From Candidatus Aquidulcis sp. (GTDB taxonomy: Bacteria; Chloroflexota; Anaerolineae; Anaerolineales; UBA4823): DNA of 34,584 nt. Made by a program: the position numbers and the translations under genes. Below are positions 1 through 34,584 of this stretch, one piece after another. Under the pieces are notes generated by a model. The model was given only the letters and a program-made list of their open reading frames with translations. It searched no databases and had not been told where the DNA came from. Position 1 is the first letter of the stretch. Each line of letters starts with the position of its first letter. The DNA lies in contig DYIZ01000053.1 of assembly GCA_020723385.1 (NCBI GenBank), positions 2,647 to 37,230 of the forward strand. Reading direction: 5' to 3'.

Positions 1-1005
1 CGAGTACATCAGCCTGCGCCCCGCGGGGATGCGGCAGCCCTTGAATTCCAAATCTTCGAGAACCACCCGGTTGCCAACGTGAATAGGCGGGTACAGCCGC
101 AAAGTCTCGTCAATCACCTGGCCGAGGTAGACCAGTTGGCCGAGGTTCTCCGGGGCAAGGTCTTCTCCCGCTAAAACGGTATCCCGTTCGGCCCGCGCCC
201 GCCCTTGAACATCGGGATATTTTCCCAAGTGATACAGCACCCAGGCCAGCAAAGCCGTCGAAGTGTCGTGACCGGCGATGAACAGCGTGAGCAATTGGTC
301 TCGAATGAGTTCGTCATCCATCCCGGCGGCGATCAAACTGGAGAGCAAATCGTCGCCCAGGCCACGCGCACGGCGTTCGGCAATCAACCGGTAAAAATAG
401 TCGTTGAGTGTTTGTAATGCCGAGTCAAAACCGGGGCGAGGGATACCGCGCCACACCAGCCATGCGCCGGGCGAGATGTAGGCCAACGTCCTCAGGATGA
501 CAGGCATCAACCGGTCGAGGTCAGCCGTGACATCCACATCGAACAGTGTGTCCATCAAAATCAGCAGAGCAATGCGGCGCATTTCGACCAGCATGTCCAG
601 TGAACGAGAGGTATCCCAGGCATCGGCAATCTGATCGGTGCGGCGCAGCATGATCCCGGCGTAATCACCCATGCGGCGGCGTTGCAGGGATGGCATAACG
701 GAGCGGCGCAGGTCATCGTGGCTGTCGCGGTCTTCGACGAGCAAACCGTGGCGCAGCAAACTGGTGACAGGGTCGCCTTCATTGCGCCAGCCCAGGGATT
801 GCCGCGCCGTCACCGAGACGAAGTGTCCCGCTTCAGGCCCAGCCAGAACGATGGGCGCGCCGCCAGGCAATGGCAGGCGAAAGATATCGCCCAATCCGGC
901 ATGGAAGGTTTGCAGTGTGACGAGGATGCCTTGCCGGGCGAGGATCGTCTTGAACGCGGCGATCCCAACCGATGGCGTGATCAATGGGGGCAGGGGAAGT
1001 GTCAT
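1..1005 (-). CDS. Cytochrome P450, C-terminus cut by the window edge
   Basis: This is a haem-thiolate monooxygenase. The 335 visible residues include the I-helix oxygen-activation motif AGHDTST (residues 244-250), the K-helix ExxR motif in ETLRLYPP (300-307), and a C-helix HxxLRR segment near 97-101. The haem-binding cysteine loop lies beyond base 1, so the gene is partial, about 85% of the family's usual length. The start ATG at 1005 overlaps the TGA of the upstream peroxiredoxin gene in an ATGA, so the two are translationally coupled. The substrate is not readable from sequence. The nearby carotenoid genes make a carotenoid hydroxylase, like the Thermus CYP175A1 situation, one possibility, but this is inference. 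The P450 assignment itself is firm. Confidence 0.92.
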   Translation of the reverse strand, partial: MTLPLPPLITPSVGIAAFKTILARQGILVTLQTFHAGLGDIFRLPLPGGAPIVLAGPEAGHFVSVTARQSLGWRNEGDPVTSLLRHGLLVEDRDSHDDLRRSVMPSLQRRRMGDYAGIMLRRTDQIADAWDTSRSLDMLVEMRRIALLILMDTLFDVDVTADLDRLMPVILRTLAYISPGAWLVWRGIPRPGFDSALQTLNDYFYRLIAERRARGLGDDLLSSLIAAGMDDELIRDQLLTLFIAGHDTSTALLAWVLYHLGKYPDVQGRARAERDTVLAGEDLAPENLGQLVYLGQVIDETLRLYPPIHVGNRVVLEDLEFKGCRIPAGRRLMYS

Positions 1006-1469
1006 GCGTTCAATTGATCCAGCAGCGACAATAACTCATCGTTTTTGGGGATGTCAGACATCGCGTGGCCGTAATGAGCAAAACGCGCCACGCCCAATTT
1101 ATCAACGATGACCTGGGCTGGCATGCGTCCCAGTTTGAACAGATTGACTTCCTGGCCGTACAACTTCAACACACTGGCCTGCGGGTCGGGCAGCCCAATG
1201 AAGGGCAAATCATGCTTTTTCCAGTAATCGGCGAAGGCAGCCGGTTTTTCCGGGCCGATCACCATGATTTCGGCCTGGCGGGCGATGAATTGAGCGTAAT
1301 CCTGGCGCAACTGCGCCATGTGCAGTTGGCAGTATGGTCAGACAAAGCCGCGGTTGAAAACCAACACCACGTGCGATTTGCCTCGAAAATCGGATAATCG
1401 TACCGTCTGGCAAGTGAAATTGGTCAGGGTGAAATCAGGCGCGGGTGTATTGAGAGAGACTTTTGGCAT
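1002..1469 (-). CDS. Peroxiredoxin-like (AhpC/TSA-type thioredoxin fold) protein, predicted selenoprotein with UxxC active site
   Basis: This 155-residue thiol peroxidase/oxidoreductase reads through only if the in-frame TGA at 1340-1338 (codon 44) is decoded as selenocysteine. Before it the frame has the family N-terminus (APDFTL, LSDFRGK, VVLVFNRGFV). After it comes PYCQLHMAQLRQDY. Family members have RGFWCPYC here, so the TGA replaces the first (peroxidatic) Cys of CxxC, giving Sec44-Pro-Tyr-Cys47. A strong ribosome site (AAGGAGG, 8 bases before the ATG) and ATGA coupling to the P450 argue against a decaying gene. A hairpin starts 5 bases after the TGA. TGA acts as a normal stop elsewhere, including at this gene's own end. 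An automatic caller would start at Met51 and lose the active site. The alternative is a nonsense mutation or base error at one codon. Confidence 0.8.
1302..1332 (-). promoter_or_regulatory. Candidate bacterial SECIS hairpin downstream of the in-frame UGA
   Basis: Read on the minus strand, the mRNA just after the UGA (1340-1338) folds into a hairpin. A lower CUG/CAG helix (1332-1330 with 1304-1302) and a perfect 7-bp upper stem CAACUGC/GCAGUUG (1328-1322 with 1314-1308) enclose a 7-base loop, ACAUGGC. The apical loop begins 16 bases after the UGA, within the range known for bacterial SECIS elements, and it contains two guanines. Many known elements have a G at the very start of the loop and this one does not, so the fit is good but not perfect. 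Confidence 0.55.
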
Positions 1470-1532
1470 GTTGACGCCCTCCTTTATGGAGCATCAGTAG
1501 ATGAAAATGTCAGTGAACAGGCAGGTTGAGCC

Positions 1533-1576
1533 TAGTCGAAGCCCATATTTTCCGCCAGAAACGCACGTTTCGACTA
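1533..1576. repeat. Inverted repeat TAGTCGAA/TTCGACTA between the hydrolase and peroxiredoxin genes
   Basis: Perfect 8-bp arms (1533-1540 and 1569-1576) are separated by 28 bases. The right arm includes the TAG stop of the alpha/beta hydrolase. There is no T-tract, so it is not a classical Rho-independent terminator. It may protect the 3' end of the mRNA or be a small dispersed palindrome. The rest of the 104-base gap holds only the ribosome site of the peroxiredoxin gene. Confidence 0.5.
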
Positions 1577-2542
1577 CTCAGACTGGTTGAGAACAAAATT
1601 GAGCACCGCATCAAGAAATGCTTCGGGGCGCTCCTCGTGCGGCACATGACCGGCGCTGGCGACAATGACCAGCTCGGCGTTGGGCAGCTCACGCGACAGC
1701 CGGATGCTGTCTTTCGTCGGGACGATGCGGTCGTCGTCGCCGGTGATGACCAGCGTCGGCAGAGTGAGATCGCCCAACCGGTCGGCCAGTCCCGAAGGGC
1801 GGCTGGCGAGGGTGAATTCCCACAGCGCCTTATCCCAATTTTCGACCTGAAGCGGCTTCTGATACATCTCGATGGTTTCTGCATCGAGCTGATCCGGGTT
1901 ATGCCAGGCCATCTCGATCAGTTCCGGCCCGCGCGTCTGAATCTGGCGCGCCACAAGCGGCCCCAGGCGGCGCATCTGCGGCGTAGCCAGCAGCGGGCGC
2001 ACCCACCCGGGCGCGCCGCCGCCGTTGTACACCGCCGGGTCAACCAGGATGAGCGCCGAAACCCGCTCTGGATTAGCCAATGCGACCTGCATCGAGACCG
2101 TGCCGCCCGCCGAGTTGCCGACCAGGATGGCTTTCTCGATCCCGAAGTGATCCAGCAGCCCGAAGACCAGCGCCACTTGCGCCTCAGACCCGTAGGGATT
2201 CTGCCCCTCCCAGGTGAGCGGCCGCTCGGTAAGCCCGAACGCCGGCCGGTCGAAAGCGATCACAGTGCCGAATTGGCCGAGCGGCTCCATCACCTCATGC
2301 CACGAGTCCAGGCTGGCCCCAAAACCGTGCAGCAGCACGAACACCGGCTCTCCCTGACCCATTGTTTTGACATGCACGCTCAACCCGTTGATCTCGATGA
2401 ACTGGCTGTCGGGGTCGGCCAGCTCAGCGAGCGGGCGTATCCCTTCCAACGGAGGAACCGGGACAAGGAAGGGCCCAATCAACACAATGACCAGCACGAT
2501 TGCCACAACTACCAGGCTGATGCGCCCAATTCGCCGCTTCAT
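1574..2542 (-). CDS. Membrane-anchored alpha/beta hydrolase
   Basis: This 322-residue serine hydrolase of the alpha/beta fold has an N-terminal hydrophobic anchor (residues 8-27). It shows the oxyanion motif LLHGFG (70-75), the nucleophile elbow GNSAGG (Ser144), an acid in GDDDRIVP (Asp271) and the catalytic His299 in AGHVPHE. The catalytic domain is probably outside the membrane. Substrate is unknown; relatives include esterases, lipases and C-C bond hydrolases. The start at 2542 was chosen because it is followed by a basic signal-anchor and overlaps the upstream TspO-like gene's stop in an ATGA. A longer in-frame start at 2896 would run through that gene and is unlikely. Confidence 0.88.
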   Translation of the reverse strand: MKRRIGRISLVVVAIVLVIVLIGPFLVPVPPLEGIRPLAELADPDSQFIEINGLSVHVKTMGQGEPVFVLLHGFGASLDSWHEVMEPLGQFGTVIAFDRPAFGLTERPLTWEGQNPYGSEAQVALVFGLLDHFGIEKAILVGNSAGGTVSMQVALANPERVSALILVDPAVYNGGGAPGWVRPLLATPQMRRLGPLVARQIQTRGPELIEMAWHNPDQLDAETIEMYQKPLQVENWDKALWEFTLASRPSGLADRLGDLTLPTLVITGDDDRIVPTKDSIRLSRELPNAELVIVASAGHVPHEERPEAFLDAVLNFVLNQSE

Positions 2543-3312
2543 GCAGGCCGCCCCGGCGTCTGTACAGATTTGCGGACGATGAACGCCGCTGCCAGTGTCA
2601 GCGCGACCAACCCAAAGGTAACCCAGGTGGGAAAAGCCACCGCCGCGACCGCGCCATGCTTGACTGAAATCCCTGCCAGCGCCCAGAGAATGACGGCTGT
2701 ATAAGCCACATCCCGGCGGGTGAAATTCATCAATACTGCAATCACCAGCACCGCCGCCAGCACAATCCCCATCCAGATTTCGGGAGCAATCCCAAACCCA
2801 TCCCATTTCAGGAAATCGAGCAGCGAGGTTACGTTGGCTACAGTGGCAACCGTGATCCAGCCCAGGTAGATGCTGAATGGCAGACGCGCCGCCCACGTTT
2901 CAGCCGCAGGAGCTGCTGTCCGGCCAATGCCGAGCCGCAGGTAGGTGACGATCAATGTGGCGAGTAAAACCAGCATGGCGATCAACGTCAAAGGGAACTG
3001 CTCGTAGTGCCACAGGAAGATCCAGACGATGTTGGCCAGCCCGCCCAGGGAAATCCACCAGCCGGCGGCCTGCAAGCGAGGATTCTCCCGCTGGGAAGGC
3101 AGCGCCTGGAAGATGGCGAAGGCAATCAACCCGAGGTAGATCAGCCCCCAGATGGAAAACACATACCCCGCCGGGACAAAATACACCTGAAAGCGGTCGG
3201 AAATCTGCCCGGTATTCAGCCCGTTGATGGGCAAGGCATTGGCCAGTACATTGACACCGATCGTGGCAAGGATGGTGACAATCACCGCAATTTGTCGCAG
3301 TATCGCTTTCAT
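2539..3312 (-). CDS. TspO/MBR-related tryptophan-rich membrane protein (long form)
   Basis: This 257-residue integral membrane protein has about seven or eight hydrophobic segments. The segment GYVFSIWGLIYLGLIAF and the later LGWITVATVANV resemble the tryptophan-rich sensory (TspO/MBR) family, whose members bind porphyrins and, in Rhodobacter, affect photopigment gene expression. Classical TspO is about 160 residues with five membrane helices, so this is the longer variant seen in several phyla. The start at 3312 follows the M50 protease gene by four bases, with a GGAG ribosome site overlapping that gene's stop. The 3' end overlaps the hydrolase start (ATGA). Its place next to carotenoid and redox genes fits a light or oxidative-stress role, but this is inference. 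Confidence 0.8.
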   Translation of the reverse strand: MKAILRQIAVIVTILATIGVNVLANALPINGLNTGQISDRFQVYFVPAGYVFSIWGLIYLGLIAFAIFQALPSQRENPRLQAAGWWISLGGLANIVWIFLWHYEQFPLTLIAMLVLLATLIVTYLRLGIGRTAAPAAETWAARLPFSIYLGWITVATVANVTSLLDFLKWDGFGIAPEIWMGIVLAAVLVIAVLMNFTRRDVAYTAVILWALAGISVKHGAVAAVAFPTWVTFGLVALTLAAAFIVRKSVQTPGRPA

Positions 3313-3316
3313 TACT

Positions 3317-4447
3317 TCACTCCATTTCAGGGGGTACTCCCCAAGGGCGAACAGACATTCCTGGGCTGTGAGATTTGCCCAGGGCCGATTGGATCATCAA
3401 CAGCTCGCCAACATTATCACTGGTGAGCAGCCCGACCAGTTGGCCGCCGTAGGTCACCGGCATCGTGCGGCAGTCACAGGCTTGCAGGCGCATGAATGCC
3501 GGCTCCAACATTTCATTGGCGTCAACCAACTGAAAATCACGCCGCATGATGTCGCCCACCAGGGCTGCCTGGCCCTGCCGGGAAACGGCAGCCAGTAAAT
3601 CACTGCGCGTCAGCACACCGACCACTGCGCCAGCCTCCACCACCGGGAAATCGGTCTGTGATCCGGTGAGGATCAGCTCGATAGCGCGCCCCAGCGGGTC
3701 GTATTGGGAAAGCGTGCGGAATTCGGTGACCATCGCCCGCCCGACGGGGATGCCGCCCAGGGCAGTTTTCATCTGTGTCATTGATGATTCCTGTCCTGCG
3801 CCGATCCACACAAAGAAGGCGATGAACAACAGGAAAGGATTGAACAGCAGTCCGACGAAGCCGAACAGCAGCGCCATGCCTTGTCCGATCATCGCCGCGA
3901 TGTGGGTGGCGCGCGTGTAATCCAGCCGCAGCGCCAGCAGCGCCCGCAGCACGCGCCCGCCGTCCATCGGAAAAGCTGGGAGCATGTTGAACAATGCCAG
4001 CGAGACATTGACCATGAGCAGGCGCTCGATCACAGGGCCAGAGGTGAGGCTGAAACTGGTCAGCGATGCAAGCGTCCCGCTGACGAGCATCCAGACGAAC
4101 AACACCCCGGCGATGACGACATTGACCGCCGGGCCAGCCAGCGCCACCCACAATTCCTGGATGGGTTTATCGGGCATCCGCTCCAGCCGGGCGACGCCGC
4201 CAATGGGGTAGAGGGTAATGTCACGGGTTTTGATGCCGTAACGCCGCGCGGTAAGCGCGTGTCCGAATTCGTGCAGCACCACGCAGCCAAACAACACCAA
4301 CGTAAACAGGATGCCTTCCAGCGTTCCAACCAGGGAACGGGTTTGCAGCCAGGCGCTAAGGCCAACCCAGCCGATGATCAACAAGAATGTGGCGTGAATG
4401 TACACGTCAATTCCTGCAAATTTTGCTAATTTCCAAGACCATTTCAT
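3317..4447 (-). CDS. Site-2 protease family (M50) zinc metalloprotease with CBS domains
   Basis: This 376-residue intramembrane protease cleaves membrane-embedded substrates, often anti-sigma factors. The zinc motif HEFGH lies at 59-63 inside a membrane helix. The third ligand is in NMLPAFPMDGG (Asp162). The GPAVN motif is at 105-109. After the membrane core, residues about 235-355 form a pair of CBS domains, which usually bind adenine nucleotides and could gate activity. A near-perfect ribosome site, AAGGAGG, precedes the ATG at 4447. It is the first gene of a tight minus-strand group with the TspO-like and hydrolase genes. The substrate is not evident; no anti-sigma factor gene is adjacent. 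Confidence 0.93.
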   Translation of the reverse strand: MKWSWKLAKFAGIDVYIHATFLLIIGWVGLSAWLQTRSLVGTLEGILFTLVLFGCVVLHEFGHALTARRYGIKTRDITLYPIGGVARLERMPDKPIQELWVALAGPAVNVVIAGVLFVWMLVSGTLASLTSFSLTSGPVIERLLMVNVSLALFNMLPAFPMDGGRVLRALLALRLDYTRATHIAAMIGQGMALLFGFVGLLFNPFLLFIAFFVWIGAGQESSMTQMKTALGGIPVGRAMVTEFRTLSQYDPLGRAIELILTGSQTDFPVVEAGAVVGVLTRSDLLAAVSRQGQAALVGDIMRRDFQLVDANEMLEPAFMRLQACDCRTMPVTYGGQLVGLLTSDNVGELLMIQSALGKSHSPGMSVRPWGVPPEME

Positions 4448-4487
4448 GTCAACCTCCTTGCGATTGATTTCGGATATGCCGAATCAT

Positions 4488-4508
4488 GATAATCCTTATC
4501 TTATTATC
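4488..4508. promoter_or_regulatory. Fur-box-like dyad GATAAT...ATTATC upstream of the M50 operon
   Basis: A 21-base AT-rich dyad with GATAAT at 4488-4493 and ATTATC at 4503-4508 lies 41 bases upstream of the M50 start codon. Read on the minus strand it resembles the three-hexamer Fur box, but with two extra bases. It sits in the only AT-rich part of the 111-base gap between carH and the protease. It may bind a metal regulator or simply be part of a promoter. This is a weak call. Confidence 0.25.
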
Positions 4509-4558
4509 CCAGGAGATTATTAAACAGGCGATAACAGCCAGTAAATAATTCTTTACAT

Positions 4559-5860
4559 TTACACCGCTGTGTTGCGTTTGAGCTGCCCCAGCCAAGACAA
4601 AATGAGGTTTGCCCCTACATCCGGGTTCTGTTCGACCGCCCGGCGGTAGATTTCGAAATAATAATCCGCCTGCGATGAGGGCAGTCCGTAGTTTTCCAAA
4701 AGGCCATCCAGCCAACCGATGGTATGGCCCAACAGACGAAAATCGCCCAATGAGAGGGCAGCAATGAGATAACGCGTGAAGGTACTATTAGCAATCTCGA
4801 GGTGGGCCGATGCGATCGGTGTGCTGCGCAGCGCCTCGCATACAGAAGCCACTATGAACGGCTCTTTTTCGACAAGATAATCCCGCGCTTGGGAAAATTC
4901 CAGGGGGGCGGGAGCTATCTGCGGGAGTGGGGGCGCAGCAGCCAGGAGATGTTCCACCGTTTTAGGGACTGCGGCAATTTCATTGCCCAGGAAATAACCC
5001 GGGATGCGCTCAATGAGGGACGGCACTGCCACGAACAGGCTGCCGCCGTAAGCCAATGGGATGCCGTATGATCGTGTGGTTTCGGCCATCTCACGGAGTG
5101 AGGCAGCCCCAGGCAAAGTCTGTGTGACTGAGACGACCAGACGCGGCGACGTAACTTGAAGGGTTGCTCCCAGGCGAGCCAGGGGAACGTTGGCCCCCAG
5201 GTAAACCACGTCCCAGCCGCGGCGGCGAAGCAGGAATGAAATCACTAACAGCCCGAATTCATGCTCTTCACCCGCCGGGCAGGCCGCCAGGATGCGCTCA
5301 GGGCGCGTGGGCGACGGCGAGGCGGCAAACAGGGCATGCAGCCGGCGCATGGATAACGCCGAGGCGAAGTGTTCCTGCTGGACGCTGATCATCCCCCGGT
5401 ACCATTGATTCCCAATCTCTGCCAGGCCCTTTTGAATTACATCAATGCAGACCGTTTCGGGGCTGGCAATGGCAAAGCCCTGTGTTAGCGCTCGCTCGGC
5501 CGATTCTTCGTCAAACTCCAGGCAAGCAGAGACCCACGCCTGCCGCAAATCGTCCAGCGCCATCCCGCCGATGACGATGCTGCGCGGCTGGGGACGGGCT
5601 GGTTCGAGCGGGTCTTGCCCGTTATTTTCCATGCTGCGCCACATTTCAACCGCCCGGCTGATAGATAGCCCCTCTCTTTGGCGGGCGACCAGCCATTTGA
5701 GCATCTGAATATCGTATTGCGAATAAAGACGGTGACCGCCCGGCGTGCGCTGCGGCTTGACCAGACCATAGCGGCGTTCCCAGGCGCGTAGCGTCTCCGG
5801 GGTGAGGCCGGTCTCCCGGATAACGGCTTTGAGGTTGAATGCAGGTGCATGGTCGGTCAT
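4559..5860 (-). CDS. carH: MerR-type cobalamin-binding photoreceptor repressor (CarH/LitR family) with extra C-terminal domain
   Basis: This 433-residue light-dependent regulator has an N-terminal MerR winged helix (residues 8-75; TPETLRAWERRYGLVKP and GGHRLYS). A helical cobalamin cap follows, with the CarH signature W153-x9-E163-H164. A Rossmann-type B12 domain has the lower-ligand motif EEHEFG (His200). In characterised CarH proteins adenosyl-B12 drives tetramer binding to DNA in the dark, and light breaks the Co-C bond and releases the repressor. Residues about 320-433 are an additional helical region absent from the roughly 285-residue Thermus protein. The gene lies 23 bases downstream of crtI, with CTGGAG as ribosome site, so it is probably co-transcribed and autoregulated. 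Confidence 0.92.
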   Translation of the reverse strand: MTDHAPAFNLKAVIRETGLTPETLRAWERRYGLVKPQRTPGGHRLYSQYDIQMLKWLVARQREGLSISRAVEMWRSMENNGQDPLEPARPQPRSIVIGGMALDDLRQAWVSACLEFDEESAERALTQGFAIASPETVCIDVIQKGLAEIGNQWYRGMISVQQEHFASALSMRRLHALFAASPSPTRPERILAACPAGEEHEFGLLVISFLLRRRGWDVVYLGANVPLARLGATLQVTSPRLVVSVTQTLPGAASLREMAETTRSYGIPLAYGGSLFVAVPSLIERIPGYFLGNEIAAVPKTVEHLLAAAPPLPQIAPAPLEFSQARDYLVEKEPFIVASVCEALRSTPIASAHLEIANSTFTRYLIAALSLGDFRLLGHTIGWLDGLLENYGLPSSQADYYFEIYRRAVEQNPDVGANLILSWLGQLKRNTAV

Positions 5861-5883
5861 ATATTTCTACTCCAGGAGATATC

Positions 5884-7371
5884 TCAATTCGAATGGATCT
5901 CTTTCACGATCCGCTCTGTGGTGAGGCGTGCAGAGAGCAGGACGATGGGCAGGCCGGTGCCAGGGTGGGTACTTGCGCCGACGAAATACAGGTTTTTATA
6001 GCGGTCGTGACGGTTGCGCGGCCGCAGGTAACCAACCTGCAAGAAGTTGTGGCTCAACCCGAAAGCGGCGCCTTTTTCCAGGTTGTAGAGCGACCGCCAT
6101 TCCGGCGCTCCGTAACTGACCTCGAATTTGATGTGCTTCTCCAAATCGGGGATGCCCAATACGGCCAGCCGTTGGAATATTGACCGGCGGGCGCGATCTT
6201 TGAGCGCGCTCCAATCCTGCTGCCCGCCAAGGTGTCCCACCGGGACGAGGGCCATCAACGTATCCTGCCCATCGGGGGATGCGGCGGGGTCGGTGCGCGA
6301 TGGGGCGTGAATGTAAAAACTCGGAACATCGGGCAGCGTATTATCCTTGAAGATGCGGTCGAAGCTGGCCCGGTAATCGCCGGCCAGGAAGACATTATGC
6401 GTATCGAATTCGGGGAAGGTCTTATCCATCCCCCAATAAAAAGTAATGGCCGAGCAAGTATATTTCTTGTCGTCGAGCTGCTGTGAGGTGTGATTGGCCG
6501 GCAGCAGATGCTTATAAACGTAAGGTAAATCGGCGTTGGCGACGATGATATCGGCGGTGAGACGGCTGCCATCGGCCAGGATCACCCCGCTTGCCCGGCT
6601 GCCCTCGATCTCGATGTGGGCCGCCGGGGCATTGTACATAAACCGGACGCCTTTCTGCTCTGCAATACGCGCCAGACTCTCGATTACGGCGTACATCCCG
6701 CCCACCGGCAGCCAGACGCCGTCTGCCAACTCAGTGTATTGAAGCAGGGAGTAGGTCGCCGGGGCGTCGTACGGGCTGAGGCCGAGATACATATTTTGAA
6801 AAGTAAAGGCGGCTTTGAGGTGAGGATCTGTGAAGTATCGGCCGATATTATGGTAATGCGTATCGAGGGCTTTGAGCTTGAAAAGCAGCGGCAGGTTGGA
6901 TGGGCTAAAGTAATCGAGATAATTATAGAAGTTGCGTCCGACAAAGCGCTCCAGGCTGATCCGGTAGTGACGGTGGCCTTCGTTAAGATAAGCCAGCATG
7001 CCGCCAAAGCTGCCCGGTTCGATAGCTTCAAGCTGAGACTGCATGGCGTTGAGGTCTGCCGTTAAAGTCAGGGCGATGCCGTCATCGAACCGCACCCGGT
7101 AAGTAGGGTCAATGCGGCGCAGCGTAAGATGATCTTCGAGACGTGAGCCGAGCGCGGCGTAGGTTTCGGCGAACACTTCGGGCATCAGAAACAGGGTTGC
7201 CCCGGTGTCGAAGCGGTGGCCGTCGCGCACGATCTGGCCGCAGCGGCCCCCGGGTGTGGAATTCTTTTCTACCACGGTGACGGAATAACCCGCTTGAGCC
7301 AGGCGAGCCGCGGCAGCGAGCCCGCCGATCCCGGCGCCGATAACAATAACAGAGGAAGGTTGAGTGGACAT
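5884..7371 (-). CDS. crtI: Phytoene desaturase (CrtI family)
   Basis: This 495-residue FAD-dependent carotenoid desaturase introduces double bases of conjugation into phytoene on the way to lycopene. The N-terminal dinucleotide fold GAGIGG (12-17) is followed by EKNSTPGGRCG and by the RFDTGATLF segment. The C-terminus carries the family signature VGASTHPGTGLP before the final helix. Length matches CrtI-type enzymes, and no frameshift is seen. AAGGAG stands six bases before the ATG. It is transcribed from a near-consensus promoter that diverges from the crtB promoter, and is followed by the carH regulator. CrtO/CrtN-like desaturases or carotene ketolases are close relatives, so the exact number of steps catalysed is not certain. 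Confidence 0.92.
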   Translation of the reverse strand: MSTQPSSVIVIGAGIGGLAAAARLAQAGYSVTVVEKNSTPGGRCGQIVRDGHRFDTGATLFLMPEVFAETYAALGSRLEDHLTLRRIDPTYRVRFDDGIALTLTADLNAMQSQLEAIEPGSFGGMLAYLNEGHRHYRISLERFVGRNFYNYLDYFSPSNLPLLFKLKALDTHYHNIGRYFTDPHLKAAFTFQNMYLGLSPYDAPATYSLLQYTELADGVWLPVGGMYAVIESLARIAEQKGVRFMYNAPAAHIEIEGSRASGVILADGSRLTADIIVANADLPYVYKHLLPANHTSQQLDDKKYTCSAITFYWGMDKTFPEFDTHNVFLAGDYRASFDRIFKDNTLPDVPSFYIHAPSRTDPAASPDGQDTLMALVPVGHLGGQQDWSALKDRARRSIFQRLAVLGIPDLEKHIKFEVSYGAPEWRSLYNLEKGAAFGLSHNFLQVGYLRPRNRHDRYKNLYFVGASTHPGTGLPIVLLSARLTTERIVKEIHSN

Positions 7372-7419
7372 ATTTCTCCTTGAAAGCCGACGACGATTCT
7401 ATGATCGTTGATGACCGGT

Positions 7420-7448
7420 ATCATACATCGCTTTCTATATTTTGTCAA
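7420..7448 (-). promoter_or_regulatory. crtI-carH promoter (sigma-A type)
   Basis: On the minus strand, -35 TTGACA (7448-7443) and -10 TATGAT (7425-7420) are separated by exactly 17 bases. The -35 is perfect and the -10 has one change. Transcription should start near 7413, leaving a leader of about 40 bases with the AAGGAG ribosome site. The -35 box is also one arm of a dyad shared with the crtB promoter. Confidence 0.85.
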
Positions 7449-7473
7449 TATATTGTACAGTATTACTTGACAA
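7442..7473. promoter_or_regulatory. Putative CarH operator between the divergent crt promoters
   Basis: TTGTCAA (7442-7448) and TTGACAA (7467-7473) form an inverted pair that coincides with the two divergent -35 boxes. TGTACA (7454-7459) lies almost at the centre, and TGTCAA occurs 11 bases upstream of it. Known CarH operators use 11-bp repeats of TnTACA type overlapping a -35 box. Binding here would block both promoters at once. The match to the repeat pattern is partial. Confidence 0.6.
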
Positions 7474-7495
7474 TTACGGGTAAATTCTGTATACT
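7467..7495 (+). promoter_or_regulatory. crtB promoter (sigma-A type)
   Basis: TTGACA (7467-7472) and TATACT (7490-7495) are spaced by exactly 17 bases. The start point should be near 7502, giving a leader of about 24 bases before the ATG at 7526. This rules out the in-frame TTG at 7496 as a start codon, since it would lie upstream of the transcript. Confidence 0.87.
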
Positions 7496-7525
7496 TTGTA
7501 TAGATTTAGGAACGAGGTGCTGCTC

Positions 7526-8509
7526 ATGTTGTCGCAAAATACACTTCCAAAAACCGTCAATTCGACCTGGCTGCAAACCCTGCTGGGCATGGCACAAGAA
7601 TCCAATCCAACCCATAATCGTTTAGCGCCGTGGGTGGAACACTGCGCTCACCCGAGGATGGATGAAGCCTACAGCCAATGCGAAAGAATCACCGCCGCTC
7701 ACAGCCGTTCTTTCCACATGGCGTCCGCTCTACTGCCGACAGGTAAACGCCGCCCGATGCGTGCGCTGTATGCCTTCTGCCGGCTGACGGATGACATCGC
7801 CGATAGCGGTCTCGCTAACCCGCAGGCACGGCTGGCTCAGATGCGGCAACGGATGCTTACCGACTCCCCCTCTCCCGAAGACCCGGTGGCGTTAGCCTGG
7901 GCGGATACACGCGCCCGTTTTCACATCCCTTTGCGCTATGCTGAACAGCTTATCGAGGGCGTCGAACGTGACTTGCGCCAAAATCGCTATGCCAGCTTCG
8001 ACGAGTTGGCCGTGTACTGCTATGGTGTCGCATCCACCGTAGGGCTTATGAGTATGCATATTGTGGGCTTCGACGGCCCCGAGGCTGTGCCTTATGCGGT
8101 CACACTGGGCGTAGCGCTCCAATTAACGAACATCCTGCGGGATGTCGGTGAAGACTGGCGCGGTGGGCGTTTTTATCTGCCCCTGGACGAGCTGGCAGCC
8201 TTTGGGCTGACCGAAGCCGACGTGGAGACAGGCCAGGTGGACGACCGCTGGCGGAGCTTCCTCCGCTTCCAGATTGCCCGCACCCGAAGTCTGTACGCCG
8301 AGGGATGGGATGGGATCGCCCGGCTGCACGCCGATGGGCGCTTCGCGGTCGCCGCAGCCGCACGGCTATACGAAGCCATCCTCGACGACATCGAAGCCCA
8401 CGATTATAATGTCTTCAACCGCCGGGCGCATGTGCCGGACAACCAGAAATTGCTGATGCTGTTCAAAATCTACTGGCAGACCAGGCAATTAAAAAGAACA
8501 ATCAAATAA
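7526..8509 (+). CDS. crtB: Phytoene synthase (squalene/phytoene synthase family)
   Basis: This 327-residue enzyme condenses two geranylgeranyl diphosphates to phytoene, the first committed carotenoid step. The two Asp-rich substrate/Mg motifs are DDIAD (89-93) and DVGED (206-210), the latter within NILRDVGEDWRGGRFYLP. Other family segments include HSRSFHMASALLP and YCYGVASTVGLM. The start at 7526 is set by a GAGG-type ribosome site seven bases upstream and by the promoter position. Its own strong promoter diverges from crtI-carH, so light control by CarH is likely. A 17-base gap leads to the next gene, probably in the same transcript. No lycopene cyclase is in the window, so the end product is unknown. 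Confidence 0.93.
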   Translation: MLSQNTLPKTVNSTWLQTLLGMAQESNPTHNRLAPWVEHCAHPRMDEAYSQCERITAAHSRSFHMASALLPTGKRRPMRALYAFCRLTDDIADSGLANPQARLAQMRQRMLTDSPSPEDPVALAWADTRARFHIPLRYAEQLIEGVERDLRQNRYASFDELAVYCYGVASTVGLMSMHIVGFDGPEAVPYAVTLGVALQLTNILRDVGEDWRGGRFYLPLDELAAFGLTEADVETGQVDDRWRSFLRFQIARTRSLYAEGWDGIARLHADGRFAVAAAARLYEAILDDIEAHDYNVFNRRAHVPDNQKLLMLFKIYWQTRQLKRTIK

Positions 8510-8526
8510 GAAGATCGGAGGTTGAT

Positions 8527-8910
8527 ATGTCTCCCCCATCTAAACCCGATTTCGACGCTGTTTATGCCCGTTTACGGGACATCCTGCGCGCCTGCGAGCG
8601 CGGCGGTTTGAAACCTCATTCGGATCAGTCCAGCGGCTATGAGTTGATTGGCCCGATGACCCCCACCAGTCGGGGCAAGGATGTTTGGTTTGGCGCGGTG
8701 CAAATCAAGAAAAATTACGTTTCGTACTACCTTATGCCGGTGTACGCCTTTCCTGACCTGCTGGCAGATATATCGCCGGCGCTCAAGAAACGGATGCAGG
8801 GTAAATCATGCTTCAATTTCACCCATTTGGATGAGCCGCTTTTCCAGGAGCTGGCTGCGCTCACCGAGCGTGGGTTCGAACGATACCGGCAGGCAGGAAT
8901 GGTGAAGTAA
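8527..8910 (+). CDS. Conserved hypothetical protein downstream of crtB
   Basis: This 127-residue soluble protein has no signal peptide or membrane helix. The central stretch (WFGAVQIKKNYVSYYLMPVY, then LKKRMQGKSCFNF) has the look of a conserved small alpha/beta family, perhaps distantly like the DUF1801/YdhG fold, but I cannot name it securely. A good GGAGG ribosome site lies six bases before the ATG, and the gene follows crtB by 17 bases, so it should be expressed with carotenoid synthesis. No catalytic motif is obvious. Confidence 0.8.
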   Translation: MSPPSKPDFDAVYARLRDILRACERGGLKPHSDQSSGYELIGPMTPTSRGKDVWFGAVQIKKNYVSYYLMPVYAFPDLLADISPALKKRMQGKSCFNFTHLDEPLFQELAALTERGFERYRQAGMVK

Positions 8911-8924
8911 AGAACGTAAATATG

Positions 8925-8954
8925 ATGACGGCTTTGTGTGAATTGAGATAAAAT
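8925..8954 (+). promoter_or_regulatory. Candidate promoter for the HD hydrolase, possibly giving a leaderless mRNA
   Basis: TAAAAT (8949-8954) lies six bases before the ATG at 8961, with ATGACG (8925-8930) 18 bases upstream as a weak -35. No ribosome site is present before the ATG. Transcription from this box would begin at or next to the start codon. Confidence 0.4.
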
Positions 8955-8960
8955 CCGATC

Positions 8961-9566
8961 ATGATGGCGGCTAAACCCGATTTCGAGACAGCAAAGAATT
9001 ATGCATTGCGGCGGTTAGACCAGGAGCTTTCTCCCCTGCTGACCTATCATTCGCTGGCGCACACTCGCGACGAAGTGGTTCTGGCCGCTGAACGCCTGGC
9101 CGCTCTGGAGGGTATCGCCAGCGAAGATTTGATGCTGCTCAGTACAGCGGCATATTTTCACGACATCGGGTTCACCATCCAACGGGAAAACCACGAGGCC
9201 GTGGGCATTCAGGTTGTCCAACAGGTTCTGCCGGGATTTGGCTATTCATCCCGGCAGATCCAAATTATCGGCGGCATGATTCAGGCCACCATTATCCCCC
9301 AAGCGCCGCACACGCTGATGGAAGAAATCATTGCCGACGCCGATCTCGATTCGCTTGGCCGGGAGGATTTCTGGCCCCGGAGCCTGGCGCTGCGCACCGA
9401 ATTGGCAAATTTTGGCGAGATGATCAGCGACCGCGCATGGTATGAACGGCAAATCCGGTTCATGAGCGGGTTGCAATATTTCACGGCCTCGGCGCGTGCC
9501 ATGCGCGAGGCGCAGAAGCAGGCCAACATTGCCTGGCTGGTCGAACGATTGGCGGCTGCAAGTTAA
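8961..9566 (+). CDS. HD-domain metal-dependent phosphohydrolase
   Basis: This 201-residue protein belongs to the HD superfamily, which hydrolyses phosphate monoesters or diesters, often nucleotides. The first metal-ligand region is YHSLAHT (His30/His34). The central HD pair is His67-Asp68 in AAYFHDIGF, followed by NHE (78-80). A distal Asp is in IADADLD (124-130). The layout is that of stand-alone HD proteins related to those acting on (p)ppGpp or nucleotides, but the substrate cannot be read. The start may be Met1 (8961) or Met2 (8964). No Shine-Dalgarno is seen, and a TAAAAT box lies six bases upstream. It converges with the small membrane-protein gene. Confidence 0.85.
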   Translation: MMAAKPDFETAKNYALRRLDQELSPLLTYHSLAHTRDEVVLAAERLAALEGIASEDLMLLSTAAYFHDIGFTIQRENHEAVGIQVVQQVLPGFGYSSRQIQIIGGMIQATIIPQAPHTLMEEIIADADLDSLGREDFWPRSLALRTELANFGEMISDRAWYERQIRFMSGLQYFTASARAMREAQKQANIAWLVERLAAAS

Positions 9567-9582
9567 CCCGTCGCCACAAAGC

Positions 9583-9783
9583 TCAACGCCGCAATCCAAC
9601 CAGAGTGGCCGCGCCGATCAAGCCCACGATGGACCCGGCCACCGTGGCGGTAAAGGCGAAGAAATTCAAGAAGATCGTCGATTCGATGAGCTGCATCACC
9701 ATCAGCAGCGGTAAAACGAAACCGACGGTTAGCAAACAAAAACCAACCAGGAGCATTCGCAGGGGGGGTGTAATCGTGACCAT
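9583..9783 (-). CDS. Small two-helix membrane protein
   Basis: This 66-residue protein is almost wholly hydrophobic, with two predicted membrane helices (about 10-30 and 38-62) and a short basic C-terminus, LRR. GAGG stands seven bases before the ATG. It lies 26 bases downstream of the DppC-like permease and is probably the last gene of that transport operon, where it could be an accessory subunit. No family is recognised. Its tidy position, ribosome site and composition favour a real gene. Confidence 0.65.
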   Translation of the reverse strand: MVTITPPLRMLLVGFCLLTVGFVLPLLMVMQLIESTIFLNFFAFTATVAGSIVGLIGAATLVGLRR

Positions 9784-9809
9784 ATTTGCCTCAAAGGTAA
9801 ATTCGTAAT

Positions 9810-11162
9810 CTAAATACCTCGCAATTTTGGGTTGAAGATTCGGTCGAGCGCGAAGCCCACCATGGCAAAAGCCAGGCCCGTCAGCATCAAAATGCTCGAA
9901 GGCTCTAAAACCCAGTAATACTGGCCCTGGAACAGAGCGCCATTGGAGCGCGCATCGTCAATGATTTTGCCCCAGGTGGGGATGACGGGGTCGCCCAACC
10001 CGAGCACGGCCAGCGTGGCCTCCAGGAAAACGAAGGTGGGGATGACGTTGACCAGGGCCGGGATCAAAACGGGTATGATACGGGGGATCAGGTAGGTGAA
10101 TACAATCCGGGTGTTGCTAGCGCCATAAGACCGGGCGGCCTCGATATAAGCCGATTCTTTCACCTGGAGGAAGATCGCCCGGTAGCCCTTGATGCCTGCA
10201 CCAAAGACACTCAACAGGATGCTGGCTCCCAGCATGATCCAGATACTGCGCGAATACAATGTGCCTACCATGATGAGGAGAGGCAGGAATGGCAGGATCA
10301 TATTGACTTCGGTAACGCGTTGGATCAGCCCATCCAGCCACCCGCCAAACCAAACCCCGAGCGCAGCGATCACCATCGTGGTCAGAGTTGTGCCCAGCGC
10401 AGCCAGCAGTCCAAAAGACAAGGCAATGGGTGTGCCCCACAGCAAAGCCACCGTCAAATCACGCCGCTTGTGATCGGTACCGGCAAGCCCATACACCTGC
10501 CCGTGCATGACGAACTTGGCATCCAAATCTGCCCCTTCCTCGAAGACTGTCACGTGCAACCGCAGCTCGTATCTCCCCTTGAGGGGTGCGGGCGTTTCAA
10601 GGAACGGATCGGCAAACAAGCCCTGCTCGGGCGGCTGATTCTCGAGGTTCTTCCTCAGGCGCGTATCCTGGGAGATACGATAAGTCTCGGGGGCCTGGAT
10701 CTTCAAATCTTTGAGGGGAATCTCCCGGTTGTCGGGCGTCACCCAGGTAGCAGTGACGAACGGCGTACCGGATTGATAGATCGGCGTCATGTGAAGGGTC
10801 AAAGCCTGAGGAAACGTATCGTAGAGATACTCAAAGGCAAAGGTGATATCAATTACAGATTTACCGGATGCGCCTGTTGTAACCACTTTGGTTACCTGAC
10901 CGTTGGCATTATCTGCGTCTTCCAGGGTGTTGAGGATAATCGTCTCGGTAAGTTTCGTCTTTCGGAAGAAATTGACCCACACGGGCTGGGCATTCTTCGG
11001 AACATCTTGCACTTCTTCTTCTCCGCCTCGCCAGATGCGGATCGCCTCACTGTAGGGAATCGTGATAATCGTATAAATCGAAATTCCCAACAGGAGTGCG
11101 ATAATGACCAAGCCGGCAACCGCAGAGGGATAGCGCCTGATTTCAAGAATTCGATATTTCAT
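9810..11162 (-). CDS. ABC importer permease, DppC-like, with large external insertion
   Basis: This 450-residue inner-membrane permease is of the dipeptide/oligopeptide type. The first helix is at 13-35. A transmembrane core follows from about 235, after GTDHKRRDL (228-236), which matches the family's GTDxxGRD segment. The EAA loop that contacts the ATPase is EAARSYGASNTRIVF (341-355). Unlike ordinary DppC (about 280-300 residues), about 185 residues (40-225) lie between helix 1 and the core, predicted outside and beta-rich. The start overlaps the stop of the preceding permease (ATGA), so both are made together. It probably works with the lipoprotein binding protein upstream. Confidence 0.9.
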   Translation of the reverse strand: MKYRILEIRRYPSAVAGLVIIALLLGISIYTIITIPYSEAIRIWRGGEEEVQDVPKNAQPVWVNFFRKTKLTETIILNTLEDADNANGQVTKVVTTGASGKSVIDITFAFEYLYDTFPQALTLHMTPIYQSGTPFVTATWVTPDNREIPLKDLKIQAPETYRISQDTRLRKNLENQPPEQGLFADPFLETPAPLKGRYELRLHVTVFEEGADLDAKFVMHGQVYGLAGTDHKRRDLTVALLWGTPIALSFGLLAALGTTLTTMVIAALGVWFGGWLDGLIQRVTEVNMILPFLPLLIMVGTLYSRSIWIMLGASILLSVFGAGIKGYRAIFLQVKESAYIEAARSYGASNTRIVFTYLIPRIIPVLIPALVNVIPTFVFLEATLAVLGLGDPVIPTWGKIIDDARSNGALFQGQYYWVLEPSSILMLTGLAFAMVGFALDRIFNPKLRGI

Positions 11163-12313
11163 ACTCGCCTTCCTTCACTACCGATTTTTACCCGGGGATC
11201 AACGAGCGTATAAATAAATTCGAGCAAGAACACTGTAATTGCCAACAGATAGGCGTAAATCACCGTTGAGCCGACGATGACGGGTGTGTCGAACAATCCA
11301 ATGGCCTGGAAAGTCAGCCGTCCAAGTCCCGGCCAGTTGAAAATCGTCTCCAGAACGATTGCGCCCTGCCACACGGTGATCAACGCCAGGGCGAAGTTGG
11401 TGATGATTACGGGCAACGTTGGGCGCAGAATATAGCGCCGCTCGATGTCCCGCGATGACAATCCCTTGGCCTTCGCCATATCCACGTAATCTTCGCTGGA
11501 GTAGATCAAGAAAAATGTGCGCCAGGCATACACATTGCCAAAGATGGTGCTGAGCAACAACGCAAAAACTGGCAGAACAAGATGCTGGCACAGGCTCAAA
11601 AAGTAGTTGATAGGGGTATCCGGCGGGGGTGCGGCGACCATGCCCCCATAGGGCAAAATGCCAAATTGCGCCGCGAAGATCAGAATTAAAAACAACCCAT
11701 AGAACCACCCTGGAGCTGAAGAAGTGGGCGACAACGTGATAATGACACGATCCCAGAAGCTGGCATACTTCCTGGAAAGCGCCAGGGCGAAGAAAATACT
11801 GAGAAAGAAATTCAAGAAATTTTCGGTTGCGAATAAAACCAGGGTGGACGGCAATCGCTCCAGGATGATCCGCCGCACCTGCCGGGAACCGCCATCGCTG
11901 TTCATGTAAAGGGCGCGTCCCAGGTTGAGGGAAAGCGCATTGGTGAGAAAACGCACACTGCGCACCATAAATGGCTGATCCAGCCCGGCGCGGTGTTCTG
12001 CCATGCGGGTTATATCGGCAATCCGTTGTGCGCGCACATCCGCGGCGAGGAGCTTGAAGGAAGGATCGTTCAGCACCTGGGTGGCAATTTGTTCCTGGAT
12101 TTGCCCGCGCTGAATTTGGTCAACGTATCCGCCCATATTGGCAACGAGGATAGTCAGGTAAACCCCTACGACAACCGTGAAGAAAAGCACTACGGCCTTG
12201 ATCCCCATAAATTTGATGACCCGAGAGATGGAACTCAGCACAGGGTTAACCCGAACAGACACTTCGGCTTTAACGTGAACCGGTATCGTTGAATCAGCCA
12301 TGGGATTACTCAC
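11159..12313 (-). CDS. ABC importer permease, DppB-like
   Basis: This permease of the peptide/nickel/oligosaccharide class has 384 residues from a GTG at 12313, or 380 from an ATG at 12301. Helix 1 is near 38-60. The EAA loop reads DYVDMAKAKGLSSRDIERRY, followed by conserved C-terminal helices ending in VDPRVKIG. The external loop after helix 1 is long (about 90 residues). Neither start has a strong ribosome site; the ATG at 12301 is slightly better placed after a GTGAG. It follows the binding-protein gene with a 93-base gap that contains a stable hairpin, a common way to lower permease expression relative to the binding protein. Confidence 0.9.
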   Translation of the reverse strand: MSNPMADSTIPVHVKAEVSVRVNPVLSSISRVIKFMGIKAVVLFFTVVVGVYLTILVANMGGYVDQIQRGQIQEQIATQVLNDPSFKLLAADVRAQRIADITRMAEHRAGLDQPFMVRSVRFLTNALSLNLGRALYMNSDGGSRQVRRIILERLPSTLVLFATENFLNFFLSIFFALALSRKYASFWDRVIITLSPTSSAPGWFYGLFLILIFAAQFGILPYGGMVAAPPPDTPINYFLSLCQHLVLPVFALLLSTIFGNVYAWRTFFLIYSSEDYVDMAKAKGLSSRDIERRYILRPTLPVIITNFALALITVWQGAIVLETIFNWPGLGRLTFQAIGLFDTPVIVGSTVIYAYLLAITVFLLEFIYTLVDPRVKIGSEGRRV

Positions 12314-12339
12314 TTTCCGTCAGGATTTTTGATTGGGCT

Positions 12340-12379
12340 GGAGGCGAAGCTTCGTTCGTGGGAACTGGGCTTCGCCTCC
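12340..12379. repeat. Intercistronic hairpin between binding protein and permease genes
   Basis: Perfect 11-bp arms (GGAGGCGAAGC at 12340-12350 and GCTTCGCCTCC at 12369-12379) enclose 18 bases. Outer GATTG/CAATC can extend the stem. No run of T follows on either strand, so it more likely stabilises the upstream mRNA than ends transcription. Confidence 0.65.
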
Positions 12380-12406
12380 ATGATCAATCATCTGCCGAGG
12401 TGGATA

Positions 12407-15025
12407 TTATTCGGAGATAAACTCCACAACCGCGAAGCTGGGAAGGCTGACTTTGAGTGAAACAACTGCCACCTCCATTTTGTTCGATCCAGCTTTGAGC
12501 AAAGCGGTTTGTTCTTTGGTGAGGGTGATGCGCCACAACCCATCTTCGACAGCCTCAGCCTCGCCAATGACCACCAGCTTGCTATCATTATCGAATAGCA
12601 GATACTTCACCTGCCCGATATCGGCCATCGGGTAAGGATTGCCTTCGAACGTCACTTCCACATCGAAAGTAACCTCATCACCAATTGCGATGCTGTTCGG
12701 GCCAGTCAGAGCAACTTCGGCAATTGGGGGTGTGCCAAAGTCAATCCATTTGTCGGCCAGATCGGCAAACTGCGGATTCGATTTGAGCAGCACAGTGCCC
12801 TCGATCGGGAAAACCTTGTCCATGTAGTACGGACCAGTCCCTACCCAGAAATGCCCATGGCGGCGGTACCATTCCTGCAGGTTGGCCCAACGGGTGGCAG
12901 CTTCCTCGGGAGTGACATACTGACCTAAAACCGAAGGATAGGGAATGTAGCTCTCACTTGCTGCTTGATCCATATATTTGGCTAAGATTTCCAGGCTTGG
13001 CCCGCCGATCATGTTGATCGAGTCGGTTTGTAAAATATCGGCCTTGCTTTGCGTGAACGCCAGCTCTGAGTTCGTTTCGGCCAGAATACCAGTTCCAATG
13101 GTGTGCCATGCGCCCTGACCAAATGCGTAGAAGGGGAACATCCACGTGGCGTAGTTATTGACCATTGCCTCAGCGTCGAGCGAGTAGGCGTCATCGTAAA
13201 TCTCGACGATCAACGGATTTTCCTGAACAATGCGGATACCCTTGAAGTGAGACTGGAACGACAGCAGGGCGGGGACCTGCGACTCATCGTAGAGCGCGCT
13301 GGCTTCCTTGGCAGGGTCCCAGTTAAGGATCCAGGCGAGCACAATATCGGCCAGCGAGAATTGACTGCCATCGTGCCATTGGACATCATACAGATCGGGC
13401 GGGAAGTAAACGACCATTTTAGTTCTGGCCGTCACAGTGTCGGTGGAGGTGTAGACCTCACCCACCGTGATAAAGCGCTGTTCGGCCGCGTCCCAATCAG
13501 CCCAGGCATCGGCAGGCACCTCGATCTCGGGTACAAATTCCAATTTCATCCAATCGTAGGTGCTGGCAATGGGCAATCCATCCACTGCGAAAACTTCCGC
13601 CCGCTCGATTCGCTCCGGCCAGTACAGACCGGTGTACGGATCTGCCAGGACAGCCTGGTCGCCGGTGGCCTTCATGATCATCTGGTCGAACACCTGGTTG
13701 CTGCCGCCGAGCGGGTTCCAGTTTTCGGTCAAGATGCTGGCATTGGCCAGGGTCATCGAACCGCCTTCCACACCATCTCGACGGATTGTGTAAGACCAGA
13801 GATCTGCACCCTGGATGCCGCCAGAGAGATCAGCCACGACTTTGACATCGGGCTTGAAGGGAGAGAAGCTCAACCCGTCCACCAGCCAGAAGCGAGCGCC
13901 TTCGAGCATAGACAATTCGAGCGCCCGCCGGAAAAGTTCATCGCGCTCTTCCAGAGTATCGAAGAGGTTGTTGCTCAACCGTGTGCAGATCTCATCGTAT
14001 TCCGCTGAAACCACATAAGACTGCCACAGAGGATTGGTCATGCCGCGATTGGTGTGATAGAACTCGAAATTGCTGCCCTGGTCACGCGTGATCTGGGTGG
14101 TAATCCAACCGCCGGTATAGAGATGCCATTGCCCGTCATTGGGGTTGCCTTGCCGCCAGATTGGCGCAGCTTCGGCCGCCGTTTTGTAGTTACGCGTGAC
14201 CGTGAAACCGATGGTTTCCAACTGATTGGAGATATAGTCGCCGATTTCGAGACGCTCGTCTTCGGTGCGGATGAGGAAGATTAGCTCGACCGGTTCATCG
14301 TTGAATTGCCATTTTCCATCGACCAGGGTAGCGCCAAGCTTTTGCATTTCCTCGGTGATGACGGCTTCGCCTTTCTCGGGATTGTAGGCGTAATAGGCTT
14401 CCAATTCGCGGGCTTTGTCAATATAGCGCGCGTAATCCGGGAATCCGCCCACAATGGGGAAAAGACGCGGCAATCCCAAACCGCCCATAATTTCTTCCGC
14501 GATGTAATTCCGGTCAATCATCCAGTTCATAGCTTCGCGGATCTTGGCAACCGAGAAGGGGTTGAGCTTGCCGGTGCCATCGAAGGTTGGCCCGACCGGG
14601 TTGAAAGACAATTCATCCGATGATCCGACGAAGGTGGTGTAGCCCAGGTCAGCGTTTGCCTGGACTGATGCGAACAATTCTGGATCATCCCACGAGAAAA
14701 CATGGGCATCCAGTTCGCCGGACTCGATGCGGGAGACACCCGCCTCACCTGATGGCTCTTCGACGATGACAATCGTATCCAGCCAACCGCCGCGGCGGGT
14801 AACCTGCTTTTCCGGCTCGGGAGTCGGTTCTTCGGTTGGGGCTGCCGCTTCGGCGGAGGGAGTCACCACAACGACTTTTTCGACAACCTGGGGGGTGCCC
14901 TGAACTTCCACAATCTCAGTAACCACCACAGTCTCGACGATTCTTTCAGGCTGGCAGGATGCCAGCAGCATACTGGCAATCATCACCAGCGACAGGAAAA
15001 TAAATAATTTATTGGTTTTCATCAT
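12407..15025 (-). CDS. ABC transporter substrate-binding lipoprotein (SBP family 5) with permuted lobe order
   Basis: This secreted lipoprotein binds peptides, sugars or a similar solute for the two adjacent permeases. Residue numbers count from the ATG at 15022; the ATG at 15025 is equally possible, with GAGGAG just upstream. The signal peptide ends at lipobox LASC (Cys23), followed by a Thr/Pro/Glu-rich linker to about residue 75. Residues 81-415 match the usual second half of family 5 proteins (IREAMNWMIDRNYIAEEI at 161-178). Residues 420-762 match the usual first half (VQWHDGSQFSLADIVLAW at 547-564; GTGPYYMDK at 728-736). A beta-sandwich domain ends the protein (765-871). Usual length is 500-600; this one has 871-872. 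No ATPase genes are nearby. Confidence 0.88.
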   Translation of the reverse strand: MMKTNKLFIFLSLVMIASMLLASCQPERIVETVVVTEIVEVQGTPQVVEKVVVVTPSAEAAAPTEEPTPEPEKQVTRRGGWLDTIVIVEEPSGEAGVSRIESGELDAHVFSWDDPELFASVQANADLGYTTFVGSSDELSFNPVGPTFDGTGKLNPFSVAKIREAMNWMIDRNYIAEEIMGGLGLPRLFPIVGGFPDYARYIDKARELEAYYAYNPEKGEAVITEEMQKLGATLVDGKWQFNDEPVELIFLIRTEDERLEIGDYISNQLETIGFTVTRNYKTAAEAAPIWRQGNPNDGQWHLYTGGWITTQITRDQGSNFEFYHTNRGMTNPLWQSYVVSAEYDEICTRLSNNLFDTLEERDELFRRALELSMLEGARFWLVDGLSFSPFKPDVKVVADLSGGIQGADLWSYTIRRDGVEGGSMTLANASILTENWNPLGGSNQVFDQMIMKATGDQAVLADPYTGLYWPERIERAEVFAVDGLPIASTYDWMKLEFVPEIEVPADAWADWDAAEQRFITVGEVYTSTDTVTARTKMVVYFPPDLYDVQWHDGSQFSLADIVLAWILNWDPAKEASALYDESQVPALLSFQSHFKGIRIVQENPLIVEIYDDAYSLDAEAMVNNYATWMFPFYAFGQGAWHTIGTGILAETNSELAFTQSKADILQTDSINMIGGPSLEILAKYMDQAASESYIPYPSVLGQYVTPEEAATRWANLQEWYRRHGHFWVGTGPYYMDKVFPIEGTVLLKSNPQFADLADKWIDFGTPPIAEVALTGPNSIAIGDEVTFDVEVTFEGNPYPMADIGQVKYLLFDNDSKLVVIGEAEAVEDGLWRITLTKEQTALLKAGSNKMEVAVVSLKVSLPSFAVVEFISE

Positions 15026-15047
15026 CTTCTCCTCATAATTTGTGGTT

Positions 15048-15066
15048 CTCCCGTTTTCAACGGGAG
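15048..15066. repeat. Hairpin just upstream of the binding-protein ribosome site
   Basis: Arms CTCCCGTT (15048-15055) and AACGGGAG (15059-15066) enclose a 3-base loop. It resembles the hairpins at 15130-15150 and 27490-27513, suggesting a small dispersed palindrome family. On the minus-strand mRNA it lies about a dozen bases before the Shine-Dalgarno. Confidence 0.7.
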
Positions 15067-15071
15067 GAATC

Positions 15072-15126
15072 CCCAGATTTGGGGTGTGTGGGAGTGCTAT
15101 GCACTCCCACACACCCCAAATCTGGG
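15072..15126. repeat. Perfect 26-bp inverted repeat with 3-base loop
   Basis: Positions 15072-15097 and 15101-15126 are exact reverse complements around TAT. It is GC/GT-rich and lacks a T-tract. Flanking bases continue the symmetry imperfectly (GGAAT on the left, ATTTCC on the right). It lies in the leader of the binding-protein gene, between two smaller hairpins. Longer in-frame starts for that gene would translate this palindrome and are unlikely. Confidence 0.9.
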
Positions 15127-15129
15127 ACA

Positions 15130-15150
15130 TTTCCCGCCGAGGACGGGAAA
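15130..15150. repeat. Third hairpin of the triple set
   Basis: TTTCCCG (15130-15136) pairs with CGGGAAA (15144-15150) around a 7-base loop. On the plus strand a T-rich stretch follows at 15155-15168, so it could act as a weak plus-strand terminator. On the minus strand it opens the folded leader of the binding-protein gene. Confidence 0.6.
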
Positions 15151-15289
15151 GCTCTATTTGTTTTTATTGAGTCTTCCATTTCCGGCGGGGGGAGCTTATA
15201 TTATTTTCAGGAAAGGCTTGTTATCGGCATCTTCAATAGGGACCTCACTTTCATTGGGTAAATTAGCCTAAAAACATAGATAATTGCTG

Positions 15290-15326
15290 AGCCGCCAGGC
15301 GTACGTTTTGTCGCAGCCTGGCGGCT
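15290..15326. repeat. 11-bp inverted repeat (palindromic element)
   Basis: AGCCGCCAGGC (15290-15300) and its complement GCCTGGCGGCT (15316-15326) flank a 15-base loop that contains TTTTG. It may be a REP-like element or a bidirectional stem. No T-tract follows the stem. Confidence 0.6.
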
Positions 15327-15346
15327 ACCCGGAGGGGAAATTTGCG

Positions 15347-15559
15347 TTAAAGGATGTAATAACTAGGATTCATAGCTGCTATGCGAAAGATGATATGCTC
15401 TCGAACATTTTCGGGCGGGGCAGCCCGGTAGAGATTTTCTTTGATCCAATTACGAATCGCCACATCGAAGGCTGCATCCTCGGCGCTGGCAGGCAATGAG
15501 GCTGTTCTGGGCGCTGCTCTGGAATGGAATTCCCTGGCAGGTTCAAATGGAGCTGTCAT
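15347..15559 (-). CDS. Possible small protein of unknown function
   Basis: This is a 70-residue reading frame. Its second half (FDVAIRNWIKENLYRAAPP then ENVREHIIFRIAAM) has the amphipathic, charged look of a genuine helical domain. The first 27 residues are Ala/Pro/Arg-rich and less convincing. The ribosome site is weak (AAGGG, seven bases before the ATG). It stands alone in the gap, on the same strand as the binding-protein gene. It may be a real small protein or the remnant of a larger one. Confidence 0.35.
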   Translation of the reverse strand: MTAPFEPAREFHSRAAPRTASLPASAEDAAFDVAIRNWIKENLYRAAPPENVREHIIFRIAAMNPSYYIL

Positions 15560-15921
15560 CTTGGCCCTTATGGGTTTTTATGACACTGTAACTGGAGCGT
15601 CATTTCCGGTAGTACACCTTAGAGTATGAATGGCAGCCATGCGGTGAGCTGATCAAAGCAGGGGCGATTGGCGACCTATTTCACTCAATATAGCGGTAGA
15701 ATCCCGCTAATGCACGAGACCGCATTCGTATTTCCCCGCCTCCGCCAGCAGGGTTTCGTTCCCCTCCGTGGGTTCCATTCCCGCCACTCCTGGGGATTAC
15801 TCACCTGCTGGTAAATCCCCCTCTGGAGTATTGGATGAAATCGTCCTGCGGGTGCACCGGAAAGGTTAAAGAATAGGCTATACTAACGATAGTCAGCCGC
15901 TCACTCAATGCCAGAAAGGAG

Positions 15922-18900
15922 ATGGCAGGCTTGTTGAAATTATTATGGAAGTTATGGATTGCCGTTTGCCTGGGCGCATTGACATGCACGCCTCGGGTGA
16001 GCGCGGCTGGCAATATCCCATCAAGTGATCCGTCAGCGGTAACCCCTCCCATCAAATTCAAACACCTGACACTCAAAGATGGATTATCGCAAAGCACAGT
16101 ACAGACCATCCTGCAAGACAAGCTGGGGTTTATCTGGTTCGGCACGCAAGATGGCCTGAATCGTTTCAATGGGTATACTTTCACAGCTTTCCGCCCTGAT
16201 CCCAAGGATCCTTATAGCCTGACCGATCGCTGGATCAACGATATGGTCGAAGACCCGGCCGGCGTGATCTGGATTGGAACTCAAGGTGGAGGGTTAAACA
16301 GCTACGATTACAAAACCGGGCGATTTACCCATTACGAGCATGATTCCAATAATCCCGATAGTTTGATCGGGAATGATATCCTCACCCTGTTGGTTGACCG
16401 CACCGGCACACTGTGGATAGGCGCCACCGAGGGGCTGGACCGCTTCGATCCTGAGCACAATCTCTTCGTCCATTATCAGAATGATCCTTCCGACCCCACC
16501 AGCCTGGTTAACAATAACATTCACGCCATCTACGAAGATCATGACGGTACGATCTGGGTGGGCACCGGGCATGGGCTGGATCGCCTGGACCGGCAAACGG
16601 GTACATTCACCCATATTTCCACCGAAGGCAGCGATGGCGGATTGACCTATTACAACATTCAGGCGATTTATCAGGATAGCCGGGGTGATCTATGGGTGGG
16701 AACCAGCTACGGGCTGAACCGGTTATCCCCCGGCGCTTCGAAATTCGAACATTTCGTTCCAGATGCAAATGATCCAAATAGCCTGAGCCACACCTTTGTC
16801 AGCGCGATTCTGGAAGACAAGCAGGGCGTGCTATGGATAGGAACATCCAATGGGCTGAACCGGTTCGACCGCGATAATCAACACTTCATCACTTACTACC
16901 GTGAACCCGGCAACTCCGATAGCCTGACCGACGCGACCATTTCATCCCTGTATCTCGATGAGGAAGGCTTATTGTGGATCGGCACTTTTACCGGCGGGGT
17001 CAATATCCTGGATCAGGGGAAAATAAAATTTACCCATTACAAGAACAACCCATTCGACGCCGCCAGCATCAGCCCAGGCGGCATTTTCGCGATTTCCGAA
17101 GATCAGCAAGGTTATCTCTGGATTGGCGCTTACGGGAGCGGCCTGAACCGACTAGACCGGGCGACAGGTGAATTCCTGCACTACCGCAATGACCCCAATA
17201 ATCCCGACAGTCTGCAAAACGATTTTATTTACAGTGTTCACGTGGATCTCAAGGGTACAGTCTGGGTAGGAACCGAAATGGGATTGGACGAACTCGATGT
17301 CAGTACCGGGAAATTCACCCATTACTGGCATGATCCCATGGACCCTCTCACCTTGGGAAGCTTTACGGTGCTCGCCGTCCTGACCGACAGCCGAGGGATA
17401 TTATGGCTGGGTACCCGCGATGGGCTGGATCGCTTCAATCGAAAAAATGGACAATTCATCCATTACCAGCAGGATCCCCAAAACCCTACCGGTATCAGCG
17501 CAGGATCGGTGATCTGCCTGTTCGAAACGCGCCAGGGAGACCTTTGGCTCGGAATGCTAAACAGCGGGCTTAACCGGTTAGACCGGGAGACCGGCCAGTT
17601 CGAAAACTTCCGCCATAATCCCGACGATCCCTACAGCTTGAGCGATGATACTGTTTTAGCCATCCACCAGGATTCGCAAGGCGCACTTTGGTTAGGAACC
17701 GGCAATGGATTGGATAAATTCGACCCCGATACCGGCGTTGAGAAGCGTTTTACCATAGATGACGGCCTGCCTAACAACGTGATCTATGCGATTGTCGAGG
17801 ATGACCAGGGCGGGCTGTGGTTGAGCACCAACAACGGCATTTCCCATTTCGACCCCTACACCGAGATTTTCGAAAATTTCGATGAGGGCGACGGTTTGCA
17901 AAGCCGGGAGTTCAATATGCATTCGGCCATCCGCACCCAGGACGGCACGATCGCCTTCGGCGGAGTCAATGGGCTGAATTTGTTCAACCCGATGAATATT
18001 CAATCCAATCCTTATGTTCCCCCTGTGGTTCTGACCAGCCTGACCCAAGGCGGGCAGCCGTTCGCGGCCAATCAAACTGCTGAGACCGTCGAACAGATCA
18101 CCTTGCGTTGGCCCTACAACTACTTCGAATTCGAGTTTGCCGCTTTGAGCTACGCCGAATCAGAACGCAACCAATACACCTATTTCTTGGAGAATTTTGA
18201 CACTGGCTGGTCCCCGATAGGCACCCGCCGTTTCGGGCGTTACACGAACTTGCCAGGCGGCGATTATAAGTTACACATCAAAGGCTCGAACAATGATGGC
18301 ATCTGGAACGAGACAGGGGTCTCGATTGCGGTGCTGGTCATTCCGCCGATCTGGCAAAACTGGTGGTTCCAGGCCAGCCTGGTGCTTCTGGTCGTCAGTG
18401 TAGCTTATTCAGGCTATCAACTGCGTATGCGCAGCATCCGAAACCACAACCGCAAGCTTGAACACCAGGTAATGGAGCGTACCCGAGAGATCGAGCGGCT
18501 ATTCGAACAAACCAAAGAGTTGGCTGTCATCGAAGAACGCAACCGGCTGGCGCGTGATTTACATGACAGCGCCAAACAAAAGGCATTTGCCGCGCTGGCG
18601 CAATTGGGGACGGCCCGCGGCGTGATCCAGCGGGATGCCAAGAATGCTCAGAGTCATGTGGACGAGGCGGAGAATCTAGTCTACGAAGTCATTCAAGAAT
18701 TGACTTTTCTGATCCAGGAGATGTACCCACTGGCCCTGGAAGAGAAAGGGCTGGTCACCGTCCTGCGGGAGTATCTCTACGAGTGGGAAAACCGCACTGA
18801 AATCCAGGTTAACCTGAAAGTAGCCGGTGAACGGCGTTTATCCCTGCAAATCGAGCAGGCCTTGTACCGCATTGCTCAAGAAGGGTTAGCCAATATTGCC

Positions 18901-19194
18901 CGGCATAGCCAGGCAACCCAGGTAAACATCAACCTCGATTACTCGAATGGAACTGTCCACATGAGCGTCTCTGACAATGGCCGCGGTTTCGATCTGGCCC
19001 ATAAGCCCCCGGGAGTCGGTTTGCGATCCATGCAAGAACGGGCAAAGATGATCAAAGGGCAGATGAAAATCGAAGCTAATCCCGGCCAAGGCACCCATAT
19101 CCAAATCAACGTGCCGGTGACAACACCATCACCTGCTCCCAACGGCAATAACGGAGGCCCCAATGGCCCAACCAAACACCATTCTAATAGTTGA
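15922..19194 (+). CDS. Membrane sensor histidine kinase with two seven-bladed propellers, Y_Y_Y domain and HisKA_3 core
   Basis: This 1090-residue kinase has a signal sequence (residues 4-29). I count 14 repeats of the type DxxGxxWIGTxxGLNRxD, enough for two seven-bladed propellers outside the cell. A Y_Y_Y beta-sandwich (about 730-805) and one membrane helix (about 812-834) follow. The cytoplasmic part has a HisKA_3 dimerisation helix with His881 in ARDLHDSAK and an ATPase domain with NIARHSQA and DNGRGF. There is no fused receiver or DNA-binding domain. The ATG at 15922 directly abuts the AGGAG site, so a TTG at 15931 or 15934 may be the real start. The response regulator gene overlaps its 3' end. 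The ligand is unknown; relatives in Bacteroidetes sense glycans. Confidence 0.93.
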   Translation: MAGLLKLLWKLWIAVCLGALTCTPRVSAAGNIPSSDPSAVTPPIKFKHLTLKDGLSQSTVQTILQDKLGFIWFGTQDGLNRFNGYTFTAFRPDPKDPYSLTDRWINDMVEDPAGVIWIGTQGGGLNSYDYKTGRFTHYEHDSNNPDSLIGNDILTLLVDRTGTLWIGATEGLDRFDPEHNLFVHYQNDPSDPTSLVNNNIHAIYEDHDGTIWVGTGHGLDRLDRQTGTFTHISTEGSDGGLTYYNIQAIYQDSRGDLWVGTSYGLNRLSPGASKFEHFVPDANDPNSLSHTFVSAILEDKQGVLWIGTSNGLNRFDRDNQHFITYYREPGNSDSLTDATISSLYLDEEGLLWIGTFTGGVNILDQGKIKFTHYKNNPFDAASISPGGIFAISEDQQGYLWIGAYGSGLNRLDRATGEFLHYRNDPNNPDSLQNDFIYSVHVDLKGTVWVGTEMGLDELDVSTGKFTHYWHDPMDPLTLGSFTVLAVLTDSRGILWLGTRDGLDRFNRKNGQFIHYQQDPQNPTGISAGSVICLFETRQGDLWLGMLNSGLNRLDRETGQFENFRHNPDDPYSLSDDTVLAIHQDSQGALWLGTGNGLDKFDPDTGVEKRFTIDDGLPNNVIYAIVEDDQGGLWLSTNNGISHFDPYTEIFENFDEGDGLQSREFNMHSAIRTQDGTIAFGGVNGLNLFNPMNIQSNPYVPPVVLTSLTQGGQPFAANQTAETVEQITLRWPYNYFEFEFAALSYAESERNQYTYFLENFDTGWSPIGTRRFGRYTNLPGGDYKLHIKGSNNDGIWNETGVSIAVLVIPPIWQNWWFQASLVLLVVSVAYSGYQLRMRSIRNHNRKLEHQVMERTREIERLFEQTKELAVIEERNRLARDLHDSAKQKAFAALAQLGTARGVIQRDAKNAQSHVDEAENLVYEVIQELTFLIQEMYPLALEEKGLVTVLREYLYEWENRTEIQVNLKVAGERRLSLQIEQALYRIAQEGLANIARHSQATQVNINLDYSNGTVHMSVSDNGRGFDLAHKPPGVGLRSMQERAKMIKGQMKIEANPGQGTHIQINVPVTTPSPAPNGNNGGPNGPTKHHSNS

Positions 19195-19816
19195 CGATCA
19201 CGAAGTCGTTCGTAAAGGGATTCGCGGCTACCTGGAAACACTGCCTGAATTCGAGGTCATCGGCGAGGCTACCTGCGGCGAGGAGGCAGTCGAGTTGGTT
19301 GCCGAGCACATTCCTGATGTGGTGCTCATGGATTTGATCATGCCCGGCATGGATGGCGTGGAAACCACCCGGCGCATCAAAACCATCAGCCCGCGCACGC
19401 AGGTTGTCGTGCTGACCTCCTATCACGAGGATGCGCACATCTTCCCGGCGCTCAAAGCTGGCGCTATCTCGTATATCCTCAAAGACATGAAAATGGAGAA
19501 GCTGGTCGAGGCGCTGAACCGGGCCGTGCAAGGCGAAGTGACCCTGCACCCGCGGGTCGCGTCGCGCGTACTGCAAAATCTGCGCGGCGATAACGCCGAG
19601 GACCCCCAGCTCTTCACCGACCTGACCGAGCGCGAGCTTGAGGTGCTCAAGCTCATCGCCAACGGCCTGTCCAACAGTCAGATAGCCCAGAACCTCACCA
19701 TTAGTGAGAATACAGTCAAAGGGCATGTCAGTAATATACTCAGCAAGCTGCACCTGGCGGATCGCACTCAGGTGGCGGTATACGCCTGGCAAAGAGGCAT
19801 CGTGAAGCGCGATTGA
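19163..19816 (+). CDS. NarL/LuxR-family response regulator
   Basis: This 217-residue cognate regulator has an N-terminal receiver with acidic pocket Asp11-Asp12, phosphoacceptor Asp57, Ser/Thr at 85-86 and Lys107. It ends in a LuxR-type helix-turn-helix (about 150-212) with LTERELEVLKLIANGLSNSQIA and NTVKGHVSNIL. The gene starts 32 bases inside the kinase gene in another frame, with GGAGG five bases before the ATG, so the pair is translated together. His-Asp phosphotransfer from the kinase should control its DNA binding. Target genes are not known; the next gene is convergent. Confidence 0.95.
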   Translation: MAQPNTILIVDDHEVVRKGIRGYLETLPEFEVIGEATCGEEAVELVAEHIPDVVLMDLIMPGMDGVETTRRIKTISPRTQVVVLTSYHEDAHIFPALKAGAISYILKDMKMEKLVEALNRAVQGEVTLHPRVASRVLQNLRGDNAEDPQLFTDLTERELEVLKLIANGLSNSQIAQNLTISENTVKGHVSNILSKLHLADRTQVAVYAWQRGIVKRD

Positions 19817-19837
19817 GATGCGCCAAGCAAGCCTGTC

Positions 19838-22618
19838 CTATGATTCTAGCAATCCTGTCTGCCGGGCGATGCGCACCGCCTCCGTGCGATTCCTGGCCCC
19901 CAGTTTGCCCATAATCGTGGAAACGTGCCGTTTGACGGTGTTGAGCGCCAGCACCAGCCCGCTGGCGATCTCCTGGTTGGATTGGCCCGCGGCAATCAGG
20001 CGCAGCACTTCGACCTCGCGAAAACTCAGGGGTTCGATCAGTCCCGCTTGGGGCGCGGCTGCCCGCGGCTGAGATTTCTGGGGGCGCTCCAATTCCCAGG
20101 CGGCCAGCAGTTCTTCGAGATAGGCGCGCTCCACGGGAGGCAGATCTAGCGAGCGGCGCGCCGCCAGCAGCGTCATCAACGCTTCGCCCTCATCCAAGAA
20201 GATACGAATTGGTCTTTCGGGGGCAGTCAAATCCAGGGCGCGGTGCAGCGACTCCTGAGCCGCTTCGACATTTCCCAGGGCATCGTCCACCTGGGCACCA
20301 AGCAGCAACCTCTCCATCATCGTGATGAAGATTCCCGATTGCTCGTTGATTGGCCGGAGATAGGCCAGCACGGCCTGGGCCTTTTCGAGCGCGCCAGGCA
20401 CTTTCTCACGGCGGCCAAGCTCGAGATAAAGCCGCGCCAGCAGGCAGCAAGCCAGCTCACGAAAGTAGTTTGGAGATTGAGTGAAAAACTCATCCAGGTT
20501 GCCCAGGTTTTCCAGGTCCAGCCCGCAATCGCGCGCCCAACGCATCGCATCATCGAGGTAGCCTTGCAAGATGTTCAGCCGGACGGTGGTGATCAGCACC
20601 CACCAATCATCCAACAGGGCGTATCCACGTCCCTGGCTGGATTGCCGCACCCGTTGTACCGTGGCCTGCGCGGCGGCAAAATCGCCGCGCCCTTGCTGCA
20701 AAGTTGCTAACCAGATGAACCCGTCCAGGGCAATGGCGGGCATCCACAGCATACACTGGGCGATAGCTTCGGTGAGATAGCCTTCAGCCAGGTCGAGCTG
20801 GTTGCGCTGGCGGTAGACTTCTCCCAGCCCCAGCCGGGCAGCGCCCATCAAGGGAGAGTGCTGACCCCATTCTCTCCCGACCAATGCTTCTAATTGGCGG
20901 AAGGTAAGCTCGGCCTGCATGAGCCGCCCAATGTGGATGTATCCCTCTCCCAGCATCCTCATGCAAAGCAAGGCAATGAACGGGGTCTCCAATTGCAGCG
21001 ATTGAAAGGAGGCTTCCTCCAAAACGCGGACGCCTTGCGCCATTTGGCCGGTGAGGAACAACGGCAAGCTCATGTTGAATTTGAGCAGGCCCAGGAGATA
21101 ATGCTGGTCGCTCGACAGGTTTTGCAACGCCTTCTCACCGTAGCAACGTGCATCTTCAGTTTTGCCTTGCAGGCCTGCCAACAGGGCGCGCGCGGCCAGG
21201 ATTTCGCCCAGAACGGATCGGTCAGATGCAGCGGTTTGTGGCTGAATATTGGATTCGATCAATAGCCGCGCAGATTGATCGGCTTTCTCGAGGGCGATCT
21301 CTGCCCGTTCGAGATAGCGCTGGGTTCCGTGTAAATCGAGGTGGACGAGACAACCCCAGGCGCGCCCGAGGTTGAGCCGCGGCCGGCTGCGAACCAGCGC
21401 TTCGGGGAGGGCATCAATCCAGCGGGCGAGGGTGTCCAGCTCGCCGCGCAATTCGAGCCGCTCGGCGGATTGCTCGATCAGGTCGGCAGCCAGCTCAAGG
21501 TCAGCCCCTGCCAGAGCATGCTGGTAGGCAGCAGCGAAATCGCCGTGTGCGGCCAGCCAGTGTGCGGCGAGCCGGTGCAATTGCGGGACAAGCTCAGGCT
21601 CAGTGCTGCGCAGACGGAGACGCAAAAAATCGGCAAACAGGGCATGATAACGGTACCAGCGATGCTCGCCATCCAGCGCCTGGGTGAACAGGCTGGCGTG
21701 TTCGAGGGTATCGAGGCAGTCCGCGCCGCTCTGACCGGGCAAGAAGGGTTCAGCCAGCGCCTCGCACAGCGGGCCGGTGAGCTGGTCGAGGATCGAAGTT
21801 CGCAGCAGAAAGCGCTGCAAGGCCAGCGGCTGGCAGCGCAACACTTCTTCGGCCAGGTATTCGAAAATATAGTGCTGGCCGGCGGTAAACACGTGGTTTC
21901 GCTCGCCGCTTTGCAGGGAGATAGCGGCCAATTGCAACGCGGCTGCCCAGCCTTCGGTTTGCTGCACCAGCCGCTGGCACTCGTCGTTTGAAAGCCCAAG
22001 AGCCATTACATCGTTGAGAAAGGATTCACTCTCGTCGGGCTGAAAGCTCAGGTCAGCGGTGCGCAATTCCAGAATGGCGGCACGGGCGCGCAGCCGCGCC
22101 AGGGGCAGCGGGGGCTCGACCCGGCTGGCGATCAGCAGGTGCAGCGGGAGCGGCAGGTGTTCGACCAAATGCGCTAACGCGGCATGTACCTCGGGCGCAT
22201 CCACCCAATGATAGTCATCCAGCACCACTGCAGCGGGAAAATCGAAGTCGGCGAGATCGTTCACCAGCAAGTGCAGGGCGGCTTGCTGCATATCGGGAGT
22301 GGGCACATTCAGCGCCGCCTGGGCAGATTTGCCCACCTCGGGCTGGATGCGCTGCAAAGCCAGGATGAAATCGTTGAGGAAGCGCGCCGCGTCACTGTCT
22401 TCCTGGCTCAAGCTCATCCAGGCGACCGGCATCCCGGCAGAAGCGGCCCACTCCACCAGAAGCGTGGTTTTGCCATACCCGGCGGGGGCGCACACCAGGG
22501 TCAACGGCGTATCCCGCACAGCCGCGAGGCGCTCCAACAGGCGCGGCCGCGCCACCCGGTGGCTGCGCACCTGTGGAGGAAGTATCTTCGTCTTGAGCGG
22601 TTCGATCTTGGCCGGCAT
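19838..22618 (-). CDS. Large ATP-binding LuxR-family regulator (MalT/LAL type)
   Basis: This 926-residue regulator of the STAND class is likely a one-component transcription activator that assembles on inducer and ATP. The Walker A motif is APAGYGKTT (44-52). A Walker B-like VVLDDYHW lies near 128-135. A long helical-repeat (TPR-like) sensor fills about 430-840. The last 65 residues form a LuxR helix-turn-helix (LSFREVEVLRLIAAGQSNQE, then NTVKRHVSTI). It converges with the response regulator and diverges from the ABC exporter. No Shine-Dalgarno precedes the ATG; a TAAAAT box stands six bases upstream, the same spacing as at the HD gene. Neither inducer nor targets can be inferred. Confidence 0.92.
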   Translation of the reverse strand: MPAKIEPLKTKILPPQVRSHRVARPRLLERLAAVRDTPLTLVCAPAGYGKTTLLVEWAASAGMPVAWMSLSQEDSDAARFLNDFILALQRIQPEVGKSAQAALNVPTPDMQQAALHLLVNDLADFDFPAAVVLDDYHWVDAPEVHAALAHLVEHLPLPLHLLIASRVEPPLPLARLRARAAILELRTADLSFQPDESESFLNDVMALGLSNDECQRLVQQTEGWAAALQLAAISLQSGERNHVFTAGQHYIFEYLAEEVLRCQPLALQRFLLRTSILDQLTGPLCEALAEPFLPGQSGADCLDTLEHASLFTQALDGEHRWYRYHALFADFLRLRLRSTEPELVPQLHRLAAHWLAAHGDFAAAYQHALAGADLELAADLIEQSAERLELRGELDTLARWIDALPEALVRSRPRLNLGRAWGCLVHLDLHGTQRYLERAEIALEKADQSARLLIESNIQPQTAASDRSVLGEILAARALLAGLQGKTEDARCYGEKALQNLSSDQHYLLGLLKFNMSLPLFLTGQMAQGVRVLEEASFQSLQLETPFIALLCMRMLGEGYIHIGRLMQAELTFRQLEALVGREWGQHSPLMGAARLGLGEVYRQRNQLDLAEGYLTEAIAQCMLWMPAIALDGFIWLATLQQGRGDFAAAQATVQRVRQSSQGRGYALLDDWWVLITTVRLNILQGYLDDAMRWARDCGLDLENLGNLDEFFTQSPNYFRELACCLLARLYLELGRREKVPGALEKAQAVLAYLRPINEQSGIFITMMERLLLGAQVDDALGNVEAAQESLHRALDLTAPERPIRIFLDEGEALMTLLAARRSLDLPPVERAYLEELLAAWELERPQKSQPRAAAPQAGLIEPLSFREVEVLRLIAAGQSNQEIASGLVLALNTVKRHVSTIMGKLGARNRTEAVRIARQTGLLES

Positions 22619-22631
22619 GAATTCATTTTAC

Positions 22632-22660
22632 TTGAAAGTTGGGCAAAATAACACTTTTAT
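22632..22660 (+). promoter_or_regulatory. Candidate promoter of the first ABC exporter operon
   Basis: TTGAAA (22632-22637) and TTTTAT (22655-22660) are 17 bases apart. They lie about 80 bases before the ATPase start, in the divergent gap with the MalT-type gene. The -35 matches at five positions and the -10 at four. Confidence 0.4.
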
Positions 22661-22742
22661 CCCACTTAAGAGTCATGACGACCCACCTGCCAGGGCTTAT
22701 AAACGAGTTAACGAAACACGAAACGCATAACGAGAGGCCCCT

Positions 22743-23480
<738 letters not shown>

Positions 23481-23481
23481 A

Positions 23482-23557
23482 TCCGCTAATCTGCGCTAAT
23501 CTCCGCAAATTTCTTCTTGTGCCAAAAGATTAGCGAAAATTCGCGAAGATTAGCGGA
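23482..23557. repeat. Nested inverted repeat in the ATPase-permease gap
   Basis: An outer pair TCCGCTAATCT/AGATTAGCGGA (23482-23492 with 23547-23557) encloses an inner pair CGCTAATCT/AGATTAGCG (23494-23502 with 23527-23535). The unit GCTAATCT thus occurs four times, twice in each orientation. The element fills most of the 142-base gap inside an operon and has no T-tract. Confidence 0.75.
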
Positions 23558-23622
23558 CTCAGATCAAACGAATTAAAGAAATCGTCCGCTCCAAACAATC
23601 AACTATTCTACGAGAGGCTCCC

Positions 23623-26025
23623 ATGATTTCCATTCGCTGGCGCAAGGTGATCCGTGATTTGTGGCTCAACCGGGCGCGCACCATCCTGATCATCCTCACC
23701 ATCGCAGTAGGCGTCTTTGCCGTGGGCGCAATCGCCGCGACGCAGATCATCTTGCAGCGCGACCTGCCGCGGCAGTACAACGCCATTGACCCCGCCCACG
23801 TTGTTTTTACGACGACCCTCTTCGAGGATGAGATGGTGAAAAGTGTGGCCTCGCTGGACGGCGTGGCAGCCGTCGAAGGCCGCCGGAATCTGCCGGTGCG
23901 GCTGCTGATTGACCCTGCCAACAATGTCTGGCGCGATCTGTTCATCTTCGTCATCACAGATTTCGAGGATCAGCAGGTTTACAAGATCGGGCACGAGCGC
24001 GGCGATTGGCCGCCCGCAAAGGGCGCGCTGGTCATGGAACGCGGCTCACTGACCTATCTCGGTCTCCAGGAGGGCCAGGCAATCACCATCAAAACCCCGC
24101 AAGGGAAACAGCGCAGCCTGCAAATTACCGGTATCGGGCACGACCTCTACCACATGCCTGCCTTTCTCGAAGGCACAGTCTACGCCTACGTCACCAGCGA
24201 CACGCTCGATTGGCTGGGACAGGAGCCTGGCTATAACGAGTTGTACGTGCGCGTGACGGGTGACGTGAAAGACACGGGCTGGATGCGCGCCATCACCGAC
24301 GAGATCAGCGACTACCTCGAAGGCGCAGGGCACACCGTCTACTACACCTACCGCCCCGAAGCCGAAAGCTACCCGCTCGATTACATCTCCGACACCGTGG
24401 TGCTTCTGCTGACCATGCTGGGCGCGTTGATCCTGCTGCTGGGCGCTTTCCTGGTTATCAATACCATCACCGCCCTCATTACGCAGCAAACGCGGCAAAT
24501 TGGGGTGATCAAGGCTGTGGGCGGGCGCACCTCGCAGGTGGCGGGAATGTACCTGGGAATGGTGGCCCTCCTCGGGATTACCGCGTCCCTGTTGGCCCTG
24601 CCGTTCAGCATGATCGGCGCGGACGCCCTCATCCGGTTCGTAGGAGAGCTGCTGAACTTCGATCTCTCGCTGGGCACGTTTCCCCCGCAGGCCATCCTGC
24701 TCCAGTTGGCAATCGGGATTCTGCTTCCGGTGCTGGTGGCGCTGCCCGTCATCCTGGGCGGGGCGCGCCGCCCGCCGGCGCAAGCCCTCAGCGAGTACGG
24801 GGCCAGCCAGGTCTGGAAAGGAATGCTGTGGATGGACGCGCTGCTGCGCCGCCTGCCCGCCCTCACCCGCCCGGCGCTGCTGGCGCTGCGCAACCCCTTC
24901 CGCCGCCGCAGCCGGTTGATCTTCTCGCTGGTCATGCTGGCGCTGGCCGGAGGCAGTTTCATCACCGTGCTCAACCTGCGCGCCTCGCTGCTGCAAACCG
25001 TGGACAACATGCTCGCCTTCTGGCAGTACGATTTCTGGGTAGACCTCAGCCGCCCGTACATGGTCGAACGCTTGCAGCAGGAAGCCGCCCGCGTCCCCGG
25101 GGTAGAGGGCTTGGAAGGCTGGGGGCTGGAAGCCACCCGCCGGGTGCGTCCCGACGGCAGCGAGAGCAACAACATCTTCCTGTTCGGCGTCCCGCCCGAC
25201 AGCCCGTATGTTTTGCCCACCCTGATGTCCGGGCGCTGGCTGGAACCCGGCGATACCAATGCCGTGGTCGTCGGCGTGGGCCTGATCAACGCCGAACCCG
25301 ACCTGGCGCTGGAGGATGAGATCGTCTTCAAAATCAACGGCGACGAGGAAACCTTCCGCATCGTCGGCGTGATCGAAATGCTCGGCAACCAGACCGTCGG
25401 CTATACAGTGTATGCCCCTTACGATTATTACACCCGGCTGGCCCACAAGGCCCATCGCGCCGACATCGCCATCGTGCGCTCACAGCCCACAGCCACGCCC
25501 GGCGAAAAACGCATCATCGCCGCAGCCCTGGAGGATCAATTCGACCAATCAGGCGTGGGCGTGCGCTCGGTGATGCAAATGCAGGACGAACGGCTGGAGA
25601 TCAACGCCGCCTTCGGCATCATCGTGGTTTTGCTGATGGTGATGGTCACGCTGCTGGCCTTCGTCGGCGGGCTGGGGCTGATGGGCACGATGAGCCTGAA
25701 CGTGATCGAGCGGGCGCGCGAGATCGGCGTGATCCGCGCCTTCGGCGGCTCCAACGCGGCCGTATTCCGCATCGTGACCCTGGAAGGCATCATGATCGGC
25801 GGAATCAGTTGGCTGTTCAGCCTGCTGCTGGCGCTGCCGCTCACCAGTTGGTTCTGTAATGTGATCGGCCTGTCGTTCCTCGACATGCCGCTGGCCTACG
25901 TTTTCTCGCCCACCGGCGCGCTGCTCTGGCTGGCGCTCGTCATCCTGCTGGCGATGCTTTCCAGCGCCCTGCCAGCCATCAACGCCGTGCGCCTGACCGT
26001 GCGCGAGGTATTGAGTTACGAGTGA
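23623..26025 (+). CDS. ABC exporter permease with two FtsX domains
   Basis: This is an 800-residue permease. A first helix at about 18-42 is followed by an external domain. Three helices at about 252-378 form the first FtsX unit. A further helix (428-450), a second external domain, and three C-terminal helices (about 665-795) form the second unit, so it is likely a fused pair like LolC/LolE or the large lipoprotein/antibiotic exporters. GAGAGG lies six bases before the ATG. It works with the ATPase upstream and the adaptor downstream. One repeat-bearing gap lies on either side. Length and topology are typical, and no break is seen. Confidence 0.93.
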   Translation: MISIRWRKVIRDLWLNRARTILIILTIAVGVFAVGAIAATQIILQRDLPRQYNAIDPAHVVFTTTLFEDEMVKSVASLDGVAAVEGRRNLPVRLLIDPANNVWRDLFIFVITDFEDQQVYKIGHERGDWPPAKGALVMERGSLTYLGLQEGQAITIKTPQGKQRSLQITGIGHDLYHMPAFLEGTVYAYVTSDTLDWLGQEPGYNELYVRVTGDVKDTGWMRAITDEISDYLEGAGHTVYYTYRPEAESYPLDYISDTVVLLLTMLGALILLLGAFLVINTITALITQQTRQIGVIKAVGGRTSQVAGMYLGMVALLGITASLLALPFSMIGADALIRFVGELLNFDLSLGTFPPQAILLQLAIGILLPVLVALPVILGGARRPPAQALSEYGASQVWKGMLWMDALLRRLPALTRPALLALRNPFRRRSRLIFSLVMLALAGGSFITVLNLRASLLQTVDNMLAFWQYDFWVDLSRPYMVERLQQEAARVPGVEGLEGWGLEATRRVRPDGSESNNIFLFGVPPDSPYVLPTLMSGRWLEPGDTNAVVVGVGLINAEPDLALEDEIVFKINGDEETFRIVGVIEMLGNQTVGYTVYAPYDYYTRLAHKAHRADIAIVRSQPTATPGEKRIIAAALEDQFDQSGVGVRSVMQMQDERLEINAAFGIIVVLLMVMVTLLAFVGGLGLMGTMSLNVIERAREIGVIRAFGGSNAAVFRIVTLEGIMIGGISWLFSLLLALPLTSWFCNVIGLSFLDMPLAYVFSPTGALLWLALVILLAMLSSALPAINAVRLTVREVLSYE

Positions 26026-26030
26026 AACTA

Positions 26031-26168
26031 GCGCCAAAAAATAAAACACAAAGGTCACGAAAGTGCGTCACAAAGTTGAAGGAAGGAAAACCAATTTAAA
26101 ACCTTCACATCCTTCGTGCTAACCTTCGTTGCCTTCGTGTTTCAAAATCCTTACATAAAAACCAATAT
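26031..26168. repeat. Long imperfect inverted repeat, copy 1
   Basis: This copy fills the gap between the permease and the adaptor. The left arm contains AAACACAAAGG and the right arm CCTTCGTGTTTCAAAATC followed by ACATAAAAA. The same landmarks in the same order occur at 30437-30570, so the two belong to one family. The whole element can fold into a hairpin of about 120 bases. There is no T-tract terminator. Confidence 0.7.
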
Positions 26169-26186
26169 TCAATCACGAGGTACACC

Positions 26187-27365
26187 ATGAAACGACAACT
26201 CACCTTCCCCCTGCTTTTCTGCGCCGCGCTGCTCCTCTCGGCCTGCTCTGGCGTCGCCCAGGCCGCCCCGGCGACAGCGACTTCGCCTGCCGCCGCGCCT
26301 GCCCTTGATGCGGTTGTGGCAGAAGGCTCGCTGGTTCCTGCCCAGGAGATGGTTCTCGCCTTCCCCGCCGGTGGGCGCGTGCTCGAAGTAGCCGCAGCCG
26401 AAGGGGATACCGTCCAAGCCGGAGATGTACTGGCCCGGCTGGAAGGCTCCGAGGCGCTCCTGGCCCAGCAGGCCGCTGCCGACCTGGAAATCATCGAAAC
26501 CCGCCAGGCCCTCGACGATCTCGAAACCGACACGCTCCTGGCGCTGTCGCTGGCCTCCGCCGAGCTGGAATCAGCCCAGAAAGATTACGATACCGCCGAG
26601 AATGCCTGGAGCGGGAAAAACGCCGCCGACCCCACGGAATTCGATACTGCGCTGATCAATTACATCGAAGCCGAAACCACCGTGCGCGAGGCGCAGGAAA
26701 AAGTCAACGATGAAGCCGGCCAGCCCAAAGATTCCCCCAGCCGCCAGCAAGCCGACGACGATTTACTGCGCGAGCAAGCCCGCCGCGCCGAAGCCTACGC
26801 CGCCCTGCTCACCGACTACGAAAACCCCCAAGAGGGCAGCCAGACCGGCGCCCGCACCACGCTGCTCAAAGCCATCACCCGCCTGGAGACCGCCCGCGCC
26901 CGCCTGTCCGACCTGAACGGCGGCGCCGACCCCGATCTCCGGGCGCTGCTCGACGCCCGCCTGGCGGCTGCCCAGGCGGCGCGCGACGCCGCCCAGGAGG
27001 GACTGAGCGCCCTCGAAATCCGCGCCCCATGGGCGGGCGTGCTGGTCTTATGGGATCTGGTTGTGGGAGAAGTGGCGCTGCCCGGCCAGCCGGTAGGCGC
27101 GCTGGCTGATTTTTCGGCCTGGTTCGTCGAGACCACCGATCTCACCGAGAACGGCGTGGTGCTGATCTCAACCGGCGACGAAGTCGAAATAACGGTGGAT
27201 GCGCTGCCCGGAGAGGCCTTCAACGGCGTGATCGAATCCATCCAGGGCAAAGGCGAGAAATACCAGGGCGACATGACCTACAAGGCCCGCATTCGCATGA
27301 CCCAACACGATCCGCGTTGGTACTGGAATATGAACGTGAAGGTGACCATCCCGATAAAGGATTGA
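26187..27365 (+). CDS. Membrane-fusion (HlyD/MacA-like) adaptor lipoprotein
   Basis: This 392-residue adaptor of the ABC exporter has a signal peptide ending at lipobox LSAC (Cys20). A lipoyl/barrel-sandwich half (FPAGGRVLEVAAAEGDTVQAGD as positions 58-79) precedes a long Ala/Glu-rich coiled coil (about 85-275). The second half-motif and a beta-barrel follow to the end. The stop is followed after about 55 bases by a strong terminator, so this is the last gene of the operon. Adaptors normally bridge to an outer-membrane channel. If this is a single-membrane lineage it would act on the outer face of the membrane. Confidence 0.88.
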   Translation: MKRQLTFPLLFCAALLLSACSGVAQAAPATATSPAAAPALDAVVAEGSLVPAQEMVLAFPAGGRVLEVAAAEGDTVQAGDVLARLEGSEALLAQQAAADLEIIETRQALDDLETDTLLALSLASAELESAQKDYDTAENAWSGKNAADPTEFDTALINYIEAETTVREAQEKVNDEAGQPKDSPSRQQADDDLLREQARRAEAYAALLTDYENPQEGSQTGARTTLLKAITRLETARARLSDLNGGADPDLRALLDARLAAAQAARDAAQEGLSALEIRAPWAGVLVLWDLVVGEVALPGQPVGALADFSAWFVETTDLTENGVVLISTGDEVEITVDALPGEAFNGVIESIQGKGEKYQGDMTYKARIRMTQHDPRWYWNMNVKVTIPIKD

Positions 27366-27417
27366 TCTCAGCAGACGTTCGGTTTTCGAGATTGGTTTGG
27401 GGCGACGCCATAGCCCC

Positions 27418-27465
27418 GCGCCAACGCCAGGATATAGACTCTTCCTGGCGTTGGCGCCGTTTTAT
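27418..27465 (+). terminator. Strong Rho-independent terminator
   Basis: A perfect 15-bp stem (27418-27432 with 27443-27457, starting GCGCCAACGCC) with a 10-base loop is followed by CGTTTTATC. It closes the ATPase-permease-adaptor operon and isolates the CHAT gene. Confidence 0.9.
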
Positions 27466-27489
27466 CAAGCCTTACGTTTAGAAATTATG

Positions 27490-27513
27490 GCTCTCCCTCC
27501 TTGGCGGGGGAGC
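27490..27513. repeat. Small GC-rich hairpin upstream of the CHAT gene
   Basis: GCTCTCCCTCC pairs with GGCGGGGGAGC around a 2-base loop, with one mismatch and one G-T pair. It resembles the hairpins at 15048-15066 and 15130-15150. Confidence 0.5.
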
Positions 27514-27518
27514 TGAGG

Positions 27519-27547
27519 TTATCAAATGCAGCATACCAGGGTAAAAT
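27519..27547 (+). promoter_or_regulatory. Candidate promoter of the CHAT gene
   Basis: TTATCA (27519-27524) and TAAAAT (27542-27547) are 17 bases apart, downstream of the terminator and 54 bases before the CHAT start codon. Confidence 0.45.
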
Positions 27548-27600
27548 GATGATGAGACAATAAATAACCAGCGCATCAAATGTTTGTCGGAGGAGGGAGT

Positions 27601-29580
27601 ATGGCCCAGATGGATTATCTGGACTTCGACTTACAGATCGAACGTTCGGGGGATAATTACTGCGCCCGGGTGTTGGATTCACCGGCGGGCCAGGCCAGCA
27701 TCGAATTCAGCCTGCCCTTTTCGGATCTCGAGATCGAAAATTTCCTCCTGCGGGCGGGCCGAACCCGCCGGGGTGTGCGCCGCCTGCAATCGCCAGAGAT
27801 AGAGGCAGCGAAAAACTTCGGGGGCACTCTCTTCCAGGCCATCTTCGACCGTGATGTCAAAACCTGCCTGGCCGATAGCCTGACGGCTGCGCAACAACAG
27901 GGCGCCGGGCTGCGCCTGCGGCTGCGCTTTGCCGGAACACCGGAGTTGTTCGACCTGCCCTGGGAATATCTGCACAACCCCGCGCTGAACCGATTCATCT
28001 CTCTCTCGAATGAAACCCCGCTTGTACGCTATATTGACTTGCCGGAAAAAATCAAGCCGCTGGAGGTGCGCCCGCCTTTGAAAGTATTGGTGATGATTGC
28101 CAGCCCCGGCGACTATCCCACTCTGGATGTGGCAGAGGAATGGACGCGTCTGAAGGCATCTTTACGTGACCTTGAACAGCGCGGCCTGGTCGTGATCGAG
28201 CGCCTGGAAACCGCCTCGCTGGCGGCCTTGCAGCGGCAATTGCGCCAGGGTGAGTATCACATTTTTCACTTCATCGGGCATGGCATGTTCGATCAACAAA
28301 CCCAGGATGGTGTTCTGCTGCTGGAAGATGAGCGCGGACGCGGCCGGGCAGTCAGCGGGCAATACCTGGGTACACTCCTGCACGACGCCCGCACCCTGCG
28401 GCTGGCAATCTTGAATGCCTGCGAAGGGGCGCGCACTTCCCGCAGCGATCCCTTCGCCGGCGCAGCCCAGAGTCTGGTGCAGCAGGGTGTCCCCGCGGTG
28501 ATTGCCATGCAGTTCGAGATCACCGATCAGGCTGCCATCACCCTGTCGCGAGAATTCTATGCTGCCCTGGCAGATGGTTATCCAGTAGATGCCGCTTTGG
28601 TCGAAGCCCGCAAGGCTATCTTTGCCCAGGGGAACGACATCGAGTGGGGAACGCCCGTGCTGTACCTGCGCGCCCCAGATGGCCGCATTTTCGATGTCTC
28701 ACAGCAAGCTGAGCGGCCCGCGGCGAGAGCAATCGAGGCGCCATCCCCCGAGAGCACATCGCCAGCCAAGACCACCGTATCACGCCGTCGCCTGCCAAAA
28801 TGGGCCTGGGCAGTCACAGCAGGCGCGTTGGTTGTGGCAATCATCCTGTTGGCATCTACCCTTCCCAGCTTATTCGCGGGAAAAGTGGCATCCCACACCC
28901 CCACTGTGACCAGTGAGCAGGCTGTTACCAACACGCCGACCACCACCAGCGCGCCGGTGAGCAGCGGCAGCCCTGCTCTCTATGATGATTTCAACAACCC
29001 GGACTATGCCGGTAGTTTCGACCCCTTCCGTTGGACTTATTTCACCGCATCTCCCAACAAGGCTTTCCAGCAGGATGGCGTGCTGGTCATCACCCAGGGC
29101 AAAGAAAAACCCTACGAGATCACCCGTCTGGTTGCGCTGGATTATTCCGATTACATTTTGAACGCCCCAACCTTCTTTGAGGCCAAAGTCAGGCTCAGCC
29201 CAGAGGAACATGCCGGCGTCGCAGAAATCGTTCTTCTGGCGACCCTGTCTGACTCGACAGAGTGGTACGCAGCGTGCGTTTTGAGCGAGACTCTCGCCAA
29301 TTGTATGGATGCGCTCCTGCCTTCTGGCGATAACACCTATGAGGCAGGCGGTGTGCCACACGCCTATGGGAATTGGTATACCCTGCGCATCGAGATAGAT
29401 CCCGCCACGATGATGCTCACCTACCAGGTAGATGGACAACGAATCGGCATGCACATACCGGCAGATGCCGCTGCGCTGAAAGGAGTAAAATTCAACTTTG
29501 CCCTGGGTGTATTGGGGGAATCAGATAGCGGGACTGTCACCGCCTCTTTTGACGATGTGAGCGCTGGTCCGATCAAATAA
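27601..29580 (+). CDS. Membrane-anchored CHAT-domain (caspase-like) protein with external concanavalin-like domain
   Basis: This 659-residue protein starts at the ATG at 27601, with a strong GGAGGAGG site just upstream; an ATG at 27580 lies before that site. Residues 1-150 form an N-terminal domain often found before CHAT. Residues 160-360 are a CHAT peptidase domain with catalytic His227 in FIGHGMF and Cys274 in LNACEGAR. A Ser/Thr/Pro linker and one membrane helix (401-422) follow. Residues about 450-658 form an external beta-rich domain (YDDFNNP, FEAKVRLSP, WYTLRIEID) like LamG/concanavalin lectins. The protease lies inside and a possible glycan or envelope sensor outside. It is a single-gene unit between two exporter clusters. 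The substrate is unknown. Confidence 0.88.
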   Translation: MAQMDYLDFDLQIERSGDNYCARVLDSPAGQASIEFSLPFSDLEIENFLLRAGRTRRGVRRLQSPEIEAAKNFGGTLFQAIFDRDVKTCLADSLTAAQQQGAGLRLRLRFAGTPELFDLPWEYLHNPALNRFISLSNETPLVRYIDLPEKIKPLEVRPPLKVLVMIASPGDYPTLDVAEEWTRLKASLRDLEQRGLVVIERLETASLAALQRQLRQGEYHIFHFIGHGMFDQQTQDGVLLLEDERGRGRAVSGQYLGTLLHDARTLRLAILNACEGARTSRSDPFAGAAQSLVQQGVPAVIAMQFEITDQAAITLSREFYAALADGYPVDAALVEARKAIFAQGNDIEWGTPVLYLRAPDGRIFDVSQQAERPAARAIEAPSPESTSPAKTTVSRRRLPKWAWAVTAGALVVAIILLASTLPSLFAGKVASHTPTVTSEQAVTNTPTTTSAPVSSGSPALYDDFNNPDYAGSFDPFRWTYFTASPNKAFQQDGVLVITQGKEKPYEITRLVALDYSDYILNAPTFFEAKVRLSPEEHAGVAEIVLLATLSDSTEWYAACVLSETLANCMDALLPSGDNTYEAGGVPHAYGNWYTLRIEIDPATMMLTYQVDGQRIGMHIPADAAALKGVKFNFALGVLGESDSGTVTASFDDVSAGPIK

Positions 29581-29597
29581 ATCAGTGGATGAGCGGC

Positions 29598-29639
29598 TTG
29601 TCAACCCGGAGGATCAAAAACAGCCACTTCTGTTGACAA
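29598..29639. repeat. 8-bp inverted repeat after the CHAT gene
   Basis: TTGTCAAC (29598-29605) pairs with GTTGACAA (29632-29639) in the short convergent gap. No T-tract follows, so its role in termination is doubtful. Confidence 0.4.
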
Positions 29640-29674
29640 CGCTCAGCAGTGTCAACAGGCAACAGAGAAAAGCG

Positions 29675-30409
29675 CTATTCCTGGCTGCGCGTTTCCAGCA
29701 TTTGGATCAGGGCATTCAGGAGCATCGAATTGACTCCGGAGGCCCGCCCGCCAAAACCGGCCTGGCGGGTGGCCATCGCTGATGCATCGGGAGTGCCCTG
29801 GATGAAGCCTCCCGCTCCGCTGCCATCTCCGGGAACGAAGCCCCCATCCGGCGGAACGCCTCCGCCTCCCGGAAATCCGCCCTCGCCGCCGCCTGGGAAT
29901 CCACCCTGGCCGCCGCCCGGCCCGCCGCTGCCATCCCGGGGAAATCCTCCCCCGGCTTCGAGCGTTTCCCGGAATCCCGGCGTCGCCTGCGCCTCAGCGA
30001 AACCGCCGCCGCCCCCGCCGATCCCCAAAGTTTGCATCAATTCCATCATCTGCTGGTTGGTGAGCTGCATCGCCTCGATGGACTGGGTTTGCTCGGCGGT
30101 CATCGTTTCCTGGATTTGCGCCACCAGCGCCTCGATTTCTACCGTCGCGGCGGTGTCGCTGGCGCTCAAACTCTGGTAAGCCTGCCATAACGGCAACAGC
30201 TCGGCAGCCTGTTCTGGCGTCACCGCCAACTCAGTATCTTCCAGCTTGAGCGTGCCCACCGCCAGTTGGCTGACAAGCGGCAGGGCTGAAGCGCCGGGAT
30301 CGCCGGTTTGGGTGCTGCCGGCGGTTGTCGTGGCATTGGCCTTGCTGCACGCCGCAATAAGGAGCGAGGTGATCAGCACAAAGATCAACAGCGAAATTTT
30401 TATTTTCAT
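29675..30409 (-). CDS. Gly-rich secreted lipoprotein linked to the MacAB-like operon
   Basis: This 244-residue lipoprotein has a signal peptide with lipobox IAAC (Cys21). A helical segment (about 45-130, Gln/Glu/Met-rich, including AEQTQSIEAMQLTNQQMMEL) is followed by a Gly/Pro/Phe low-complexity stretch with repeated GGFPGGG units (about 130-205). The C-terminal tail is helical. No catalytic motif is seen. AGGA stands eight bases before the ATG. It follows the permease of the second exporter across a repeat-bearing gap, on the same strand, so it may be an accessory or the substrate of that exporter. It converges with the CHAT gene. Confidence 0.75.
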   Translation of the reverse strand: MKIKISLLIFVLITSLLIAACSKANATTTAGSTQTGDPGASALPLVSQLAVGTLKLEDTELAVTPEQAAELLPLWQAYQSLSASDTAATVEIEALVAQIQETMTAEQTQSIEAMQLTNQQMMELMQTLGIGGGGGGFAEAQATPGFRETLEAGGGFPRDGSGGPGGGQGGFPGGGEGGFPGGGGVPPDGGFVPGDGSGAGGFIQGTPDASAMATRQAGFGGRASGVNSMLLNALIQMLETRSQE

Positions 30410-30436
30410 AGATTTTTCCTATCCCGGACAAGTTGG

Positions 30437-30570
30437 AGCCAAAAAGAAATTAAACACAAAGGTGCGTAAGGGCAACACGAAGGATACAAAGAAAAACTTC
30501 TTAAAAATCTTCGTGATCTTTGTGAAAGCCTTTGTTACCTTTGTGTTTCAAAATCACCACATAAAAAGCA
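30437..30570. repeat. Long imperfect inverted repeat, copy 2
   Basis: Perfect terminal arms AAACACAAAGGT and ACCTTTGTGTTT, with further pairing inside (CACGAAG with CTTCGTG), form a hairpin of about 100 bases. Flanking GAGCCAAAAAG and TTTCAAAATC/ACATAAAAA match copy 1 at 26031-26168. It lies between the permease stop and the lipoprotein start. Confidence 0.75.
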
Positions 30571-30590
30571 AAGACTCGATTCGTAGGTTA

Positions 30591-31826
30591 CTACTCATGC
30601 CGCAGGGCTTCGATGGGATCGAGCTGCGCGGCTTTGTTGGCCGGGTAGAACCCGAAGAAGATGCCCACTGCCGCGGCGGAGCCGAACGCCAGCAGGATGG
30701 AATTGGGCACCAACACAGTACGCATCGAGCCAAGTTGATTGAACAGCCACGATCCGCCCACGCCGCCAACCACACCGAGCAGCCCGCCGGTCAGGCTGAG
30801 CATCAGCGCTTCGGTGAGGAACTGCCAGCGGATGTCGCCGGGGGTGGCCCCAGTAGCCTGGCGGATGCCGATTTCGCGCGTGCGCTCGGTGACGCTGACC
30901 AGCATGATATTCATAATGCCAATGCCGCCCACCACCAGCGAAACCGCCGCCACCCACGCCAGCAGCGAACGAAACGACTCGGTGGTGGCCGCCTGCGTGT
31001 CAATGATTTCCTGCTGCGTGCGAACCGTGAAGGGCAGGTCTTCCATGGTTGCATCATGGCGCTTTGCAAGCAAAATCTCGATCTGCGTGATGACGCCATC
31101 CATCACCTCCTGGTTTTCCACCTGCACCGTGATCGTATTGACCATATTTCCCGCAAAGCGGGCAAACATGGCCGGGGTGAACTTCTCGAACATCAGGCTG
31201 ATCGGGACGTACATGCGGGCGTCGTAATCGGTGTTGGCGACCACGCCTTTCTCTTCCATCACACCCATCACGTACAGCTTGACGGTTCCCACGGTGATCT
31301 TCTGCCCCACCGGGTTTTCTTCGCCGAACAGGTCTTGCGCCAGGCTGTAACCCAACACGGCCACTTTGGCCGTGTTGTCCAGGTCTTTCTGGGTGAGGAA
31401 ACGCCCCTGGGCCACCGTCAGCCCGCGGATTTCGGGGTAATCAATCGTCGTGCCGACTACCGTCACGCCGTCGCTCGATACATTACCAGCCTTGACCGCC
31501 AGCGTGGAATTGCGCTCGACCAGCACGCCGGTGATATTCTTGACCGACGAGCGGATAGCCAGGGCGTCATCATAAGTCAGATCATTGGAGCTTCCGCCTG
31601 GCTGACGCGCCCCCGGTCCCGCCGCGCTGAACGCCTGACTGACGAACAACAGGTTGGTTCCAAGCGTTTCGATGCGGTCGGCGATGGTGGCTTCGGTCCC
31701 GGCGCTGACCGCCACCATGATGATCACTGCCGCCACCCCGATGATGACGCCCAGCATGGTGAGCAGCGAGCGCAGCTTGTTGCGGGAAACGCCTTCCCAA
31801 GCGATTTGCAATACTTCACCAATCAT
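30591..31826 (-). CDS. ABC exporter permease, MacB type
   Basis: This 411-residue permease has the MacB layout. Helix 1 is at about 22-44, after the amphipathic start EVLQIAWEGVSRNKLRSLL. A large external domain follows (about 50-280), then three C-terminal helices of the FtsX fold (about 285-400). The motif TREIGIRQATGATPGDI is characteristic of the family. It starts three bases after the ATPase stop, so the two are tightly coupled. Unlike the double-FtsX permease of the other cluster, this one has a single FtsX unit and must act as a dimer. Confidence 0.94.
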   Translation of the reverse strand: MIGEVLQIAWEGVSRNKLRSLLTMLGVIIGVAAVIIMVAVSAGTEATIADRIETLGTNLLFVSQAFSAAGPGARQPGGSSNDLTYDDALAIRSSVKNITGVLVERNSTLAVKAGNVSSDGVTVVGTTIDYPEIRGLTVAQGRFLTQKDLDNTAKVAVLGYSLAQDLFGEENPVGQKITVGTVKLYVMGVMEEKGVVANTDYDARMYVPISLMFEKFTPAMFARFAGNMVNTITVQVENQEVMDGVITQIEILLAKRHDATMEDLPFTVRTQQEIIDTQAATTESFRSLLAWVAAVSLVVGGIGIMNIMLVSVTERTREIGIRQATGATPGDIRWQFLTEALMLSLTGGLLGVVGGVGGSWLFNQLGSMRTVLVPNSILLAFGSAAAVGIFFGFYPANKAAQLDPIEALRHE

Positions 31827-31829
31827 CGC

Positions 31830-32633
31830 TCAACCCTCCACCGGTATAGCCGTAGATTGCACCGATTCCTGGGCAACGCGGCCATCCCGCAGGTGGATCA
31901 CCCGCTGGGCGTGACCGGCATTCTCGGCGTCGTGGGTGATCATCACAATCGTGCGGCCGCGTTCGTGCAGTGAGTGCAAAATTTCCATGATTTCCTTCCC
32001 GGAGCGGGAATCAAGGTTACCGGTCGGCTCGTCGGCCAGGATCAGGGCGGGGTCGTTGATCAGGGCGCGGGCAATCGCCATGCGCTGCTGCTGCCCACCG
32101 GACATTTCTTTGGGCCGGTGTTTCTCCCGGTCGGTGAGACCCACCGCGGCCAGGGTACTGCGGGCCAGCGTCTGCCGCTCTTTTTGGGAGATGCGCCCGT
32201 TACGCCGGTAAACCATCGGGAGCAAGACATTCTGCAAAGCCGTCGCCTGCGGCAGCAGATTGTAAGACTGGAAGATGAAACCGATCTTCTTGCCGCGAAT
32301 GTGGGCCAATTGGGATCGGTTCATCCGGCTGATATCCTGGCCCGCCAGGCAGTAGCTGCCCTTCGTGGGGCGGTCGAGGCAGCCCAGGATGTTCATCAGC
32401 GTGCTCTTCCCCGAGCCGGAAGGCCCCATGATGGCCACGAACTCCCCGGCCCGGATGTGCAGGCTGATCCCGTCCAGCGCGACCACCTGCACGTCGCCCA
32501 TTTTGTAGACTTTGGTCATCTCGTTGACCTCGATGATGGTCTCGGGGGTGTCGGTCACGGCGTCAGCGGTCATTGGTTGATCTCCGCCGCTGGACTGTCG
32601 TCCAGCGGAAGCAAAGCTAACGACGGCGGTCAT
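31830..32633 (-). CDS. ABC exporter ATPase, MacB/LolD type
   Basis: This is the nucleotide-binding subunit for the adjacent MacB-like permease. Walker A GPSGSGKS is at 70-77, the signature is [15 protein letters not shown], and Walker [14 protein letters not shown] and H-loop ITHD follow. Two starts are possible. The ATG at 32633 overlaps the adaptor stop (ATGA) and gives 267 residues. The ATG at 32573 gives 247, near the usual family length. Both are preceded by GGAGA and by almost the same sequence, as if the start region had been duplicated. Confidence 0.94.
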
Positions 32634-34066
32634 TGGCTGGTCTCCACAATCCCGGTGGTGACGACATCGCCCTCATCCAGCCCCGAGATGATCTCGGCGT
32701 AGGTGTAATCCATCAACCCGACTTCGACAACGTGCAGTTTGGGCTGGCCGTTTTCCATGACGAACACGCCATATTTGCCCGCCGACAGCTCGCGCAGCGC
32801 CTCCACCGGCACGAGCAGCGCATTTTCGGCCTTGCTGCCGATAATTTCCACGCTGGCGTTCAGGCCGATGGGCAGATTTTGCGGCTTGGCGAAGGAGATT
32901 GTATCCAACTGAGCAATCGCGCGCACAGCGGTCACGTTTTGCATCGAGGTCAGGCTGGGGTCAACGCTGACGATGGTTCCAGGAAAAGTCTGGTCGGGCA
33001 GGGCGTCGAAGATGACCTCGATCTCGTAGCCGACGCCCACGCTGTTCAGGTCGGTCTCGTCGAGATAGACTTCCAGCGTCGGCTGGCTCAAGTCGGCCAG
33101 ATTGATGATGGCGCCCGTGCCAATACTCTCGCCGACGATGGCGGAGATATCGAGGATGGTGCCATCGAAGGGGGCGGTCAGCTCGATGATGGATTCGGCC
33201 TCTTTGGCCTCGGCCAATTTCGCCTGGGCGTTATCCAACTGCACCTGTGCCAGGGCGACATCATCCGGGTCGGGGTAATTTTCCAGGCGGGCGACCTCCG
33301 TCTCGGCGGCTTTCAACTGCGCATCGGCCAGGGCCACATTGGCATCCGCTTCAGCAATTTCCGACTCGGAAGCAGTGCCCTTGCACCAGTTGTAGTTGAT
33401 CAGGGCGGTCTGCACCCGCTCTTCGGCGGCGTACAGCGAGGCCAGGGCATTCAACCGCTCGGGGTCATTGTCGGACAGCGGCGCGTAATTCTCGTTGTAT
33501 CGTTCCTTGATCTGCTGGTAAGCGTTCAACGCGGATAAATACTGCGCTTCGTAGGACTCGATGGCGCTGTCCAGGCAGCGCTGGTAATTCATCCGCTCGC
33601 GTTCAGCGGTCACGTCGGTCAGGGTCGTTTGCGCGTCAATTACAGCCATCTTGGCTTTGGCCAGGTCGAGGGTCATATCAGCATTGAGCAGGTCATCCAG
33701 CGCCTGCTGGTATTTGACCACGCTCAACTCGGCGTCGGATACCGCCAGAGCGATAGATTCTTCGGTATTTTTGGTTTGCAGGCGCGCCAGTACGTCACCC
33801 TGTTTGACTTTATCCCCCACCGCGACATTCAATTCGAGCAACACGCCGCTCTCGTCGAATCCCACCCCCAGCTCTTTGGCGGCGATGATCGTGCCTGTGC
33901 CGGTGGCAGAGATGACCAAACTGCCGCGCCGCACGGTGGCGGTTTGAACCGGGGTTTCCGTAGCGACGGGAGCCGCGGCGTAAACCGTGCGGTAGTAATA
34001 ATACCCGCTTGCAGCCCCCGCGATGACGATGATGACCAGAACCCAAGCTAATATTTTCAGCGCCAT
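32630..34066 (-). CDS. Membrane-fusion (MacA/HlyD-like) adaptor protein
   Basis: This 478-residue periplasmic or external adaptor is anchored by an N-terminal helix (4-22). A split lipoyl domain (FDESGVLLELNVAVGDKV and, after the hairpin, LTAPFDGTILDI) encloses a long coiled coil (about 100-280) with two cysteines (in QRCLDS and NWCKG). Beta-barrel and membrane-proximal domains complete it. The start at 34066 was chosen because AAGG stands seven bases upstream; a GTG two codons earlier is unlikely. It is the first gene of the minus-strand operon with ATPase, permease and probably the Gly-rich lipoprotein. Confidence 0.92.
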   Translation of the reverse strand: MALKILAWVLVIIVIAGAASGYYYYRTVYAAAPVATETPVQTATVRRGSLVISATGTGTIIAAKELGVGFDESGVLLELNVAVGDKVKQGDVLARLQTKNTEESIALAVSDAELSVVKYQQALDDLLNADMTLDLAKAKMAVIDAQTTLTDVTAERERMNYQRCLDSAIESYEAQYLSALNAYQQIKERYNENYAPLSDNDPERLNALASLYAAEERVQTALINYNWCKGTASESEIAEADANVALADAQLKAAETEVARLENYPDPDDVALAQVQLDNAQAKLAEAKEAESIIELTAPFDGTILDISAIVGESIGTGAIINLADLSQPTLEVYLDETDLNSVGVGYEIEVIFDALPDQTFPGTIVSVDPSLTSMQNVTAVRAIAQLDTISFAKPQNLPIGLNASVEIIGSKAENALLVPVEALRELSAGKYGVFVMENGQPKLHVVEVGLMDYTYAEIISGLDEGDVVTTGIVETSQ

Positions 34067-34133
34067 ACACACCTTTCCTGTGACAAAATGGAATGACTTG
34101 CCTCGATTTTAGAGGAAGAGTGTTAAGCGGGGG

Positions 34134-34159
34134 TTCACAGATTGTTTAGATATTGTGAA
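34134..34159. promoter_or_regulatory. Dyad TTCACA...TGTGAA upstream of the second exporter operon
   Basis: TTCACA (34134-34139) and TGTGAA (34154-34159) form a symmetric pair with a 14-base AT-rich spacer. It lies about 70 bases before the adaptor start and just after the stop of the next gene. It could be an operator. A TAAAAT box at 34107-34112 (minus strand) might be the -10. Confidence 0.35.
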
Positions 34160-34182
34160 GAAAAGGATTATTCCCCCTGCAT

Positions 34183-34584
34183 TCAAACACCGCCAAGAAA
34201 ATCATAGCTGACTTTCTTTTGTACTGCCGCAATCTGGGTGAATGCCTGTTTCAGTAATTCTTGCTGGATATACCCCAATTTGCCGGGGTGGATGTTGTTT
34301 TGAGGCAGCCGCCCGGCCTGGATAGCGGCAATCTGGTTCTGCAGACGAAGCTGCATCAAAAAATCATAGGCGGCGACGATTTCATCGCGGCTGGAGGGCA
34401 AGATGATGTTTCCCTCACTCAATGCTTCGATACGTTCGAGGGTGTGGGTCTGGTTGATCTGGTGGTGCAGAGCATACAGGCGCGCAAAGCTGACCATAGG
34501 CATCATGGCGTCTTTCAGGTTGATCTCCCCGGCGTGCTCGGCGGCGCCGCCACTCAGGTAAATGTTGCCGAGCAGGCGAAAAGG
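34183..34584 (-). CDS. C-terminal part of a DUF294-type nucleotidyltransferase (CBS/cNMP-linked family), cut by the window edge
   Basis: The frame stays open to the window end, giving 133 residues. Segments such as INLKDAMMPMVSFARLYALH, NTHTLERIEAL-like QTHTLERIEAL, and AYDFLMQLRLQNQ match the substrate-binding C-terminal domain of DUF294 nucleotidyltransferases. In full proteins this domain follows cyclic-nucleotide and CBS domains and a GlnD-like nucleotidyltransferase domain. Those parts lie outside the window. The stop is about 115 bases upstream of the adaptor start on the same strand. Function in the cell is poorly known. Confidence 0.78.
   Translation of the reverse strand, partial: PFRLLGNIYLSGGAAEHAGEINLKDAMMPMVSFARLYALHHQINQTHTLERIEALSEGNIILPSSRDEIVAAYDFLMQLRLQNQIAAIQAGRLPQNNIHPGKLGYIQQELLKQAFTQIAAVQKKVSYDFLGGV

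Follow-up and report, generated by a model that had tools for sequence, protein, structure and literature searches.

A family 5 ABC substrate-binding protein with its halves in circularly permuted order, and its relatives in archaea and bacteria

The locus and its permease genes

The window, that is, the whole stretch of 34,584 nucleotides analysed here, in whose positions all coordinates without a contig or locus label are given, carries on its minus strand the gene of a family 5 substrate-binding protein, followed by genes for an OppB-like and an OppC-like permease (permB and permC; Table 1). The length of the binding protein is counted from the ATG of the table; a second in-frame ATG at 15130, upstream of it, would lengthen the protein by 35 aa.

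Table 1. Coordinates of the binding-protein gene, the parts of its product, the downstream permease genes and the type-II pair described below.
Feature	Position	Strand	Evidence
Permuted family 5 substrate-binding protein gene (P0001, 872 aa)	12407..15025	-	ORF, translation, PF00496, AF2
Signal peptide (residues 1-24) containing the lipobox LLASC; probably a lipoprotein anchor	14954..15025	-	read from sequence
Low-complexity linker from anchor to folded part (residues 25-77)	14795..14953	-	read from sequence
Old C-terminal half, now first (mature 1-342)	13769..14794	-	7FI3 347-755; PF00496 148-361
Fusion point of old C-terminus and old N-terminus (around mature 342-345, ..VEGG..)	13760..13771	-	structural alignment
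Old N-terminal half, now second (mature about 343-690)	12725..13768	-	7FI3 from residue 34; phmmer
Added C-terminal Ig-like beta-sandwich (mature 691-795)	12410..12724	-	AF2 strands, structural matches
OppB-like permease (BPD_transp_1), downstream of binding protein	11159..12313	-	Pfam 9e-29
OppC-like permease with large extracytoplasmic insert preceding core	9810..11162	-	Pfam 8.3e-16, residues 265-448
Type-II pair, free protein and kinase-fused, side by side	L004:1808-4615 and L004:4929-6605		

No ATPase gene was found beside the window operon, so the ATPases would have to come from elsewhere, for example from the operon of locus L002. Most relatives of the binding protein are encoded together with the full set of BPD-type permeases and ATPases, and nearly all bacterial loci have the order binding protein, permB, permC and one or two ATPases. 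About 225-250 aa precede the core in 63 of the 65 permC proteins encoded beside binding proteins of this family, as against about 70-105 aa in most canonical permC, and the long permC proteins among the remainder include several that stand beside permuted binding proteins left unlinked by the script. This OppC insert is a plausible docking partner of the permuted binding protein.

Divergently from the binding-protein gene, a propeller (Reg_prop/Y_Y_Y) two-component histidine kinase and a LuxR-type response regulator are encoded at 15922-19816. Just upstream of the binding-protein gene (15072-15126) lies an inverted repeat whose 26-bp arms match perfectly around a 3-nt loop; its arm occurs 46 times in the genome with at most 3 mismatches, mostly as paired hairpins, and the reversed control 0 times, so that this repeat is a dispersed REP/MITE-like palindrome. 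The window also encodes a CHAT-domain (caspase-like) protein of 666 aa at 27580-29577.

Order of the halves in sequence and in the predicted structure

The sequence-only reading of this gene had described a family 5 binding protein with reversed halves, and had proposed a profile search with the halves taken separately. Each half matched PF00496 (SBP_bac_5) and a solved OppA, in swapped order, as the reading had anticipated. PF00496 matched the whole protein with an E-value of 1.6e-23 (83.8 bits, against a cut-off of 32.4) in two stretches, the first placing profile positions 148-361 on residues 82-323 and the second placing positions 26-151 downstream in the same frame (genome coordinates C160:15359-16033), with one copy of each half. 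Canonical full-length proteins of the same genome gave a single colinear stretch, for example profile positions 2-365. The motifs were also located where they had been reported, the second-half motif NPFSVAKIREAMNWMIDR in the first part of the protein, and the first-half motifs WHDGSQFSLADIV and GTGPYYMDK..LLKSNPQF in the second part.

The sole phmmer match among PDB sequences was the canonical oligopeptide permease A of Thermococcus kodakaraensis (7FI3, E 8.5e-29). Query residues 142-315 aligned with 390-574 of its chain and query residues 548-748 with 105-301, and the i-Evalues of these two swapped segments (1.3e-16 and 4.1e-11) are far from chance. Because they are swapped on 7FI3, the order is reversed against a solved structure, beyond the evidence of motifs. 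The usual succession of N-half and C-half is typical of SBP_bac_5 without strictly defining it, and is reversed in the window protein both in sequence and in the model described below, for which reason the protein is treated here as a permuted variant and not as an ordinary representative of SBP_bac_5. The family profile A3 again matched 7FI3, at 1e-34, and its other matches were binding proteins of the ordinary type; no already permuted family member was present among these PDB sequence matches, which does not in itself prove its absence from the PDB. Against the NCBIfam models (Opp4A and other equivalogs) the best score of the window protein was 17.4 bits, with a cut-off of 650. When the protein was rotated in silico and scored against a profile built from 25 canonical proteins it gained little, from 36 to 45 bits; this weak gain is due to the distance of the 25-protein profile, so that the case for this permutation rests on 7FI3.

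An AlphaFold2 model of the mature protein (795 residues), built from a 76-sequence alignment, had a mean pLDDT of 94.2 and a pTM of 0.90, and its predicted fold is the bilobed cluster-C fold of SBP_bac_5. The structural aligner used (VIA) preserves sequence order, and hence only one half is visible in each comparison. Mature residues 1-342 were superimposed on 347-755 of 7FI3 (Z 27.0, rmsd 2.3, 336 aligned residues) and also on 207-507 of DppA (1dpp, Z 21.1). The second part (mature 343-795), folded by itself with a pLDDT of 94.4, aligned over its fragment residues 3-345 with 7FI3 from residue 34 onwards (Z 29.7, rmsd 2.6, 300 aligned); since its final aligned pair lies at 7FI3 736, the C-terminal region of the canonical protein is the partner of at least the last strand. 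A sequential Foldseek alignment covered about half of the protein, with TM scores of 0.37/0.40 to 7FI3, as expected for a permuted fold.

Residue 342 of the model stands opposite 7FI3 755, and mature residue 345 (fragment residue 3) opposite 7FI3 34. According to the model, the two parts thus complement each other as pieces of a single OppA that is cut at about 346/347, with its old ends joined within about 2-3 residues, which agrees with the proposal that the natural junction between the halves had become the new ends. A beta-sandwich had likewise been placed at the end of the protein, and it is present in both AF2 models, where fragment residues of about 346-453 matched Ig/macroglobulin/PKD-like structures with Z of about 10-12. 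Two arrangements had been named as speaking against a permutation, namely two complete binding proteins in tandem and the usual lobe order; the model consists of one bilobed protein plus the sandwich, with the lobes reversed, and both arrangements are excluded as far as a prediction can exclude them.

Relatives, proposed working and rival explanations

When 84,980 species were scanned, each represented by one genome, 280 relatives were obtained, of which 80 were kept. Most belonged to Chloroflexota, with others in Bipolaricaulota/Acetothermia, Halanaerobiaceae, Symbiobacterium and other Bacillota, and in archaea (Bathyarchaeota, L067, and Calditenuis, L084); in the archaeal phylum of L067 the C-half model matched at E <= 1e-20 in 92 of 151 sampled genomes. 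The survey of homologues suggested by the sequence-only reading gave the permuted order, hereafter type I, in all 141 ORFs with both halves recognised, the C-half coming first in 87/87 bacterial and in 54/54 archaeal ORFs, the latter including a few rows of one gene fetched twice. Six type-I copies are present in the genome of the window. Type I is a large and apparently undescribed family of archaea and Chloroflexota bacteria. Sulfolobus SSO1273 and Aeropyrum OppA, archaeal OppA proteins that have been studied biochemically, may belong to it.

In a midpoint-rooted FastTree phylogeny comprising 135 proteins, all 88 bacterial proteins grouped in a single clade (support 0.99), which lay inside the archaeal branches. 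The simplest reading of these sequences is that the family probably originated in archaea and entered bacteria once, and this reading rests on the midpoint rooting. A C-terminal membrane helix was found in 27 of the 30 complete archaeal members, and the strict lipobox pattern in 55 of the 87 bacterial relatives. The sandwich is missing from three permuted proteins of genome G258 (L118 and L119; 740-777 aa), which end just past the old mid-point, and it is thus dispensable. A divergent protein of Bathyarchaeota (L094:1381-3486, 701 aa) has PF00496 141-351 ahead of 4-185, followed, as read from its sequence, by an Ig-like stretch and, at the C-terminus, a membrane helix; its swap may go back to the same ancient event as type I or to another one.

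Our main reading, to which we assign a probability of about 0.88, is that the window gene encodes a membrane-tethered, extracytoplasmic, circularly permuted binding protein of an Opp/Dpp-type ABC importer. The chain would begin in the old loop between N-half and C-half (after NPxYW), traverse the old C-half, pass through a very short link from the old C-terminus to the old N-terminus, and run along the old N-half to the old mid-point, with the Ig-like sandwich last. The predicted fold would be the same bilobed clamp as in OppA, with the ligand held in the cleft; as in other members of the family, the lobes would close on the ligand and deliver it to the adjacent OppB/OppC permease, while the signals at the N-terminus suggest tethering as a lipoprotein. 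Such a protein may have arisen when an OppA gene was duplicated and the outer parts were lost, and permutation would be cheap here because the old chain ends adjoin. A possible gain is a new N-terminus from which the protein could be hung from a lipid or a kinase.

Family 5 proteins bind peptides, sugars, nickel or heme. By analogy with 7FI3, the closest solved relative, which holds a pentapeptide according to the title of its entry, an oligopeptide may be the ligand, a first guess with even odds; an oligosaccharide is a possible second guess.

Among the other explanations, the one that survives best, though we consider it improbable, is that the halves stem from two different binding-protein genes and were joined in swapped order, as the authors of the Tp0684 study considered for that protein (PMC4990184); however, 7FI3 is the closest solved relative of both halves, by sequence as well as by structure. 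Slightly less probable is that the permuted protein works chiefly as a sensor or surface protein and not as part of an importer. No permeases adjoin the paralogs in L001 and L003, a two-component kinase is encoded divergently beside the window gene, and type-I proteins fused to kinases occur both in the genome of the window (L001:11755-15363, 1202 aa, with the arrangement kinase, membrane helix and permuted binding protein) and in another genome (L055:5621-9367, 1249 aa, a Ser/Thr kinase fusion with Pkinase at 35-287 and PF00496 at 462-703). Nevertheless, OppB/OppC permeases follow the window gene and nearly all of its relatives, mostly with ATPases. A head-to-tail fusion of two tandem, perhaps truncated, binding proteins, each forming its own clamp, is highly improbable: permutation usually goes via such a state and the protein is long (872 aa), but each half is present once, which rules out complete tandem proteins, the parts cover complementary ranges of one OppA, and the model of 795 residues forms one fold predicted with confidence. 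That an assembly chimera or annotation artefact united unrelated pieces has a negligible probability, because, fragmented as the genome is (239 contigs), the recurrence of this order in 141 archaeal and bacterial ORFs, drawn from many independent assemblies, the conserved operon and the six copies within the window's genome rule it out.

A second permutation and comparison with known proteins

In the genome of the window, contig C168 encodes two further proteins with PF00496 63-367 ahead of 1-58, one a free binding protein (559 aa), the other a 936-aa transmembrane Ser/Thr kinase that carries a like binding domain outside. In these type-II proteins positions 153-530 of a DppA model were matched first. 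Rotating the two proteins in silico raised their scores from 194 to 227 and from 172 to 212 bits with the profile of 25 canonical proteins; rotation did not raise the score of a canonical control. A type-II junction profile, run over 301 sampled Chloroflexota genomes, gave a two-humped distribution, with full-length matches (135-314 bits) in 37 genomes and partial matches below 86 bits in the others, as expected from ordinary binding proteins. All loci from L099 to L117 with the frame read end in LR.GVkFHdG..DVv..FLNa, and a permease gene comes next in most of them.

Types I and II are alike in being permuted family 5 proteins that occur, within the same genome, both free and fused to transmembrane Ser/Thr kinases; a further kinase fusion suspected in genome G294 (a 933-aa frame) was not confirmed. 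In contrast, type II (L004, L099-L117) lacks the sandwich, is far nearer to DppA (240 bits), and is cut at PF00496 58/63 (about 153 of the DppA model) rather than near 148. Since the cut points differ, type II represents a separate permutation event. What the sequence-only reading had claimed for the type-I protein stands, but the large archaeal and bacterial family, the non-universal sandwich and this second permutation were beyond its view. A wider scenario, which we offer as speculative and rather doubtful, is that at least two independent permutations, type I in archaea and then bacteria and type II in Chloroflexota, re-positioned the ends for an anchor or a kinase, and that type I co-evolved with a new extracytoplasmic domain of OppC, which would change the docking geometry.

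Family 5 binding proteins, whose domain order is taken as fixed, rank among the best-studied transport proteins. The window protein shares its profile family, fold and Opp-type operon with the cluster C proteins OppA, DppA, NikA and AppA, but its halves are rotated and its ends moved to the mid-chain loop; 7FI3 itself has the N-half first and the C-half second, and its N-half is not followed by an Ig-like sandwich. Tp0684 (MglB-2) of Treponema pallidum is a naturally permuted, tethered lipoprotein shared across bacteria, for which the name 'Type Ic / Cluster Bc' was proposed and for which anchoring was suggested as the cause of the permutation (PMC4990184). Like the window protein it is a permuted, tethered ABC substrate-binding protein, whereas its cluster B (glucose/galactose-binding) fold, its family and its cut are different and point to an unrelated event. 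It is very unlikely that the window protein belongs to this cluster-B (periplasmic binding protein type I) group, given its profile match to PF00496 and, among the structural matches listed, its cluster-C partners. No report of a permuted family 5 protein, and no experiment on a type-I member, was found in open-licence PMC text, the literature covered by the search, and the novelty of such proteins is accordingly provisional, a permuted cluster-B protein (Tp0684) being already known.

Permuted order is the rule in a family that spans most sampled genomes of an archaeal phylum (the 92 of 151 above) and part of Chloroflexota. Domain databases give such proteins partial matches, so their second half is easily taken for unknown. 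The two cut points, with receptor kinases for each, provide natural material on how permutation affects anchoring, docking and signalling. At one further locus (L111:1456-3453), a branched-chain-amino-acid-like domain (LivJ-type by eye) precedes a type-II permuted binding protein in a putative fusion.
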